Positions 1 through 64,000 of a stretch of DNA of 64,000 nt are shown here, piece by piece; the stretch's first letter is position 1, and the number at the start of each line of letters is the position of its first letter. The notes beneath the pieces were generated by a model. The model worked only from the letters and a program-made list of their open reading frames with translations, was not told the origin of the DNA and did not search any database. This DNA comes from Anaerolineae bacterium (lineage in GTDB: Bacteria > Chloroflexota > Anaerolineae > Caldilineales > Caldilineaceae). The translations under genes and the position numbers were made by a program. The DNA lies in contig JAUIHI010000023.1 of assembly GCA_030432295.1 (NCBI GenBank), positions 1 to 64,000 on the forward strand. The letters are read 5' to 3'.

Positions 1-1
1 G

Positions 2-154
2 TTGCCCCCTTATTGCTCAGACCTCAACCCGATTGAGCGCTTCTGGGGCTTTCTTAAAGAATGGGCCTGTGCCAACAAACTTTTCGCTTCCGTCTTGGAC
101 CTACTTGCTTCGGCCACCAACTGCCTTTCACAACCAAAACAATTTGCTTTCTGA
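2..154 (+). CDS. IS630-family transposase, C-terminal fragment (runs off window start)
   Basis: The reading frame entering from the left edge encodes a 50-residue C-terminal piece containing LPPYCSDLNPIERFWGFLKE. This is the hallmark end of the DDE domain of IS630/Tc1-like transposases, and the Glu in NPIERFW is the third catalytic acidic residue. The remainder of the gene lies outside the window, so it cannot be judged intact. The fragment is AT-rich compared with the following genes, which fits an inserted element. It ends at a TGA just before the terminal-repeat-like sequences at 166-299. Confidence 0.8.
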   Translation: MPPYCSDLNPIERFWGFLKEWACANKLFASVLDLLASATNCLSQPKQFAF

Positions 155-165
155 TGACCGCTTCT

Positions 166-299
166 TATTTCTAAAAACTTAGTTGGTTTTACTTAAGTAA
201 AGTCAAGAATGTTTTTAGACTTCAATCCGTATCCGTTTGCGGCCACTTTGCCCGGAACAGATGCGAATCTATTTCCAAAAACTTAGCTGACTTTACTTA
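166..299. repeat. IS terminal-repeat-like sequences, three related copies
   Basis: A roughly 30 bp sequence at 166-195 recurs in direct orientation at 270-299 with 26 of 30 positions identical; both contain AAAAACTTAG followed by TTTACTTA. A third, inverted copy occupies about 196-219, so 170-178 and 211-219 pair as TCTAAAAAC/GTTTTTAGA around a central ACTTAAGT palindrome. This looks like the right end of the IS630-type element plus extra copies left by earlier insertions or partial duplications. The promoter of the next gene may lie inside it. Confidence 0.6.
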
Positions 300-307
300 C
301 ACATAAG

Positions 308-1534
308 GTGTCACCCGTGGATTGGCTTCTGACAAACGTTCGCCTCCCCGACAAAATTGGTTTGGTGGACATCGCCATCGCCGACGGACGTATCTCGCAG
401 ATCGGCCTCTCGATCCCCGACGCCGCGGCCCAGCGCTGGGATGCAGGCGGACGCATCGTTCTGCCCGGTCTGGTCGAACCCCACGTCCATCTGGACAAGA
501 CGTATCTGAACAGCAGCGGCCATTTCCCCAACCGCAGCGGCACACTCCTGGAAGCCATCGACATCTGGCGGGCGGCGAAAAAGCAGCGCAGCCTGGCCGA
601 CGTGCAGACAGCCGTGCGCCGTGCGTTGCGCGCGGCCATCGCCCACGGCGTCACCGCCATGCGCTCCCACGTGGACACGGAAGAGATGGACGATCTGGAA
701 ACCCTGGCCGCCATTCTGGACGTGCGGGAGGAGTTCCGCCACGCTATCGACCTGCAAATCGTGGCGTTGGCTTTTGCCGGAACCTCGCCGATTATCGACC
801 GCATAATGGCCGACGCCCTGGCCCTGGGCGCGGATTTGGTGGGCGGCGCGCCCGCGCTGGTCCCGGACCCAGTGGCCAGTCTGGACACAATCTTCGCCCT
901 GGCCGAGCGCACGGGCAAACCGATTGATCTGCACATCGACGAGACCGAAGACCCGGCCAGCCGCACCCTTTTGACCCTGGCCGAAATGACAATCGCCGCG
1001 GGGATGCAGGGGCAGGTGACCGCCGGCCACTGCTGTTCCCTGGCTTTTATGGACGATCAGGAGGCGGGCAAAGTCATCGAGCGGGTGGCCGCGGCGGGAA
1101 TCAGTATTGTGACTTTGCCTTCCTGCAATCTGGTGCTGATGGGCCGGGGAATGCAGCCACCGCCCAGGGGTGTGACGCGGGTGAAGGAACTGCTGGCAGC
1201 AGGGGTGAATGTCAGCGCCGGATCGGACAATGTGCAGGACCCCTTCAATCCCTTCGGCGACTACGACCCGTTGCGTTCGGCCCAACTCGCCGCCCACACC
1301 GCCCACTTGACCGGTGCGGACCAACTGACCGCCTGTCGGGAGATGGTGACGAGCCGGGCCGCGGCAGCGCTGGGGTTGGACGGTTACGGGCTGCGGGTGA
1401 GCGCGCCCGCGGATTTAGTGGTGCTGGACGCCTTTGACCCGCAGGAGGCGGTCACTGCGCCGCCGCCCCGGCTGGCGACTTTCAAAAACGGGCGACTGAT
1501 CGTCCGCACACAGACGGAGCAAAAATGGAATTAA
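308..1534 (+). CDS. Cytosine-deaminase-like amidohydrolase (metal-dependent, apparently intact)
   Basis: This 408-aa protein belongs to the amidohydrolase superfamily, in the branch with cytosine deaminase and AtzC-type N-alkyl-ammelide hydrolases. It should hydrolyse a C-N bond on a cyclic or amidine-like substrate. All expected metal and catalytic positions are visible: H59-V-H61 (PHVHLDKT), H209 and E212 in LHIDETED, H241 in GHCCSL, and D307 in SAGSDNVQDPFNPFG. The start is GTG at 308 with only a weak ribosome site; a GTG at 317 is an alternative. The gene overlaps the next, paralogous gene by 10 nt, so the two are co-translated. The true substrate cannot be read from sequence. Confidence 0.85.
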   Translation: MSPVDWLLTNVRLPDKIGLVDIAIADGRISQIGLSIPDAAAQRWDAGGRIVLPGLVEPHVHLDKTYLNSSGHFPNRSGTLLEAIDIWRAAKKQRSLADVQTAVRRALRAAIAHGVTAMRSHVDTEEMDDLETLAAILDVREEFRHAIDLQIVALAFAGTSPIIDRIMADALALGADLVGGAPALVPDPVASLDTIFALAERTGKPIDLHIDETEDPASRTLLTLAEMTIAAGMQGQVTAGHCCSLAFMDDQEAGKVIERVAAAGISIVTLPSCNLVLMGRGMQPPPRGVTRVKELLAAGVNVSAGSDNVQDPFNPFGDYDPLRSAQLAAHTAHLTGADQLTACREMVTSRAAAALGLDGYGLRVSAPADLVVLDAFDPQEAVTAPPPRLATFKNGRLIVRTQTEQKWN

Positions 1535-2766
1535 TCCTGCGCAATGCCCAAATCCACAACGGGCCGCGGGTGGACATCGCCATCGACGGCGGGAAAATCG
1601 CGGCCATCGAATCCCACATCCCCGCCACTGCACAAAACGAAATTGACGCGGACGGGCGGCTGACGATCCCCGCTTTTGTCAACAGCCAGTTGCACGCCTG
1701 CAAATCTTTCTGGCGGCGGCTGCTGGCCCAACTGCCGCCAGAAGTCCAGGTATTGCCCCCCTTCCAGGCCGCGGCCCACGTCAAACGGCTCTACACCGCC
1801 GACGAAGTTTTCAGCCGGGTGGATGAGGTGATGCAGCTTGCCATCCGCCACGGAACCTGCGCCATCCGCCTCTTCGCCGATGTGGACGGGGACGGCGGTC
1901 TGGCTCCAGTGGAGGCTCTGCTGCGCCTGCGGGAGAAGTACCGGGAGTGGCTGACGGTGCAGGTCGTCGCCTTCCCCCAGGACGGTTTCGCCACGCCAGA
2001 GACGGAAAAGCTGATGCGCCAGGCGTTGGAGATGGGCGCGGATTTGTTGGGGGGCATCCCCTGGATTGAGGCGGGGACGGCGGCCCAGCAGCATCACACC
2101 GAGCGCTGCTTTGCCCTGGCCCAGGAATACGACCGGGACCTGCACTTCGTCTGCGACGACATCGCCGACCCGGCTTCCCGTTCCCTGGAAATGGTGGCCC
2201 GGCAGACGCTGGCGACAGGCTGGCAGGGACGGGTAGCCGCGACCCAATGCGCGGCCCTGGCCTTCTACGACGACGCCTACGCAGCGCAGGTCATCGGGCT
2301 GGTGAAGGAGGCGGGGATGACAATTCTGAGCAACAGCCACGTCTCCCTCATCGCCACCGAATTCCCGGAGCGCCAGCCCTGGCCCCGCAGCATCACCCGT
2401 GTGCGGGAACTGCTGGAGGCGGGCGTGCCTGTGGCCTGCGGCCAGGACGACATCGACAATTGGTTCTACCCCTTTGGCCGCAACGATCTGCTGGAGGTGG
2501 CCCAGTTTATGGCCCACAACGGGCGCTTCGCCTGGAACGGGGAGGTGGACCGGGTGCTGCCGATGGTCACATCCACCCCGGCCCGACTGCTGGGGCTGGA
2601 CGATTACGGGCTGTCTGTCGGTGCGGCGGCCAATCTGCTGGTGCTGGACGCGCCGGACTGGCACAGTGCAATTCAGTTTCAGGCGGAAAAACAGGTGGTG
2701 ATTCTGCGCGGACAGGTGGCATCCGCGGCCCAACGCATTGTGGCTACGGCCGGAAAACTGCGGTGA
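1525..2766 (+). CDS. Amidohydrolase-superfamily paralogue with degenerate metal site
   Basis: This 413-aa protein aligns end to end with the preceding gene product and keeps the fold signatures (PAFVNSQLHACKS, DDIADPASRSLE, DDIDNWFYPFGRND). At the catalytic positions, however, it has Q55-L-H57 instead of HxH, V209 instead of the third His, D212 instead of the catalytic Glu, and Q241 instead of the fourth His; the Asp (D308) remains. Known cytosine-deaminase-like enzymes need these residues to hold the metal. The protein may be a non-catalytic partner of the upstream enzyme or use altered chemistry. The open reading frame is intact and codon usage is like its neighbour, so it is not an obvious pseudogene. 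Translation starts at ATG 1525 inside the end of the upstream gene. Confidence 0.8.
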   Translation: MELILRNAQIHNGPRVDIAIDGGKIAAIESHIPATAQNEIDADGRLTIPAFVNSQLHACKSFWRRLLAQLPPEVQVLPPFQAAAHVKRLYTADEVFSRVDEVMQLAIRHGTCAIRLFADVDGDGGLAPVEALLRLREKYREWLTVQVVAFPQDGFATPETEKLMRQALEMGADLLGGIPWIEAGTAAQQHHTERCFALAQEYDRDLHFVCDDIADPASRSLEMVARQTLATGWQGRVAATQCAALAFYDDAYAAQVIGLVKEAGMTILSNSHVSLIATEFPERQPWPRSITRVRELLEAGVPVACGQDDIDNWFYPFGRNDLLEVAQFMAHNGRFAWNGEVDRVLPMVTSTPARLLGLDDYGLSVGAAANLLVLDAPDWHSAIQFQAEKQVVILRGQVASAAQRIVATAGKLR

Positions 2767-2768
2767 TG

Positions 2769-2903
2769 TGTATTGGTCAACGACATCGTGAAGTGTTGAA
2801 TTTCAACGCAAAGATGCAAAGACGCAAAGCTGTTCTCTGCGTCTCCCCGTCTCTGCGACTCTGCGACTCTGCGTTAAAGTTCAATATCTTCCTGACCGGT
2901 ACA
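2769..2903. repeat. MITE-like interspersed repeat, copy 1
   Basis: A 135-bp element is bounded by TGTATTGGTCA (2769-2779) and TGACCGGTACA (2893-2903), which are inverted copies of each other at 9 of 11 positions. Inside, arms built from AACGCAAAG/GCAAAGACGCAAAG words pair imperfectly with CTCTGCGACTCTGCGTT. The same ends and core recur at 9102-9212 and partly at 11565-11690. It carries no gene. Confidence 0.7.
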
Positions 2904-2953
2904 AAAACTGCGATCGTGACCACAACGGCTCGTTCAATTTTCAAAAAGATTTC

Positions 2954-2982
2954 TTGACAAAGCACCCCACCCAATGTATCTT
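2954..2982 (+). promoter_or_regulatory. Promoter of the mazEF-like pair
   Basis: TTGACA at 2954-2959 is a perfect -35 hexamer. TATCTT at 2977-2982 follows after 17 bp and is a plausible -10. The toxin-antitoxin start codon is 36 bp downstream of the -10. Confidence 0.65.
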
Positions 2983-2997
2983 CTATGTAGATACATT
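2973..2997. promoter_or_regulatory. Palindromic operator overlapping the mazEF-like -10 region
   Basis: AATGTATC (2973-2980) and GATACATT (2990-2997) form a perfect 8-bp inverted repeat with a 9-bp spacer across the -10 box. MazE/AbrB-type antitoxins autorepress through palindromes at this position, so this is the likely MazE or MazEF binding site. Confidence 0.6.
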
Positions 2998-3017
2998 TTT
3001 CTTTCCAGGAGGATGCG

Positions 3018-3260
3018 ATGCAAACAAAAGTTCAGATGTGGGGCAACAGTTTGGCCCTGCGGATTCCCAAGTCCTTCGCCGTCGAAATCGGTCTGGAAAA
3101 CGATACAGCCGTCGATCTGACGCTTGTGGATGGGAATTTGATGATGAAGCCTCTGCGCCCTTCCCAGTTTACATTGGATGAACTTCTGGCAGGTATCACC
3201 GAGCAAAATCTGCACGGGGAGATCGACAGCGGCGAACCGGTTGGGAAGGAGGTCTGGTGA
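3018..3260 (+). CDS. mazE: MazE-like antitoxin (AbrB/SpoVT fold)
   Basis: This 80-aa protein has the N-terminal AbrB/MazE DNA-binding motif (VQMWGNSLALRIPKSFA) and an acidic C-terminal tail (TEQNLHGEIDSGE), which in the family wraps around and neutralises MazF. An AGGAGG ribosome site at 3007-3012 fixes the ATG at 3018. It precedes and overlaps the toxin gene by one base, the normal order for this type II toxin-antitoxin family. It probably represses its own promoter through the palindrome at 2973-2997. Confidence 0.9.
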   Translation: MQTKVQMWGNSLALRIPKSFAVEIGLENDTAVDLTLVDGNLMMKPLRPSQFTLDELLAGITEQNLHGEIDSGEPVGKEVW

Positions 3261-3592
3261 TGGCCTATATCCCCGACCGGGGCGACGCCGTATGGATTCA
3301 ATTCAACCCCCAAGCCGGACACGAACAGGCGGGCCACCGACCTGCTCTCGTCCTTTCACCCGCCGCTTATAACGGGCGGGTAGGGCTGGCTATCCTCTGC
3401 CCGATCACAACCCAAGTGAAGGGGTATCCATTCGAGGTGCAGATTCCCGACGGCCTGGCAGCCACGGGTGTCGTACTCGCCGATCAGATCAAAAATCTGG
3501 ATTGGCGGGCGCGCAAGTCTTCATTTCTCTGCAAATTGCCTGAAGAAACAGTCGAAGAAGTCGCTCAGAAATTGTCGGCGCTGCTCTTCTGA
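3260..3592 (+). CDS. mazF: MazF-like endoribonuclease toxin
   Basis: The 110-aa product matches the PemK/MazF fold: YIPDRGDAVWIQFNPQAGHE at the N-terminus, HRPALVLSPAAYN, and the central VGLAILCPITTQVKGYPFEV. MazF proteins cleave single-stranded RNA at short sequences and arrest growth when not bound by MazE. The ATG at 3260 overlaps the antitoxin TGA (TGATG), which implies translational coupling; a GTG at 3257 is possible. Length is normal and no inactivating change is visible. The cleavage motif cannot be predicted from sequence alone. Confidence 0.9.
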   Translation: MAYIPDRGDAVWIQFNPQAGHEQAGHRPALVLSPAAYNGRVGLAILCPITTQVKGYPFEVQIPDGLAATGVVLADQIKNLDWRARKSSFLCKLPEETVEEVAQKLSALLF

Positions 3593-3638
3593 TGCACGAC
3601 TTGACCAGCTTTCCCCACTCCTGCGAAAGTGTAGACCT

Positions 3639-4808
3639 GTGAACCGTCCCCGCGCTGTCGACTTTCTTCTGCCCGCCAAAAGTTTCTACTTCCTCTACTT
3701 CGCGGCAGGCGCATCTCTCTTTCCTTTTCTGGTCCTCTTCTACCGTCAGCAGGGATTGAACGAAGGGGAGATCGGCCTGCTGGCGGGAATGCAGCCGTTG
3801 ATGACTCTGGCCGCGGCCTCCCTGTGGGGCGCGCTGGCGGACAGCACCCGCCAGCATCGGGTTTTGCTGCGTGTAGCACTGGTGGGGACAATTGCTTTTG
3901 CGTTGGTGCTTTCCCGCATGGGCAGCTTTGGCGGGCTGGTTCTGGTGGCTCTGGCCTATGCCTTCTTTATGGCCCCGATCATTCCACTGGTGGACAATTC
4001 TGTGCTGGAACTGCTGGGCGATCGTTCGGAACGTTACGGGCGCATCCGGCTGTGGGGCGCCATTGGCTGGGGGATCGCTGGCCCGGTGGTGGGGCGGCTG
4101 GTGGACTGGGGCGGACTGGGTTACTCCTTTTCCGTTTTCGCTCTGCTGCACCTGGGCGGTCTTCTCATCACTTTTGGTATGCCCATTGCCGAGAGCAGCC
4201 TGGGCGGCAGCTTTTGGACTGGTCTGCGCACACTGGCAACCAACCGGCGCTGGCCCATCTTTCTGGCAGTGATGTTTGTGGGCGGGATGGGTTCGGCGAC
4301 GGTCCACAACTTCCTCTTTCTCTATCTGGCAGACCTGAACGCCAGCGGCTGGACAATGGGTCTGTCACTCAGCGTAGCCACAGTCAGCGAAGTGGCCGTC
4401 TTCTTCTATGCCGAACGGCTGCTGGCCCGCTGGGGTACAGTACGGGTGATGGCCTTTTCTCTCGCAGTGCTGGCCCTGCGCCTGCTGGCATATTCGGTCA
4501 TCGACAGCCCAGGCTGGGTGCTGGTAGTGCAGTTGACCCACGGGCTGACATTCTCGGCCATGTGGGTGGCGGCGGTGGCCCACGCCAAAAAGCTGGCCCC
4601 GCCCGGCCTGGGCGCGACCGCGCAGGGATTGCTCAACGGCGTCTACTTCGGGGTGAGCGGGGCGGCGGGTGCGGCAGCCGGGGGCTATCTCTACCAGACC
4701 GTCGGCCCTTTTGCGATGTACCGCTGGGCTGCGATTTGGGTAGCAGTAGGGCTGGGGATTCTGGTGCTTTCCCGCTTGACGGCCAACCGCAGAAACCCAA
4801 GGCACTGA
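3639..4808 (+). CDS. MFS transporter (HcaT/NupG-like, MFS_1_like group)
   Basis: The protein of about 389 residues has some 12 hydrophobic segments beginning SFYFLYFAAGASLFPFLVLF. It shows the MFS loop pattern GLNEGEIGLLAGMQPL and, mid-protein, RYGRIRLWGAIGWGIAGPVVG, typical of the 3-phenylpropionate/nucleoside proton-symporter-like group. It should be a secondary carrier in the cytoplasmic membrane with unknown substrate. I chose GTG 3639 because the upstream extension of the frame overlaps mazF out of frame and is not membrane-like. No clear ribosome site is visible, so the start is uncertain. Confidence 0.8.
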   Translation: MNRPRAVDFLLPAKSFYFLYFAAGASLFPFLVLFYRQQGLNEGEIGLLAGMQPLMTLAAASLWGALADSTRQHRVLLRVALVGTIAFALVLSRMGSFGGLVLVALAYAFFMAPIIPLVDNSVLELLGDRSERYGRIRLWGAIGWGIAGPVVGRLVDWGGLGYSFSVFALLHLGGLLITFGMPIAESSLGGSFWTGLRTLATNRRWPIFLAVMFVGGMGSATVHNFLFLYLADLNASGWTMGLSLSVATVSEVAVFFYAERLLARWGTVRVMAFSLAVLALRLLAYSVIDSPGWVLVVQLTHGLTFSAMWVAAVAHAKKLAPPGLGATAQGLLNGVYFGVSGAAGAAAGGYLYQTVGPFAMYRWAAIWVAVGLGILVLSRLTANRRNPRH

Positions 4809-4956
4809 AACAGAACTGCGCGATTCCATTCTGCCCCAAAGTTGGCATCCCCTTCCCCCTGGCCTATAATCCATCTACTGTCCCTTCTGCTGAACGCCCC
4901 AATAGTGCCCCCGCAACGATTGGTTGTCCAGTTCGCGCACACAGATAAAGAGTGAA

Positions 4957-5445
4957 ATGGTAAAGAAAAAAAGGCCGGACAAGCCCAGCTTGCCCAGTTT
5001 GCCCGTCATCGGCTGGCGGGAATGGGTGGGCCTGCCCGATTTCGGAATCAGCGCCATCAAAGCCAAAGTCGATACGGGTGCGCGCTCGTCTTCCCTGCAC
5101 GCCTTTGATCTGCAAGCGTTTGAACGGGAGGGCGTGGCCTGGGTGCGCTTCAGCGTCCATCCTGTGCAGCGCAAAAATACGCCGACGATCCAACTGGAAG
5201 CGCCGGTACTCGAATACCGCTCCGTGCGCAGTTCCAGCGGCAGGGCTTCCCGACGACCGGTGGTGGTGACAAATGTGACGCTGCTCGGCGTCACCTGGCC
5301 TGTGGAATTGACCCTGGCCAGCCGGGACAAAATGGGCTTTCGGATGCTCCTGGGCCGGGAAGCCTTCCGGCGGCGCTTTCTGGTGGACGCGGGCAAGTCC
5401 TACTGTGGCGGCAAGCCCGTGCGCGAAAAAAAGCCGAGACAATAG
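4957..5445 (+). CDS. RimB/RloA-like retropepsin-type protease (PF05618 'ATP-dependent zinc protease' family)
   Basis: The 162-aa product contains VIGWREWVGLPDFGISAIKA followed by KVDTGARSSSLHAF. The DTGA motif is the active-site loop of retropepsin-like aspartic peptidases in this family, misnamed 'zinc protease'. Downstream are the family motifs RPVVVTNVTLLG and LTLASRDKMGFRMLLGREA. In gammaproteobacteria RimB trims the glutamate tail that RimK adds to ribosomal protein S6. It is followed by a RimK-like ligase and an AstE-like deacylase, which supports a shared add/remove cycle. ATG 4957 is preferred over the upstream TTG at 4924. Confidence 0.85.
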   Translation: MVKKKRPDKPSLPSLPVIGWREWVGLPDFGISAIKAKVDTGARSSSLHAFDLQAFEREGVAWVRFSVHPVQRKNTPTIQLEAPVLEYRSVRSSSGRASRRPVVVTNVTLLGVTWPVELTLASRDKMGFRMLLGREAFRRRFLVDAGKSYCGGKPVREKKPRQ

Positions 5446-5459
5446 CTGGACGCTGATAA

Positions 5460-5568
5460 ACGCAGATTCACGCGGATTTTGCCTCCGGATCAGCGGCTAT
5501 CCGCGTGAATCTGCGTCCAACTTTTTTATCTCTTATCCGCGTTCATCAGTGTTCATCAGTGGCTATTC
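5460..5568. repeat. Hairpin and 'TTCATCAGTG' word repeat between rimB-like and rimK-like genes
   Basis: Positions 5460-5477 and 5499-5516 form a perfect 18-bp inverted repeat (ACGCAGATTCACGCGGAT and its complement) around a 21-nt loop. It is followed by CGCGTTCATCAGTGTTCATC at about 5541-5560. Close copies of the second word occur, inverted, at 22948-22990 inside a gene, and of the first at 10651-10702 and 50125-50205. Confidence 0.75.
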
Positions 5569-5592
5569 TCCCAATAGCCGAAAGGATTCGAC

Positions 5593-6867
5593 ATGAAATT
5601 AGGCATTCTCTCGTGCAGCCCCAAGTGCTACAGCACCCGGCGTCTGCGCGAAGCCGCGCTGCAACGGGGACATAAGGTCACTGTGCTCAATACCCTCAAA
5701 TTTGCGATTGACCTGGAGGAGGGCGCGCCCGACCTCTTCTACAACCAGAAGCCGCTCTCCCACTACGACGCGGTGCTGCCCCGCATCGGCGCATCCATCA
5801 CCTACTACGGCACGGCAGTCGTGCGCCAGTTCGAGCAGATGGACGTCTTCTGCGCCAACTCCTCCGCGGGCATCACTAACTCGCGGGACAAACTGCGCAG
5901 CCTGCAAATTCTCAGCCGCCACCGCATCGGCATCCCCCAAACGACTTTTGTGCGGGACAAAAAGGATGTGCTGCCCGCTATCGAGCGGGTGGGCGGTGCG
6001 CCGGTCATCATCAAACTGCTGGAAGGAACCCAGGGCATCGGCGTCCTCCTGGCCGAGACGGTCAAATCCGCCGAGGCTATCATCGAACTGCTGCAAAGCC
6101 AGAAGCAGAACATTCTGATCCAGAAATTTGTCTCCGAAAGCAAAGGCCGGGACATCCGGGCTTTTGTGGTGGGCGATCAGGTGGTGGGGGCTATGCGGCG
6201 GGTGGCCCAGGGCCAGGAATTTCGCAGCAATGTGCACCGGGGCGGCATCGCCGAGCGGGTGGAACTGGACGACGTGTACCGGGAGACGGCTGTGCGCGCG
6301 GCCCAGATTATGGGGCTGCGGGTGGCCGGGGTGGACCTGTTGGAAGGCCGGGATGGGCCGCAGATTATGGAGGTCAATTCGTCGCCGGGGCTGGAAGGCA
6401 TCGAAGGCGCGACCCAACTGGACATCGCCGGGTCGATTATCGACTATCTGGCCGCCCAGGTGGATTTCCCGGAGATCGACCTGCGCCAGCGGCTGACGGT
6501 CAGCCGGGGCTACGGCGTGGCCGAAATTCACATTCCCGAAGGCTCCCAATACGTGGGCCAATCCATCGCTGAGTCCGGCCTGCGCGAAAAAGATATTGTC
6601 GCCCTGACCCTTTACCGGGGCACAGTTGTGATTCCCAACCCCCGCCCCCAGCGCCAGTTGGAAGCCGGGGATCGGCTGCTCTGCTTTGGCAAACTGGACC
6701 TGATGCGGGACCTGATCCCGGCCAAAGTGCGGCGCAATCGACGGATGACTGTCCAGGAGTTGCCCGACCTGCCTGTGGCCGAAGAAGCTCTGCGCGACGC
6801 CAACAGCGCAGCGGACGCACTTTCCCTGACGATTTCCCAGGAAGAAGACAATCTACGCTATGCCTGA
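5593..6867 (+). CDS. RimK-family ATP-grasp amino-acid ligase fused to RCK_C (TrkA-C) domain
   Basis: The 424-aa protein has a RimK N-terminal domain (MKLGILSCSPKCYSTRRL; YDAVLPRIGASITYYGTAVV). An ATP-grasp core covers about residues 90-285, with NSRDKLRSLQIL, KLLEGTQGIGV, QKFVSESKGRDIRAFVVG and IMEVNSSPGLEGIE. RimK enzymes attach glutamate to a protein C-terminus or make short glutamate polymers. Unlike E. coli RimK (about 300 aa), it continues with a TrkA-C/RCK_C-like domain at about 302-376 (EIHIPEGSQYVGQSIAE, LEAGDRLLCFG), a fold that often binds small nucleotides in ion channels and so may regulate the ligase. It overlaps the next gene by 8 nt. Confidence 0.88.
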   Translation: MKLGILSCSPKCYSTRRLREAALQRGHKVTVLNTLKFAIDLEEGAPDLFYNQKPLSHYDAVLPRIGASITYYGTAVVRQFEQMDVFCANSSAGITNSRDKLRSLQILSRHRIGIPQTTFVRDKKDVLPAIERVGGAPVIIKLLEGTQGIGVLLAETVKSAEAIIELLQSQKQNILIQKFVSESKGRDIRAFVVGDQVVGAMRRVAQGQEFRSNVHRGGIAERVELDDVYRETAVRAAQIMGLRVAGVDLLEGRDGPQIMEVNSSPGLEGIEGATQLDIAGSIIDYLAAQVDFPEIDLRQRLTVSRGYGVAEIHIPEGSQYVGQSIAESGLREKDIVALTLYRGTVVIPNPRPQRQLEAGDRLLCFGKLDLMRDLIPAKVRRNRRMTVQELPDLPVAEEALRDANSAADALSLTISQEEDNLRYA

Positions 6868-7948
6868 AGCCCGGCTTGAAACCCGCACACGCAAACCGAT
6901 CGACGAATGGTTCGGGGAAGAGATACCCCTGGGCGCGGCCAGGGATGTGTCGTTGGCTGTGGGCGAGAGCTACAGCGGAATGAATGTGCAGATTCCCATC
7001 CACATCCGCCGGGGTCCCGTAGACGGCCCGGTGGTCTTCGTCACCGCGGCCATCCACGGCGACGAGATCAACGGGACCGGGGCCATCCGCCAGTTGATTC
7101 TGGACCCGGAACTGCGCCTGCTGCGGGGGTCTCTGATTCTCGTGCCCGTGCTGAATCTGCTCGCCTTCGAGCGCCACTCCCGCTATCTGCCCGACCGCCG
7201 GGACCTGAACCGATCCTTCCCCGGATCGGCCAGCGGCAGCCAGGCCAGCCGCCTGGCCCACCGCATTTTCGACGAAATTGTCTGCCGCTCTGACTACGGC
7301 ATCGACCTGCACACAGCCGCGGTGCGCCGCACAAACTACCCGAATGTGCGGGCTGACCTGAGCAATCCCGCGGTGCGCGGTCTGGTCGAAGCCTTTGGCG
7401 CTGAATTGATCATCAACAAAAAGGGGCCAGCCGGCGCGTTCCGCCGCCAAGCCTGTCAGGCTGGCTGCCCGACGATTCTGATGGAAGGGGGGGAGGTCTG
7501 GAAGGTGGAGCCGGGCATCGCCGCCTCGGCCACCCGGGGCGTCAAGAATGTGTTGCGCAGTCTGGAAATGCTGGATAGCCCGGCTCAGAATCCCGGCTAT
7601 CAGGTGGTGATCGAAAAGTCCAAATGGGTGCGGGCAGAAGTGGGCGGCTTTTTGCAGTTCCACATCAAACCCGGCGATCTGATCGAAAAGGGTTATCCCG
7701 TCGCCACCAATACGACGCTGCTGGGCCAGGAGCGCAGCGTCCTCACCGCGCCCTTCAATGCGGTGGTGATCGGGATGACGACCCTGCCCGCCATCAGCCC
7801 CGGCGAACCGATCTGTCATCTGGGCAAGCTGCCCAAAGGATCCAAACCCGCGGCTCTGGGCCGTCTGCGCCAGGCAGCCAGTGGGTTGGAGCAACAGGTG
7901 TCAGATGAATTGGCCTCGAATGTGCTGGTAGTGGAACCGTCAGTATAA
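6860..7948 (+). CDS. Succinylglutamate desuccinylase/aspartoacylase-family zinc deacylase (M14-like)
   Basis: This 362-aa protein has the family's zinc site: VTAAIHGDEINGTGAI (His and Glu ligands), LPDRRDLNRSFPG (Arg/Asn substrate contacts) and GIDLHTAAVRRTNYPNVR (third ligand His). It ends with a C-terminal beta domain. AstE/AspA enzymes remove acyl groups from amino acids such as glutamate or aspartate; relatives beside RimK genes probably act on glutamate-containing conjugates. Its ATG at 6860 lies inside the rimK-like gene, so the two are translationally coupled. The exact substrate is unknown. Confidence 0.85.
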   Translation: MPEARLETRTRKPIDEWFGEEIPLGAARDVSLAVGESYSGMNVQIPIHIRRGPVDGPVVFVTAAIHGDEINGTGAIRQLILDPELRLLRGSLILVPVLNLLAFERHSRYLPDRRDLNRSFPGSASGSQASRLAHRIFDEIVCRSDYGIDLHTAAVRRTNYPNVRADLSNPAVRGLVEAFGAELIINKKGPAGAFRRQACQAGCPTILMEGGEVWKVEPGIAASATRGVKNVLRSLEMLDSPAQNPGYQVVIEKSKWVRAEVGGFLQFHIKPGDLIEKGYPVATNTTLLGQERSVLTAPFNAVVIGMTTLPAISPGEPICHLGKLPKGSKPAALGRLRQAASGLEQQVSDELASNVLVVEPSV

Positions 7949-7986
7949 CGCAAGTGAACAGCTTGTGCCCTCCGCATCTACGCCGT

Positions 7987-8041
7987 TCAGAAGTTGGACT
8001 TATCGGAAAAGTTAGACTTTTCCGATAAGTCCAACTTCTGA
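7987..8041. repeat. Perfect 25-bp hairpin
   Basis: TCAGAAGTTGGACTTATCGG plus AAAAG (7987-8011) is exactly complementary to 8017-8041, with a 5-nt loop. It lies between the deacylase and the dehydrogenase. No T-run follows, so it is not a standard intrinsic terminator. It shares its outer TCAGAAGTT-GACTT words with the hairpin at 34009-34046. Confidence 0.85.
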
Positions 8042-8059
8042 CAATACGAAAGGAGTCCT

Positions 8060-9082
8060 ATGAAAGCCATACTCTTTCCCGGCCCGGAGGCCATTTCTGT
8101 GGAACAGGTGGACGACCCCACCTGCGGGCCGGAAGATGTGATCGTCCAGGTTTCGATGTCGGGCATCTGTGGCACAGATGTCCACATCTATCGCAACGAA
8201 TATATGTCCAGCTTTCCCCTCATCCCCGGCCACGAATTCGGCGGAGTGGTGGTGGAAGTGGGCAGTCAGGTGAAGACCGGGCTGAAGATCGGCGATCGGG
8301 TGGCGGTGGACCCCAATCTCTATTGTGGCTACTGCGACTTCTGCCGCCGGGAGCAGTCCAACCACTGCCTCAACCTGAAGGTAGTCGGCGTGACCCGACA
8401 CGGTGCGTTCGCCGAATATGTGACAGCCCCGGCCCGGGCCTGCTACCTCGTCCCCGACAGCCTGGACGACGGGCAGATGGCCTTCATCGAACCCCTGGCC
8501 TGTATCGTCTACGGTATGAAACGGGTGCAGATTCCCCCAGCCGAGGCGGTCCTGATTTTTGGCGTTGGCCCCATCGGTCTGCTGCTCCTGCAAAGTCTGC
8601 GCCATCGGGGTGCGGGTCCGATTGTGGTGGTGGACAGACAGCCGGATCGCTTGGCCCTGGCCGCCCAGATGGGGGCTACCGTCACGCTGCAAGCCGGGCC
8701 GGACTTGGACGGACAACTCAAAGCGCTCCAGCCCCACGGCTTCGGCCTGGTGGTGGATGCCACCGGCGTGCCCAGAGTGATCGAGAGTGCCTTCGCCTAT
8801 CTGCGCCCCCGGGGGCAGATGCTGATGTTCGGCGTCGCGCCGATGGGGGCCAAAATCCAGATTGCCCCCTACGACATCTTCCGCAACGACTGGCACATTC
8901 TGGGCAGCTTTGCCCTCTGCTACACCTTCCAGGAAGCCATCACCTGGCTGGAATCCGGGGTGGTGGATGTGCGCCCGCTGATCAGCCACACCCTACCCCT
9001 GGCCGAATTCAGCGACGGCTTCCACAAATTTGTGGCCGGTGATACACTGAAAGTACATATCGATCCCCGGCGCGCAGGTTGA
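8060..9082 (+). CDS. Zinc-dependent medium-chain alcohol/polyol dehydrogenase
   Basis: The 340-aa protein is a medium-chain dehydrogenase of the sorbitol/threonine dehydrogenase type. The catalytic zinc ligands are in [14 protein letters not shown] (Cys) and PGHEFGGVV (His, Glu). The structural zinc is held by the four cysteines of [16 protein letters not shown]. The nucleotide-binding Rossmann motif is [14 protein letters not shown]. It should oxidise a sugar alcohol or similar alcohol with NAD(P). A GAAAGGAG ribosome site sits just before ATG 8060. It follows a long hairpin and appears to be a single-gene unit. Confidence 0.88.
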
Positions 9083-9101
9083 CAGGAAAGCTGACAAAAT
9101 T

Positions 9102-9212
9102 TGTACTGGTCAGGAAGATATTGAACTTTAACGCAGAGAACAGCTTTGCGTCTTGCCATCTTTGCGCCATTGCGTTGAGGATCTGCAGTTCAAGTTGTGG
9201 TTGACCAATACA
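9102..9212. repeat. MITE-like interspersed repeat, copy 2
   Basis: The 111-bp element runs from TGTACTGGTCA (9102-9112) to TGACCAATACA (9202-9212), inverted at 10 of 11 positions. It contains the GATATTGAACTTTAACGCAGAG word also present, inverted, in copy 1. It separates the dehydrogenase from the DinB gene. Confidence 0.7.
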
Positions 9213-9257
9213 GTTTTTGGCCTTTTTGCAGTGGAGTCACTCTTCAAAGGGGGAACA

Positions 9258-9761
9258 GTGAACATTCGGGAGATTCAGACAATCTACGACTACCATTACT
9301 GGGCGACCGGGCGCATTCTGGCCGCAACCGCGCAGATAAGCCAGGCCCAGTTTCTTGCGCCAGTCGGCCTGGGGCTGGACAGTCTGCGCGGGATTTTGGC
9401 CCACTGCATCGACGCCGAATTCGGCTGGCGCACCCTCTGGCAGACAGGCACAACTGACGGCTTTGAGACTGTCGCTGCGGACCAGTTTCCTGAGGTTGCG
9501 GCGTTGACCCAGCGCTGGGCGCAGGAGGAGCAGGCCACCCGCGCCTATCTGTCCACACTTACCGACGCGGACCTGAGCGGCTACGTCCGCTACACAGCCC
9601 ACGAAGGCACAGTGCGAGAGCGGCTGCTCTGGCACTGCCTCTGGCATCTGGTCAACCACGGAACCCAACACCGCAGCGAAGCCGCGGCCATCCTCACAAG
9701 CTACGGTTCATCGCCGGGCGATCTGGACTTTACAATGTTTTTGAACGGGCGGCCCGCGTAG
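9258..9761 (+). CDS. DinB-family four-helix-bundle protein
   Basis: The 167-aa product resembles the DinB/YfiT-like superfamily: YDYHYWATGRILAA at the start, the histidine of LRGILAHCIDAEFGWRTLW, and the HxxxH-like pair in LVNHGTQHRSEAAAIL. Family members are metal-binding, often thiol-dependent enzymes or stress proteins. GTG 9258 follows an AAAGGGGG ribosome site at about 9247. The frame is open further upstream but crosses repeat DNA. The APH-type kinase gene starts directly at the base after its stop codon, so the two are co-transcribed. Confidence 0.8.
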   Translation: MNIREIQTIYDYHYWATGRILAATAQISQAQFLAPVGLGLDSLRGILAHCIDAEFGWRTLWQTGTTDGFETVAADQFPEVAALTQRWAQEEQATRAYLSTLTDADLSGYVRYTAHEGTVRERLLWHCLWHLVNHGTQHRSEAAAILTSYGSSPGDLDFTMFLNGRPA

Positions 9762-10640
9762 ATGGCTGGCAAAATGCACGCGGACGAGTTGGATGTAAAC
9801 ACTTCCCTCGTCGCCCGGCTACTCGCGGATCAGTTCCCCGATTGGGCACATCTGCCCCTCGCGCCTGTCCCCTCCGCGGGGACAGACAACGCGCTCTACC
9901 GGCTGGGCGATGAACTGTCCGTGCGCCTGCCCCGTATCCACTGGGCTGCCGGGCAGGTGGAGAAGGAGATGGCCTGGCTGCCGAAGCTCGCGCCCCAACT
10001 GCCCCTGGCCATTCCCCAGCCCCTGGCCCTGGGCGAACCGGGCCACGGCTACCCCTGGCGTTGGGGTATCTATGGTTGGCTGGAAGGCGAGATTGCCACC
10101 GCCGAACGCATGGCCGATCCTCGCCAGACCGCGGCGGATTTGGCCGCATTTGTGGCTGCCATCCAGCGGATTGACCCCACCGACGCCCCCGCGGGCCGGG
10201 GCGTTCCCCTGGCAACACGGGACGAAGCCGTGCAGTCTGCGATTGCCGCGCTCCACCAGGACTACGACGCCGACGTCCTGGCCGGGGCCTGGGAGACGGC
10301 CCTGCATACGCCGGCCTGGCCTGGCCCACCGGTTTGGCATCACGGCGATCTGCAAGCGGGCAATCTGCTGGCCCGCAATGGACGGCTGGCCGCTGTCATC
10401 GACTTCGGCTGTATGGGCGTGGGCGACCCGGCCTGTGATGTGATGGCCGCCTGGCTCTATCTCTCCGCGGAGACCCGCCAGGTTTTCCGGGACGTGCTGC
10501 AAGTGGACGACGACACCTGGGCGCGGGGCAAGGGCTGGGCACTCTCTATGGGGTTGATGGCCCTGCCCTATTATCGAATCACCAATCCGGTGCTGGCCGA
10601 AATTGGTCGGCGGGCGATCGATGAAGTGCTGGCTGATTGA
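9762..10640 (+). CDS. Aminoglycoside phosphotransferase (APH)-family kinase
   Basis: This 292-aa protein has the kinase-like APH fold. The catalytic loop is VWHHGDLQAGNLLARNG (HGDxxxxN) and the metal-binding motif is AAVIDFGCMGVGDPACDVM. Near the N-terminus SAGTDNALYRLGDELSVRLPR corresponds to the nucleotide-binding strands. Family members phosphorylate aminoglycosides, choline, sugars and other hydroxyl compounds; nothing in the sequence identifies the substrate, so resistance should not be assumed. The ATG immediately follows the DinB stop codon. Confidence 0.82.
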   Translation: MAGKMHADELDVNTSLVARLLADQFPDWAHLPLAPVPSAGTDNALYRLGDELSVRLPRIHWAAGQVEKEMAWLPKLAPQLPLAIPQPLALGEPGHGYPWRWGIYGWLEGEIATAERMADPRQTAADLAAFVAAIQRIDPTDAPAGRGVPLATRDEAVQSAIAALHQDYDADVLAGAWETALHTPAWPGPPVWHHGDLQAGNLLARNGRLAAVIDFGCMGVGDPACDVMAAWLYLSAETRQVFRDVLQVDDDTWARGKGWALSMGLMALPYYRITNPVLAEIGRRAIDEVLAD

Positions 10641-10650
10641 CCTGAAAACA

Positions 10651-10703
10651 GGACGCTGATAAAATCAGCGCAAATCCGCTCTTTCTGCGAAATCTGCGTC
10701 CCA
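10651..10703. repeat. GGACGC...GCGTCC word repeat
   Basis: GGACGCTGATAAAATCAGCG starts the element and ATCTGCGTCCC ends it, echoing the words of the hairpins at 5447-5516 and 50125-50205. Pairing is short and imperfect here. It fills the gap before the Tam-like methyltransferase. Confidence 0.55.
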
Positions 10704-10741
10704 CCCACTGTCTTGAACGAATACAAACGAAAGGCAAGCAA

Positions 10742-11560
10742 ATGGCAACCCGAATCCACCAGCGCCAGACCGCCGGGACCAAATGGGACCCCCAGCAGTA
10801 TCTCAAATTCTCCGACCACCGGCTGCGCCCTGCCCTGGAACTTCTGGAGCGGGTTCCCCTGGAATCGCCCCGGCTGATCTACGATCTGGGCTGCGGCGAC
10901 GGCAAGATGGCCCGGCTGATGGCCGAACGCTGGCCCGACGCCGCGGTCTTTGGCCTGGACAATTCGCCCCAGATGCTGGAAAAGGCCGCATCTGAGCCGA
11001 GCCGGGTGGAATGGCGGGAGGCCGACATCCACACCTGGCAGCCCGACCAGCCGCCTGATCTGATCTACTCCAACGCCACCCTGCAATGGCTGGACGGACA
11101 TGCCGCGCTCTTTCCCCGGCTGGTGGAATCCCTGGCCGACGGCGGCTGCCTGGCCGTGCAGATGCCCCTCAGTTGGGGGATGCCCTCCCACCGGCTGATG
11201 CGGGAGACCCTGGCCGACGGCGGGCCAGAGGGCAATCCGTTGGGCACAGAAATCCTGCGGCAGTCGATGGCGCGCAAGTGGGTGTTGGACGCGGCCGACT
11301 ATTACGACCTGCTGGTGGCCCGGTCCGGGAGTCTGGACATCTGGGAAACCGAATACTTGCAGGTGCTGGCCGGGGACGATCCGGTGTTGGAGTGGGTGAC
11401 AGGAACCGGTCTGCGGCCCGTTCTCAACAGTTTGGCCGGTGAGGAACGGGAGACATTTGTGGCTGAGTATAGAAGACGGTTGCGGGCAGCCTATCCCACC
11501 CGGCCCGATGGGCATACACTGTACCCTTTCCGACGGCTCTTTATTGTGGCAACGGCTTAG
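10742..11560 (+). CDS. tam: Trans-aconitate 2-methyltransferase-like SAM methyltransferase
   Basis: The 272-aa protein matches Tam along its length: [20 protein letters not shown] at the start, the SAM-binding motif [33 protein letters not shown], and [19 protein letters not shown]. The C-terminal [13 protein letters not shown] is the usual family end. Tam methylates trans-aconitate, which removes an inhibitor of aconitase. Start ATG 10742 has the weak upstream GAAAGGC. Substrate assignment is by family only. Confidence 0.82.
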
Positions 11561-11564
11561 TATT

Positions 11565-11690
11565 TGTAATGGTCAGCGGGATGGCGGAATGGATGTTTTT
11601 AACGCAAAGGGGCAAAGACACAAAGGGAACAGCGCTTTCTTTGCATCTCTGCACCTTTGCCTCTTTGCGCTGAAGAACCCACCCTCTACA
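11565..11690. repeat. MITE-like interspersed repeat, copy 3 (partial)
   Basis: TGTAATGGTCA at 11565-11575 matches the left ends of the copies at 2769 and 9102. Inside are AACGCAAAGGGGCAAAG and the complementary CTTTGCCTCTTTGCGC words. The matching right end is not recognisable, so the copy is diverged or truncated. Confidence 0.6.
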
Positions 11691-11720
11691 CGACAGCTTA
11701 ATTTGACACAGGAGGCAAGA

Positions 11721-12092
11721 ATGGAACTCGGCGCTTTTTCCGTAAGTCTGTCTGTCAAAGACATTGAGGCTTCAAAAACCTTTTACGAAAAGTTGGGCTT
11801 TTCCGTCCTCGGCGGGGATCAGTCCCAGAACTGGCTGGTTCTGAAAAACGGTGAGCACGTAATCGGACTGTTTCAGGGGATGTTCGAGGGCAATATCCTC
11901 ACCTTCAATCCAGGCTGGGACCAGAGCGCACAACCGCTGGAGGAGTTCACCGACGTGCGGGAGTTACAGCGGCAACTCAAGAGCCAGGACGTGGAACTGA
12001 TGACGGAGGCCGACGAAAGCACCAGCGGCCCGGCCAGCTTTATGCTCGTCGACCCGGATGGCAATACGATTCTGGTGGACCAGCACGTGTAA
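11721..12092 (+). CDS. VOC/glyoxalase-family protein
   Basis: The 123-aa product has one vicinal-oxygen-chelate fold unit: [20 protein letters not shown] at the N-terminus and [18 protein letters not shown] at the C-terminus. The family includes glyoxalase I, dioxygenases and antibiotic-binding proteins. This short single-module form probably works as a dimer; function is unknown. A CAGGAGG ribosome site precedes ATG 11721. It is followed 15 bp later by a membrane protein gene, possibly in the same transcript. Confidence 0.8.
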
Positions 12093-12107
12093 AGAGAGGA
12101 CTCACCT

Positions 12108-12998
12108 GTGACTCTTCTCTTTCAAATTGTCGGGTTAGCTCTGCTGTTGGTCGGGCTGGCTCTTGGCTATGGGCATTGGATCAAACCCCACGCGGCTGTG
12201 CTGGATTGGCAGAGCAAAGGGCTGCTTCTGCTGGTGATCCTGACCCTGACGGGCGGCTTCATCGGCAGCCCCTTTTGGTGGATGGACGAGGCACGCAGCT
12301 TCTCCTGGGACCTGCCGCCCCTGGCCAGCCGGATGCTGGCCTCCGCGGGCTGGGCCTTCGTCGTCGTCTGCTGGCTGGTGTTGGAGCGGCCCACGGACCG
12401 CCGTCTGCGTCTTGTACTGCTTCTGCTCTCTGTCTATCTTTCGCCTCTCGCCATTGCCGCCCCCCTCTTTCATCTGGACCGTTTCGATCCGGCCGCGCCC
12501 ATCACCTATGGCTTCTTCGCCATTGTCGCCCTGATGACCGTCAGCACCCTCTGGTATCTCCTGCGCCAGCCGCGCATCTTTCCAGATGCAGCCGCCGATC
12601 TGCAACTGCCCGCTCCATCCGTGCGCTGGTTGCTGGGGATTGTGGCAATCGTCACGGCCCTGTGGGGGATGGCCCTGCTGATCACCGACAGCGGCCCGTC
12701 GCCACTGGTCTGGGTCTGGCCCGGCGATCTGCTGACCAGCCGGCTGATTGCTGTGATGCTGCTGACGATTGCCGCAGGATCACTCTATAGCCTGAACGCC
12801 CGCGGTCTGGCTCGTCCGATGCTGGCGATGAACGCGGTCTACGGGCTGGGCCTGTCCGTTGCCAGCCTGTGGAACGCCCTGGCGGACAAGCCGGTCAAAC
12901 CCTCGTATGCGCTTGTGTTTGGGATCGTTTTTCTGGTCTCCGGCTATTCTTTCTTGCAAACAGAGAGATCGAATCCCCGTCAACCATCCAAAAACTGA
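12108..12998 (+). CDS. Polytopic membrane protein of unknown function
   Basis: I do not recognise a family for this 296-aa protein. It contains about nine hydrophobic segments, from LLFQIVGLALLLVGLALGYG at the start to LVFGIVFLVSGYSFL near the end, so it should be an integral cytoplasmic-membrane protein. No transporter or enzyme signature stands out. GTG 12108 is preceded by AGAGAGGA. It lies between the VOC gene and the PhyH-like gene on the same strand. Confidence 0.6.
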   Translation: MTLLFQIVGLALLLVGLALGYGHWIKPHAAVLDWQSKGLLLLVILTLTGGFIGSPFWWMDEARSFSWDLPPLASRMLASAGWAFVVVCWLVLERPTDRRLRLVLLLLSVYLSPLAIAAPLFHLDRFDPAAPITYGFFAIVALMTVSTLWYLLRQPRIFPDAAADLQLPAPSVRWLLGIVAIVTALWGMALLITDSGPSPLVWVWPGDLLTSRLIAVMLLTIAAGSLYSLNARGLARPMLAMNAVYGLGLSVASLWNALADKPVKPSYALVFGIVFLVSGYSFLQTERSNPRQPSKN

Positions 12999-13037
12999 TT
13001 TGTCCTACAAACCCACCCCATTCCCCAGGAGGAACCC

Positions 13038-13877
13038 ATGCAAATCAACGTCACCCCCAGCGAACGGTCAGCCGAGAGCCTGACTCCAGAGCATCTTGGC
13101 CAGGCTGTCCAGGCTGTGCTGGACGACGGCTATGTGATTCTAGCGAACGTCGTCGATCACGCGATTCTCGATAGTATCCACGAACGAATGGAAGCCGATT
13201 CCCACGAGTTGATTGCCGCGGAGAAGTGGGGCGGAGCGGGCCACATCGTAGGCCATTTGCAGCAGGGACCGCCGCCCTTTGCGCCCTTTGTGCACCGGGA
13301 TATTGTGGCCAATCCCTTTGCGGTGCAGGTCACCCACGCCATTCTGGGCGACGGACTCTACAACCGCTTCTACAACGGCAACTGCAACTGCCCCGGCAGC
13401 GGAACCCAGCCCCTCCACGCCGACGGCCCCCATCTCTGGAAAAACCTTCCGATTGCCCATCCCCCCGTCTCACTGGTGGTCAACATCTGCCCGGTGGATA
13501 CGACGGTGGAAAACGGTGCCACAGAAATCTGGCCGGGAACCCACCGCATACCCAACATCCACAACCCTATCAGCCCGGCCCAGGAAGCCGCCCGCCGGGA
13601 AATCGTGCCGCCGGTGCAGGCGATTACCCCCAAAGGCGGGCTGGTCATTCGGGATCTGCGCCTGTGGCATCGGGGCGTGCCCAACCGCTCGAACCACATC
13701 CGCCATATGATTGCCACTGTCCATCAGGCGGGTTGGATGCAGAAGAGCCAGCGGATGCTCTACGCCGCGGACAGCGCGGACCAGTTTCCCGCTGGCCCGT
13801 TGGACCACAACGCAGACTTTACCGATCAGCCGCTGGACTATCTCTTTGTGCGATTTCCAACTGTGAGGGCGCAATGA
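13038..13877 (+). CDS. Phytanoyl-CoA dioxygenase (PhyH)-family Fe(II)/2-oxoglutarate oxygenase
   Basis: The 279-aa protein has the PhyH-type jelly-roll iron site: PLHADGPHLW gives the HxD pair, LWHRGVPNRS supplies the distal His, and nearby Arg residues fit 2-oxoglutarate binding. These enzymes hydroxylate or otherwise oxidise small molecules using 2-oxoglutarate and oxygen. A clear AGGAGG precedes ATG 13038. The stop codon overlaps the ATG of a methyltransferase (ATGA), so the pair likely acts on a related substrate. The substrate is unknown. Confidence 0.82.
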   Translation: MQINVTPSERSAESLTPEHLGQAVQAVLDDGYVILANVVDHAILDSIHERMEADSHELIAAEKWGGAGHIVGHLQQGPPPFAPFVHRDIVANPFAVQVTHAILGDGLYNRFYNGNCNCPGSGTQPLHADGPHLWKNLPIAHPPVSLVVNICPVDTTVENGATEIWPGTHRIPNIHNPISPAQEAARREIVPPVQAITPKGGLVIRDLRLWHRGVPNRSNHIRHMIATVHQAGWMQKSQRMLYAADSADQFPAGPLDHNADFTDQPLDYLFVRFPTVRAQ

Positions 13878-14434
13878 GCGAATGGACAGCCGAAACAGCC
13901 GAATGGTACGCCGCCCACTACGGCGAATATGCCACCAACCGCCTAGCCGTAGACGCGCTGGAGCTGCCCAACGACGCAGTGATTGTGGATGTGGGATGCG
14001 GTGCTGGCGCGGCTCTGCGCCACGCCAGCCAGCGGGTGACAACCGGCGCACTGATCGGCGTCGATCCCGTGCCCCGGATGGTGGAGATCGCTCGGGAGCG
14101 GGCCGGGGATCATCCCGCGGCTGCGCGTCTGGATTTCCGGATTGGCCCTGCCGAAAAGCTGCCGGTTGAGGACAGCCTCGCCGATTTCGTTTTTGCCTTC
14201 GACTCCTTCGACCACTGGCAGGACAAAGCCGCAGGGCTGGCTGAAGTGGGCCGGATTCTGCGTCCTGGCGGTCAACTGGTGGTGGTGAAGGATGGGGGCG
14301 TGCCCGGTGGGGCCAAAGCAGCCAAAGCATTTGTGGCCGAATTGGCCAAAGCTGGGTTTGCGGTTGTACGCACGGAGTCGATTGCTGTGGAGGATGTCGC
14401 CTTTGCGCTGTGGGTCTGCACAGCCGCCGAATGA
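13874..14434 (+). CDS. Class I SAM-dependent methyltransferase
   Basis: The 186-aa protein has the Rossmann motif I VIVDVGCGAGAALRHAS, motif II LIGVDPVPRMVEIA and motif IV FAFDSFDHWQDK, as in UbiE/Methyltransf_11-type enzymes. It is translationally coupled to the upstream PhyH-like oxygenase through a 4-nt ATGA overlap. The C-terminal region is short, so the substrate-binding cap is minimal. The methyl acceptor cannot be inferred. Confidence 0.82.
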   Translation: MSEWTAETAEWYAAHYGEYATNRLAVDALELPNDAVIVDVGCGAGAALRHASQRVTTGALIGVDPVPRMVEIARERAGDHPAAARLDFRIGPAEKLPVEDSLADFVFAFDSFDHWQDKAAGLAEVGRILRPGGQLVVVKDGGVPGGAKAAKAFVAELAKAGFAVVRTESIAVEDVAFALWVCTAAE

Positions 14435-14554
14435 CCGAACCGTCCCCACTTCGCCCTTCCCGTGGACAAACCGGCGGGCGGATTGGGGATAGACACATCC
14501 CTGCGTTATTCTTCTTGCCACAACTATTGACCTCTCTCTGCAAAGGACAATTCT

Positions 14555-15781
14555 ATGAAACACGACATCGACCGCCTGCTGGCCGAACGCAACCTGGACG
14601 GATTTCTGGTGATGGGTGGCGGCCACGGCCCGGCCATGCGCTATCTGACCAACGGCGGTTTCTTTGAGGGCGCGCTGGTATTGAAGAAACGGGGCGGCGA
14701 GACGACCCTCATCCACGGGCTGATGGAGCGGGACAACGCCGAAGCCACGGGACTGAAGCTGATCGGGCGGGACCAGCACTTCAACGGCTACGAACTGTTG
14801 CGGGAATTTAAGGGGGACCGGCTGGCCGCGGACGCGGCCTATCTGGCGAGGGCGATGGAGATGGCCGGTCTGACCGGGCGCATCGGTCTCTATGGCTTGG
14901 CCGACGCTGGCTCTGCCCTGGCGCTGGTGGGCAAAGTGCAGGAGATGACCGAATCCATCGAACTGGTGGGGGAGCATCGGGATACAGTCTTCAGTCAGGC
15001 CATGGAGACGAAGGACGACGGGGAACTGGCCGAGTTGCAGAAGGCCGGGGTGCTGGCCTGTCAAGTGGTGGGGGAAGTGCAGGAGTTCATCCAGGGCCAC
15101 CGCACCCGCGACGAAGTGGTCATCCGGGCCGACGGCGAACCGTTGACGATTGGGGATGTGAAAAACTTCACCCGCAACCGGCTCTACACCTACGGGATGG
15201 CCGAGGATCACGGCCACATCTTCGCCCAGGGCCGGGACGCGGGCGTGCCCCACAATCACGGCGACCTGGCAATGCCTCTGCGCCTGGGCCAGTCGATTGT
15301 CTTCGATTTCTACCCGACAGTGGAGAGCGGCTACTATCACGACATGACCCGCACCTGGAGTTTGGGCTATGCGACCGATGAGGTGATAGAGGCGTGGGAG
15401 CAGACGAAGGAGATTTTTGACCGGGTGATGGGGTCCCTGGCTGTGGGCCAGCCCACCCGGGACTATCAAACGATGACCTGCGACTACTACGAGTCCAAAG
15501 GCCACAAGACCGCCCGCAGCCATCCGGGCACAGAGGAGGGCTATGTGCATAGCCTGGGCCACGGCATCGGTCTGGAAATCCACGAGGAACCCCGCTTCAG
15601 CCACGCCGCGGGCAACAATACCCTTGTCCAGCCCGGCCACGTCGTGACGATTGAGCCGGGCCTCTACTATCCCATCCGGGGCTTTGGCGTGCGCATCGAA
15701 GACGCGGTCGCCTTCAACGAAGCGGGTGAGCTTGTATGGCTCACCCGCTATCCCTACGATTTGGTTGTGCCGATGAAATAA
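14555..15781 (+). CDS. M24-family metallopeptidase (Xaa-Pro aminopeptidase-like)
   Basis: The 408-aa protein has the pita-bread metal site: Asp in IVFDFYPTVESG, Asp in YYHDMTRTWSLG, His in HSLGHGIGLEIHEEP, Glu in TIEPGLYYP and Glu in VRIEDAVAF. The N-terminal half is a creatinase-like domain beginning DIDRLLAERNLDGFLVMGGG. It probably removes N-terminal residues before proline, or cleaves a related C-N substrate. ATG 14555 follows AAAGGA. A hairpin repeat follows the gene. Confidence 0.85.
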   Translation: MKHDIDRLLAERNLDGFLVMGGGHGPAMRYLTNGGFFEGALVLKKRGGETTLIHGLMERDNAEATGLKLIGRDQHFNGYELLREFKGDRLAADAAYLARAMEMAGLTGRIGLYGLADAGSALALVGKVQEMTESIELVGEHRDTVFSQAMETKDDGELAELQKAGVLACQVVGEVQEFIQGHRTRDEVVIRADGEPLTIGDVKNFTRNRLYTYGMAEDHGHIFAQGRDAGVPHNHGDLAMPLRLGQSIVFDFYPTVESGYYHDMTRTWSLGYATDEVIEAWEQTKEIFDRVMGSLAVGQPTRDYQTMTCDYYESKGHKTARSHPGTEEGYVHSLGHGIGLEIHEEPRFSHAAGNNTLVQPGHVVTIEPGLYYPIRGFGVRIEDAVAFNEAGELVWLTRYPYDLVVPMK

Positions 15782-15786
15782 AGGCT

Positions 15787-15851
15787 ATTGGGTATTGGAT
15801 ATTTGGTAGTGACATCGTCTCGTCGTCACTGCGGAATATCCAATACCCAAT
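15787..15851. repeat. Hairpin of the ATTGGGTATTGGATATT family
   Basis: ATTGGGTATTGGATATT (15787-15803) is exactly complementary to 15835-15851. A second inner stem AGTGAC/GTCACT (15808-15813, 15825-15830) continues the fold. It lies between convergent genes and has a near copy at 45176-45240. Confidence 0.85.
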
Positions 15852-15854
15852 ATC

Positions 15855-18212
15855 CTAATCCCCCGACTCTCCCGCTACGTCCTCAATTGTCAACGTATAC
15901 GTCCCCGTCTCGTCGTCCGCCGCGCTGGAAACTTCCAACACCAGCGTCAGGTCGGCGGGGATAGCCAGTTCCACCCAGCCAGCGTTCAGGTCACCCTCGG
16001 CCAGATCGTCGTTGGCCAGAAGCTGGCTGCCTGCTGTATCGTAGATGGCCGCAAACATATCCATCTCTTCGCTGGCCGCTGTGATGTTCAGCACTTCCCC
16101 TTCTTTCACAGTCAGCACATAGTGAACCCGCACACCGGGGGTCAACTCGCCTTCCACCTCGTCGCCCGCCGCGATTTCACCGCCATCGACAATCTCAATG
16201 GCAAGCTGTTCATCCAGCCAGGCGACGGCCGTGTCCAGAATCACATCCGCATTGGTAAGCAGCGTCTCCTCGTTCACCGGCACAGCCACTGTCGGCGGCA
16301 CACCTTTGCCCTCGATGTGAATCTCGTCCTCGGCATCCACAGCCCGGCCAGCCGTATATTGGAACTGCTCATTCTCCGGCAGGCGGATCTGCTTGACGCT
16401 ACCGCCCAACCCTGCGGTGGGATATTGGCCTACCACCGCGGCCCGGTTGTCGATAGTCATGTCATAGGTGAAGAATTCGCAGGCACTGTTGCAGTTGGGG
16501 CCAACCAGCACGGCCACCTGCCCACCAAAGCGCAATTCTTCGGCGGGCAGATAGTAGACATCTTCGGCCCGGGGGTCGAAGTAAAACTCGTCCCGACTCT
16601 CGTCATAGCGCCCGGTGCTGCCCAGATTGTGGGGTTCGTCGAAGAAGTAGGCGGCCATCTGGTCGGCCAGGAAGCCGGAGCCGCCTCCATTCTGGCGCAT
16701 GTCGATAATCAGTCCGTCCACGCCGTTGTCATTCAGCGTGCGCATCAACCGTTCCCACAACTGAATGCTGAGCAGATCGTTGTCGGAAAAGCTATTGATC
16801 TTGACGTAGGCGTAGCCGCTTTCGGGCAGAAAACGGTATTCCACAGGCAGATCAAAGACAGAGCGTCCAGCATTCAGCGAGGAGAAACCAAAGCTGTCCC
16901 GCTCATTCGACACGGCGATGTCGGCTGTCACTTCCTCCCCATCCTCATCGAGAAATGTGACTGAGACCGATTCAGTACCCACGGGAAAGCGAGTCGCATA
17001 GCGCAACTTTTGCAGGCGGGTGAAGTGTTCGGTGCTGTAACCCGCCCAGACCACTGCCTCGTCTATCAGCGTCTCAATCGGCGTGTCGTTGAAGGCCAGA
17101 ATCTCCGTGCCCAGGGCGATGCCAGCCTGCTCGGCGTCGCTGCCGGGCAATACAAAGTTGGCAATAATCCGCCCGTCGTCCAACTCCCGGATGGCAATGC
17201 CCAGGCCACCCGCAGTCGCCACACTCCAGTCATCCGACAGGAAGGGGCCGCTGACGTGGCCGTCTGGAATGGACCAGGCAAATTCGCTCAGGGCCTGCAA
17301 GTAGGCGTAGGAGTCCTGATTGTCGGCGGCTTCCTGGAAACGGGGGAGGAACTCTTCCCGCTTGGCCTCCCAGTCGATCTCTTTATAGTCGGTGAAGGCG
17401 TACTCTTTGGCCAGAATGTCGATAAATTCGTTGAAAGCGTCCGGGTAGCTCTCGCCGGAGAGGTCCACCAGCGCGGTCCCTTCCGGCTCGATCAGGTCGA
17501 TGACCGGGTGGCGGGAGCGGTCGAAGGTGAAGGGGTCCGTGTCCATATCCACAATTGTGTAGCCCTGGGGCAGAAGCACAATCGGGTCGTCTTCGGTGAA
17601 GAGCAGGCCATCGTCCCCAAAGCCAGAGGGGAAGCCCTGCTCGTCGTCCGGGCTATAGAGCAGGAACTTGCCACCCACAATCTCCCGCTCAGTGTCAGCG
17701 TCTTCGCTGACCCGTGTGCTGGCATAGGCTGTGGACCAGCCGCCGCCGTAGAGGTCACGCTCCTCCAGGAAGGAGTCGCCAAAGGTGTTGGTCCAATAGG
17801 CCACGGCAAAAATCTGCACACCCGGCTCCTCGGCCTCGTCCTGGTCCACATCCCGCAGGGTTCCCTGGGGTTCAATGGGCAGGGCGATGGAATAGGAGAA
17901 GGGAGAGGTGAAGAAGTCGGATGTAATCTGGCCCAGGGTTTGGGATTCCAGGGGCATCAGGAAGCGTTCGTTGCGGTCCACAAAGCCGGCCTGATCCTCC
18001 AGAATGACCAGGGGCGCGGCCACGCCCAGGGTAAAATAGGGGTTTGTATAGGGTACGTCACCAGTGATGCTGACCGGACCGCCCTCGTCGTTGACAATCT
18101 CCGCGGGGGGCGGCGTCTCGTCCTGGGCCAGACTGACCGGCGTGACAGTCAGAGAAGCGACCATCGCCAGGGCGAGGAGGGTCTGGAGAAATTTGAGAAA
18201 TCGTCGCTGCAT
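15855..18212 (-). CDS. Secreted S41-family serine protease with PDZ and PPC-like domains
   Basis: The 785-aa protein begins with a signal peptide (FLQTLLALAMVASLTVTPVSLAQ). A PDZ-like segment is visible around GGLGIAIRELDDGRIIANFV. The S41/C-terminal-processing-protease core includes YAYVKINSFSDNDLLSIQLW, DGLIIDMRQNGGGSG and PNCNSACEFFTYDM, where S576 is the likely nucleophile. The C-terminal 110 residues (VEGELTPGVRVHYVLTVKEG onward) resemble a pre-peptidase C-terminal beta-sandwich. It should act outside the cytoplasm on proteins or peptides. An AAAGGAG ribosome site precedes the start. It runs convergently to the M24 gene. Confidence 0.85.
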   Translation of the reverse strand: MQRRFLKFLQTLLALAMVASLTVTPVSLAQDETPPPAEIVNDEGGPVSITGDVPYTNPYFTLGVAAPLVILEDQAGFVDRNERFLMPLESQTLGQITSDFFTSPFSYSIALPIEPQGTLRDVDQDEAEEPGVQIFAVAYWTNTFGDSFLEERDLYGGGWSTAYASTRVSEDADTEREIVGGKFLLYSPDDEQGFPSGFGDDGLLFTEDDPIVLLPQGYTIVDMDTDPFTFDRSRHPVIDLIEPEGTALVDLSGESYPDAFNEFIDILAKEYAFTDYKEIDWEAKREEFLPRFQEAADNQDSYAYLQALSEFAWSIPDGHVSGPFLSDDWSVATAGGLGIAIRELDDGRIIANFVLPGSDAEQAGIALGTEILAFNDTPIETLIDEAVVWAGYSTEHFTRLQKLRYATRFPVGTESVSVTFLDEDGEEVTADIAVSNERDSFGFSSLNAGRSVFDLPVEYRFLPESGYAYVKINSFSDNDLLSIQLWERLMRTLNDNGVDGLIIDMRQNGGGSGFLADQMAAYFFDEPHNLGSTGRYDESRDEFYFDPRAEDVYYLPAEELRFGGQVAVLVGPNCNSACEFFTYDMTIDNRAAVVGQYPTAGLGGSVKQIRLPENEQFQYTAGRAVDAEDEIHIEGKGVPPTVAVPVNEETLLTNADVILDTAVAWLDEQLAIEIVDGGEIAAGDEVEGELTPGVRVHYVLTVKEGEVLNITAASEEMDMFAAIYDTAGSQLLANDDLAEGDLNAGWVELAIPADLTLVLEVSSAADDETGTYTLTIEDVAGESGD

Positions 18213-18240
18213 AGGAGTCTCCTTTGATTGGGGATTGGAA

Positions 18241-18285
18241 ATTTGAGATTGGGTGCAAGGGCACTGCTAATCTCTAATCTCAAAT
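18241..18285. repeat. ATTTGAGATT hairpin overlapping the epimerase 3' end
   Basis: ATTTGAGATT (18241-18250) pairs with AATCTCAAAT (18276-18285). The right arm encodes the last residues and stop codon of the epimerase gene. The preceding GATTGGGGATTGG (18226-18238) belongs to the same word family as the repeat at 20894-20960. Confidence 0.7.
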
Positions 18286-19247
18286 CTCTTACGTTCGTAC
18301 TCAATTACACTGTCCAATATCTCTTCCAATGAATGGGTGGGCGTCCAGCCGATGGCGTCGTGAATCTTGCGGATGTCGGGCACACGGCGGCGCATATCCT
18401 CAAAGCCGGGGGCATAGGCTTCGCTATAGGGAACGTACTCGATCTGGGAGCCGGAATCCGTATGATCGATCACAAGCTGGGCCAATTGATTGATGGTCAC
18501 CTCCCGGTTGCTGCCAATATTGTAGATTTGCCCGGCTGTCGTCCCCGGCTGGTCCAGCAGAGAGAGCAACGCCTGGGTCACATCGGCCACGTGGCAGAAA
18601 CAGCGGCTCTGCTCGCCGTCGCCATAGACGGTGATGGGTGCGCCCGTCAATCCCTGGCGCACAAAGCGGGGGACAACCATCCCATAGCGCCCAGTCTGGC
18701 GGGGGCCGACGGTATTGAAGAAACGGGCGACGGTAACGGGCAAGCCATATTCCTGATAGGCCGCCAACCCCAGAAACTCGTCCACCAGTTTGCTGGCCGC
18801 ATAGCCCCAGCGGCTGCGGCTGGACGGCCCAAGCAGCAGGTCGCCCTCCTCGTTGAAGGGAATCTCCGCGCTCTTGCCGTAGACTTCGCTGGTGCTGGCG
18901 ATGAGGGTGCGGCAGCGATAGCGTCGGGCTGTCCGCAGCACAGCGTCTGTACCCAGCACATTTGTCTCGATTGTTTCGGTGGGTTTCTCCACCACCAGTT
19001 GCACACCCACCGCCGCGGCCAGGTGGACAATCGCGTCGGCCTGGCTGGCTAGTCGATCCAACACCTGGCCGTTGTGGACCGATTCGATGGCGAAGGAAAA
19101 ATTCGGGTGGTGGCGCAGATGGGCGATGTGTTGAAAATTGCCAGTACTCAGATCGTCCAGCGCGGCCACCGAATCGCCCCGGGCCAGCAGGGCCTCGGCC
19201 AGATGGCTACCGATGAAGCCTGCACCACCGGTTATGAGAACGTGCAT
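18267..19247 (-). CDS. NAD-dependent nucleotide-sugar epimerase/dehydratase (extended SDR)
   Basis: The 326-aa protein is an extended short-chain dehydrogenase: the NAD-binding motif is ITGGAGFIGSHLAEALLARG, the catalytic Tyr/Lys is in GYAASKLVDEF, and STSEVYG supplies the Ser/Thr position. It resembles UDP-glucose 4-epimerase and dTDP-glucose dehydratase relatives, so it should interconvert activated sugars for surface polysaccharide. The C-terminal ERKRFEIRD and the stop codon are encoded by repeat DNA (18241-18285), so the original end may have been replaced. It is divergent from gnd. Confidence 0.83.
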   Translation of the reverse strand: MHVLITGGAGFIGSHLAEALLARGDSVAALDDLSTGNFQHIAHLRHHPNFSFAIESVHNGQVLDRLASQADAIVHLAAAVGVQLVVEKPTETIETNVLGTDAVLRTARRYRCRTLIASTSEVYGKSAEIPFNEEGDLLLGPSSRSRWGYAASKLVDEFLGLAAYQEYGLPVTVARFFNTVGPRQTGRYGMVVPRFVRQGLTGAPITVYGDGEQSRCFCHVADVTQALLSLLDQPGTTAGQIYNIGSNREVTINQLAQLVIDHTDSGSQIEYVPYSEAYAPGFEDMRRRVPDIRKIHDAIGWTPTHSLEEILDSVIEYERKRFEIRD

Positions 19248-19333
19248 AGGAGTCGCTCCTGGTTGGAGTAAGTGAACTGTCTGCTACGATTGTAGCGGGT
19301 GTAGGCGGGAACGTCAATAGATGAGGATTGGTG

Positions 19334-19407
19334 CAATCAATTGTCCTGATTGATTGCTCGAAGCAAATGGGCAAGGGAGAACACTTTCGGGTATACTACA
19401 CTATAAT
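19334..19407. promoter_or_regulatory. Divergent control region between the epimerase and gnd genes
   Basis: CAATCAA (19334-19340) and TTGATTG (19350-19356) form a 7-bp inverted repeat that could be an operator. TATAAT at 19402-19407 is a perfect -10 box upstream of gnd, but no convincing -35 lies at the right distance. The assignment is tentative. Confidence 0.35.
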
Positions 19408-19461
19408 TTGGCGTACTGCTCCAACCAATCAACCACTCCCACGAAAGCGAGCGTATCACAC

Positions 19462-20886
19462 ATGAGTGACAAAGAAAATAAAGGCGACATCGGCCTCATC
19501 GGTCTGGCTGTGATGGGCCAAAATCTTGTGCTGAATATGGAGCGCAACGGCTACACCGTTTCGGTCTATAACCGCACCACTGCCACGATGACCAAATTTG
19601 TGGACGAAAACCCCGGCAAGAAGCTGATTCCCACAGAAACCCTACCCGAATTGGTCGCCAGCCTGGCCCGCCCCCGGCGTGTGATGATGATGGTTCAGGC
19701 TGGCCGGCCTGTGGATATGGTGATGAAAGATTTGGTTCCCCTGCTGGAGCCGGGCGATATTTTGATGGACGGGGGCAACAGTCTCTTTGCCGACACCGAG
19801 CGACGCAACAAAGAGATGGCCGACACGGGCATCATCTATATGGGCGTGGGCGTCTCCGGCGGCGAGGAGGGCGCACTGTGGGGACCGTCGATTATGCCCG
19901 GCGGCCCCAAAGAAGGCTGGGAGGCAGTCGGCCCCCTGCTCAACGCCATTGCGGCCAAAGCCCCGGAAGACGGCAAACCCTGCGTCACCTATCTGGGGCC
20001 GGGGGGCGCGGGCCACTACGTAAAAATGGTCCACAACGGCATCGAATACGGCGATATGCAGCTCATCGCCGAAGCCTACGACATCCTGCGCGGGGTGCTG
20101 GGACTCTCCGCGGCAGAACTGGCCAATGTCTTCACCGAATGGAACAGCGGCGAACTGGACAGCTATCTGATCGAAATCACCAGCAAAATCTTCCGACGCA
20201 TCGATGAAGAGACGGGCGACGCGCTGGTCAACCGGGTCTTGGACAAAGCCGCGCAGAAGGGCACGGGCAAGTGGACCAGCCAGAATGCGATGGATGTGGG
20301 CGCACCCATCCCCACCATCAACAGCGCGGTCACCGGGCGCATCATCTCCAGCCTGAAGGACGAGCGGGTGGCGGCTTCGGCCATTCTGCCCGGCCCCCAG
20401 AATGCGCCCTACACCGGCGACCGCCAGGAATTGATCGACGCGGTGCGGGATGCCCTCTATGCCAGCAAAATCAGCGCCTATGCCCAGGGGATGTCCCTGC
20501 TGCGTATTGCCAGCCACGAATACGACTACAATCTGGACCTGGGCGAGATCGCTTCCATCTGGCGGGATGGCTGTATCATTCGCGCCCGCTTCCTCAACCG
20601 CATCACCGAAGCCTTCGAGCGCAACAACGAGTTGGTCAACCTCCTCATCGACGACCAGTTCCGTCAGACTGTCTCCAAAATGTTGCCGGCCTGGCGCAAA
20701 GTCGTCATCACCGCCATCGAGCGGGGCATTCCCACCCCGGCTTTCAGCGCCAGTCTGGCCTACTACGACAGCTACCGCACGGCCAACCTGCCCGCCAACC
20801 TGCTCCAGGCCCAGCGGGACTTCTTCGGCGCACACACCTACGAACGCACGGATATGCCGGGCGTTTTCCATAGCTCTTGGGAATAA
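19462..20886 (+). CDS. gnd: 6-phosphogluconate dehydrogenase, decarboxylating
   Basis: The 474-aa protein matches full-length Gnd: GDIGLIGLAVMGQNLVLNME at the dinucleotide-binding N-terminus, MGVGVSGGEEGALWGPSIMP, HNGIEYGDMQLIAEAYD with the substrate-binding residues, and KWTSQNAMDVGAPIPTINSA. It converts 6-phosphogluconate to ribulose 5-phosphate with NADPH production in the oxidative pentose phosphate pathway. ATG 19462 gives the standard length; the longer frame adds an unrelated extension. Only a weak ribosome site is seen. Confidence 0.95.
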   Translation: MSDKENKGDIGLIGLAVMGQNLVLNMERNGYTVSVYNRTTATMTKFVDENPGKKLIPTETLPELVASLARPRRVMMMVQAGRPVDMVMKDLVPLLEPGDILMDGGNSLFADTERRNKEMADTGIIYMGVGVSGGEEGALWGPSIMPGGPKEGWEAVGPLLNAIAAKAPEDGKPCVTYLGPGGAGHYVKMVHNGIEYGDMQLIAEAYDILRGVLGLSAAELANVFTEWNSGELDSYLIEITSKIFRRIDEETGDALVNRVLDKAAQKGTGKWTSQNAMDVGAPIPTINSAVTGRIISSLKDERVAASAILPGPQNAPYTGDRQELIDAVRDALYASKISAYAQGMSLLRIASHEYDYNLDLGEIASIWRDGCIIRARFLNRITEAFERNNELVNLLIDDQFRQTVSKMLPAWRKVVITAIERGIPTPAFSASLAYYDSYRTANLPANLLQAQRDFFGAHTYERTDMPGVFHSSWE

Positions 20887-20893
20887 GGAGGAC

Positions 20894-20960
20894 GGGGATT
20901 GGGGACTGGGGATCGGAGACTGGGAACAGCCCAATCCCCAGTCCCTAATCCCCAATCCCC
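20894..20960. repeat. GGGGATTGGGGACTGG reiterated-word hairpin
   Basis: GGGGATTGGGGACTGGGG and similar octamer words (20894-20924) face a complementary block at 20930-20960, with 25 of 31 positions pairing and a 5-nt loop. The thioredoxin-like gene starts six bases after the right arm, so the hairpin occupies the place of its leader. Confidence 0.8.
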
Positions 20961-20965
20961 AAATT

Positions 20966-21493
20966 ATGAACCGCTGGACACTCACTTTCTTCGCAATTCT
21001 TCTTCTCGGCAGCGGCTGGCTCTGGGTCAGCCGTCTGCCTGCCGACGCGTCCCTGGATGTAAACACGCCCCAGCCTGCGGTGGACCACCCCGCACCGGAT
21101 TTGACCCTCACCCGTTTTGATACAGGCGAGGCGGTCAGCCTGCGCGATCTGCGGGGCAAGCCAGTCATACTCAACTTCTGGGCCACCTGGTGCGGTCCCT
21201 GCCGGGCGGAGATGCCCGCGCTGCAAGCCGCCTATGAACGCTATGGAGAGGATTTGTTGGTTATAGGCGTGGATCAGGGGGAAGAGGGGGCGGTTGTCGG
21301 GCCATTTCTGGACGAGTTTGGCATTACCTTCCCAATTCTGATGGATGGGGATATGGCAGTGGGTCGGGAATACCGGATACTGGGTCTGCCCACAACTTTT
21401 TTCATCGACAGCCAGGGCATCATTCGGGGTGTCCACGCCGGGCAGATCAACAGCGCAATTCTGGCTGAGGGGATTGTGGATATTGCGCGGTAG
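20966..21493 (+). CDS. TlpA/ResA-like membrane-anchored thioredoxin-fold protein
   Basis: The 175-aa product has an N-terminal hydrophobic anchor (LTFFAILLLGSGWLWVS). It then shows an AhpC/TSA-Redoxin domain with active site NFWATWCGPCRAEMP (C76-x-x-C79) and the cis-proline loop GLPTTFFIDSQG. Such proteins reduce disulphides outside the cytoplasmic membrane, often for cytochrome c maturation. ATG 20966 follows directly on a repeat hairpin and has no visible ribosome site, so the start is not certain. Its 3' end overlaps the convergent O-antigen-ligase-like gene by 47 bp. Confidence 0.85.
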   Translation: MNRWTLTFFAILLLGSGWLWVSRLPADASLDVNTPQPAVDHPAPDLTLTRFDTGEAVSLRDLRGKPVILNFWATWCGPCRAEMPALQAAYERYGEDLLVIGVDQGEEGAVVGPFLDEFGITFPILMDGDMAVGREYRILGLPTTFFIDSQGIIRGVHAGQINSAILAEGIVDIAR

Positions 21494-23759
21494 AGAAGTG
21501 TAATAACAATACCCAAACCAGCATCAAATCTGGCAAAGCAAAGGACGCGTCGATCAGTCCGTGGGCCAGGGCCGCGGCGATGGCAGCCAGACAGCCCAGG
21601 GCCAGACCCGCATCCCTGCCGCTGGACAACTGCCGCCAGAGACGGCGCACCCCTCCCCCAATCCACAGCCCAGCCAATATCAGACCCGGCAACCCCAGTC
21701 GGGTCCACCAGTCCAGCACAAAATTGTGGGGATGGTTCAGGTTCGGGTCTTGCCAGGCGGTGGGCAAAATATAGCCGCTGCGATAGGCGTAGAGAAAATT
21801 GTCCGGCCCCACCCCCAGCCAGGGGTGATCCAGCGCCATTGCCCACGCGCTGCGCCAGAGGCTCAAACGCAGGCCGCCGGTCGTCCCCGCGCCAAAGTCA
21901 AGCAGCAGCCGAAAGCGCTCTGTTCCCAGAAAGGGCAGCAATCCCAGCGCCACCAACCCGCCGATCCCCGCCAGCCACCAGAGAAAATGCCAAGACCACC
22001 ACTGGCGAACCGATTTCCCCTGCCGTGCCAGCAGCACAACTCCGCTCGCCCCCAACACCAGCAGCAGCGCCGGGAATCCCATAAAGAGCGCGCCTTTGCT
22101 GAAAGTGAGAACCAGCGCAGCCAGTTGTACAACTATGGATAACAGATAATAGACAGTAGATATTGGGTACTTCCTGGCTCGTGCGTTTTGCCCAACACCC
22201 GAAACCCAATGGCTAATCCCCCAATACCCAATACCGACCGCCAGCGTCCGCTCCAGATAAAGCGCCAGATTGTTGGGCGAGCCGTACAATCCCCGCACCC
22301 GAGTCACTCCCTCGGCCTGAATAATCATTTCGCCGCTGACAAACTGCCAGAGGGCGATCAGCGCCACTGCCGTGCCCCCAGCCAGCCAGGCGTTGAGTAG
22401 CACCCGGCGGCTGCGCGCCGGATCGTCCGAACGGACGAAAATCCCGCCTAACAGCAGCGCGAATCCACCCCCGGCCAGAAAGACCGTACGCCACTCGCGC
22501 AGGGCGAAATCGGTGTATTGGGCGGCCAGGGAAGAGAGGAGGGCGAGGCAGATGATGAGGAAAAGGACGAATTGCGAATTGCGAATTGCGAATTGCGGAG
22601 ATGCAGCCGTCCCCGCAACTTTCCCCTCCCCCTTTTGCCCCTTGCCTTCCTCTCCCTCTCTGCGCCTTTGCATCTTTGCATCTTTGTGTTGAAAAAACAC
22701 ACACTGCGCAACCATCACCCCCAGCCCCCCCCAGACGCCGATTTCGATCAGATTCAGACCGCGTCCGGGCAGAATGGGCAGGGGGTGCAGATAGAAGGGC
22801 AGGCCAAAGAGCAGGGCCGCAACCCACAACTCCGGGCGCAGAAGTGCGGCGAGAGCCAGCAGAGCCAGCCCCGCATTGGTCAGTAGCCAACTGTCGAGGA
22901 AGACACCTGCACCGATCAACAGCAGTGCACCGGGCCAAAAGGATATTAGCCGCTGATGAACACTGATGAACACTGATGGGAATGGAACGCGGATTTGGTG
23001 GATAAACGCTGATAGGAAAGGCGAAGAGCGTAAGAAAAAATCCTTATCCGCCTCTATCCATTGCATCCGCGCCCTATTCTTCAGCGCAAAATAGAGCGAA
23101 CCGAACGCGGCCAGTCCAAAGAGAGCCGCGGGCCAGCGTGGAAGCAACGGAACAGGCAACGCGTCCACAGCCACGCCCCGCAGTGGCGTCTGGCCCCAAC
23201 CCCGCCAAACTTCGACTTCGACTGTGTGGGGGCCGTCGTCCGCCGCGCGGTGGACGGGAACCCAAAGCCCAGTCGGACCTGTTTCGCTCTGCCGCTCTGG
23301 GGCGAGCAGAGGTTTGTAGCCCGCTGCGTTGCCTCGACTGTCTCTATTGCCAGGGATATTCGCCAGCCGGTTGGCCGGTGCGCCGTCAACCGTTACAAAA
23401 AGGTAGCCCCAATAATCACCGACAGCCAATTGCAGAGCCAACTCGCGCCCACTGTAGACAAAAGTTATTTGGCCCGCAGGTTCATTCCAGGCATCGCCCG
23501 GCTCGGACGGGTCCGCGCCATCAGGCGAGATGCGCCAGCCATCGCTGTAGTGGAATGCCGGGCTGTCCATCCAGGCAACAATACCGCTGGTCAGGGCTGG
23601 GGCTGGCTGGGGCTGACCGAACCGGGTCTGCAAATGTTCGCGTGCCAGAAAGAGCCAGCCACCAGCCGCGGCCAGACAGATCAGCGCAATCAGCCAGGTC
23701 CAAAGGCCGAGTCGATGTCCCGTAGTCTGTTCGGGTTGGCGTGGAGGGGAACTGTTCAT
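21447..23759 (-). CDS. O-antigen-ligase-like polytopic membrane protein with in-frame repeat insertions
   Basis: The 770-aa protein has an N-terminal membrane segment, an extracytoplasmic beta-rich region (about residues 60-215), then many transmembrane helices. It carries the Wzy_C/O-antigen ligase signature: RGLYGSPNNLALYLERTLAV, TFSKGALFMG, HPWLGVGPDNFLYAYRSGY and NHPHNFVLDWWTRLGLPGLI. Such proteins polymerise or transfer glycans at the membrane. Three loops are encoded by genomic repeat words: about residues 234-274, 354-398 (QHKDAKMQRRREGEEG; FAIRNSQF) and 509-540 (KYPISTVYYLLS). ATG at 23759 is chosen because the longer extension is unlike a signal segment. It converges on the thioredoxin-like gene. 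Confidence 0.75.
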   Translation of the reverse strand: MNSSPPRQPEQTTGHRLGLWTWLIALICLAAAGGWLFLAREHLQTRFGQPQPAPALTSGIVAWMDSPAFHYSDGWRISPDGADPSEPGDAWNEPAGQITFVYSGRELALQLAVGDYWGYLFVTVDGAPANRLANIPGNRDSRGNAAGYKPLLAPERQSETGPTGLWVPVHRAADDGPHTVEVEVWRGWGQTPLRGVAVDALPVPLLPRWPAALFGLAAFGSLYFALKNRARMQWIEADKDFFLRSSPFLSAFIHQIRVPFPSVFISVHQRLISFWPGALLLIGAGVFLDSWLLTNAGLALLALAALLRPELWVAALLFGLPFYLHPLPILPGRGLNLIEIGVWGGLGVMVAQCVFFQHKDAKMQRRREGEEGKGQKGEGKVAGTAASPQFAIRNSQFVLFLIICLALLSSLAAQYTDFALREWRTVFLAGGGFALLLGGIFVRSDDPARSRRVLLNAWLAGGTAVALIALWQFVSGEMIIQAEGVTRVRGLYGSPNNLALYLERTLAVGIGYWGISHWVSGVGQNARARKYPISTVYYLLSIVVQLAALVLTFSKGALFMGFPALLLVLGASGVVLLARQGKSVRQWWSWHFLWWLAGIGGLVALGLLPFLGTERFRLLLDFGAGTTGGLRLSLWRSAWAMALDHPWLGVGPDNFLYAYRSGYILPTAWQDPNLNHPHNFVLDWWTRLGLPGLILAGLWIGGGVRRLWRQLSSGRDAGLALGCLAAIAAALAHGLIDASFALPDLMLVWVLLLHFSTAQYPQSPQPELRC
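22160..22233. repeat. GGGTATTGG-type word repeat inside the O-antigen-ligase-like gene
   Basis: TATTGGGTA (22160-22168) and TACCCAATA (22225-22233) form a 9-bp inverted pair and use the words of the hairpins at 15787 and 45176. The block is translated in frame in a loop of the membrane protein. Confidence 0.55.
22566..22700. repeat. GCGAATT and CTTTGCATCTTTGCATC word repeats inside the O-antigen-ligase-like gene
   Basis: GAATTGCGAATTGCGAATTG-type units at about 22571-22597 and TTTGCATCTTTGCATCTTTG at about 22669-22688 are iterated 8-9 nt words. The second is the core of the MITE-like family (copies at 2769, 9102 and 11565). Both are read through in frame without stops. Confidence 0.65.
22948..23010. 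repeat. CACTGATGAA word repeat inside the O-antigen-ligase-like gene
   Basis: CTGATGAACACTGATGAACA and GGATAAACGCTGATAGG are inverted versions of the words at 5541-5566 and 5447-5460. They encode about 20-25 in-frame residues between membrane segments. Confidence 0.65.
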
Positions 23760-23799
23760 AGCCGAAATGGTATCACATCTCTTTTCCAAAGACGCAAAA

Positions 23800-23829
23800 T
23801 TGACGCCTGCCCGCCCAGTCAGGTATACT
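23800..23829 (+). promoter_or_regulatory. Promoter for the repeat-containing membrane protein gene
   Basis: TTGACG (23800-23805) and TATACT (23824-23829) are separated by 18 bp, and the start codon lies 52 bp further on. The fit to a vegetative sigma-70-type promoter is good. Confidence 0.55.
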
Positions 23830-23880
23830 ACTCGTCGCGCTTTGCGCCGATAGGCGAAACAGAGCGAATGGAGATAACTG

Positions 23881-24357
23881 ATGACAGACCAATCACAACC
23901 CCAGAGCGGTGAAACAAATAATCCACTGGATGATCTGGCTGAAGACCTGAGCGCCCAAATGTCGGGCGAGACGGTGGAGGTCAAGAATTCGTCTGTGGAA
24001 GAGGTGCAGGGTGGTCAGGTCAAAATGATCAACTCAGCGGCCCGCTCGTTGCATGCCAACGCAATGGATATGCACGAATCCGCAGTGGCTGCGGCCCAGG
24101 TGGATTCTTTAGAAATGCACGAATCCGCTGCCGGGGCTGTGGCTGGCAAGACGATCACCATTCATGGCGGTGTAGTGGGCGCGTTGGCGGCTGAAGAAGT
24201 GCAGGCCACTGATACGACGGTGGGTCTGTTGATGGCTGGCAAAGTGGAAGGGGATGTCAAAGCCCTTCTGACACCTGTTGCCGCGGCTGCCTTTGGTGCA
24301 GCGTTTGCTCTGACACTTGCATTTCTGCGTCTTCTTTTCGGGCGCAAATCGAAGTAA
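23881..24357 (+). CDS. Small membrane-anchored repeat protein of unknown function
   Basis: I do not recognise this 158-aa protein. It has an acidic polar N-terminus, a central stretch (about residues 34-115) of short beta-like repeats rich in Val, Ala and Gly, and a C-terminal hydrophobic helix (VAAAAFGAAFALTLAFLRLL) followed by the basic GRKSK. MHESA occurs at residues 64 and 79, encoded by an identical 14-nt sequence, which shows recent 15-residue duplication. The pattern IHGGVVGALAAEEVQ is reminiscent of beta-solenoids such as bactofilins, but I cannot assign it. It is tail-anchored by topology. The L25 gene follows after 52 bp. Confidence 0.55.
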   Translation: MTDQSQPQSGETNNPLDDLAEDLSAQMSGETVEVKNSSVEEVQGGQVKMINSAARSLHANAMDMHESAVAAAQVDSLEMHESAAGAVAGKTITIHGGVVGALAAEEVQATDTTVGLLMAGKVEGDVKALLTPVAAAAFGAAFALTLAFLRLLFGRKSK

Positions 24358-24409
24358 TTCTATAGCGTACAGCGAATTATCGTGGATTGATACCAGAGGA
24401 GTGGCTCGA

Positions 24410-25081
24410 ATGTCCGAACTGAAGATTGAGGCCCAACTGCGGTCTGTAACCGGAAACAAAGTGAAACAATTGCGTCGCGATGGGCTGGTCCCTGTGGTCA
24501 TCTACGGCCAGGACCAGTCGCCAGTCAATGCCCAAGTGGATTCGACAAGTTTGGACCGCCTGATTCAGGCTGGCGGCGCTACCCAGCTTGTCGAAGTAAA
24601 TATGGACCAGGGCAGTACGCTCAATGTACTGATCCGCGAAGTACAGCGGGACCCGGTGCGGCGCAACCCGATGCACGCCGATTTTTATACGGTGAATATG
24701 CGGGTGAAGCAACAGGTGAGCGTGCCCATTGTCTCGGTGGGCGAATTGTCCAGTTCAGCGTCGGAAATGGTGCTGATTCAGAGCGTATCCGATGTGGAGA
24801 TCGAAGCTTTGCCCTCTGATATTCCGTCCCACATCGACGTTGACATCAGCGTTCTGGATGGCGAAGAAGTAGATCGGATTACGATTGCTGATCTGCCCGC
24901 TCTGGCCGGGATCACCTACCTAGACGATGCAGAAGAAACTCTCTTCAGTCTGGTTGCCAGCCGCACAGAGACCGAAGCCGAAGCCGCGGATGAGGAAGAG
25001 ATTGAATACGGCGAAAGCATGGAGCCAGAAGTTATTGGCGAGGAAGGCGAAGAAGGCGAAGAAGAAGACGACGACGAGTAG
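24410..25081 (+). CDS. rplY: Ribosomal protein L25 (TL5/CTC type)
   Basis: The 223-aa protein has the L25 N-terminal 5S-rRNA-binding domain (GNKVKQLRRDGLVPVVIYGQ) and the C-terminal CTC/TL5 beta domain (RRNPMHADFYTVNMRVKQQV, ITIADLPALAGITYLDDAEE). It binds 5S rRNA in the large ribosomal subunit. It ends with a strongly acidic tail of about 35 residues rich in Glu and Asp, common in longer L25 proteins. AGAGGAG precedes ATG 24410. The gene is closed by an intrinsic terminator at 25110-25147. Confidence 0.92.
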   Translation: MSELKIEAQLRSVTGNKVKQLRRDGLVPVVIYGQDQSPVNAQVDSTSLDRLIQAGGATQLVEVNMDQGSTLNVLIREVQRDPVRRNPMHADFYTVNMRVKQQVSVPIVSVGELSSSASEMVLIQSVSDVEIEALPSDIPSHIDVDISVLDGEEVDRITIADLPALAGITYLDDAEETLFSLVASRTETEAEAADEEEIEYGESMEPEVIGEEGEEGEEEDDDE

Positions 25082-25109
25082 ATCGTTCTCTTGCGCTGTT
25101 TTACACAAC

Positions 25110-25147
25110 AAAAAATGCCGACTCCCAAAACGGAGTCGGCATTTTTT
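25110..25147. terminator. Bidirectional intrinsic terminator
   Basis: A perfect 16-bp stem AAAAAATGCCGACTCC (25110-25125) and its complement (25132-25147) surrounds the loop CAAAAC. It gives a T-run on both strands. It separates rplY from the convergent LysM/M23 gene and can end both transcripts. Confidence 0.92.
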
Positions 25148-25179
25148 TATTCTTGACGCCAAACGCCAGCCGCCGTCCG

Positions 25180-26481
25180 CTATCCGCCACCCCCGGCTTG
25201 CCATTCCCCGATCCCCTCATCCAGGAACTGCAAGGGATCGACTGCCACCGCATAGATACGCAACTCCCAGTGCAGGTGATTGCCCGTGCTCAGACCAGTC
25301 GTGCCCACCAGCCCCAGCGGATCGCCCACCTTCACCACCTGACCGGCGGTCATAAAGTTTTCGCTCAGATGCCAGTAGCCGGTGAAGACCCCTGCGCCGT
25401 GATCGATCACCACCGCATTGCCCCGCACATTCAGCGGCTCGGCCAGCACGACAATTCCATCCCCCGGCGCGGTGACAGTGATGCCTTCGGGTGCGCCAAA
25501 ATCCTGGCCCGCATGGTAGCTGGCGTAGGGGCCGCCGTTGTAGCTGCGCCGGGTTCCATAGGGGCTGGTGGTGGGGAAGTCCAGACCAATCGGTCGGCTG
25601 AAGGGGAGCGCCCAACGCAGGGGTTCGTCGTCCACAGCCCACAGAGCGTAGAGCTTCTCAATTTCCGGCTGGGTAAATGCGGGGTCGAGCAGACCGCCTT
25701 TGTCATCCGGGAGTTCGATGAGCTGGCTGTCATAGGGGCCTTCGCTCACCAGCACGGAAAAAGTCTGGCTGATCACTGCCCCGCTGCCGGACACATATCC
25801 GATCTCCACCGGGAAGAAACCGGGGCCGAGCAGGGCTGGCGTAGGCAGAAAGGCGAATTGTGCCCTGCCGTCGCCGTCGGGCGTGGGCTGAATGCTCAGA
25901 GGCAGACTATTCCAGGTGGCGGTCAGGCTGAGGGGGTGGCTGCTCTCCACGGCCAGCCGTCCCGTGCGTCCCTGGACAATCTGGCTGGGTAGCCGAACAT
26001 CGACCACCGCGCCAAAATACAAACTGGCATCGCCGCTTGCATCCGGGGGAATCTGCACGGGCTGGCCGGGGAAGAGCCGGGCCGAGGCTTCCATCTGGTT
26101 GAGCGCGGCCAACTGCTCGGCAGTTGTGCCCAGCCGGGCCGCCAACCCATCCAAAGTTTCCCCTGGCCAGGCCGGAACGCCCCCGCTGCCTTCCCCGCCA
26201 GGGATGACCAGCACCTGGCCCACTTCAATCACATTGACGTCCGCGATGCCATTGGCCGCGGCCAGCGCATCCAAATCTACCCCCAGGCGCGTGGCAATGA
26301 CCCCCAGCGTATCCCCCGGCTGGACCGTATAGGTAGCGGGGCTTTGCGCGGAGACAGTGCTGGGATTCAATAACCCCAGCAACAGACAGAGTCCCAGACC
26401 GGCCACGACTATCTGAGCCAGCAGCGGCCAGCGGGGCGACTTCTGTTTATTCGGTTGGGTTTTCTGGATCCAGTTCGGCAT
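25180..26481 (-). CDS. Secreted LysM-domain M23 peptidase
   Basis: The 433-aa protein has a membrane/signal segment (LLAQIVVAGLGLCLLLGLL) and two LysM modules (TYTVQPGDTLGVIATRLGVD; AWPGETLDGLAARLGTTAEQ). An Ig-like middle region is followed by a C-terminal M23 domain with YHAGQDFGAPEG (HxxxD zinc ligands) and GNHLHWEL (HxH). All expected zinc ligands are present, so it should be an active lysostaphin-like endopeptidase or a septal activator acting on peptidoglycan. Its start overlaps the 3' end of hpt by 35 nt, suggesting coupled translation. Confidence 0.88.
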   Translation of the reverse strand: MPNWIQKTQPNKQKSPRWPLLAQIVVAGLGLCLLLGLLNPSTVSAQSPATYTVQPGDTLGVIATRLGVDLDALAAANGIADVNVIEVGQVLVIPGGEGSGGVPAWPGETLDGLAARLGTTAEQLAALNQMEASARLFPGQPVQIPPDASGDASLYFGAVVDVRLPSQIVQGRTGRLAVESSHPLSLTATWNSLPLSIQPTPDGDGRAQFAFLPTPALLGPGFFPVEIGYVSGSGAVISQTFSVLVSEGPYDSQLIELPDDKGGLLDPAFTQPEIEKLYALWAVDDEPLRWALPFSRPIGLDFPTTSPYGTRRSYNGGPYASYHAGQDFGAPEGITVTAPGDGIVVLAEPLNVRGNAVVIDHGAGVFTGYWHLSENFMTAGQVVKVGDPLGLVGTTGLSTGNHLHWELRIYAVAVDPLQFLDEGIGEWQAGGGG

Positions 26482-27049
26482 AGACGGATGGTTTCAATAT
26501 TCCGATGTAGGGCAGATTGCGGTAACGTTCGTTATAGTCCAACCCGTAGCCAACGACAAATTCATTGGGGATGGAAAAGCCGGTCCAGGCTACGTCGATG
26601 TCCACCTCCCGGCGGTCGGGCTTGTCCAGCAGGGTGACAATCTCCAAACTGGCCGGGTTTCGGGCTTCCAGCAGCCCCATAAGATAGGCGAGGGTGTTGC
26701 CGCTGTCGATGATGTCTTCCACAATCAGCACGTGGCGACCCGCAATCGGCTTGTTCAAATCCTTCAGAATGCGCACAACGCCGCTGCTTGCCACCCCTGC
26801 GCCATAGCTGCTGGTCGCCATAAAATCGATCTCGTGGGGGAGGGCGATGCGGCGCATGAGATCGGCCAGAAAGAGGACACTCCCCTTCAGCACAGCCACC
26901 AGCAGCAGATCTTTGTCCGTATATTCGGCGGTAATCGCCGCGCCCATCTCCGAGAGCCGGGCGTGGAGACTGGCCTCGTCGATCAGCACCCGCTCCACAT
27001 CCTCGTGCAAACGCTTCTTCTTCTGATCTGTTTCTCTCTCTGCTGCCAT
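26447..27049 (-). CDS. hpt: Hypoxanthine phosphoribosyltransferase
   Basis: The 200-aa protein has the PRPP-binding motif HVLIVEDIIDSGNTLAYLMG, the flexible loop region DFMATSSYGAGVASSG, and the C-terminal VVGYGLDYNERYRNLPYIGI. It salvages hypoxanthine and guanine to IMP and GMP. ATG 27049 gives the normal family length; the frame is open further upstream but that part has no similarity. It lies between the GH99-like gene and the M23 gene on the same strand. Confidence 0.92.
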   Translation of the reverse strand: MAAERETDQKKKRLHEDVERVLIDEASLHARLSEMGAAITAEYTDKDLLLVAVLKGSVLFLADLMRRIALPHEIDFMATSSYGAGVASSGVVRILKDLNKPIAGRHVLIVEDIIDSGNTLAYLMGLLEARNPASLEIVTLLDKPDRREVDIDVAWTGFSIPNEFVVGYGLDYNERYRNLPYIGILKPSVYAELDPENPTE

Positions 27050-27102
27050 TGCCACGCCCTTTCTGTGTAGGTGTCGGGCGCAGACGGCAGCGCCCCAAAA
27101 AT

Positions 27103-28596
27103 TTACTTTTCTGCCACTGGCTGTAGCCAGTCGGGCAGGCGAAGTGTCGGGACAGGTGGGGCCAGCAGCCGCTCCTGCATTTGTTCGATGGCCGCAGCCG
27201 ACAGCACCGGCGGCGGTGCGCTTACGGTTGCCACCTGTTCCAGCGGCCCAGCTCCGTTGACCAGAGGCGCATAGACCCAGCCGCTTGTCTCCCCGTAGGA
27301 TACCTGCCACCATTCGGGCCAGGCCGGGTCTTGCCCGGTGATGGGCAGAGCCGTGCCCTGGGCCATCTGCCCCAGAATCGCAAAATCGGTGCTGGGGCCA
27401 GCCCGCAGATTGAGCAGATCCGCTGTGACAAAAGCGGTTGGTTCGCTGACCGGTGTGGCCGTCGGTGGGGGTGCAACCACAGCGACAGGGGCCGCAGGGG
27501 CAACCGATGCCGCCGAAACCCCACCGCCCCCGCTCTTATAGACGGCGCTCCACTGGCTCGTCAGTTCCAGATAGCGGGAACCGTAGGCTACGCTCGGCTC
27601 GATGTAGCTCCCCTCGGACCATTCGTTGAAGCTGGTGATGACGATCCAATCCGGCCCGCTGGCGATCGCCGCCTGCCAGGAACGCTCGTAGTAGGCGCCC
27701 CCCTCCCGGTCCCGTGCAAAGGCGTTGCCCCGACCTGTGCGGGTGTCGTCGTAGCCGGGCATGACAGTCGCCACCCAACGCTTGTGGGTTCCGTATTGTT
27801 GGCTGGCCGCGGCTGTCCAATTGGCAAATTTTTGATTCGTATAGGTCAAATCGCTGGGCGGATTCCACGTATTGCTGTAGAGGTGGTGGCCGTCAAAGAC
27901 CGCCTGATAGGCCATATCCACCCCTTCGGCAATCCAAATTGAATTACGGCCCGGGTCCACCTGATCCCGCATCGAACGCCAGGTTTCCACACCCCAAATG
28001 GTGGGCCGCCAGAAGAAGATGACCGGGCGCCCATCCACGCGCAGAAAGGCCGGGTGGTTGGCGTGGACATTCAGGGCGTGAGCCAGGGCAGCCGTGGCCT
28101 CGCCTGTGCCGTTGATGAAGGGCGATGTGCTCTCGAAAAGAATGCCGATGCGGAAGTTGCGGGCCGCGGCTTCGTCCAACAGTGCGGCCAGATTGGGTTC
28201 AGTCTGGTTGGAATCGCCGTTCGGCCCATACCAGGCCACCAGAAAGGCATCGATGCCCGCGGCCTGGGCCTGCTCGATCTGGCGTCCCATCGCGCCCCGG
28301 TCCCGGCTGACGTATTGGGTGGCGGGCAGATCGGGGACAGTGGCGTAGTTCCAGGTATTTTCGTCAAACCAGGTGTAGTAGAAGGCGAGAACCAGCGGAG
28401 TTCCACTCTCTTGGGTAGCTGGTGCTGCGCCGGCAATGCGTCCGGTCTGCCACAGGCCCATCAAAATCAGCAGAGCCAGCAGTAGCAGTGTATAGACCAC
28501 ACGCCAGACAAGATGTATCGGTTGTGCTTCGCTGTCGGCGCTGCTTTGCGCCATACCAGATTCGTAGGTTTTGTTGGGCAGTTCGTTTTGCGTCAT
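27103..28596 (-). CDS. Membrane-anchored GH99-like glycosidase with C-terminal SH3 domain
   Basis: The 497-aa protein has one N-terminal membrane helix (VVYTLLLLALLILMGLW) and a GH99-like endo-alpha-mannosidase fold: VLAFYYTWFDENTWNYATV, DAFLVAWYGPNGDSNQTEPN and VITSFNEWSEGSYIEPSVAY. A bacterial SH3 module follows (LLNLRAGPSTDFAILGQMAQ through TSGWVYAPLV). The SH3 part probably binds cell wall or glycan. It may trim surface polysaccharide. ATG 28596 lacks a clear ribosome site; an internal ATG at 28554 would leave the anchor intact. It precedes hpt by 53 bp. Confidence 0.75.
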   Translation of the reverse strand: MTQNELPNKTYESGMAQSSADSEAQPIHLVWRVVYTLLLLALLILMGLWQTGRIAGAAPATQESGTPLVLAFYYTWFDENTWNYATVPDLPATQYVSRDRGAMGRQIEQAQAAGIDAFLVAWYGPNGDSNQTEPNLAALLDEAAARNFRIGILFESTSPFINGTGEATAALAHALNVHANHPAFLRVDGRPVIFFWRPTIWGVETWRSMRDQVDPGRNSIWIAEGVDMAYQAVFDGHHLYSNTWNPPSDLTYTNQKFANWTAAASQQYGTHKRWVATVMPGYDDTRTGRGNAFARDREGGAYYERSWQAAIASGPDWIVITSFNEWSEGSYIEPSVAYGSRYLELTSQWSAVYKSGGGGVSAASVAPAAPVAVVAPPPTATPVSEPTAFVTADLLNLRAGPSTDFAILGQMAQGTALPITGQDPAWPEWWQVSYGETSGWVYAPLVNGAGPLEQVATVSAPPPVLSAAAIEQMQERLLAPPVPTLRLPDWLQPVAEK

Positions 28597-28683
28597 AGAC
28601 AGTGGATCGTACCATTGCCGTTACGAAGGGGCAAAAAACGGAATGCGGAGTGCGGAATTGGGAAATCGGAATAGGTGGGCATT

Positions 28684-29328
28684 CTACGGCTGCATCACAG
28701 CCAGCAATTCGCTGAGCATCATCGCCGTGGCGCCCCACACAGTCTGCCCCTGAATTTTGAAGAAGGGAACCCGCACCTGCCGCCCACGCAGATTCCACAT
28801 CTCCTCGCAACGGTTGGCCGGGTTCTGGAAATCGGCCAGGGGGACTTCCAGCAGTTGGGCCACTTCGTAGGGATCGATACAGAAATTCGGGCGCTGGGCC
28901 ATCCAGCCGACGGTTGGGTAGACCTCAAAATTGCTGGGGGCAATGTAGAGTTTGGAGAGATGGCCGAGGATTCGCACGTCGTCGGGCAGAATGCCCACCT
29001 CCTCGTAGGCTTCACGCAGGGCCGTAGCGGTGATGTCCGCGTCCACCTCTTCCTGGCCGCCGCCGGGGAAGGCGACCTGGCCACTGTGGATTCCATTGTA
29101 GGTGGGGCGCAGAATCAGGGGCAGGTGCAGTCCACCGTCGCTGGGATAAAAGAGCACCAGCACCCCCCCGCGTCGGGGCGGGACCGGCGGCACATAACCC
29201 GGCTCGCTGCCCGTGCGCGGAACCGGCGACATCTGCAGATGCGCGGTATGTCCGGGCAGGGGTTCAGCCAGCCGGGCTGCCAGCCTTTCGATGGCGGGAT
29301 GCAGTCCGCTCACGGCCCGCCCACTCAC
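28684..29328 (-). CDS. Nudix hydrolase, CoA pyrophosphatase (NudL)-like
   Basis: The 214-aa protein has the Nudix box GGGQEEVDADITATALREAY with EEVGI. It is preceded by the NudL-type signature YNGIHSGQVAFPG. These enzymes hydrolyse the pyrophosphate of coenzyme A or related dinucleotide-like substrates. GTG at 29328 overlaps the TGA of the upstream rRNA methyltransferase gene (GTGA), so translation is coupled; the longer frame only reads antisense-like sequence. It is third in a run of overlapping genes from 30783. Confidence 0.85.
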   Translation of the reverse strand: MSGRAVSGLHPAIERLAARLAEPLPGHTAHLQMSPVPRTGSEPGYVPPVPPRRGGVLVLFYPSDGGLHLPLILRPTYNGIHSGQVAFPGGGQEEVDADITATALREAYEEVGILPDDVRILGHLSKLYIAPSNFEVYPTVGWMAQRPNFCIDPYEVAQLLEVPLADFQNPANRCEEMWNLRGRQVRVPFFKIQGQTVWGATAMMLSELLAVMQP

Positions 29329-30527
29329 GCCGCATCCACCCGGCAGATCAGCCCTTTGAGATAGGCCCCTTCGGGGAAGGTGAGGGCCACCGGGTGATCC
29401 GTGCCCTGCTGGAGCCATTCAAGAATCTGCACCGGGCGGCCCGCATCCACCGCTGCGCCAAAGACGACCTTTTGGAAGAGATCGGCGCTGACCAGCCCGC
29501 TGCAACTAAAAGTCGCCAGGATTCCGCCGGGTCGCAACAGACGCATCGCCTGCAAATTGATGTCCTTATAGCCCCGCAGCGCGTTGTCCATATTGTGTTT
29601 ATTGTGGACAAATTTGGGCGGGTCCAGAATAATCAGGTCGTAGCGTCGGTCTGGCTCGTGCTGCCAGTCCCGCAAAATTTGGAAGACATCCCCAGCGAAG
29701 CTCTCGGTCCAGCGCTCCGGGTCGTAGCCGTTGAGTTGCAGATTCTCCTCGCCCAGTTCCAGCGCTTCCATACTGGCGTCCAGATTCGTCACACTTTCGG
29801 CCCCCGCGTCCAGGGCGTAGATGGCGAAGGAATCGGTGTAGGAGAAGGCGTTCAGCACATTTTTTCCCTGGCAATAGGCCGCCACCCGCTGCCGGTTGAC
29901 CCGCTGATCCGTGTAGTAGCCGGTCTTCTGCCCGCCGGAGAGGTCCACCAGAAAGGAATAGCCATTCTCGCGAATTGTCACCCGATCCGGGGCCGGTTCC
30001 CCCAGCAGGTGATCGTTGACCGGGTCCAGCCCCTCCTCCTGGCGCTGGCTGTGATCGCTGCGCTCGACAACACCCACACAGCCGGTCAGTTCCAGCAGCA
30101 TTTGGGCAATCTTCTGCTTGCGCCGGTCCATGCCCAGTGTCCCCGCTTGCAGCACCAGCCAGCGGTCATAGCGGTCCACCAGCAGACCGGGCAGGTAGTC
30201 GTTTTCCCCGTTCACCAGCCGATAGGCAGTGGTGAGCGGGTCGGCGATCAGTGCGCTACGGCGGGCGACAGATTCGGCCAGCCTGCGCCGCCAGAAAGCG
30301 TCGTCGATGGCTTCGCCCGGCTTCCAACTGAGCAGGCGCACCTGAATCTGGCTCTCCCGGTTCAGGTAGCCAGCAGCCAGCCATTGGCCGTCGTGGCCGC
30401 GCACATCCACAATATCGCCGTTGGCCGCGCTTGCGGGCAGGGTGCGGATGCCGCCGCTGAAGATCCAGGGGTGGCGGTTGCGCACGGGTTTGTCCCGGCC
30501 CGGCTTGAGTACGACAGCTTCAGTCAT
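29325..30527 (-). CDS. RlmI-like 23S rRNA methyltransferase (PUA plus SAM domain)
   Basis: The 400-aa protein begins with a PUA-like RNA-binding domain (VLKPGRDKPVRNRHPWIFSG; ANGDIVDVRGHDGQWLAAGY) and has a class I methyltransferase domain with NVLNAFSYTDSFAIYALDAG and LIILDPPKFVHNKHNMDNAL. The LDPPKF motif and ATFSCSGLVSADLFQ fit RlmI/RlmK-type cytosine-5 methyltransferases. Length is close to E. coli RlmI (396 aa). ATG 30527 overlaps the upstream small gene by 8 nt. The exact target base is by analogy only. Confidence 0.88.
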   Translation of the reverse strand: MTEAVVLKPGRDKPVRNRHPWIFSGGIRTLPASAANGDIVDVRGHDGQWLAAGYLNRESQIQVRLLSWKPGEAIDDAFWRRRLAESVARRSALIADPLTTAYRLVNGENDYLPGLLVDRYDRWLVLQAGTLGMDRRKQKIAQMLLELTGCVGVVERSDHSQRQEEGLDPVNDHLLGEPAPDRVTIRENGYSFLVDLSGGQKTGYYTDQRVNRQRVAAYCQGKNVLNAFSYTDSFAIYALDAGAESVTNLDASMEALELGEENLQLNGYDPERWTESFAGDVFQILRDWQHEPDRRYDLIILDPPKFVHNKHNMDNALRGYKDINLQAMRLLRPGGILATFSCSGLVSADLFQKVVFGAAVDAGRPVQILEWLQQGTDHPVALTFPEGAYLKGLICRVDAA

Positions 30528-30783
30528 TCGGTTGCTCTTTCTTTTTGCGGGGGGATTGGGAGCGGAAGACTGTGCGGCCCTTTTCATCCACTTCCCAGCC
30601 GTATTCGTTGACGAGAATTGTCTCTTCGGGCAGGTGGATGCGCTGCGCAGCCTGCTCGTAGCGAAAGTCGAGCGGCCCTTCGGGTGTGGTGAAGACGCCG
30701 CTGGCTTCGGCAGGTGTGCGGGCTGCGAAACGCAAAGTCCACTTCTTGCGCGCGGCCCAGAGTACCAGTGGTTTTGTGCTCAT
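30520..30783 (-). CDS. Small protein of unknown function
   Basis: I do not recognise this 87-aa product. It begins MSTKPLVLWAARKKWTLRFA and has a mixed beta-like pattern with a basic C-terminus (QSPRKKKEQPND). It overlaps the start of the RlmI-like gene by 8 nt and is the first gene of the three-gene overlapping set, so it is probably really translated. A role near rRNA modification is only suggested by position. Confidence 0.6.
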   Translation of the reverse strand: MSTKPLVLWAARKKWTLRFAARTPAEASGVFTTPEGPLDFRYEQAAQRIHLPEETILVNEYGWEVDEKGRTVFRSQSPRKKKEQPND

Positions 30784-30830
30784 TCATTGCTCCATTGACC
30801 TAATCCAGCCTAGCCCAGACCAGTAGGATT

Positions 30831-30902
30831 TGTAAACACGGATGAAAAAGAACACAGATAACGCAGGATTTTTATCTGTGTTCTTTTTCATCCGTGTTTA
30901 CA
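30831..30902. repeat. Perfect 31-bp hairpin overlapping the tilS 3' end
   Basis: Positions 30831-30861 (beginning TGTAAACACGGATGAAAAAG) are exactly complementary to 30872-30902, with a 10-nt loop. The right arm encodes the last ten codons and stop of tilS. The element separates tilS from the 87-aa gene. Its GGATGAAAAAGAACACAGAT words resemble those of the other hairpins in style. Confidence 0.9.
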
Positions 30903-32449
30903 AAAAAATCACCCTGCTCTTTGCTCCATTGCAGGTGTAAAACGCGCTTTGTCTCCGGGCGGATGCGGGCCTTATTCCCCAAACGCAGACCGCAGAGCCA
31001 GACGATTTCGCCGCTGTTCCCGTCCACCAGCAGTGGCCAGCCAGCGCGCAGTTCTACGGGCACTTTGTTGTCGGTAAAGAGATCGCCCACATTTTTGTGG
31101 CGGCCTGCCAGTCCGAGAGGCGCAAAACGCTGACCCCGCCGGGGTGTGGTCAGGAGAAGCCCGGCCACCTGGCCTGCGTCACACCAGGCCTGCCAGGGAT
31201 CGTTGACCTTTCGCCAGTTGGTGGGCAGTTCGGTCACTTCGACGGCTCGACAGGTCAGCCGCCAGTTGGCTACAGCCACTTCCCCATCCAGCGGCAGATT
31301 CACCGAATTGTGCTGGCTGCACCAGTCGTCGTCCAGAAAGGGTGTGTCGGGCTGAAAGGCGAGGGCCGCTTTTTGATGGAGACTGAAACGGGAATCGTCC
31401 GCGCTCCACACAATCTGGCCCGCCAACGGGAGCGCGCTGGGCGTGTCGTTCCCTGCCAGAGACAGGCGCAAATTCTCCGTCCGTTCGTAGTGCATATCTT
31501 CCGACAGTAGCCCCAGCGCATCACCGGCCAGCCGCAGCACCCCGCGCTGGGTTGCCACATCCAGCCCGCGAAAATCGTCCCGATTAAAGACGACCCGCAC
31601 GGGTGGATCGGTTGTGGCGGAGGGTTCGCTCGGCTGGCCCAGGCGTTGAAATGCCTCGGCGTTGATGCGGTCGGCCCGGTCGCTCTCGTCGGCCATCACA
31701 GCGCCCAGCCGGGCCAGGGAGGGGGTCAGAGATGGGTAGAGTTTGCGCAATTCGGGCAGAATCTGATGGCGGAGCCAGTTGCGGGCAAAGCGCATCTCCC
31801 GGTTGCTGGGGTCCTCGCGCCAGAAAATTTCGCGATCGTCGAGATATTGTAGGATTTGCGTACGCGGAACGTCGAGAAGAGGCCGAACCAGACGCAGCGG
31901 CTCTGGGCCGGTCGGGTTCGGCAAAGGGCTCACAGGCCGCATCCCAGCCAGCCCAGCCAATCCGCTGCCCCGCAGCACGTGCATCAGAATCGTCTCGGCC
32001 TGATCGTCCGCGTTGTGGGCCACCGCGATAGTCGGCTGTTGTACGTCGGACTGGCAGTCCGACGTACCAGCCACTTCGGCAAAAAAGGCGTAGCGCAGTT
32101 GGCGCAGCCCGGCCTCCAGATTGTTGTCGGCCTCATCGATCTGCTTCGACGCAAGCTGCCGGGTGTAAAAAGGAAGCCCCAGCCCCTCGGCCAGTGCCCG
32201 GACAAAAGCCGCGTCTTCAGCCGAGTCGGGCCGCACATTGTGGTCCAGGTGGGCCACATGCAGGGCCAGACGCCAGGGCCGGGCCAGACCCGCCAGCAGA
32301 TGCAGCAGACATACGCTGTCTGCACCGCCACTGACGCCGACAATCACCGGATGGGGTGTGTCGCCCGCGGCCGTGGGAAAGAGACGGTGGCGTTCCTGGG
32401 CTTGGCGCAGGGCGTTGTAGAGGCGGTCGTCTGGAGCAAGTGCGGTCAT
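30872..32449 (-). CDS. tilS: tRNA(Ile)-lysidine synthase, with repeat DNA in its coding region
   Basis: The 525-aa protein has the PP-loop ATPase motif VIVGVSGGADSVCLLHLLAG and the TilS signatures HVAHLDHNVRPDSAEDAAFV, IAVAHNADDQAETILMHVLR and FWREDPSNREMRFARNWLRH, then the TilS C-terminal domains. TilS makes lysidine at the wobble base of the AUA-reading tRNA and is normally essential. Two repeat-derived parts are seen: SDCQSD, encoded by the perfect palindrome at 32041-32067 just before IAVAHNADDQAET, and the last residues FVNTDEKEHR from the hairpin at 30872-30902. ATG 32449 gives the family N-terminus. Confidence 0.92.
   Translation of the reverse strand: MTALAPDDRLYNALRQAQERHRLFPTAAGDTPHPVIVGVSGGADSVCLLHLLAGLARPWRLALHVAHLDHNVRPDSAEDAAFVRALAEGLGLPFYTRQLASKQIDEADNNLEAGLRQLRYAFFAEVAGTSDCQSDVQQPTIAVAHNADDQAETILMHVLRGSGLAGLAGMRPVSPLPNPTGPEPLRLVRPLLDVPRTQILQYLDDREIFWREDPSNREMRFARNWLRHQILPELRKLYPSLTPSLARLGAVMADESDRADRINAEAFQRLGQPSEPSATTDPPVRVVFNRDDFRGLDVATQRGVLRLAGDALGLLSEDMHYERTENLRLSLAGNDTPSALPLAGQIVWSADDSRFSLHQKAALAFQPDTPFLDDDWCSQHNSVNLPLDGEVAVANWRLTCRAVEVTELPTNWRKVNDPWQAWCDAGQVAGLLLTTPRRGQRFAPLGLAGRHKNVGDLFTDNKVPVELRAGWPLLVDGNSGEIVWLCGLRLGNKARIRPETKRVLHLQWSKEQGDFFVNTDEKEHR
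32041..32067. repeat. GTACGTCGGACT palindrome inside tilS
   Basis: GTACGTCGGACT (32041-32052) and its exact complement (32056-32067) surround the 3-nt loop GGC. The palindrome is read through in frame and encodes residues absent from typical TilS proteins at this place. Confidence 0.8.
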
Positions 32450-32551
32450 TATCGCTGATTCGGTGACAAGGGAACAGAGCCGGGAGAAGCGTCGTTTGAA
32501 CCCACATCCATTCGCCTGGCTGGCTGGATTGGGCAGTTTTCTCACCCGCAA

Positions 32552-32607
32552 GTATACCACAGAGCGAATGTGGCAGCTTTGTTGCGTCTTTCTCGCCTGT
32601 GGTATAC
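32552..32607. promoter_or_regulatory. Inverted TATAC-containing pair in the tilS/mreB divergent region
   Basis: GTATACCACAG (32552-32562) and CTGTGGTATAC (32597-32607) are exact complements 34 nt apart. Each arm places a TATACT -10-like hexamer pointing outward, one toward tilS (complement of 32551-32556) and one toward mreB (32603-32608). This could be a pair of divergent promoters or a regulator site. -35 boxes are weak. Confidence 0.4.
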
Positions 32608-32936
32608 TGTAGTGTACTTTCGCGACGGGTGACAGCCTGTGGGGCTGCCCGGATATTGCGCTGAAAGCGTTGATTTGACAGAAGTTTACTGGCGTGGGCC
32701 GAGCACTCATTTGTCTTTGGATGGTTTCCGAAACGAATGTATCGGCCCATTATTGATTATTCGTACTTGATTCAGTGGAGCGCCGGTCGCACAGTTTATG
32801 GTCTGGTAAAAAGAAAAACCGGGTTTCTTGCCAGCGATCTATGCGGGCTGCAACAGAACAGAAACTCGGTTTTTTACTGGCTTAGCGAACGGTTGCCGTG
32901 TAGTCCATCGGCTCCACGGAGAGGAGAATACCGGGT
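32608..32936. other. Long leader before mreB
   Basis: About 330 bp without a recognisable gene. Short open frames here have no similarity that I can see. It contains the hairpin at 32814-32874 and, just before the mreB start, a GAGAGGAG ribosome site. No riboswitch class is recognised. Confidence 0.5.
32814..32874. repeat. AAAAACCGGGTTTCT hairpin in the mreB leader
   Basis: AAAAACCGGGTTTCT (32814-32828) pairs with AGAAACTCGGTTTTT (32860-32874) with one mismatch, around a 31-nt loop, and ends in a T-run. It could act as a weak terminator or attenuator before mreB, but it also fits the dispersed hairpin style of the window. Confidence 0.55.
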
Positions 32937-34007
32937 GTGGCAAACCCGTTAGATTGGCTTCTGGGCCTCTTTTCATTAGATATTGGGATTGACCTGGGGA
33001 CTGCCAATACACTTGTGCATGTCAAAGGTCGGGGGATCGTCATTGACGAACCCTCTGTTGTCGCGATCGATAAATCTTCGCGCAGACGGATTGCGATCAA
33101 AGCGATTGGCAAGGAAGCCAAGGAGATGGTGGGGCGCACGCCGGCCCACATTGTGGCGATTCGCCCCCTGCAGGACGGTGTGATCTCTGATTTTGAAGTG
33201 ACCGAGCGGATGATCCACCATTTCATCGGCAAAGTGCATGGCAATCGGGCCTTCGGCACGGCCCGTCCCCGTGTGGTTATCGGCATCCCATCCGGTGTGA
33301 CCGAAGTGGAAAAGCGGGCCGTGCGGGACGCAGCCATCAGCGCGGGCGCACGGGAGGCCGGTCTGGTGGAGGAGCCGATGGCCGCGGCTATCGGCGCGGG
33401 GCTGCCTGTGACCGAATCCATCGGCTCGATGATTGTGGACATCGGCGGTGGCACGACCGAAGTCGCGGTCATCTCCCTCGGCGGTATCGTCGTCTCCCGC
33501 TCGATCCGTGTGGCCGGCGACGAGATGAACGAAGACATCATCAACTACGCCCGGCAGAAGTACAATCTGCTTATCGGCGAGCGCCAGGCCGAGGGTGCAA
33601 AGATGAATGTCGGTTCGGCCTATCCCCTGGAACAGGAACGGACGATGATTCTGCGGGGGCGCAACCTGATTACCGGTTTGCCCGAAGCCATCGAAGTCAG
33701 TTCCGTGGAAATCCGCGAGGCACTTTCCAGTTCGGTGGATGTGATTGTGGACGCGGTGAAGGATACCCTGGACGAGACGCCGCCTGAACTGGTGGCGGAC
33801 CTGATGGAGCACGGCATTGTGCTGGCCGGGGGCGGTGCGCTTTTGCAGGGGCTGGCCCAGCGCTTGCAGGACGAGACCCGAATGCACGTCTATGTGGCCG
33901 ACAATCCGCTGACATCGGTTGCCCTGGGCACAGGGATGATTCTGGAAAAGCCCGAATATTACCAGGAAACCCTTTCGACAATGCAGCGCAAGAGTACGAT
34001 TCGTTAA
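32937..34007 (+). CDS. mreB: Rod-shape-determining actin homologue MreB
   Basis: The 356-aa protein has the actin-fold phosphate loops DIGIDLGTANTLVHVKGRGI and SMIVDIGGGTTEVAVISLGG, the adenosine motif GIVLAGGGALLQGLAQRL, and VVIGIPSGVTEVEKRAV. MreB filaments under the cytoplasmic membrane guide the elongation synthases PBP2 and RodA. GTG 32937 follows GAGAGGAG with suitable spacing. It is the first gene of the elongation/division operon ending at rodA. Confidence 0.96.
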   Translation: MANPLDWLLGLFSLDIGIDLGTANTLVHVKGRGIVIDEPSVVAIDKSSRRRIAIKAIGKEAKEMVGRTPAHIVAIRPLQDGVISDFEVTERMIHHFIGKVHGNRAFGTARPRVVIGIPSGVTEVEKRAVRDAAISAGAREAGLVEEPMAAAIGAGLPVTESIGSMIVDIGGGTTEVAVISLGGIVVSRSIRVAGDEMNEDIINYARQKYNLLIGERQAEGAKMNVGSAYPLEQERTMILRGRNLITGLPEAIEVSSVEIREALSSSVDVIVDAVKDTLDETPPELVADLMEHGIVLAGGGALLQGLAQRLQDETRMHVYVADNPLTSVALGTGMILEKPEYYQETLSTMQRKSTIR

Positions 34008-34008
34008 G

Positions 34009-34046
34009 TCAGAAGTTCGACTTTTTCTGAAAAGTCGAACTTCTGA
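34009..34046. repeat. Perfect 17-bp hairpin after mreB
   Basis: TCAGAAGTTCGACTTTT (34009-34025) is exactly complementary to 34030-34046 with loop TCTG. It starts one base after the mreB stop codon and shares outer words with the hairpin at 7987-8041. Confidence 0.85.
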
Positions 34047-34095
34047 GTGTGCCCCCCCCGGAAATTACCTCCGGTTTGGTATTCTCGTGATTTTT

Positions 34096-34127
34096 ACTTT
34101 CTGCCCCCTGCCCTGTGGGCAGAAAGT
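34096..34127. repeat. ACTTTCTGCCC hairpin before mreC
   Basis: ACTTTCTGCCC (34096-34106) and GGGCAGAAAGT (34117-34127) are exact complements with a 10-nt loop. It lies 25 bp before the mreC start and could affect mreC translation or RNA stability. Confidence 0.65.
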
Positions 34128-34152
34128 CTGTGAAATGGCCCCTTAACTGTCC

Positions 34153-35043
34153 ATGCGTGATAATCAGCGAAGATTCGGCGCTCCCGCCGATTTAGGCATC
34201 CGATTGATTATACTTGTCCTGGTGGCTGTGCTGCTGATGGCTTTGCAGCAGACAGGCCGCTTGGGGACGATTGAAGGAGCCGTCGCGCTGGTGATGTCCC
34301 CAGGCCAACTGGGCCTTTCCAGCATTACCGACCGGGTTGTCCAGACGGTGGGCGCGCTGGGCAGCTTTCAGGTGCTGCAAGAACGCACTGCCGAGCTGGA
34401 GAGCATCAACCGCAGTCTGCTGGCCGAGAATTTGCGCCTGCAGGAGATCGAGCGGGAAAATCAGCGGCTGCGGGAACTCCTCGCTTTTGGCGAGACTCGG
34501 CCCAGCATCGAACTGCGGGGTGGCCAGATTATCGCCCGGGTGATCGGACGGGACAGCAACAATTTCCTCAACTTTGTGATGGTGGACCTGGGCAGCCGTC
34601 ACGGCATCGAAGTCGGGATGCCTGTGTTGAACAACGAAGGATTGGTGGGTCGCGTCAGCGAAGTCACAAATGCATCGTCCAAAATCCTTCTCATCAGCGA
34701 CCCCCTCAGTACAGTCAACGCAATTCTTCAGAGCAGCCGCCTGACCGGTGTGGTGAACGGTGTGGTGGGCGACAATCCAGTGATGGGCTTCATTCCCCAG
34801 GGCACACTCGTGGGTGTGGGCGAGGTGGTGCTCTCCTCCGGGATGGGCGGCAACTTCCCCAAAGGCATTCCCATCGGCCAGGTGATCGAAGTGCGCCAGC
34901 GGGATTTTGAAGTCTTTCAGGAAGCGGTGGTGCGTCCTATCGTCGACTTTGACCGCCTGGAATTTGTGCTGATCGTTACCAGCTTCGACCCCCTGGAATT
35001 TGTGCCTGGTCTGGATGCTGTGCCGGACGCAACAACCCCATGA
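34153..35043 (+). CDS. mreC: Rod-shape-determining protein MreC
   Basis: The 296-aa protein has one N-terminal membrane helix (LIILVLVAVLLMALQQTG), a coiled coil at about residues 75-112 (ERTAELESINRSLLAENLRL), and the MreC double beta-barrel domain with VIGRDSNNFLNFVMVDLGSR and GIEVGMPVLNNEGLVGRVSE. MreC links MreB and MreD to PBP2 and helps switch PBP2 to its active form. The ATG lies 145 bp after mreB, across two hairpins. Its stop overlaps mreD. Confidence 0.94.
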   Translation: MRDNQRRFGAPADLGIRLIILVLVAVLLMALQQTGRLGTIEGAVALVMSPGQLGLSSITDRVVQTVGALGSFQVLQERTAELESINRSLLAENLRLQEIERENQRLRELLAFGETRPSIELRGGQIIARVIGRDSNNFLNFVMVDLGSRHGIEVGMPVLNNEGLVGRVSEVTNASSKILLISDPLSTVNAILQSSRLTGVVNGVVGDNPVMGFIPQGTLVGVGEVVLSSGMGGNFPKGIPIGQVIEVRQRDFEVFQEAVVRPIVDFDRLEFVLIVTSFDPLEFVPGLDAVPDATTP

Positions 35044-35540
35044 ATCGAACATCGCTCTACTTTTTTATGATTCCCCTGCTGGGGGTTCTGGCCATTGTCC
35101 AGTCGGTGGTGATTCCCCGTCTGGAGATCGCTCACGTGCGGCCGGATGTGATGGTGGTGCTGGTTGTGATCTGGGCGCTGCTCTTCGGCGGCTCTGGCAG
35201 CCTGCTCATCGGTTTTGTGGCCGGGCTGTGGATGGATGTGCTGAGCGGGGGGCCGATGGGAGGCAGCAGTCTGGCGTTGATGGCTGTGGCACTGGTTACA
35301 GGTATCGGCTACAGACGTTTTTTCCGCAGCAATCTGCTGGTTCCCATCGCCAGTATTGTGCTGGGGACACTGGTCTACTCTTACTGCTATTGGGGGATTC
35401 TGGCCCTGACCAATCACCGGCTCCCGCTTTGGGAAACGACCACACGGCTGATTTTCCCGGCTGTGGTGTACAATGGGGCTATTATGCTACTATTCATTCC
35501 CTTTCTCAACCGCCTCCCGGAGCAACAGGAGGTGGTCTAA
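35040..35540 (+). CDS. mreD: Rod-shape-determining membrane protein MreD
   Basis: The 166-aa protein is hydrophobic with about five membrane segments. It has the MreD pattern EIAHVRPDVMVVLVVIWALL and FVAGLWMDVLSGGPMGGSSL. It overlaps mreC by 4 nt (ATGA) and is followed 3 nt later by mrdA. It is part of the MreBCD elongation complex. Confidence 0.92.
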   Translation: MNRTSLYFFMIPLLGVLAIVQSVVIPRLEIAHVRPDVMVVLVVIWALLFGGSGSLLIGFVAGLWMDVLSGGPMGGSSLALMAVALVTGIGYRRFFRSNLLVPIASIVLGTLVYSYCYWGILALTNHRLPLWETTTRLIFPAVVYNGAIMLLFIPFLNRLPEQQEVV

Positions 35541-35543
35541 CCG

Positions 35544-37739
35544 ATGTTTGAACGTTCTGAACGCACAGCGACCCTGGCTACGGCGATGGTGCGCCTGGGG
35601 CTGCTGGTCGCTTTTCTGGTGCTGATTGGCCGACTCTATCAATTGCAGGTGATGGAAGGGGGCACCTATCAGACCCAGGCCGACAACAACCGTTTTCGCT
35701 TTATCGAAGTAGCTCCGCCCCGGGGTGTGATCTATGACCGTAACGGCGAAATCCTGGCCCGCAATCGCCCCAGTTTTGTGATTGCACTGGTCCCGGCGGA
35801 ATTGCCCGATGATCTCTTTGAAACGGACATAGACGAAGAAGCGCTTGCCATTGAGCGGCTGCTGCGGGTGCTGCGGGCGGATACGGATCGGGAGATTGCG
35901 CTCAATCTGGCCGAAGTGATGTTTCTGCGTCTGGGCCGGGCAGACTTTGCCAGGGTGGTCACTGCCGCTGGCGTCGATCTGGACTTTCGGCTGGTCACAT
36001 TGCAATTTGTGGAAAAAGTTGGCGACTCGGAGGAACTGGTTGAGCGCCCCACGCTGATCCCCGATCTCTCCCAGCCTCTGCCCCTGGAAGGGCTGGTAGC
36101 GCTGGTCTATCGGGCGGTGCAACTGGGAACCCAGGGCAGTTCCTACGAGGCGATTCCCCTGTTGGAGCTTGTCAACCGGGACAGGGCCTTTGACGTGGCC
36201 GAAGAGACCTACCAATTGCCTGGCGTGGAAGTTCAACAGATTCCTGTGCGGGACTACGTTTTCGGCGAGATCGTAAGCCACAGCCTGGGATTTATGGGAC
36301 CCATCCCCGCGCTGGCCGCCGAGATTTACAAGTCGGAAGGCTATCGAGACCCGAACGAACAGGTGGGATTGAACGGGCTGGAATTCACCTATCAGGACGA
36401 GTTGCGGGGCATACCGGGACAGAAGTATATTGAGGTAGACATTTTGGGGCGCGAGATGCGCACAGTCGGTCAGGTGATCGAACCGGTCCCCGGGCTGAAT
36501 CTGCGGCTGAGTCTGGACATTCGCCTGCAAGAGGCAATGTACAACGCGCTTTCGGCCAAAATGGAAGAGGTGCAGTCCAACAACGCAGTAGCCATTGCCA
36601 TGAATCCCAAGACCGGCGCGATTCTAGGGTTGGTCAGCCTGCCAGCCTTCGACAACAATATCTTTTCCGAAGGCATCGGCCCGGACTATCTGGCCCTGGA
36701 AGCCGACCCCAACAAGCCGCTGATCAACTACGCCATCGGTGGTCTCTACCCACCCGGCTCCACCTTCAAAATGGTATCGGCTGCCGCTGCCCTGGCCGAG
36801 GGTGTGATCGAGCCATCCAGCGTGATTGTGGACAGCGGCCCCATCTATCTACGCAATCGCTACTTTCCCAATGACTTCAGCCAGGCCCAGAAATTTGTGA
36901 GTTGGAATCACAAATTGGGAATCGTCCACGGCAGTATGACGATTGTGGAAGCACTGGGGCTTTCCAACGATATTTTCTTCTATATCATTGGGGGCGGTTT
37001 TCCCGATTCTCAGCAGGGGTTGGGCAACGAGAATCTGGCGAAATGGATGAATCTCTTTGGCTATGGGGAAAGGACGGGCATTGATCTGCCCGGCGAAGTC
37101 ACCTCTTTCCTGCCGGATGACCAGTGGAAACGGATCACCCAGGCCGAGTCCTGGACAACCGGTGATAGCTATAATATGGCGATCGGCCAGGGCTATGTCC
37201 TGGGCACGCCCTTGCAGGTATTGGTGGAGACCGCGGCAGTTGCCAATGGGGGCTATGTGATGAAGCCCCAATTGGTCCAGGAGATGATCGACGCCGAAGG
37301 CGGCCTGCAATGGAGCTATACGCCCCAGGTGGTGCGGGAGCTACCCATCAGCAAAAGCCTGTTGAGCTATGTGGAGCAGGGAATGTGGGCAGTGGTCAAT
37401 GCCCCCTATGGCACGGCTCCCAACAGCCGGGTGGAAGGGGTGACTGTGGCAGGCAAGACGGGCACGGCTGAGTTTTGTGAGTGGGACGCAGCCATCGAAG
37501 ATTGTGCCTTCCGGGACAAAGACGATAACCTGCCCTTTCACGCCTGGTATGTGGGCTATGCGCCCTACGAAGACCCTGAAATTGCCGTAGTCGCCTTTGT
37601 CTACAATGGCGGCGAAGGTTCAACGGTCGCTGTCCCGGTAGTCCAGCAGGTATTGGACTTCTACTTCAACGGTCCGCCCCCGGTGGAACCCCCGGTCGAG
37701 CCGGTCGAGCCGCCAGAGCAAACAGCAGCAAGCGAGTAA
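35544..37739 (+). CDS. mrdA: Penicillin-binding protein 2 (elongation transpeptidase)
   Basis: The 731-aa protein has an N-terminal membrane anchor (TAMVRLGLLVAFLVLIGRLY), a PBP dimer domain (APPRGVIYDRNGEILARNRP), and a transpeptidase domain. The transpeptidase domain has S406-T-F-K409 (YPPGSTFKMVS), S474-N-D, and K638-T-G (GKTGTAEF). It crosslinks peptidoglycan during rod elongation with RodA. Length is somewhat above E. coli PBP2 (633 aa), mostly from insertions between the anchor and transpeptidase and a Pro/Glu-rich C-terminal tail (PPVEPPVEPVEPPEQ). Confidence 0.94.
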   Translation: MFERSERTATLATAMVRLGLLVAFLVLIGRLYQLQVMEGGTYQTQADNNRFRFIEVAPPRGVIYDRNGEILARNRPSFVIALVPAELPDDLFETDIDEEALAIERLLRVLRADTDREIALNLAEVMFLRLGRADFARVVTAAGVDLDFRLVTLQFVEKVGDSEELVERPTLIPDLSQPLPLEGLVALVYRAVQLGTQGSSYEAIPLLELVNRDRAFDVAEETYQLPGVEVQQIPVRDYVFGEIVSHSLGFMGPIPALAAEIYKSEGYRDPNEQVGLNGLEFTYQDELRGIPGQKYIEVDILGREMRTVGQVIEPVPGLNLRLSLDIRLQEAMYNALSAKMEEVQSNNAVAIAMNPKTGAILGLVSLPAFDNNIFSEGIGPDYLALEADPNKPLINYAIGGLYPPGSTFKMVSAAAALAEGVIEPSSVIVDSGPIYLRNRYFPNDFSQAQKFVSWNHKLGIVHGSMTIVEALGLSNDIFFYIIGGGFPDSQQGLGNENLAKWMNLFGYGERTGIDLPGEVTSFLPDDQWKRITQAESWTTGDSYNMAIGQGYVLGTPLQVLVETAAVANGGYVMKPQLVQEMIDAEGGLQWSYTPQVVRELPISKSLLSYVEQGMWAVVNAPYGTAPNSRVEGVTVAGKTGTAEFCEWDAAIEDCAFRDKDDNLPFHAWYVGYAPYEDPEIAVVAFVYNGGEGSTVAVPVVQQVLDFYFNGPPPVEPPVEPVEPPEQTAASE

Positions 37740-37743
37740 TCCG

Positions 37744-38790
37744 GTGTCCGAATTCAATCAAGCAACTTCCAAAACCAACAATCCGGTCCGACTGCCCCGG
37801 CCCAACGCCTCTTCCAAGCCTTCGATTGTGCGCATTGTGGGAACAGGCGACGGCATTGTCATGCGCATCGGCGACCAGGACGGGCGCTGGAGCGATATTG
37901 TACGGGTGCTGGCCGGTCATCTGGCCAAGGCCGAGGGCTTCTTTCAGGGCGAACGGGTCGCCATTGAGATCGGTGCGCGGCTGCTAAGCGCCGACGATCT
38001 CCAGCAGATCGCCGACGTGCTGGCGGGCTATAACATCGCGATCTGGGCTGTGCGCACCAGCAACCCGGAGACCCGGCGGATGGTGCAGGACATCGGTCTG
38101 GCTGCGGAGGGGATGGACGGCAGCCAGGAGGGTCAGCCAGCCTCCACCGGCAAAAACGAACGTGCCCGCTGGGAAGTCCATTTGGGGCAGCGCAACCAGG
38201 CCGCCCCAGCGGTCAAACCCCACTCCGAGTTTCAGCCACCCCAGGCCATTGCCGACGCCATTGCGGATCAGGCCATTGATCAGGCAGAACGCACGGAGGC
38301 GGTGTCCCCTGGGCCGCCGAAGCCGGAGACGACAGGGCGCCCCGCATTCGGTTCACCTGCGGCAGAAGCAGAAGCGATACACCAGACGGAAGATACAGAC
38401 GACACAACCGATCCGGAAGTGATCCTCGCCCCACCCTACATTTTTCGGGGAACCCTGCGTTCGGGCCAGGTCTTTCGCCACGCCGGCACAATTATGCTGA
38501 TCGGGGATGTGAATCCGGGGGCCGAAGTGATCAGCGGCGGGGACATTTTCGTCTGGGGTCGGCTGCGGGGAATCGTCCACGCTGGGGCTATGGGCAACGA
38601 GCGGGCTGTGGTGTGCGCCATCGACTTTGAACCCATCCAACTGCGCATCGCCGGCTACATTGCCATGTCGCCCAAGGCGGTGAGCAATGAGCCGGGCCGC
38701 TGGTTCTGGCGGCGCAACGCGGTGGAAAAACCAGAAGTGGCCCGGGTGATGGGCAAGCAGATTGTGGTGGATGTGTGGGACAGGGAGTGA
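37744..38790 (+). CDS. minC: Septum-site inhibitor MinC
   Basis: The 348-aa protein has an N-terminal MinC domain (about residues 25-115: GFFQGERVAIEIGARLLSAD, NIAIWAVRTSNPETRRM), a long Pro/Ala/Glu-rich linker, and a C-terminal beta-helix (about 228-345: FRGTLRSGQVFRHAGTIMLI, NPGAEVISGGDIFVWGRLRG). It blocks FtsZ assembly away from mid-cell when recruited by MinD. GTG 37744 is 4 nt after the PBP2 stop codon. It is longer than E. coli MinC (231 aa) mainly because of the linker. Confidence 0.92.
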   Translation: MSEFNQATSKTNNPVRLPRPNASSKPSIVRIVGTGDGIVMRIGDQDGRWSDIVRVLAGHLAKAEGFFQGERVAIEIGARLLSADDLQQIADVLAGYNIAIWAVRTSNPETRRMVQDIGLAAEGMDGSQEGQPASTGKNERARWEVHLGQRNQAAPAVKPHSEFQPPQAIADAIADQAIDQAERTEAVSPGPPKPETTGRPAFGSPAAEAEAIHQTEDTDDTTDPEVILAPPYIFRGTLRSGQVFRHAGTIMLIGDVNPGAEVISGGDIFVWGRLRGIVHAGAMGNERAVVCAIDFEPIQLRIAGYIAMSPKAVSNEPGRWFWRRNAVEKPEVARVMGKQIVVDVWDRE

Positions 38791-38794
38791 ATGG

Positions 38795-38850
38795 GACTGG
38801 AGATCGGGGACCGGGGATCGGGAACTGACGACTGACGACCAACAGACAGC
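38795..38850. repeat. Iterated GGGGAYCGGG/ACTGACGACTGACG words between minC and minD
   Basis: The 75-bp minC-minD gap contains GGACTGGAGATCGGGGACCG and then GACGACTGACGACC. These are short reiterated words like those at 20894 and 41863, but here without a strong inverted partner. Confidence 0.55.
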
Positions 38851-38865
38851 GAAGCGGAGCAGGCG

Positions 38866-39657
38866 ATGGCCGGGGTGGTACTCACAGTAACTTCTGGCAA
38901 GGGCGGTGTGGGCAAGACGACCACCAGCGCTAATTTGGGGACCGCACTGGCGATGGCCGGGCAGCGGGTGGTGGTGGTGGATGCCGACCTGGGGCTGCGT
39001 AACCTGGACATTGTGATGGGGCTGGAAAGCCGTATCGTCTATACGGTTGTGGATGTGATCGAAGATCGCTGCCCTCTGCACCAGGCCCTCATCCGGGACA
39101 AACGGGTGGGTGAGTTGTATCTGCTGCCCGCCTCCCAGACCCGTGACAAAGATGCGGTGACGCCTGACCAGATGATGACCATCTGCCAGGAGTTGCAGGA
39201 GATCGCGGATTACGTGCTGATCGACTCCCCCGCGGGGATCGAGGCGGGCTTTCGCAACGCGGTGGCCCCGGCTACAGAAGTGCTGATCGTCACCACACCG
39301 GAGGTCAGCGCGCTGCGGGATGCGGACAAAGTGATCTATCTGCTGGAACGGGATGTGGGGATCGAACCCCGGCTGATTATCAACCGTTACAATCCCCGCC
39401 TGGTGCGCCGGGGGGATATGTTGAACAGCAAAGACATTCTGGACATTCTGAGCATCGATCTGCTGGGCATTGTGCCCGATGATGACAATATCGTGATTTC
39501 GACGAACAAAGGCCGACCCATTGCCCTGGAGCCAGAAGTTTACGTCAGCCGGGCCTATCATAATATAGCCCAGCGCATTTTGGGGTATAATGTGCCTCTT
39601 TTGCGCTTTCAGGAAGTAAGTTGGTGGGAGCGCTTTCGTCGGATGTTGGGACTGTAG
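38866..39657 (+). CDS. minD: Septum-site ATPase MinD
   Basis: The 263-aa protein has the deviant Walker A motif VTSGKGGVGKTTTSANLGTA, switch I VVVVDADLGLRNLDIVMGLE, switch II VLIDSPAGIEAGFRNAV, and the C-terminal amphipathic membrane-binding helix VSWWERFRRMLGL. ATP-bound MinD dimers on the membrane recruit MinC. MinE, which normally follows and drives oscillation, is not here; rodA starts 3 nt after the MinD stop. Position is therefore likely set by another factor, or minE lies elsewhere. Confidence 0.95.
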   Translation: MAGVVLTVTSGKGGVGKTTTSANLGTALAMAGQRVVVVDADLGLRNLDIVMGLESRIVYTVVDVIEDRCPLHQALIRDKRVGELYLLPASQTRDKDAVTPDQMMTICQELQEIADYVLIDSPAGIEAGFRNAVAPATEVLIVTTPEVSALRDADKVIYLLERDVGIEPRLIINRYNPRLVRRGDMLNSKDILDILSIDLLGIVPDDDNIVISTNKGRPIALEPEVYVSRAYHNIAQRILGYNVPLLRFQEVSWWERFRRMLGL

Positions 39658-39660
39658 GCA

Positions 39661-40758
39661 ATGTTAGACCGTTCGTTACTGCGTAACTTTGACTATCTGC
39701 TGATGGTGGCTGTTTTGCTGCTCTGCGCCATTGGCATTGGGATGGTCTACAGCGCGACGATTTCCACTGTAGACTTGAGCGACTATTGGGAACGGCAGTT
39801 GTTCTTTATGCTGGTCGGCCTGGTAGTGATGTTGATTGTGGCGTTTTTCGACTATCGCCATCTGGAACTGCTGGCCCAGCCCGCCTATCTTGGACTGCTC
39901 GGTTCGCTCCTGGCCGTCTTCGCCTTTGGCGCGGTGCAGGGTGGCTCACAGCGCTGGATTAGCGTGGCGGGAACCCTTGTGCAGCCTACAGAAGCTGGAA
40001 AGTTTCTGTTGATTATCTTCTTCGCCTGGTATCTCAGCCGTTTCCAGGAGCAGTTGCAACGTTTTGGCTACCTGCTGGTTGCGCTGGTCCTGCTCGCTTT
40101 CCCCCTTGCCTTTGTCTATCTCCAGCCCGATCTGGGCATGACTATCACCTTTGCTTTTATTGGCGGCATTTTGATTCTGGTCAGCGGCATTCGCCTTTGG
40201 CACGTGGGCATTCTGATCGGGACTGGCCTGTCGGCCCTGCCTTTTCTGGCTGGCACATTGCAGGGCTATATGGTCGAGCGCTTGGAGATATTTCTCGATC
40301 CATCCTCCAACCCGGACGCATCCTTCAACGTCTCCCAGGCGCTGATCAGCATTGGCAATGGGGGTTTACTCGGGCAGGGATGGGGGCATGGCAGCCAGAA
40401 CCAGCTTCACTTTTTGCGGGTGCGCCACACGGATTTTATCTTCAGTGTGATCTCAGAAGAGTTGGGTTTTGTGGGCACTGTGCTGATTCTGCTGCTGCTT
40501 TTCTTTGTGGTTTGGCGGCTGGTACGTATCGCGGACAAGGCCCAGGACCAGTTTGGCCGTTTGATTACAATGGGTGTGGCTGCCCTCATCTTTTTCCAGA
40601 CGTTTATCAATGTGGGCATGAACCTCAGTATTGTGCCCGTAACCGGTATGACCCTGCCGTTTATCAGCTATGGCGGCAGTAGTTTGATTTCGATGATGCT
40701 GGCCATCGGGCTGGCACAAAGTGTGGTAATGCGCCATCGCAAGATGGACTTTCAATAG
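39661..40758 (+). CDS. rodA: Peptidoglycan polymerase RodA (SEDS family)
   Basis: The 365-aa protein has about ten membrane segments and the SEDS signatures GAVQGGSQRWISVAGTLVQP, KFLLIIFFAWYLSRF and FLRVRHTDFIFSVISEELGF, with the usual end VTGMTLPFISYGGSSLISMM. RodA polymerises glycan strands in partnership with PBP2, which is encoded in the same operon. An intrinsic terminator follows. Confidence 0.94.
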   Translation: MLDRSLLRNFDYLLMVAVLLLCAIGIGMVYSATISTVDLSDYWERQLFFMLVGLVVMLIVAFFDYRHLELLAQPAYLGLLGSLLAVFAFGAVQGGSQRWISVAGTLVQPTEAGKFLLIIFFAWYLSRFQEQLQRFGYLLVALVLLAFPLAFVYLQPDLGMTITFAFIGGILILVSGIRLWHVGILIGTGLSALPFLAGTLQGYMVERLEIFLDPSSNPDASFNVSQALISIGNGGLLGQGWGHGSQNQLHFLRVRHTDFIFSVISEELGFVGTVLILLLLFFVVWRLVRIADKAQDQFGRLITMGVAALIFFQTFINVGMNLSIVPVTGMTLPFISYGGSSLISMMLAIGLAQSVVMRHRKMDFQ

Positions 40759-40785
40759 CAAGCGCCGGAACAGGAAAACCTGCCG

Positions 40786-40814
40786 AAGCCATCCCACCGT
40801 GGATGGCTTTTCTA
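40786..40814 (+). terminator. Intrinsic terminator of the mreB-rodA operon
   Basis: AAGCCATCC (40786-40794) and GGATGGCTT (40801-40809) form a 9-bp stem with a 6-nt loop followed by TTTTCT. The position, 27 bp after the rodA stop codon, fits the operon end. Confidence 0.8.
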
Positions 40815-40852
40815 TATCTATAGAAGACCAAAACTGCAAGGGGAGAAAAAGA

Positions 40853-41851
40853 ATGAACTACGTAAACTTTGGAACGGCCGGTGTAAAAGTCTCGCGTATG
40901 GCCCTGGGTCTGGGACTGCGCGGACAGGCCGATGAAGCAGAGGCCGGGCAGATGGTGGAGTTGGCATTGGACCGGGGACTGAATCTCCTCGACTGCGCCA
41001 ACGTCTACGGGATGATGGACGACCGGGCCAATATCGGCAAGTCGGAGGAACTGCTGGGCCGGGTGCTGGGGTCCCGGCGGGACGATGTGGTCATCACCTC
41101 TAAAGTGACCAGCCCCATCGGTTCCGGTCCTAACGACTACAGTGCCTCCCGCTATCACATTTTGCGGGAAGTGGAGCGTTCGTTGCAACGATTGAAGACC
41201 GACCGCATAGACGTCTACCTGCTCCACGCCTTCGACACGACCACCCCGGACGAGGAGAAATTCCGCGCCCTGGAAGCGCTGGTTCAGCAGGGCAAAGTCC
41301 GCTATGTGGGCGTTTGCAACTACCAGGCCTGGCAGGTGGTCCAGGCCATGCGGGTGCAGGATAGGCTGAACGCTGCTCCGCTCATCACCGTCCAGAACCC
41401 CTACAGCCTGCTCAACCGCAGCCTGGAACGGGAGATGTTTCCGATGGTCCGCGCCACCGGCCTGGGAGTGATGGCCTACAGTCCGTTAGGGGTCGGGCTG
41501 CTCAGTGGCCGCTACACGCCCGACGCTATGCCCGAAGAAAGCTCCCTGTGGGGCAGCCGACGCAAAGGCGTTTTCCGGGATGTGCTGCGGGGCCGGGCCG
41601 CGGATGTGCTGGCCGCGGTGCAGGGCGTGGCCGAACGGCTGGGTGCGACGGTTGCGCAAGTGGCCCAGGCCTGGATTCTGGCCCAGCCAGAGATCACCTG
41701 CGTCATCTCCGGTGCGGATACCCCCGAACAGTTGGCGGACAATCTGGGCGCGCTGGAACTGACGATTCCCTCCGAGGAGATGGCTGTCCTCAATCGGGTC
41801 TCCGCCGGGCTGTCGCTGGTGTTGGACGGCAGCGATTTTGAATTGTCTTAA
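40853..41851 (+). CDS. Aldo/keto reductase
   Basis: The 332-aa protein shows the AKR catalytic tetrad: Asp and Tyr in NLLDCANVYGMMDDRANIG, Lys in VVITSKVTS, and His in DVYLLHAFD. The barrel ends with ITCVISGADTPEQLADNLGA, a usual nucleotide-binding region. It belongs to the bacterial YghZ/Tas-like group and should reduce aldehydes or ketones with NADPH. AAGGGGAG precedes ATG 40853. It is a single-gene unit between the rodA terminator and a hairpin. Confidence 0.87.
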   Translation: MNYVNFGTAGVKVSRMALGLGLRGQADEAEAGQMVELALDRGLNLLDCANVYGMMDDRANIGKSEELLGRVLGSRRDDVVITSKVTSPIGSGPNDYSASRYHILREVERSLQRLKTDRIDVYLLHAFDTTTPDEEKFRALEALVQQGKVRYVGVCNYQAWQVVQAMRVQDRLNAAPLITVQNPYSLLNRSLEREMFPMVRATGLGVMAYSPLGVGLLSGRYTPDAMPEESSLWGSRRKGVFRDVLRGRAADVLAAVQGVAERLGATVAQVAQAWILAQPEITCVISGADTPEQLADNLGALELTIPSEEMAVLNRVSAGLSLVLDGSDFELS

Positions 41852-41862
41852 TAGGGGCTGGC

Positions 41863-41926
41863 AGTAGCCGGTGACCAGTGACCAGTGATGTCGAGACATC
41901 CAATGGTCACTGGTTACCGGTTACAG
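41863..41926. repeat. GACCAGTGACCAGTGA reiterated-word hairpin
   Basis: GTAGCCGGTGACCAGTGACC at the left faces TGGTCACTGGTTACCGGTTAC at the right around ATGTCGAGACAT. Pairing is imperfect because the words are reiterated. It lies between convergent genes. Confidence 0.7.
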
Positions 41927-41927
41927 C

Positions 41928-43325
41928 TTACTTGCGCGCTGCGTAGAACGCATCCACCTGCGCCCGCAACTCGGCAGTCTCCCGATAGGCGGGGGTCTCC
42001 AACAGCTTCTGGGCTGCTTCGGGCGTGCGGCGGCTGACAGGCCATTCCTCCGTATTCGCCAGACGGATCAGCCAACGGGCCGCCCGCTCCGACGCCACCC
42101 GCAGGGGGCCGATCTCAATTTTGTCCAGGGTGTCGTATTGGGTGTGGCCGTAGCCCCGCCCGCCCCCAGGCCGCCGCACGGCCCGCTCCATACAACTGGT
42201 GGGCACGCCCTGGACGAAGAAGGGGAAGTGATCCGAGAAAGAGTGGACCGCCTGGCCGACCGCAAAGGTGTCCGCCATCTCCGCCTTCCACCCCTCAAAC
42301 ACCGGCCCCAGTTCCGGCCATTCGTTGAGCACAATGTCCTGAATGTCGGGGGATGTGCCCGCCGCGTCCAGATTGAGATAGAAACGGATGCGGTCCATCT
42401 CCTCGGCGTGGGCTTTCACATAGGCCGCCGAACCGATCAGCCCGATCTCCTCCACCCCCCAGAGCACAAAACGAATCGTGCGGGCCGGTTTCGTATACTG
42501 GGCCAGCACCCGAGCCGCTTCCAGCACAGCCACCGCACCGGAAGCCGGGTCCCCAGCGCCTTGGGAAATGTCGTGGCCGTCGTAGTGACAGCCCACCATC
42601 ACAAGCTCGTCCGGATGGGTTGTGCCGGGCAGCTCGCCAACCACATTCCAGGAGGTGGCCGGCGCGTTGACGTCGGTGGTGGTGAGGCGGATTTTGACCT
42701 GGCCGTGGCGTTCCAGCAGCCGTTGCAGATAGCGGCCATCTTCACAGGCCAGCCCCAGGCCGGGGATCGCGCCGGGACCGGCTTCGTGGCCAATGCCGCC
42801 GGTGACCGGACCAGTGCCGGGGTAGTGGTTGACAAAGAGGAAGCCGGTCGCGCCGGCCAGCAGACTGCGCCCGTACTTCTCCGAGCGATGGACACCCCGG
42901 CTCATCCCCACCGGATTTTCGCTGGTGGTCAGGACAATCTGCCCGGCGATCTCCCCGGCCCGGGCCGCGAAATCGTCCGGGTGGCCTTCGGCCATATCGA
43001 CCAGCAGGGCTTCGACATTGCCTGCCGGGGAATAGGGCAGGCTGATGCAGGGCAGGCTCTTTTGCACGGGTTCGAGGATTTCCAGGGTCGCTTCGCCCCG
43101 GCTCCAACCGCCGTAGGAGAACGACTCGGCGTGGACGTTTTGCAGGCCGTATGCCCGCATCTTCTCCTGCATAAACTCGACGGCCTGACGCTCGCCCGGC
43201 GTCCCCGGAAAGCGGGAGCCGCATTCGTCGGTGAGAACAGTCAGGTTGTCAAGCACTTCGGTGGTGGTGTGGATGTCGCCGATCATCTGGCGGTCAACAG
43301 TAAGAAATGGATTTTGGGTAGACAT
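41928..43325 (-). CDS. M28-family zinc aminopeptidase-like protein
   Basis: The 465-aa protein has the M28 dizinc site: MVGCHYDGHDISQGAGDPAS (His and Asp), FVLWGVEEIGLIGS (catalytic Glu and ligand Glu), FYLNLDAAG (Asp) and HTQYDTLDKIE (His). An inserted PA-like segment lies in the N-terminal half (GRSLLAGATGFLFVNHYPGT). No signal peptide is seen, so it may be cytoplasmic. An AAAGGA ribosome site precedes the start. It runs in the same direction as the ThuA-like gene 35 bp upstream and may be in its operon. Confidence 0.87.
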   Translation of the reverse strand: MSTQNPFLTVDRQMIGDIHTTTEVLDNLTVLTDECGSRFPGTPGERQAVEFMQEKMRAYGLQNVHAESFSYGGWSRGEATLEILEPVQKSLPCISLPYSPAGNVEALLVDMAEGHPDDFAARAGEIAGQIVLTTSENPVGMSRGVHRSEKYGRSLLAGATGFLFVNHYPGTGPVTGGIGHEAGPGAIPGLGLACEDGRYLQRLLERHGQVKIRLTTTDVNAPATSWNVVGELPGTTHPDELVMVGCHYDGHDISQGAGDPASGAVAVLEAARVLAQYTKPARTIRFVLWGVEEIGLIGSAAYVKAHAEEMDRIRFYLNLDAAGTSPDIQDIVLNEWPELGPVFEGWKAEMADTFAVGQAVHSFSDHFPFFVQGVPTSCMERAVRRPGGGRGYGHTQYDTLDKIEIGPLRVASERAARWLIRLANTEEWPVSRRTPEAAQKLLETPAYRETAELRAQVDAFYAARK

Positions 43326-43360
43326 TCGGGGGATTCCTTTGCGTGGTGTAGAAATGGGAG

Positions 43361-44011
43361 TTAGTCCAGCGAACCGGCCAGCCAATTGACGCTCTGACGC
43401 AGCAGTCGCCGGTAGTCTTCTTCGGCCCAGGTGGTGGCGGTGTGGCCCGGCGCAAGGTAAACCACCCGGCCATGCCCCGCATCTTTGGTCCAGACCATTG
43501 GGTGGACCGCGCCCCGATCCTCGGCGGTCATGTGGACGGTGACATCGGTGCTGACATCCTGCATATAAAATTCGTCGTGCACCGTAAATGGCCCAACGCC
43601 CTCCGTCACCGGATGGGTGCGGGCCAGGGGCGTGACTGTGAAGTCGAACTGGGGCGGGTGGGATAGAAAGCGAGCGCCGATCAGCCCGCGCAGGGGCTGG
43701 TTGCCCTCGCGCATGACTGTGGACGCGTGGAGCGCCAGCAGTCCGCCTCCATCCCTCACCCATTTGACCAGCGCCCCGGTCTGTTCGGCGGGCAGGTCTT
43801 CGGCCACAACGCCGTCCTTTTGCGCGCCACCCAGGCAGGTATAGAGCACAACCACATCCACCTCTTCCTCGTGCAAATGCAGAAGCGTGTCGCCGTCGTA
43901 GGTGGCGGTGATTGTGTGGCTGGCATCGCCGACAATCTCCTCAAAGGCCGCGGCAAAGCCCTCAAAGTCGTGGTGAACGCCACCGAGCAGTAAGAGAATT
44001 TTTGTGGTCAT
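43361..44011 (-). CDS. ThuA-family protein
   Basis: The 216-aa protein has the glutamine-amidotransferase-like ThuA fold: KILLLLGGVHHDFEGFAAAF, DVVVLYTCLGG, GGLLALHASTVMREG and HTHPV-like RTHPVTEGVGPFTVHDEFYM, with VYLAPGHTATTWAEE near the end. ThuA proteins are linked to trehalose and other disaccharide use, but the chemistry is not settled. ATG 44011 gives the family start. It lies upstream of the M28 gene on the same strand. Confidence 0.82.
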   Translation of the reverse strand: MTTKILLLLGGVHHDFEGFAAAFEEIVGDASHTITATYDGDTLLHLHEEEVDVVVLYTCLGGAQKDGVVAEDLPAEQTGALVKWVRDGGGLLALHASTVMREGNQPLRGLIGARFLSHPPQFDFTVTPLARTHPVTEGVGPFTVHDEFYMQDVSTDVTVHMTAEDRGAVHPMVWTKDAGHGRVVYLAPGHTATTWAEEDYRRLLRQSVNWLAGSLD

Positions 44012-44078
44012 TGGGTTTTGATTCCGTTGATGTGAATAGCGGCTCTGAAATTGGGGACGGAGCGCATCCGGAAGGGGG

Positions 44079-44154
44079 CTACCAGCAGAATCGACGGAAC
44101 TAAAACGCACCTGCCGAAGTGGGCCGGTTGACATTCATCCGGCTCTGCTGGTAG
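44079..44154. promoter_or_regulatory. Divergent intergenic region with CTACCAGCAGA inverted pair
   Basis: CTACCAGCAGA (44079-44089) and TCTGCTGGTAG (44144-44154) are exact complements 54 nt apart in the region between the divergent ThuA-like and GNAT genes. It may be a regulator site or another dispersed repeat. Promoter boxes are not clear. Confidence 0.4.
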
Positions 44155-44195
44155 GATCAACTCCATTGCGCCGATCCATTCATCCAATACCTATT

Positions 44196-45170
44196 ATGAC
44201 AGCACATAACCCCATTACACAAACATCCACCCAATCCGAGACTACCCACCCGTTCACCCTGCGCGCGCCCACACGGGAGGACGCTGCGCTGGTGGTGGAT
44301 GTGATGAACGCCTGCCAGAGCGCGCTGGGGGATGCGCCGGATATGAACGTGGATGAGTTGCTGAAGGATTGGGTAGGCGCGGACCTGGACGACCAGGCGG
44401 TGCTGGTCTTTGGGCCGGATGGCGAGGTGGTCGGTTTTGCCGATTTGATGAACCGACGCTACCAACAGATCAATGTCTATGCCTATCCCTTGCCTGGACC
44501 CCACTGGACAGCCGTCTTTGCCCAGTTGATGGCGTGGGGCGAGGACTGGGCGTCCAGCCACAAGCATCTGGGCGAAGGCGTGGACAAAGTGGAAGTTCAT
44601 TTTTTCCGCCGGGCCAACGACGAAGCCGCCTGCCGCGCTTTGGAAGGCGCGGGCTATTCCAATGTGCGCACCCACTACGTAATGGTTGCCGAACTGGCCG
44701 AAGCGCCCCCTCTGCCCATTTGGCCGGATGGAATTTCTGTCCGTTCGTACACACCCGGCGTAGACGACGACGATCTCTTTCTGGGAGGCGAGGAATCCTT
44801 TCAGGATATGTGGAATCGTCCGTCCAGCACCAAAGAGCGCTGGCTTCTGCCCACCCAGGCCGAAAACTTTGACCCGACGCTCTGGTTTCTGCCCTACGAC
44901 ACAACAACCGGTGATGTGTGTGGCGTCTGCCTCTGCTCGATTGTGGCAGGTGTGGGAGAAGTGGATACACTGGGCATCCGCCGTGCCTGGCGACGGCAGG
45001 GGCTGGGGCTGGCCCTGCTCCACCACGCCTACGGCGAATTGTGGCAGCGGGGCGTCCGCCAGGTGAGTCTGAGTGTAGACGCCGAAAGCCCCACCGGCGC
45101 GCCCCGGCTATACGAACGGGCGGGCTTTCGGGTGGTGAAACAGTTTGCCCGCTATATGAAAAAAATCTAG
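44196..45170 (+). CDS. Tandem GNAT-fold acetyltransferase
   Basis: The 324-aa protein has two acetyltransferase-like halves. The first begins FTLRAPTREDAALVVDVMNA. The second holds the clearer acetyl-CoA motif VDTLGIRRAWRRQGLGLALL and RLYERAGFRVVKQFARYMKK. The two-domain layout is like mycothiol synthase and similar GNAT pairs. ATG 44196 is preferred to the ATG at 44166 because the domain begins about 20 residues later, but no good ribosome site decides. Substrate unknown. Confidence 0.78.
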   Translation: MTAHNPITQTSTQSETTHPFTLRAPTREDAALVVDVMNACQSALGDAPDMNVDELLKDWVGADLDDQAVLVFGPDGEVVGFADLMNRRYQQINVYAYPLPGPHWTAVFAQLMAWGEDWASSHKHLGEGVDKVEVHFFRRANDEAACRALEGAGYSNVRTHYVMVAELAEAPPLPIWPDGISVRSYTPGVDDDDLFLGGEESFQDMWNRPSSTKERWLLPTQAENFDPTLWFLPYDTTTGDVCGVCLCSIVAGVGEVDTLGIRRAWRRQGLGLALLHHAYGELWQRGVRQVSLSVDAESPTGAPRLYERAGFRVVKQFARYMKKI

Positions 45171-45175
45171 CAGAT

Positions 45176-45240
45176 ATTGGGTATTGGATATTTCGTAGTG
45201 GCGTCCAACCGGTGTCACTACAAAATATCCAATACCCAAT
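45176..45240. repeat. Second ATTGGGTATTGGATATT hairpin
   Basis: Positions 45176-45200 pair with 45216-45240 over 25 bp with one mismatch and a 15-nt loop. The outer 17 bp are identical to those of the hairpin at 15787-15851, 29 kb away. Confidence 0.85.
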
Positions 45241-45286
45241 CCCCAATATCAAATATCCTACCCTCAATCCCCCAGGAGAAAATCCA

Positions 45287-46510
45287 ATGCACTTCGAACT
45301 ACTCATCAAAGGCGGCGAAGTTGTCAACCCCGGCGGCCAGAGCGGACGGCTGGATGTGGGCATCCGGCGCAACCGGGTGGCTGCGATAGAGCCGAACATC
45401 CCCGCCGAGAGCGCAGCCCGTGTGGTGGACGCCAGCGGCCAGATCGTCACCCCTGGCCTGATTGACCTGCACACCCACGTCTACCACAACGTCACATTCT
45501 GGGGCATCCACGCCGACCCGGTGGCCGCCCGCAGCGGCGTGACCACCTGGCTCGATGTGGGGTCTGCCGGCGCATTCAATGTGCTGGGCTTTCGGGAATG
45601 GGTGGCCAAGCCCTCCACGTCCCGCCTCTACGGCCTCCTCAACATTTCCTCCATCGGTCTGACCGCGGCCACCTGGGAACTCACCAATCTGGAATACTGC
45701 GATGTGGATTTGTGCGTCAAACTGATCGAGCAGAACCCGGACCTGCTCCTGGGCATCAAAGCCCGCATCGACCGCAACACCACCCGGGGCACAGGCATCG
45801 AACCCCTGCGCCTGGCACGGCAAGCCGCGGATCGGGTGCAGCTTCCGCTGATGGTCCACATCGGCAGCGGCCTCCCCCTCTTGGATGTATTGGAGCAGAT
45901 GCGCCCCGGCGATATTCTGACCCACTGCTTCACCGGCGGGGATATGCGTATCATCGACGATTCGGGTGTGCTGCTGGAAGCGGCGAAACGGGCCTGGGAT
46001 TCGGGTGTGATTCTGGACATCGGCCACGGCGCGGGGTCGTTCTCGTTTGAAACAGCCGAAAAAATGTTTGCTGCCGGCTATCAGCCGGATGTGATCTCCA
46101 CCGACATCCACCAGATGAGCATCCACGGCCCCCTCTACGATATGCCCACCTGTCTGAGCAAATTCCTGGCCCTGGGGATGAGTCTGGAGGACGTGATCGC
46201 TGCGTCCACTGTGCGGGCCGCGGAAGCGATGGGGCTGGCCGACGAAGTGGGAACCCTGCGTGTGGGCAGCCTGGCGGATGTGGCTCTCTTCGAGATTCTG
46301 GAAGGCGATTTCCCCTTCTACGACGTGCGCATGCTCCAGCGCAACGGCAAGCAATTGTTGCGCAACACAATGACAATCATCAATGGCCGGGAACTCCCCC
46401 GCACCTGCGATGGCCCCACCGCGCCCTGGATCGAACTGAGCGAGGGCCAGCAGAAGCTGGTCGAATTGGGCCACGCGCCTGACAAATTGGCCGTGACCCA
46501 CTGCTGCTAG
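45287..46510 (+). CDS. Amidohydrolase/deacetylase-family metallohydrolase (EF_0837-like)
   Basis: The 407-aa protein has a binuclear amidohydrolase site: VTPGLIDLHTHVYHN (HxH), LLGIKARIDRNT with the Lys that is usually carboxylated, LMVHIGSG and ILTHCFTGG (two His), and VISTDIHQMSIHG (Asp). It resembles dihydroorotase-related deacetylases of the EF_0837/AHA_3915 group, which act on acetylated hydroxy- or amino-acid compounds. AGGAG precedes ATG 45287. It follows a long hairpin and appears to be transcribed alone. Confidence 0.85.
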   Translation: MHFELLIKGGEVVNPGGQSGRLDVGIRRNRVAAIEPNIPAESAARVVDASGQIVTPGLIDLHTHVYHNVTFWGIHADPVAARSGVTTWLDVGSAGAFNVLGFREWVAKPSTSRLYGLLNISSIGLTAATWELTNLEYCDVDLCVKLIEQNPDLLLGIKARIDRNTTRGTGIEPLRLARQAADRVQLPLMVHIGSGLPLLDVLEQMRPGDILTHCFTGGDMRIIDDSGVLLEAAKRAWDSGVILDIGHGAGSFSFETAEKMFAAGYQPDVISTDIHQMSIHGPLYDMPTCLSKFLALGMSLEDVIAASTVRAAEAMGLADEVGTLRVGSLADVALFEILEGDFPFYDVRMLQRNGKQLLRNTMTIINGRELPRTCDGPTAPWIELSEGQQKLVELGHAPDKLAVTHCC

Positions 46511-46544
46511 GAGAAACTGCCAGCAGCAACTGCATAGTTTCAAA

Positions 46545-46595
46545 TGTGGTGGGTGGTGCGTGCATCAGTTCACGCACTACGCACCACCCACCACA
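46545..46595. repeat. GGTGGTGCGT hairpin, copy 1
   Basis: TGTGGTGGGTGGTGCGT (46545-46561) is exactly complementary to 46579-46595 with a 17-nt loop. It shares ACGCACTACGCACCACC with the hairpin at 54190-54237. Confidence 0.85.
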
Positions 46596-46609
46596 ACAGG
46601 ATTTTCCCG

Positions 46610-48040
46610 ATGACACACCGACTCCCCCGTAGCACGCCCGAAGCCCAGGGCATTTCCGCTGCTGCCATCTCCGATTTTGTAGAAGTTGCCGACAAAACCA
46701 TCCACGACATCCACAGTCTGATGATTATGCGTCACGGCGCGGTGGTGACCGAGGGCTGGTGGCATCCCTTTGAGGAAGAACGCAACCACGTACTCTTCTC
46801 CCTGAGCAAAAGTTTCACATCTTCTGCCATCGGTCTGGCCGTGGACGAGGGATTGCTGACAGTGAACGATCCGGTCATCGGCTTCTTCCCCGACGACCTG
46901 CCCGCAACAGTCAGCGACAATCTGGCCTCGATGACCGTCCATCACCTGCTGGCCATGTACACCGGCCACAGCGAGGACACCACCGGGTACTTGCGCTCTT
47001 CTGCGGATGGCAATTGGGTCAAAGCCTTTCTGGCCCAGCCCGCCACCTACCCACCGGGAAGCTACTTTCTCTACAACACCGGCGCAACGTATATGCTCTC
47101 GGCGATTGTGCAGAAGCTGACCGGCCAGACGCTCATCGACTACCTGACCCCCCGCCTCTTTGCACCGTTGGGGATCGCCAACCCAACCTGGGAAACCTGC
47201 CCGCGAGGCATCAACACTGGCGGCTACGGGCTGAAGATTACGACGGAGGACATCGCCTGCTTCGGGCAGATGTATCTGCAAAAGGGCGTCTGGCAGGGCC
47301 AGCAGATTCTTCCCGGGGCCTGGGTGGCCGAGGCAACCCGCTATCACAGCGACAACAGCCCCAACGAAAATGTCGACTGGGCACAGGGCTACGGCTACCA
47401 GTTCTGGCGCTGCCAGCACAACGCCTATCGGGGCGACGGCGCTTTCGGCCAGTTCTGCGTCGTCTTGCCGGAGCAGGACGCGGTGATCGCCATCACCTCC
47501 GGCGTCGGTCCAATGCAACCCACTCTGGACCTGATTTGGGAACATCTGCTGCCTGCGTTCGGGCCGGTTGCCCTGCCCGCGGATGGCGCAGCCCACAGCC
47601 GCTTGCAGGAGAGACTGGCGGGCCTTGCCATTCCGCCCCAGGCCGGGGAATCGTCTTCAGCCATCGCCCAACAGGTGACGGGACGTTCCTATCGTATGGC
47701 TGAGAATGTGCGGGGCATACGGACGTTTTCCTTCGATTTTGGCCCAGAACAGAACATTTGTACAATAGAGGGGCCGTGGGGAGAAGAACAGATTGTCTGT
47801 GGTGTGGGGGAATGGCGCAAAGGGGAATCCCTCTTTGCCGAGCGGGAACGTCAGCCCGCCGCGGTCAGCGGTGCGTGGAGCACCCCGGATACCTTCGCTT
47901 TCCGGGTCTATTTCTACGAAAGCCCCTTCTGCGTCAGCTACACCTGCCGCTTTGACGACGACACGCTGACCGTTGAGTCCGCGCTGAATGTTGCGTTCGG
48001 CCCGACAGGACTTCCCCAATTGGTGGGGAAAGCGCGCTGA
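46610..48040 (+). CDS. Serine hydrolase of the class C beta-lactamase/esterase family
   Basis: The 476-aa protein has the class C-like catalytic motifs: FSLSKSFTSSAIGLAVDEGL (SxxK, Ser and Lys), YFLYNTGATYML (YxN), and a late GDGAFGQFCVVLPEQ in place of KTG. The C-terminal 130 residues form an extra beta-rich domain. Such proteins are mostly esterases or peptidases rather than true lactamases, so resistance should not be assumed. No signal peptide is evident. ATG 46610 follows a hairpin and has no strong ribosome site. Confidence 0.82.
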   Translation: MTHRLPRSTPEAQGISAAAISDFVEVADKTIHDIHSLMIMRHGAVVTEGWWHPFEEERNHVLFSLSKSFTSSAIGLAVDEGLLTVNDPVIGFFPDDLPATVSDNLASMTVHHLLAMYTGHSEDTTGYLRSSADGNWVKAFLAQPATYPPGSYFLYNTGATYMLSAIVQKLTGQTLIDYLTPRLFAPLGIANPTWETCPRGINTGGYGLKITTEDIACFGQMYLQKGVWQGQQILPGAWVAEATRYHSDNSPNENVDWAQGYGYQFWRCQHNAYRGDGAFGQFCVVLPEQDAVIAITSGVGPMQPTLDLIWEHLLPAFGPVALPADGAAHSRLQERLAGLAIPPQAGESSSAIAQQVTGRSYRMAENVRGIRTFSFDFGPEQNICTIEGPWGEEQIVCGVGEWRKGESLFAERERQPAAVSGAWSTPDTFAFRVYFYESPFCVSYTCRFDDDTLTVESALNVAFGPTGLPQLVGKAR

Positions 48041-48086
48041 ATTGCGCGGTTTGAGTAAGGGTTGACGCCGAAATAATGCACGACAG

Positions 48087-48148
48087 CCTTCCGGGGAGCG
48101 GCCACAAAATCAGGCAATACGAAGCAGATTTGGCCGCTTCCCGGAAGG
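48087..48148. repeat. CCTTCCGGGGAGCGGCCA hairpin
   Basis: Positions 48087-48104 pair with 48131-48148 over 18 bp with one mismatch and a 26-nt loop. It lies between the serine hydrolase and the SRPBCC gene. Confidence 0.75.
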
Positions 48149-48195
48149 TCGGAATCGATGACTTATTGGATCGTCAATCCTAAAGGAGAAGAAGG

Positions 48196-48630
48196 ATGAA
48201 GTACACCTGTGAATTGATCATCAACCTGCCCCGCCAGCGGATGATCGAAATCTTTGACAACCCGGACAATATGCACAAATGGCAGCCGGGGCTAGTCAGC
48301 TTCGAGCATCTGAGCGGGGAACCGGGCCAGCCAGGGGCGAAGTCCAAACTGCTCTACGATATGAACGGACGCAAAATGGAGATGATCGAGACGATTGTAA
48401 GCCGGGACCTGCCAGACAGTTTCACCGGAACCTACGACGCCGATGTCGTTCACAATATCATCGAAAACCATTTCTATGTGGATGGGCCAGCATCCACCCG
48501 TTGGGTAATGGATACGGAATTTCAATTCTCCGGATTTATGAGGATCGCTTCCAAATTTATGGGCGGCGCCTTCCGCAAACAGTCGATGGAATTTATGCAG
48601 AACTTCAAGGAATTTGCGGAGAGTCAATAG
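48196..48630 (+). CDS. SRPBCC-family (START-like) small-molecule-binding protein
   Basis: The 144-aa product has the helix-grip pattern of polyketide-cyclase/SRPBCC proteins: YTCELIINLPRQRMIEIFDN, MHKWQPGLVSFEHLSGEPGQ, and a late GFMRIASKFMGGAFRKQSME helix. It should bind a hydrophobic ligand; function unknown. AAAGGAGAAGAAGG precedes ATG 48196. It ends 139 bp before the DsrE-like gene. Confidence 0.8.
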   Translation: MKYTCELIINLPRQRMIEIFDNPDNMHKWQPGLVSFEHLSGEPGQPGAKSKLLYDMNGRKMEMIETIVSRDLPDSFTGTYDADVVHNIIENHFYVDGPASTRWVMDTEFQFSGFMRIASKFMGGAFRKQSMEFMQNFKEFAESQ

Positions 48631-48769
48631 AGACGGCAGACGACGGGACACAGACCGCGGCTGTGTCCGCCCGCGCCGATAAGGAGGACGGTTCTTCATT
48701 TCAACCTGTTTTTGGGTATACTGAGCCTCACAGTATCCAAATTTATCCCCCCAAACTGAGGAGAAATCT

Positions 48770-49171
48770 GTGAAAGTCGCGTATGTATTTGCTCTACCCC
48801 GTTCCGCCAGCTACAAACTGGCCCAAATGATCCTGCCCCAACTGGAAGCCGGCACCCACGGCGTGGATGTGGCCGGGATGTTCTTCTTCGACGACAACAC
48901 TTTTGTCCTGCGTGCCGGCGACCCGGTGGGCGAGCGGCTGGCGAAGGTGGCCGCGGAGAAGGGCATTCTGCTGATGATGTGCGATATGTGCGCGTTGGAG
49001 CGCAACCTGGCCGAGGGCGAACCCCGCTGGTGTGACGCCGATGGCGTGGGCCGCACCGAGCCGGGCGAATGTCATACAGTCAACACAGTGGCTGGTGTCC
49101 ACGTGGGCTGCTTCCCCGACCTCTACGCCGCGCTGGCTGGCAACCCGCCGGATCAGGTGATTACGCTGTAA
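48770..49171 (+). CDS. DsrE-like protein, resembles SaoD
   Basis: The 133-aa protein has a DsrE-like alpha/beta fold (MKVAYVFALPRSASYKLAQM; HGVDVAGMFFFDDNTFVLRA) and a CxxC in MMCDMCALERNL. The Cys pair and the family's sulfur/selenium-relay context suggest binding or transfer of sulfur- or selenium-derived groups. The link to SaoD is from memory of its motif and is tentative. GTG 48770 follows GAGGAG. The genes of a complete sao system are not seen nearby. Confidence 0.65.
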   Translation: MKVAYVFALPRSASYKLAQMILPQLEAGTHGVDVAGMFFFDDNTFVLRAGDPVGERLAKVAAEKGILLMMCDMCALERNLAEGEPRWCDADGVGRTEPGECHTVNTVAGVHVGCFPDLYAALAGNPPDQVITL

Positions 49172-49213
49172 TACGGAGGGTTTGAGCCGCCAGCGGTGAG
49201 TCGAATTTCCAAT

Positions 49214-49280
49214 ATAGAAAGGTGAAGCGTGCTGCGTGAGATCGTCGTCCGATCTCACGCAGCACGCTTCACCTTTCTAT
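49214..49280. repeat. Perfect 31-bp hairpin
   Basis: Positions 49214-49244 (beginning ATAGAAAGGTGAAGCGTGCT) are exactly complementary to 49250-49280 with loop TCGTC. It lies between convergent genes. No T-run follows, so it is not an ordinary intrinsic terminator. Confidence 0.92.
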
Positions 49281-49309
49281 GGAGAAAATATCAGCGGTCC
49301 CGGTTTATC

Positions 49310-50101
49310 TCACCCCCGCTGCACCCGCCACGTCTGGCTGTAGAGCGGCGCGGTCGCCAGAGCCGCGTGATAGGACGCGGCATCCGGGAAGGTCCGTTCG
49401 GCCAGTCGATAGCCGGTCATTGTCACCGGAAAACTCTCCACGCCGAAGGGCCAGGGATCGCAGGTGGCGGTCGTGTCGTCGTAGCAGAAGCGAATCTCTA
49501 CACAGCCTTCCGGGCCGCCTGTGGGATAGCAGCCCAACAGTGCGCCAGACGGCCAGGGCACGCCCAGTCGCAGAGAGGCGTTGTCGCAGAACTGAAGCAG
49601 ACGGGTATGCGCTTCTAGAGACTCCGCTTCCATTCCCGCCAGCAGTTCGGATGCATCTCTAAAATGGATACGGGCCTGGGCTTGCAGTTCCTCTTCCCAG
49701 GCGAAGAAACCGGCAATCTGTTCCCGGTCTTCGGCGCTGAAGGGCAGACTCGCCAGCGACATTTCGTAGAGCAGACTGGCGTGACGGGCCACCAGCAGCG
49801 CGGTGTAGGGGTGATGGCCCCAGGCGATCCGCACCCCCTTTTGCCAGATGGCGATCTTCTCCGCCACGTCCGTGTTATGCAGAAAGTCCATCGGCACGCC
49901 GTCATCCCGCAGCCGTGGCTTCTCCTCCCAATCCGTCCAGCCGCTGTCGTGGAGGATCACCGCCACTTCCAGCAGATCGAACAACGGCGGACGGACGAAA
50001 CGTTCGTTGCCCCAATGACGGCAGAACTCGGCAGCCATCACCCCGTGGGATGGCTGGGAAAGACAGAGCAGCCCGCCGTCCTCCATTTCCCGGACAATCA
50101 T
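49310..50101 (-). CDS. DUF3891-family protein
   Basis: The 263-aa protein resembles DUF3891: LSQPSHGVMAAEFCRHWGN at the start, EVAVILHDSGWTDWEE and IAWGHHPYTALLVARHASLL. The conserved His and Asp residues (ILHDSGW; WGHHPYTALL) suggest a metal site like HD-type hydrolases, but the family has no known function. A GGAGAAAAG ribosome site precedes ATG 50101. It runs convergently to the DsrE-like gene, with a perfect hairpin between. Confidence 0.75.
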   Translation of the reverse strand: MIVREMEDGGLLCLSQPSHGVMAAEFCRHWGNERFVRPPLFDLLEVAVILHDSGWTDWEEKPRLRDDGVPMDFLHNTDVAEKIAIWQKGVRIAWGHHPYTALLVARHASLLYEMSLASLPFSAEDREQIAGFFAWEEELQAQARIHFRDASELLAGMEAESLEAHTRLLQFCDNASLRLGVPWPSGALLGCYPTGGPEGCVEIRFCYDDTTATCDPWPFGVESFPVTMTGYRLAERTFPDAASYHAALATAPLYSQTWRVQRG

Positions 50102-50124
50102 TTCTTTTCTCCTGAGCTAAGGAT

Positions 50125-50205
50125 GGGACGCAGATTACGCTGAAACCACAGATTTACGCAGATTTTATCAGCGTCAATCACCTTTTTCTGTGACATCTGC
50201 GTCCC
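50125..50205. repeat. GGGACGCAGAT repeat between the DUF3891 and Rieske genes
   Basis: GGGACGCAGAT (50125-50135) and ATCTGCGTCCC (50195-50205) are exact complements. Inner words (ACGCAGATTTTATCAGCG at about 50157-50174) match those at 5447-5516 and 10651-10702. It fills the gap upstream of the DUF3891 gene. Confidence 0.65.
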
Positions 50206-50213
50206 GCGGTTCA

Positions 50214-51992
50214 TTATCCCTCAAACAACTTTTCGTTGCGATGCAGCCGCCGGGCGATACCGAAAGTCTGTCCTTGGGCGCGCACAGTGGGCGAATGGGC
50301 GGCCAGATAGCGGGCCGCAGCCACCAGCACATAGACCGCCTCGTCCGCCGACGCGCCGCCCGCCAGGAGCAGGTCGTGCTGACGGAAGGCCGCTTCCACC
50401 GACTGAATTGTGTGGAAGTCCCGGTCCTCCCGCAGGAGAAGCCCGGCCAGTTCCGCGCGCAATTCCGCCGCATCTCCACCCCGGAAGAGATACTCCCCGA
50501 CGGCATTCCCCGCCTGATTCACCTGCTGTTGCCGATCCAGCAGCCCTTCCAAACCGGGCAGGGCAGGCGTCGAACCGTTGCGGGCCGCGGGTTGGGGCAG
50601 CCGGGCCGCGGGAATATTGAGGAAGCGGTCCAGATAGACGCTCATCGCGGCGTCGAAGACCCCGCGCAGGAGGAGCAGATACCCATCCGGTGCGCTGTAC
50701 CCGTCCAGCCGCCGCAGCCCCTGGTGGACCGCGTTGGCAAAGGTGAAGGTGTGCAGGGCCGTGTCCCAATCGCCAAATTCGTTGCTGGTGTGGAAGCGGG
50801 CGATGCGCAGGGCCGCGGCGTAGGCGACAGTAGAGGCCAGCTCCACTTCCGTCGCGCCGTCACGCAGCGCGGCCAGCAGCCCGGCAATACTCGCCTGGGG
50901 ATCGTCCTCCAGCAGAATCGGCACAAGCGCGGCCCGCCCCTGCCAACTTCCCCGTTGGGTCGCGCCGCTTGCCAGTGCGTCGGGAAGCTGATCGAAGGCT
51001 TGCCGCAGCAGAACAATCAGATCGATGGGGTTGCGCCAGGCGTTGGACTCCTCCATGCGTCGGGCCGCCGCGTAGCCGGGAACCAGACTGGTCAACACCT
51101 GCTCAGCCTGCTCCCAACCCACAATATCCAGCGCTTCAAAGGCTTTGTTGGTGAAGTCGAGCGGGTGGCCCACATCGATATAACGGAAGTCGGTGGCTGC
51201 GCTGAAGAGAATGTCCGCCATCTCCTGGGGACCCGCGCCGGCGCGCAGCGCGGTGACAATACAGCGCTCAGCCCCCTCGTCGTCGCGCACGGTAATGAAG
51301 CGGCGGAACCACTGCTTCAACAGTGGCAGTTCTGGGCTGCCGCCGGGCAGGGGCGAGACGAGGAAACGGGGGGATCGGCCCGCTGTGTCCGCGGCCACCG
51401 CGGCCAGCCCGTGGGTCAAAGCTCTGGAGCGGTCTTCCGGGCGCAAGCTGGGCAGGAGATTCTGGAAACAGGTGAGCATCGTCAAGCCCTGGCCCCAGCC
51501 CTGCATCCGATAGCGAGTGCCGAATTCCAGCCCGGCGGCGAAGGGGGTGCGGGTGTCCTGGCTTTCGTCGATCAGACTGATGACCCCTTTGGCGAGGACC
51601 AGCGACAGATTGCGTTCCAGCCCCACTTGCAGCCGCTCCTTCTGCTGGGCCAGGGACGGGCGGTGGAGCGTCGGGTCCACATAGACATCGCCGTCGCGGA
51701 CTTCTACGGGAAAGTTGGGCGTGTCGTCGGCCCACAGGTCAAAGGAGCCGCCGGTGCAGAGATCGAAGCGGGCGTGATGCCAGTGGCAGGTGAGGATGCC
51801 GTCGGCCACGCTGCCTTTGTCCAGGGGGAAGCCCATATGGGGGCAGCGATTGTCCAGGGCGTAGACGCGCCCCGCGTGATGGACGAGGACGATGACCTGA
51901 TCGTCCACATAGACGGTGTGCAGGCCGACTTTCGTGACTTCGGCGAGAGAGGCGACGCGCTGGAAGGTGTCGGTGCGGGTGGTGGTGGGCAT
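50214..51992 (-). CDS. Rieske iron-sulfur protein with a long helical C-terminal region
   Basis: The 592-aa protein begins with a Rieske 2Fe-2S domain (about residues 10-105): CPHMGFPLDKGSVADG and LTCHWHHARFDL give the CxH and CxxH ligand pairs. The remaining roughly 480 residues are predominantly helical by composition, and I cannot assign a family; they contain HGLAAVAADTAGRSPRFLVS and GLEFGTRYRMQGWGQGLTML. No second iron or substrate motif is clear. The Rieske part could pass electrons to the unknown helical domain. ATG 51992 follows a GGAG. It is 77 bp downstream of the GH13-like gene on the same strand. Confidence 0.8.
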   Translation of the reverse strand: MPTTTRTDTFQRVASLAEVTKVGLHTVYVDDQVIVLVHHAGRVYALDNRCPHMGFPLDKGSVADGILTCHWHHARFDLCTGGSFDLWADDTPNFPVEVRDGDVYVDPTLHRPSLAQQKERLQVGLERNLSLVLAKGVISLIDESQDTRTPFAAGLEFGTRYRMQGWGQGLTMLTCFQNLLPSLRPEDRSRALTHGLAAVAADTAGRSPRFLVSPLPGGSPELPLLKQWFRRFITVRDDEGAERCIVTALRAGAGPQEMADILFSAATDFRYIDVGHPLDFTNKAFEALDIVGWEQAEQVLTSLVPGYAAARRMEESNAWRNPIDLIVLLRQAFDQLPDALASGATQRGSWQGRAALVPILLEDDPQASIAGLLAALRDGATEVELASTVAYAAALRIARFHTSNEFGDWDTALHTFTFANAVHQGLRRLDGYSAPDGYLLLLRGVFDAAMSVYLDRFLNIPAARLPQPAARNGSTPALPGLEGLLDRQQQVNQAGNAVGEYLFRGGDAAELRAELAGLLLREDRDFHTIQSVEAAFRQHDLLLAGGASADEAVYVLVAAARYLAAHSPTVRAQGQTFGIARRLHRNEKLFEG

Positions 51993-52069
51993 TGGGGGTT
52001 CTCCTTTTGAACGCAAAAAGTAGATAGGTCCACTATACGCCAGAGCGGGCGGGCACGCAAGACTCGAAA

Positions 52070-54109
52070 CTACACTGGAATCTGATACGACCGCCACCCG
52101 TACCCATTCAGCGCTACGGCCAACTGCCCATCCTCAACCAGGCCGACCGCCTCTCCCGTGCGCATGTCCGTCACCGGCCCCACGGCGGGAATCGCCGCCC
52201 GTTCCTCCACCGCATCCGGCCCGAAATTGAGCGCGGTTACCTGCACGCCACCGTCGTCAGGTAACTCGTGGACCATCACCAGCAGGGCCGGGTTGTTGCA
52301 CTCCGGCACGGCCACCTGGCGCGCCCGGAAGAGTTGACTCTCCTGGCGCAGGGCCAGCATTTCCTGTAACTGGCTGGCAAAGGAATCAGGGCGAGCCAAC
52401 TGATCGGGCAATGAACCGTAAAGCGCTGTGGCTTTGGGTAAGCCGCCGTTGGAGTGAGTGACAGTTGGATTCACATCCATCAGATCGTAGCCGCCCCGGT
52501 TGATCCAGCGGGCATCGCCATCGGCCAGATGGGCCACCGCAGCCCACGGCAGGGGCAGCGCGCCCACCAAATCCCAGCCGGAGAGGGCAAAGACGCCGGG
52601 TTGCAGGGCGTTGTAGGCGGCCAGGAGCAGGTGCAGTCGCTGGATTTGGGCGATCTGTTCGGCACTCAGGCTGGTCAGATCGCTGATGCCCAGGGCTGCC
52701 GCGCAGATGCTGGCCGTGGTGCAGGCCACGCCATTCTCCACAAAACGCCGGTTGTAGGGAGCGGCGGGACCGGTCAATCGGCTGTACATCTGCGCCCGGA
52801 TGTGGCCGCGCAGCTCTGCCCCGCTCCACTCTTTGCCAAAGCAGGTGTAGCGGTCGTCCTTATGCACAAACCAGAAATGGACCAGTTCCAGAGTCAGTTC
52901 GTCGTGGTTTTGCAGGGCGTGGATCAGCGAGCCGGGTTCGATGCGCTGTTCTTTCATCTCCGCCAGCATCAGACGCAGAAAGGCCGTGTCACCTGTGATC
53001 AGCGCGTGCTGGACAGCCGGGCGAGTGATGAAGTCGTAGGAGAGGTCCGGGCCGGTCTCCGCCATCGCGGCGATGTCGTCCACGGCCAGGTTGAGTTCCT
53101 GGAAGGTGAAGCCCCCCGCCTTGCGCACCACCCCGGCGATCAGCGCGTTGCCCGTCACCGACAGGGGGTGGCCTTCGGACCAGACTGTGCCGTCGGCCCG
53201 GCGCTCGATGCCCAAAAAACCGTTGGCGTCCAGGCGCAGCATCCCCGCGCCCAGCACGCCCAGAGCGTGGAGCGCGTCGCCCAGAATCAGCCGTTGGGCG
53301 GCAAAAGTCGGGTCCAGCCAGTTCAGGCTGGGCTGGCCTGCTTTGAAGTAGTGGAGATAGACCCAACGCCGTTCCACCCTATCCGCGCCGACAACTACAG
53401 CCGTCGCGCTCCAGTCGCTCTCCTTCACCCCCGGCTCATAGAAAATGGTGCGGGGCAGGTTGCCCGCCAGATAGCCCTTCCCGGCCAGTGCTTCTACGGT
53501 TGCCGGTGACAGGTTCACGCAGTCCGCCCCTTCCGGCACAGGCGGCAGCAGCGGCCAGTCGTCCCGCGCAATCTCCACCAGATGGTAGAGGCCGGGATAG
53601 TCGCCCACGGCCCGTTCGGCCAGACGGAAGTCCGCGCCTTTGCCTGTGTGGCTGGGAATGATGTCGTCGATGAGGACCGCGCCCTGGGCTGCCGCGCTTT
53701 CCCTCATTTGGATATACTCGGCTGTGCTGCCAAAGGTGGGGTCGATCTCCACGCCGATGCGGTCGAAATAGCCGTCAATCGTTGGGGTGAATTCCCGCCC
53801 CGTCACCCCGCCGGAGACTTTCATCGGCCCGGTGTGCATGCCCTGAATGCCGATGCGAGCGAAGCTCTGCCACAGGGCCGGGTCGCCCAGCGTCGCCAGG
53901 GGCGAGTCCCCTTCCCGACAGACAATCGCGGGTGGGTAGGCCGTGAACCAGACCGACGCGAGACCGGCCGCGTCCTGGGGACGGGGCTGGGCGTAGGGCC
54001 GTCGCCACATTTCGCCTGTGCCGGAATAGCGGGCGAGGATCGGCTTCACTGCTTCCAGCATCGCGTGGGACAGCAGCCAGTCAGTGTAGGATTCGTTTGG
54101 GTTGGGCAT
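52070..54109 (-). CDS. GH13-family alpha-glucosidase/trehalose-synthase-like protein
   Basis: The 679-aa protein has GH13-like conserved regions: [17 protein letters not shown] (region I), [14 protein letters not shown] (nucleophile Asp), [13 protein letters not shown] (acid/base Glu) and [19 protein letters not shown] (third Asp). The C-terminal domain is the usual short beta fold. Family members act on alpha-glucosidic bonds and include trehalose synthase. The N-terminus is unusual ([20 protein letters not shown]), so the exact subfamily is uncertain. ATG 54109 is chosen because GGAG lies six bases upstream. Confidence 0.78.
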
Positions 54110-54189
54110 TGGCATTCTCCGTTTGGGTTGGCCGGATATGCCGGGGGATGCACACTTCAGTGTAGTGGATGGGGAAGGTTTGGGCAAAG

Positions 54190-54237
54190 CAGGTGGTGCG
54201 TAGTGCGTGTAAGAGTACACGCACTACGCACCACCTG
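54190..54237. repeat. Perfect 21-bp hairpin, GGTGGTGCGT family copy 2
   Basis: CAGGTGGTGCGTAGTGCGTG plus T (54190-54210) is exactly complementary to 54217-54237 with loop AAGAGT. It shares its words with the hairpin at 46545-46595. It lies between the large secreted protein gene (end 54250) and the GH13-like gene. Confidence 0.9.
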
Positions 54238-54249
54238 GGCGCACACCTG

Positions 54250-57200
54250 CTAACGAGTAATGCTGGGCAGGAAGATCGAGGACATCCCCGGCGCGGGTGC
54301 GTTGGGATCCACCGTCACAAGCCCGTCGTTGAGTGGGTTCTCCCCGTCCCGGTAGTCGTGCTCCCCCTCGTCGTTGAAGCGTACCCGGAAGCTCTCTCCC
54401 GGCCAGAGGACGCCGCTGTCCCACAGTTCTGCATAGGTGCTGTGCTCGGCCAAGCCCCCATTCACCCATTCCACTACCGTCCCCGGCGGCACAGTTAGCA
54501 CCCCCGGATCGAAGCCGCCCGGCCCGATGGTGACGGTCACATCCGGTTCCTGGCTGACCAATGGCGTCAGCGCGATGGCGGGTCCAACACCGGCGTCGTT
54601 GATCTCGACTGCCGCTGTGCGATAGGGTTGGTAGCCCGGCGCGCTGACCAGCAGCCGGTAGACGCCGGTTGGCGGCGCATAGTAGAAGCTGCCGTCTGCC
54701 GGCGTCGTCTGTGGGTTGGCCTGGCCAAAGCCAGCGTCCAACAGGAGTTCACTAAAGGTGGCTCCGCTGGCCGAGGGGACCGTTGTCTCCACCAGCAGGG
54801 CAACCGTCGCGCCGGGGATGGGCTGGCCGGTAACCGCGTCACTGACGACGCCGGGCGCCTCTGCCTGCGCGGCCAGGTCAAAGATCGTCGTATCGGTTTC
54901 GGTGGTTGCGGTCAGGCTCAGGCTGACTGCTGTCGCAGACCGGTTCTGACTGCCCAGAGTCAGGACACCGGTGAAACGACCATCTTCGTCCGGGTCGCTT
55001 AGGGTGATGTTCTTCTCGGTCTCGCCGATATATCCCAGGGACACACCGGCCTGGCCTACACAGGCATTCACACCGACGGTGAAGGGGCCGCCGCCCAGCA
55101 GATGTACGATGTCCGTGTCGTCCCAGACCGGGCTGCCGACGCCAAAGCTGCGGCCCGCAGCGTCGGTGACGGCAAAGCTGGCCGGGTCGATGGGCAGGTA
55201 CGAATCCACCCGCACCAACACCGACCGCATCACACCCGGATCGCTATCGTCCAAATCAGTCCAGCCCCGGATCACGTGCAGGCCGTCGCTCAGCCCTTGC
55301 AGGCTGTACCCCCAGCGGCCAAAGTTGCCATAAGTCAGGGTATCCTGGATGGCTGTACCGTCCACTTCCAAACGAACCTGCGCGCCGGGCGGGGCAATGC
55401 CCACCAGTTCCACCCCGCTGCGGCAGGTGAGTCCTGACGTCAGGAGCACCGGGCTGTTGGCTGTGCGAAAGCCAAAGTGCAGGCTAGATGTCTCGGTCAC
55501 CTCGGTGCTGACGCTGTTGTTGCTCTCGTCCACATCCTCCGCGCTGGTGACGGTGACGGTGGAGCGATAGGCCGCGGGCGCGTCGCTGCTACGGCTGGCA
55601 GCCTGGGGTCGCCAGCCCACCAGAATCGTCCCCTGTGCGCCGGAAGGTACCTCCTGAACATAGACGCTCAGCTTGCCGTCGCTATGCTGGATGGCACTGG
55701 CGGGCAGCCCTGGCGCGTGAACTTCCACCAGCTCTGCCGTGCCGAAACCGGTCACGTCTTGGACGATTGTCACATCTCTGGCCGTATCGTTGCCCTGATT
55801 CTCATAGGTGATTTGGAACTGGGCGTAGCGATCTGTCCCTGGGATGGCGCTGCCCTCAAAGAGCGGTCGTTCCAGCCACGCGCCGCTTTGGGAAAGCGTC
55901 ACATCCGCGCTGCCGGGGGGCCGCCACAGATAGTCTTCGGTCTCTCCCAGCCGGTAGCCGCGGTCCGGCCCCCGCCCGTCGCCGTAGATGCGCCCGGCCA
56001 GTTTGGGCGATTTTTCCTCGCTGAGTGTGACCCGCAGCCAGGCGGCTTTGTTCGTTTGGTCCGACGCCCACAGGGACTTGACGCTGCTCACCACATTCAG
56101 CAGGTTGCCCCCGGGCGTCAAGGAAGCCACACTGACCGGGTGGTCGATGACGATATGCTCCCGGCCCAGATCGCCGGGCTGGGGCGAACAGGCGGCGGTG
56201 TCGTTCCAGTCCCCGTCCCGGTTGCCGTCGATCCAGACATTCAGATAGAGGGTCTGGATGTTTCTATTGAGGAGCGCCTGCTTGGCCAGATTGTTTTGCA
56301 GCCAGACCTGGGCCTGCAAGCGGGCGGGCTGGCAGTGGTTCAGGTCGAGGGTGGCCAGCCTCACCCCGTCGTCGAAGCGGTCCCGGTCGGCGGTGTCCAG
56401 ACCGGGCAGCAGATTGTTGGTGGGGTCCGCGTCCGGGCCACTGTCAGCCTCGGCCTCCATACTGACCAGATTGCCCAAATGGACAGGCCGGGGGTTGCGG
56501 TGCAGGGGGCCGGGCGCATCGCCGGGCAGCCCGGCAAAGACCGTTGGGAAATGGGCGGTGACGCCTGTGTAGGCGGTCATCGGTTGGCCGGCGTGGTTCA
56601 TGCTATCCGGTGCGTCGCCCAGATCGTTGGGGTGGATGGGAATAGTCACCGTCACCTGTCCCGTCGGGTCGGGGATCTGCTCGGGATCCGGGCAGGGGAT
56701 GCGGGGCTGGTTCGCGGCGCTGTCGCCACACTCCGCGGGGGACAGGGACGTGCGGCTTTCGGCCTGTCCACTGCTGGCACAGGCCCGGCCGTTGCCCGTC
56801 ACCAGACAATAGATCACGCCGACGGTCAAAGAGACATCGCCGTCCAGCAGGCGGGCCGGGTCAATGGTCCCGCCCGGTTTGATGGCCTGCTCCACGCTGC
56901 GGCTCTCGCCGGGGGCGAGGTGGAGCAGTGTGATGCGCTGGCTGGCCGCGTCCTCCTGGCTGGCGTCTACGGCCAGCAGCCGGGGGCGGCTCACGCCCAG
57001 CAGCACAGGAACCGGCGCGTCGTTGCGGAAGGTGGTGCGCAGGGTGAGGCCCTGGCCGGGGATCAGGCCCGGATCGTAGGGCATCCAGTCGGCGACACCG
57101 CTGCGCACTACCCGCTGGGTCACGTGGATGTCGTCCAGCGTGGCCAGGGGACAGTGGACCCGCAGTCTGCCGTTGGCCTGTTCGCTGCCGCCGTCCGGGC

Positions 57201-57681
57201 GTTGGGCCGCGGCGTTGAGGGTCAGCGTGCGGAAGCCGTCCCAGCAGCGCGCCACCCGCAGGGGCAGTTGCAGGATCAGCGTCCCGTCGTTGCGCAGCCG
57301 CCCCTGCCAGCCAACGGTCGCGCCGCGCCGTTTCACCTCAAGCGGATCCACCGACTGGGCCGGGTTCTCGCCGAGGATGGGTCGCCCGGCCAGTTCCACG
57401 CCGTCGGGCAGATTGACGAGCAGGCCGGTGGTCGCGGGTCCGCTGCCGCCGCTGTAGGCCAAGCGCACGGTCGCCGTCACCACATCACCGGGCCGCACGG
57501 ACTCGCCTTCGGCCACGCCGGGATCGACCGTCAGGTCCAGGGTGGGCGCGGCGTAGGCCAGGCCGGTTATGAGCAAGAGGGGCAACAGCGCCAGCATAAC
57601 GGCAAAACCTAGACTGCGAATGGCCAAACGTGGGGTACGAGTTGTGAAGTGCAAAGTGTGTTCTGGATTAAGCGAATGCAT
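54250..57681 (-). CDS. Giant secreted multidomain protein (GEVED/DUF11-like, cupredoxin-like C-terminus)
   Basis: The 1143-aa protein has a signal segment (LGFAVMLALLPLLLITGLAY) and a set of DUF11-type beta domains (for example ITYENQGNDTARDVTIVQDV). A GEVED-like module includes NDLGDAPDSMNHAGQ and GPDRGYRLGETEDYLW. A carboxypeptidase-regulatory-like domain (TGQPIPGATVALLVETTVPS) is followed by a final cupredoxin-like segment (VTIGPGGFDPGVLTVPPGTV). It ends in MSSIFLPSITR, like the short C-terminal tails of many Chloroflexota surface proteins. It should be a secreted or surface protein with no catalytic site I can see. AAGGAGG precedes ATG 57681. It follows the 2081-aa gene by 71 bp in the same direction. 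Confidence 0.8.
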   Translation of the reverse strand: MHSLNPEHTLHFTTRTPRLAIRSLGFAVMLALLPLLLITGLAYAAPTLDLTVDPGVAEGESVRPGDVVTATVRLAYSGGSGPATTGLLVNLPDGVELAGRPILGENPAQSVDPLEVKRRGATVGWQGRLRNDGTLILQLPLRVARCWDGFRTLTLNAAAQRPDGGSEQANGRLRVHCPLATLDDIHVTQRVVRSGVADWMPYDPGLIPGQGLTLRTTFRNDAPVPVLLGVSRPRLLAVDASQEDAASQRITLLHLAPGESRSVEQAIKPGGTIDPARLLDGDVSLTVGVIYCLVTGNGRACASSGQAESRTSLSPAECGDSAANQPRIPCPDPEQIPDPTGQVTVTIPIHPNDLGDAPDSMNHAGQPMTAYTGVTAHFPTVFAGLPGDAPGPLHRNPRPVHLGNLVSMEAEADSGPDADPTNNLLPGLDTADRDRFDDGVRLATLDLNHCQPARLQAQVWLQNNLAKQALLNRNIQTLYLNVWIDGNRDGDWNDTAACSPQPGDLGREHIVIDHPVSVASLTPGGNLLNVVSSVKSLWASDQTNKAAWLRVTLSEEKSPKLAGRIYGDGRGPDRGYRLGETEDYLWRPPGSADVTLSQSGAWLERPLFEGSAIPGTDRYAQFQITYENQGNDTARDVTIVQDVTGFGTAELVEVHAPGLPASAIQHSDGKLSVYVQEVPSGAQGTILVGWRPQAASRSSDAPAAYRSTVTVTSAEDVDESNNSVSTEVTETSSLHFGFRTANSPVLLTSGLTCRSGVELVGIAPPGAQVRLEVDGTAIQDTLTYGNFGRWGYSLQGLSDGLHVIRGWTDLDDSDPGVMRSVLVRVDSYLPIDPASFAVTDAAGRSFGVGSPVWDDTDIVHLLGGGPFTVGVNACVGQAGVSLGYIGETEKNITLSDPDEDGRFTGVLTLGSQNRSATAVSLSLTATTETDTTIFDLAAQAEAPGVVSDAVTGQPIPGATVALLVETTVPSASGATFSELLLDAGFGQANPQTTPADGSFYYAPPTGVYRLLVSAPGYQPYRTAAVEINDAGVGPAIALTPLVSQEPDVTVTIGPGGFDPGVLTVPPGTVVEWVNGGLAEHSTYAELWDSGVLWPGESFRVRFNDEGEHDYRDGENPLNDGLVTVDPNAPAPGMSSIFLPSITR

Positions 57682-57752
57682 CGGGCCTCCTTCTGCCAGG
57701 TTCCCGCGGTGGTTGATTGCCGATTCCCAATATCTGGTCTCTTCTCTTTGCA

Positions 57753-60700
57753 TCAGAATGGACACTCCCCGCTCCAGTCAAAGTCGGCTTCGGTGTTGGA
57801 GCCTTTGAGGGGAATGATGAAATCCAGGGTCAGAATGCATTTGAGACACCACTTATCGTCTCGTACTTTCTGTTTGGTGGTCCAGGTATCCACTTCGCAA
57901 GCACCGCAGCCCGCCCCGGCCCAGGCGTTGCCGGTCAGGTCCAGGGCATCGCTGCCGAAGTCGTTGTCCAGTTGCAGGGTGATGCTGGCCTTGACCGCGG
58001 CCACACAGAGGGCCTTGCCCGTGGCACTGACCCCCAGGCGCACGCCCCAGGCGTTGTTGGGCTGGCCCACTTCCGTAAAGACCCAGAAGGCCACCTCTCC
58101 CCCGCCGCTGATCTTCACGCCGGGGCAACTGCCCAGCAGATTGAAGATGGGGATGTTGTTGGCATACAACTGCATATACGCGCCCTGGATCAGCATTCCG
58201 GGGTCCGGGTCCATGGCGGCCATCACATCGCCGTACTCCGCGGCCAGCACCGGACTGTTGGGGTCCAGTCGGCCAAAGAGGAAGGAGCCGCCCACGTTGA
58301 TGCGCCCGATACTCTCCAGATCGATCCAGAGGTCCAGAGTAGCGCCGGTGTAGAGCAGGACGATCTTCTGGTTATCGACAGTGAAACCGGCCACCGCGCC
58401 GGCCTTGTCCACCTCCGCCACTTCGGTCACGATGTCGTAGAGGGTGACGCCCCCTTCGATGCCGTAGCCCAGATCGTCCAGATCGAAGAGCAGGCGCATA
58501 TCCGCGTCCAGACGCACGTCCAGATCGGCCATTGTGGTCTGCACGTCCCTGGCGTTGGCGTAGATGGCCCCGTCCGGGTCCCATTCCAACGAGAAATCGC
58601 CGGTGAGGAGGGTTTTGGGATTGGCCCCGGTCGGTTCCGAGTCGTAGACGGTCACGAAGGCGTCGGTCTGGAGCAGGTCCAGTTCCCCGTCGATGACCCG
58701 CCCGTCGCCATCGGTGACCGGGCGGATGGTGGCGTCGCCCCGTACCCACTGCAATTGCAGGGGCGAATTATCCAGCTTTTCCTTGAACAGTGGCAGGCCA
58801 ATGTGAATGTCGGCGAAAGAGCCTTCGGTCAGCCAGTCGGAGACAATGCCGCCAAAGTTCTCGGCTCTGTCGTCCACATCCTGAATCAGCGTGCGGTAGT
58901 CGTCGAAGCCCTCCTGCTTGACCAGATACGCGGCCAGCCCGGCCTCCAGTTCACAGTCCCAACCCGAGGCAAAGAGGCTGAAGAATGGGCCGTTGTTGCC
59001 ACCGCTGCCCGAACACCAGCCCAGGAAGCGCGCCTCCAGTTCGCTGCGGGAGGCCGCGGGGCTGTTGCCGGGCAGGGTGTTCCAGGCTTCATCCGCGGCC
59101 AGGAATACCCCTGTGGCCGAGGGGAAGCCGAAGAAGATACGCTCGGTGCTTGGCTCCACCACCAGGGAGTTGGGAATCTCGGCGATGGTCACTTCGGCCA
59201 GCGCGTTGTCCAGAATGCTGATGTCCCGGCCCTGGCTGGTGGCCAGACCCACCCAGCGGCTGGCGATGTTGGCCGCCTGGGACTGGGCGTAGAGCAGCTC
59301 GTATTGAAGTTGGATATCCAGGGCCGGGCTGAAAAGCTGCTCGGCCTGGGGACGCCGGTCGAAACCCACGTAGGGGTTCTGGGCCAGCAGATAGATTTTG
59401 TCGCTGTCCGGGTCCGTGGCTTCGCCGAAGAAGGGCAGATAAACGCCAGCGTTCAGCGCTACGAAGCCCCCGTCCAGCCCGGCGGTGGCCGTGCAGCCGC
59501 TCTCCTGGGGCAGACAGGGCGGGGTCGCCAGGGTGGCGCTCTCGTCCCAGCCCGGCTTCTCCCGGGTGGAGCCGCCGTTGCCGTAGTCGCTCAGGCGCAG
59601 GTCCTCCATCACCACATAGAAGCCGTCTACGGTGTAGACCGTGTTCTCCGGGAAGACCTCGCCGTCGTAGAAGGTTCCTGTGGGGTTGAAGGATAAAGCC
59701 ATCTCCACCTGGGGATCGCTGGCGCTGCCGTCCTGCCGTTCCAGGTTGGTGATTTGAGTCTCCAGTTCGATCCAGAGTTTGTCCGCATCGTCAAAGAAGA
59801 CGGCCCAGGGCAGCACGTCCAGTTGCCAGTAGTCCAGGTCTTCAGATTTGGGTAGCAGCGCGCCGCTGCTGGCACAGCCTGCCTCGTCCATCAGAAGTTG
59901 GTCAAACTCGAAGAGGGCTTCGGCGGGATAGGGCAGATAGATTTTGCCGCCGCTGGCGCTCTCGTAGGGCCAATTGCTCTGCCAGCTTTGGGCAAAGCGA
60001 CTGAAGCGGAACTGGTAGTTCGCCAACGTCACGGGCAGGTCCGCCGCGGGCTGCATATCCACCAACCCACTGACACCAGAGCGCCGGATGTAGAGGTCCA
60101 CATCGCTACTGCCCTCGAAGGCGAAGGCAGCGGTGGGCGGGCTGGCCGGGGTGGGGCAGGGCGTCCAGTCGAAGTTGTGCTCGTAGGCATTGAGACCCGG
60201 CTGTTCCCGCTCGTCGCCGGACAGACCGCTGGCCCCTGTGCCCAGGGACGCGGGCCAGCTCAGATTGGGCAGGTCCGCAGTCAGCACCGGCGGCGCGTAG
60301 AAGGAGTAGTCACCGTCATAGGCCCGATAGCCGGTCCAGGTGACGTCGTCGGAAGAGGTGACTGGCCCGGTGAGGCCGCCGTTTTCGGTAATGTCCAGGG
60401 TCACGTAATTGCCGCTGAAGTTGTTCAGGGCAAAGTCGTCGGTGTCGTTGCGATAGCTGAAACTGAGACTGTCCCCGCTCAGCTTGCGGGTCAACTTGCC
60501 GTGATCGAGCACGCCGTTGATGAAACGGTAGCTGCGGGCGCTGCTGCCCACCTCCACGCCGAAGGGGAAGGCGGTGGTGTAGGTGAAGCCCAGAACATTG
60601 CCCCAGCAACCGTTCAGCCCATTGGCCCGGCTGTAGGTGGCGTCGCCCGTCCCCGCGCAGATACCGGTCTTGGCGTCGGTTCCCAGAATTTTCAGGAAGC

Positions 60701-63700
60701 CGTCGTTGCGATAGTCCAGCATCCCCTGTTGGCCCGTCAGCTCGAAGAAACGCTCCCGGTAGATGGTGCAGGTTCCCTGGAACTGGACGCCGGTCTCGTC
60801 GATGGTGAAATCATCCGTGGGCACGACGACCAACGGCCAATCCCGCACGCCAAAGGGGAAGGCGATGCTGGTCACGGGGGTCAGACAGTTCTGGCTGACG
60901 GTGAGCACGTGGGTGAAGCGCAGGGTCGTATCCTCGAAGAAGACATCCTGGGCCGCGGCCTCGATGGGATAGCCCGGCCCCACCCCGTCCAGCTTGAAGA
61001 GGGTGAAGTCCAGGCCGAAGTCGTAGATTCGCAGGGTGGCTTTGGCCCCGAATTTGTCGATGTTCATATTCTTCACTGTGTAGCGCACCCGGTTGTTGCG
61101 CTCCACGGCCATTGTGCCCAGCAGCACGGAGCCGCTGCCCGCGGTCACTGTGCCGTCACCGTTGGCGCTGACACCGGAGAAGGTCACTTTGACGGTTGTG
61201 TTCACACCGGACGTGGGCTGGAGGGTGACTTTGCCGTTACCGGTCAGATTGCCCGCGGTCTTGTTGCTGTAGCTGGTGACGGTAATGTCCCAGGTGCCGA
61301 AGTGCAGGGTGGCCGGTGGGTCGCCTGGGCCAGGGATATACGTTCCCCCTTCAGGTGGCGTGTGGGCCACGCTGGGCAGAGGCTTGGCGGTGATGATGGC
61401 CTGGGCCACATTGGATTTGCCGGTGATTTCGCCCCGGGCCGTGCTGGGGTCGATGGATGTGCCGTTGAATGTCCCCGCGGAGATGCGCAGCAACTGGTAG
61501 TAGGCTGTGTCGCCGGGGTGGACGTCGGGATCGATAAGATTGTCAGTAGTGCCGATGATTGGCGAGATGGGTGTAAAGCCGTCTGTCGCACTGCGACTGC
61601 GGAAGACGATGTAGCAACATTGCTGGTTGCCGTTGGTTCCGGTTGGGTCGTCAATGGTGATGGCGACGCCGTTGTCCTCAGGCGGGCCGTCGACCCATTG
61701 CACCTCAATGGTGAAGTCCTCCTGATAGCGGGCGGATGGATCGTCCAGATTCACATAGCGGGCGGGATAGGGCGCGGACGCGGCTTTCTGCCCGGCCACA
61801 TCCACCGCTTCCACCGCGTACCAGTAGATGTTATTGGACTCCAGGACACTGGCGCTGTCGGTGTAGCTGAACTCCCGCTGGTTGCCGCTGCCACTGCTGA
61901 CAGGCAGGGTGGCGATTTTGTTCATCGCGGCCAGGGCCGGTCGGCTCTCGCCTTTGGCCCGATAGATGGCGAACTCTTTCAGGTTTTGCTCGCCGCCGGT
62001 GGTCCAGCTAAGCTGGCCCTGATAGCTGCTGTCGATGGCCGCGCTGAGCAGGGCGGGCGGGATGATCTGTTGGGCCTGGCCCTGGCTCAACACCCGGTCC
62101 AGGGCAAAGGTGGAGACCGCGCCCAGATTGCCCGCCTCGTCCATTCCCCGCACCTCGTACCAGACCTCAGTCTCGCGCAGGGGGGTGTAGTCATCGCTCC
62201 AACTGCTCCACACAAAATTGCTGCCGGTCATCCCCGCCTGGTCCACCAGCAGGGGCACGCCGTCCGCAGCGAACTTGCGATAGACGTTGACCTTCACCAC
62301 ATCCCCGTCGTTGGGGAAGCAGATATTGCGGGGATTGCCCAAAATATCCACCGAACAGGCGATGGGCGCGCCGGGCGGGTAGATGTCGTCCACTTTGCTG
62401 ACGTGGGGGGTGCTGGGCGCGCTGGTGTTGCCGCTGCGGTCCACTGCCACCACCCGATACCAATAGTCCGCGTGCTCGGCCACGCTGCTGTCTGCAACGA
62501 ACATCTCGTCCCCGCACTCGTCCGGGGTGACAGCGGTCACCAGTTCCCACTCGTCCGGCCAGATAGCCAGGGCGCTTTTGGCCCGATATAGCTCGAAACG
62601 CTGCCAGTCGCCGTTGCCTTCCTCTGCCGGGTCAAAGCTGTAGACCACCTGCACGTCCGCAGGATTGTTCTTGCCGTGATAAATTGTCTCCACCCGTAGC
62701 AGATCCGGCGCGGCGTTGGGCCGATAGTCCGGGGGCTGCAAACAGGCCTGGGACGACAGGGCGCCGTCCTGCTGCAACAGGTCCAGCCCCGTGACGCTGT
62801 AGCAGTACATGCGGGAAGTGTCCAGGTCGAAGTCGGCCCACTCGTATTCAAATTCGTGGACCTCCAGCCCGTAGGCCAGGCGACCGCCGCTGACATCTTC
62901 ATTGGAGGCCGCGTCCGCGGGCAGGGGCTGGGGAAAGATGGGGTATTCGTTGATCAGTTCAAAAGGGCCGCAGTTGGCCGGGCCGGGGTCGCAGGTGCGC
63001 CGGTAGACGTTGAAGCCGTTATGCCATTCCGGGTCCGTTTCCGGTCGGCCCAGGTCTGTATTCCAGGAGAGGTAGATGTTGGCGTGGGCCTCTTGCAAGG
63101 CCCGGCCCTTCACCGCTTCGTTGACTGTCCCGGCGATCTGCCCGGCCAGGTTGCTCTCCACCAGGGGCGCGGCGTCAAAGGCGCTCAGACCCGTGGGATC
63201 GGGCATCCGGGTGCGCTGGGTTGTGTCCACATCGATGGGGCCGAGGAGGACGGTCTTTGTGGGCGACACCACCTGGCGCACCCAATAGCGATAGACTCCG
63301 GATCCGCTGAAGTCCGTGTCCAGATGGCCCAGCCCAAAGACCTGGGCCACGCCCGGATCCCGGTTGGCCAACCACTCCACCAGCATGGGGTTGTCCCCGG
63401 CCTGGACGTGGGCGTGGACGTCGGCGATGGAGGCCAGGGGCAGGGGATCGCCGTTGGCGTCGGTCTCGTAGCCGTTGCGCAGGGTCTCCCAGTGGACGCC
63501 CAGCAGGGGCAGGGCCGTGGTGTCGTCGGTGATGGGGGAGATGGTGGCGACGATGCCCGCGCTGCCCACCCCGGCGGAAGGCGCGCCGGCCGGGGCCGGT
63601 TCCCGCAGCAACTCCACGGGCACGTCGTAGACACTGGCGACCATCTGCCAGCGCAGATAGACGTTGCCCGCGTCGTCCACGGCATAGCCAAAGCGTCCGT

Positions 63701-63998
63701 CTTCCGTCTCGGAGGTCAGGCTGGAACGCCAGCGCAGCCGGGCCGCGTCCAGGTCCGCCCGGTCCACCAGACCATCGCCGGTCAGGTCGAAGCGGGTGAC
63801 ATCCACCGGCTCCTGGGCAGAGATGGCGGCGGCGATCTGCTGCAAGTCGGCCACGTCGATGCGCCCGTCGCAGTTCACGTCCGCGGGGTGGCAGGGCGGC
63901 GCGGGGGACTGGGCGTGGGAGGCGGCGGAGAGCATCAGTGTGAACAGGATCGCCGCCAGGAGTGCGAGTTGCGAGTTGCGAATTCTGTATCCGTACAT
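57753..63998 (-). CDS. Giant secreted protein with dockerin-like repeats and FN3-like domains
   Basis: The 2081-aa protein begins with a signal peptide (LALLAAILFTLMLSAASHA) and two calcium-binding dockerin-like motifs (HPADVNCDGRIDVADLQQIA; DLTGDGLVDRADLDAARLRW). A string of fibronectin-III-like domains follows (for example DHADYWYRVVAVDRSGNTSA-type repeats), then a long beta-rich part, ending with a Cys-containing region (GCGACEVDTWTTKQKV, CLKCILTLDF). No enzyme active site is seen; it may be an adhesin or a matrix or scaffold protein. The start at 63998 is at the window edge, so upstream signals cannot be seen. The first residues (GYRIRNSQLALL) match the translated GCGAATT word repeat found inside the O-antigen-ligase-like gene. 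Confidence 0.78.
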   Translation of the reverse strand: MYGYRIRNSQLALLAAILFTLMLSAASHAQSPAPPCHPADVNCDGRIDVADLQQIAAAISAQEPVDVTRFDLTGDGLVDRADLDAARLRWRSSLTSETEDGRFGYAVDDAGNVYLRWQMVASVYDVPVELLREPAPAGAPSAGVGSAGIVATISPITDDTTALPLLGVHWETLRNGYETDANGDPLPLASIADVHAHVQAGDNPMLVEWLANRDPGVAQVFGLGHLDTDFSGSGVYRYWVRQVVSPTKTVLLGPIDVDTTQRTRMPDPTGLSAFDAAPLVESNLAGQIAGTVNEAVKGRALQEAHANIYLSWNTDLGRPETDPEWHNGFNVYRRTCDPGPANCGPFELINEYPIFPQPLPADAASNEDVSGGRLAYGLEVHEFEYEWADFDLDTSRMYCYSVTGLDLLQQDGALSSQACLQPPDYRPNAAPDLLRVETIYHGKNNPADVQVVYSFDPAEEGNGDWQRFELYRAKSALAIWPDEWELVTAVTPDECGDEMFVADSSVAEHADYWYRVVAVDRSGNTSAPSTPHVSKVDDIYPPGAPIACSVDILGNPRNICFPNDGDVVKVNVYRKFAADGVPLLVDQAGMTGSNFVWSSWSDDYTPLRETEVWYEVRGMDEAGNLGAVSTFALDRVLSQGQAQQIIPPALLSAAIDSSYQGQLSWTTGGEQNLKEFAIYRAKGESRPALAAMNKIATLPVSSGSGNQREFSYTDSASVLESNNIYWYAVEAVDVAGQKAASAPYPARYVNLDDPSARYQEDFTIEVQWVDGPPEDNGVAITIDDPTGTNGNQQCCYIVFRSRSATDGFTPISPIIGTTDNLIDPDVHPGDTAYYQLLRISAGTFNGTSIDPSTARGEITGKSNVAQAIITAKPLPSVAHTPPEGGTYIPGPGDPPATLHFGTWDITVTSYSNKTAGNLTGNGKVTLQPTSGVNTTVKVTFSGVSANGDGTVTAGSGSVLLGTMAVERNNRVRYTVKNMNIDKFGAKATLRIYDFGLDFTLFKLDGVGPGYPIEAAAQDVFFEDTTLRFTHVLTVSQNCLTPVTSIAFPFGVRDWPLVVVPTDDFTIDETGVQFQGTCTIYRERFFELTGQQGMLDYRNDGFLKILGTDAKTGICAGTGDATYSRANGLNGCWGNVLGFTYTTAFPFGVEVGSSARSYRFINGVLDHGKLTRKLSGDSLSFSYRNDTDDFALNNFSGNYVTLDITENGGLTGPVTSSDDVTWTGYRAYDGDYSFYAPPVLTADLPNLSWPASLGTGASGLSGDEREQPGLNAYEHNFDWTPCPTPASPPTAAFAFEGSSDVDLYIRRSGVSGLVDMQPAADLPVTLANYQFRFSRFAQSWQSNWPYESASGGKIYLPYPAEALFEFDQLLMDEAGCASSGALLPKSEDLDYWQLDVLPWAVFFDDADKLWIELETQITNLERQDGSASDPQVEMALSFNPTGTFYDGEVFPENTVYTVDGFYVVMEDLRLSDYGNGGSTREKPGWDESATLATPPCLPQESGCTATAGLDGGFVALNAGVYLPFFGEATDPDSDKIYLLAQNPYVGFDRRPQAEQLFSPALDIQLQYELLYAQSQAANIASRWVGLATSQGRDISILDNALAEVTIAEIPNSLVVEPSTERIFFGFPSATGVFLAADEAWNTLPGNSPAASRSELEARFLGWCSGSGGNNGPFFSLFASGWDCELEAGLAAYLVKQEGFDDYRTLIQDVDDRAENFGGIVSDWLTEGSFADIHIGLPLFKEKLDNSPLQLQWVRGDATIRPVTDGDGRVIDGELDLLQTDAFVTVYDSEPTGANPKTLLTGDFSLEWDPDGAIYANARDVQTTMADLDVRLDADMRLLFDLDDLGYGIEGGVTLYDIVTEVAEVDKAGAVAGFTVDNQKIVLLYTGATLDLWIDLESIGRINVGGSFLFGRLDPNSPVLAAEYGDVMAAMDPDPGMLIQGAYMQLYANNIPIFNLLGSCPGVKISGGGEVAFWVFTEVGQPNNAWGVRLGVSATGKALCVAAVKASITLQLDNDFGSDALDLTGNAWAGAGCGACEVDTWTTKQKVRDDKWCLKCILTLDFIIPLKGSNTEADFDWSGECPF
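63961..63985. repeat. GCGAGTTGCGAATT word repeat at the start of the giant protein gene
   Basis: GTGCGAGTTGCGAGTTGCGA and the following AATTC reiterate the words at 22571-22597. They encode residues RIRNSQLAL at the N-terminus of the 2081-aa protein. Confidence 0.55.
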
Positions 63999-64000
63999 TG

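Follow-up and report, generated by a model that had tools for sequence, protein, structure and literature searches.

A ligand-depleted protein of the cytosine deaminase fold, encoded beside an intact amidohydrolase in an Anaerolineae genome, probably plays its own part in a shared catabolic pathway

Two overlapping genes for amidohydrolase-like proteins lie on the forward strand near the start of the window, the whole stretch of 64,000 nucleotides analysed here (positions 1 to 64,000 of contig JAUIHI010000023.1, from an Anaerolineae bacterium). The first, P1 (308-1534), begins with GTG and encodes 408 aa, and the second, P2 (1525-2766), begins with ATG and encodes 413 aa; both reading frames are open, in agreement with an earlier note on this DNA that had described an intact gene pair. 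The two genes share 10 nt (1525-1534), and translational coupling through this overlap is possible. An in-frame GTG at 317 may instead be the true start of P1, as the proteins of two relatives (L023 and L025) begin (M/V)DWLLTN. The overlap is present in all five pair-bearing genomes of the source genus and in none of those examined outside it, where the spacing of P1 and P2 is 107-458 nt, one or two other genes intervene, or the pair is divergent. The two proteins share 36% identity. Further 3' of P2, Pfam recognises a gene pair for a MazE-like antitoxin and a PemK/MazF-like toxin (window 3018-3592), and a similar PemK-like ORF was seen by eye 3' of the P1/P2 pair at L025:7041-7376.

The window opens with the end of a multicopy insertion element (1-195, forward strand) at the edge of contig C19 of the source assembly, which from a short motif we take to be IS630-like and which occurs at nine places in the source genome at 94% identity or above. 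The order of the module in three related loci (L024, L025 and L026) is RibD_C-type reductase, FAD_binding_4/GlcD-like oxidase, creatininase-family hydrolase, P1 and P2, with variants in other carriers. Homologues of its creatininase, FAD oxidase and RibD_C genes are found in the source genome on contig C60 (929-5073), together with a 26-nt inverted match to the end of the element at C60:141-166. One insertion between the creatininase gene and P1 would be a likely cause of the break in the assembly, but the distance from the creatininase gene to this match is approximately 760 nt, against approximately 120 nt between the creatininase gene and P1 in L025, so that the join is putative.

Both proteins match Pfam Amidohydro_3 and Amidohydro_1, and NCBIfam PRK07572 'cytosine deaminase' is the best named model for both, yet their scores (310.6 bits for P1 and 285 for P2) fall below its 438-bit cut-off. 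The closest solved relatives of the two are cytosine deaminases and AtzC, and membership of the CodA/AtzC-type amidohydrolases is evident over the full length, for P1 from sequence and for P2 from sequence and predicted fold together. An AlphaFold2 model of P2 computed from 14 sequences had a pLDDT of 85.4 and a pTM of 0.86, but fell to a pLDDT under 50 in parts important for the question, at residues 273-289 and 312-318. The predicted fold matched CodA and AtzC with Z 46-47, the following matches reaching only 34.5.

Alignment to the solved CodA/AtzC chains, including E. coli CodA, confirmed the residues that the earlier note had read, namely H59, H61, H209, E212, H241 and D307 in P1 and Q55, H57, V209, D212, Q241 and D308 in P2, at positions that in CodA supply the metal ligands and the residues of catalysis. 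The residue set of a CodA/AtzC-type metal-dependent deaminase (HxH, beta-5 His, Glu, beta-6 His and beta-8 Asp) is complete in P1; P2 reads Q, H, V, D, Q and D. On the forward strand of the window, HxH is reduced to QxH in Q55-L56-H57 (1687-1695), Val and Asp take the place of the beta-5 His and Glu in V209-C210-D211-D212 (2149-2160), the beta-6 His is replaced by Q241 (2245-2247), and the beta-8 Asp is retained as D308 within Q307-D308-D309-I310-D311 (2443-2457). H272 (2338-2340) lies two residues after predicted beta-7. The reading of V209 is no alignment slip, because the beta-5 stretch aligns without gaps (YDRDLHFVCDD in P2 and YDRLIDVHCDE in CodA) and H207 lies two residues earlier; H207 as the beta-5 ligand was thereby rejected, this residue moreover being Asn in one of 17 P2-type proteins. 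A cysteine nucleophile was also ruled out, as C59, C210 and C242 each vary among the 17.

Within the source genome (G000, 6.7 Mb in 61 contigs), P2 and P1 are the only matches to P2 at E <= 0.001. Orthologues of P2 with 63-92% identity occur in seven others among 61 genomes (the source and 60 relatives), and a scan of genome contigs with P2 gave 13 loci, from Chloroflexota except for one labelled 'bacterium' and one from Opitutales. The P2 alignment was then searched at E 1e-60 against 400 phylum genomes and 132 from the order Opitutales, and at E 1e-80 against 396 class genomes, which added more distant members; ligand states were read at up to 30 loci per search, and the P2-type matches, which scored far better, were all included. 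The resulting P2-type set holds 17 proteins from 17 genomes, belonging to Chloroflexota apart from one unassigned and three from the Opitutales order search, with five from the source genus. H57, K60, Q152, E182, V209, D211, D212, Q241, H272, Q307, D308, D309 and D311 are present in all 17; D211 and K60 occur also in P1, but V209, D212, Q241, H272 and Q307 do not. The earlier note had allowed that relatives of P2 might retain all ligands and that this copy might be a decaying allele; with V209, D212 and Q241 in 17/17 rows, the relatives have the same substitutions. At position 55, 13 of them have Gln and four have His, so that the six aligned residues read QHVDQD and HHVDQD, respectively. All six catalytic-site residues are kept in the full-length P1-type proteins inspected (10/10 from Chloroflexota and 3/3 from Opitutales, with the G574 protein and the fragments from G016 and G636 outside this count), and the truncated row L028 keeps five of the five that are visible. 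Towards the C-terminus of P2, W379, Q384-F385-Q386 and K389 (residues 379-389, window 2659-2691) are invariant in 15 P2-type rows and absent from 10 P1-type rows. Lying outside the pocket rim defined below, W379, Q384-Q386 and K389 are a possible candidate interface.

Phylogenetic trees separate these residue states. A first tree, built on 78 rows (76 of them different), put the intact HHHEHD proteins (49), a group reading HHLDHD (13) and the QHVDQD proteins (14) each on one side of a branch and left two HHVDQD rows ungrouped. In a second, of 80 rows, the 17 P2-type proteins clustered together (100/100) next to the HHLDHD clade (100/98), and the three intact Opitutales proteins fell with the P1 type (100/99.5). 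P1 type and P2 type are thus separate clades, and a recent tandem duplication of P1 was ruled out. In the HHLDHD sister clade the beta-5 His alone is missing and Glu has become Asp, while HxH, the beta-6 His and the beta-8 Asp remain in place; H272, found in all 17 P2-type rows and in none of 10 P1-type rows compared, is His or Gln in its 13 rows. These partial losses make it probable that ligands were lost stepwise in the P2 lineage and that P2 is no duplicate of P1. The simplest order suggested by the sequences would be loss of the beta-5 His and Glu first (Leu in HHLDHD, Val in P2), then of the beta-6 His, and finally of the leading His in HxH. The earlier note had spoken of ligands lost in the second copy; this account does not hold, as P2 groups with another ligand-depleted clade and the loss is older than the arrangement in the source genus. 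Confidence in the sisterhood of the P2 type and the HHLDHD clade, and hence in the first step, is lower than the support figures suggest, because long branches meet at this point (the programme issued a warning), and the join may be false.

The HHLDHD proteins form a second unexplained ligand-depleted clade, with at least 13 rows, drawn from seven families within the class (loci L115-L120), a lower bound because ligand states were read for part of the loci. Among six of these loci, a gene of a PnrA-like (Bmp) importer cluster lies near four and one for a xanthine-dehydrogenase-type protein near two. As a guide to the substrate, such neighbours give no more than a hint of nucleobases.

P1 and P2 are both under strong purifying selection. 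Against three congeners, dN/dS was 0.12-0.19 for P2 and 0.17-0.21 for P1 by NG86 (P2 higher in 1/3), and 0.07-0.13 and 0.10-0.11, respectively, by YN00 (P2 higher in 2/3). In 11 of the 17 carriers, with complete pairs, leaving out G016 and G636 (P1 cut by contig ends), G585 (no P1) and the three Opitutales, identity was higher for P2 than for P1 in 53/55 pairwise comparisons, which are not independent of one another (mean 67% vs 59%). The slower change of P2 rests on this protein identity, because its dN/dS is not consistently lower. Constraint in the pocket was assessed from a rim of 66 hand-drawn positions at the ends of predicted strands, with the remaining 347 positions as comparison. Invariant positions made up 29/66 of the rim and 59/347 elsewhere in P2 (odds ratio 3.8, p 5e-6; 15 rows), 31/66 and 72/347 in P1 (odds ratio 3.4, p 2e-5; 10 rows), and 52/66 and 114/347 in HHLDHD proteins (odds ratio 7.6; 13 rows). 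Enrichment in P2 is similar to that in P1 and does not fit a scaffold stripped of its pocket.

The genes around P2 recur across its carriers, frequently with a RibD_C reductase and in a few with an ABC importer. A P1-type protein is encoded in 16/17, and the exception, G585 (95% complete), has the FAD oxidase, the creatininase and P2. P2 without P1 had also been considered for the three Opitutales genomes and was ruled out by search and tree, which revealed a P1-type protein of 33-38% identity, on a different contig from P2. The earlier note had proposed a survey of whether the pair always occurs with the same substitutions; this is largely so, given the 16/17 co-occurrence and the constancy of V209, D212 and Q241, with exceptions in the P1-less G585 and in Gln55, which is confined to 13/17. 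The FAD oxidase was found in 16/17 P2 carriers (13/14 in one search, plus G752, G781 and L027), the one without a match being G004, whose contig ends just past P1; the Opitutales oxidase is only 34-36% identical, and therefore is maybe another enzyme. In the congeneric genomes G001 and G005, P1, P2 and the FAD oxidase are all missing. A creatininase-family gene is likewise present in 16/17 carriers (in a search without G004), on another contig than P2 in G748 and G781. Opitutales P2 overlaps the creatininase gene in G752 (by 4 nt) and, in G748 and G781, a PEP-hydrolase-like gene 3' of a UPF0261 gene. Genes for an NMT1/THI5-type binding protein and a permease adjoin the module in G588, related ABC importer genes adjoin the FAD oxidase in G748, G781 and G752, and a cytochrome P450 (L029) and an M20 peptidase-family gene (L027) are single-locus insertions. 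In addition, three FAD oxidase genes stand in tandem in one Opitutales genome, next to genes of an importer and a P1-type gene (L128:4046-8249). A conserved, hydrophobic-looking protein of approximately 146 aa is encoded beside the module at L127:4082-4516, L124:12038-12475 and, by eye, L028:3033-3503; a Pfam scan of the L127 copy gave no match.

Taken together, P2 probably has a separate task in the catabolic pathway that it shares with P1, and is not a decaying copy. Its higher identity and its constrained rebuilt pocket speak for an independent function, as do the variable gene surroundings and the genome without P1, and at a rough probability of just under one half (0.48) the sequences would make P2 a repurposed protein of the CodA fold, with its own activity and no classical metal centre. 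That it is a decaying or non-functional copy is extremely improbable; several catalytic residues are gone, but the reading frame is intact in each of 17 genomes and carries the same substitutions, dN/dS is far below 1 and identity is mostly above that of P1. Co-occurrence of P1 and P2 fits a shared pathway and a complex alike, and the conserved pocket could serve ligand sensing only, which would run counter to an activity of its own.

By analogy, P2 might instead be a catalytically dead partner of P1 or of the creatininase, which it would stabilise or regulate with a ligand in the old pocket, the main rival reading, which we regard as less likely although by no means negligible. The earlier note had offered either a pseudoenzyme partner or a metal-free new activity, a pair of readings that the present results support in part. 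The 16/17 co-occurrence, the joint absence of both genes from G001 and G005 and their overlap in five genomes of the source genus point to a partner, as does a published case in which an inactive subunit of amidohydrolase fold is required by the enzyme beside it (PMC7053772). An obligate role of this kind is weakened by G585, by gene spacing and order that are not kept outside the genus (with different contigs in the three Opitutales, where P2 overlaps other genes), by conservation that is mostly higher in P2 than in P1, and by the constraint on the P2 pocket. It is less probable still that P2 remains a metalloenzyme with fewer ligands or with a rebuilt site, for instance of H57, H272 and D308 on strands 1, 7 and 8. 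These residues occur in 17/17 rows and, in the model, at or two residues past the ends of predicted beta-1, beta-7 and beta-8, and the HHLDHD clade retains HxH, the beta-6 His and the Asp; such a site is nevertheless pure inference, the loop after H272 is poorly predicted, and a further His of HxH is gone in 13/17 rows.

If P2 does have an activity of its own, the module would most likely handle an N-containing heterocycle, which the FAD oxidase could oxidise before the creatininase-family hydrolase opens or deacylates it. P1, metal-dependent, would deaminate or dealkylate, and P2, with its repurposed pocket, would bind an intermediate of the pathway and might catalyse a separate, presumably metal-free step by acid-base chemistry of invariant residues such as K60, D211/D212, H272 and D308/D309. 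More tentatively, the sequences could place P2 at the founding of an unnamed subfamily of CodA-fold enzymes, with a new reaction that dispenses with the classical mononuclear metal centre and was reached by a ladder of ligand losses. Likely surviving intermediates are HHHEHD, HHLDHD, HHVDQD (three Opitutales-side genomes and G588) and QHVDQD (other Chloroflexota). The amidohydrolase superfamily is the textbook case of metal-dependent hydrolysis, and a clade that combines stepwise ligand loss with a constrained pocket would allow the passage from metalloenzyme to metal-free enzyme or sensor to be tested, with living proteins near each stage of ligand loss inside a defined gene module.

Among the matches listed, no ligand-depleted CodA-type subfamily was described in the open-access literature. 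Activity of P2 without a divalent metal would have a parallel in the superfamily, in the 2-pyrone-4,6-dicarboxylate lactonase LigI, which belongs to another subgroup and acts on another substrate class than CodA-type enzymes. For the partner reading of P2, the closest published precedent among the papers listed is by analogy the Pseudomonas aspartate transcarbamoylase, in which an inactive pseudo-dihydroorotase subunit of amidohydrolase fold stands beside an active enzyme (PMC7053772). This subunit shares with P2 the amidohydrolase fold and, with P1 presumably active, the place beside an active enzyme, but differs in its amidohydrolase subgroup and in having a partner of unrelated fold. The fungal pseudo-DHO domain is described as having lost substrate-binding residues together with the zinc ligands; the P2 pocket rim is as rich in invariants as that of P1, and may differ in this respect. 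Closer in fold is AtzC, the N-isopropylammelide isopropylaminohydrolase (4cqb, 5akq and 2qt3), which shares with P2 its subgroup and fold (Z 46-47, 32-33% identity) but is a metalloenzyme with a residue pattern that P2 does not have. E. coli CodA (1k6w and 3o7u) likewise matches P2 over the whole length of the fold (Z 46-47, 31% identity) and has all six residues of P1; P2 is without three His at ligand or catalytic positions and has Asp for Glu. H57 and D308 are retained in P2, as are the second Asp (D314 in CodA, named also in PDB titles) and a Gln in alignment with Q156 of CodA, a residue that is missing from P1.
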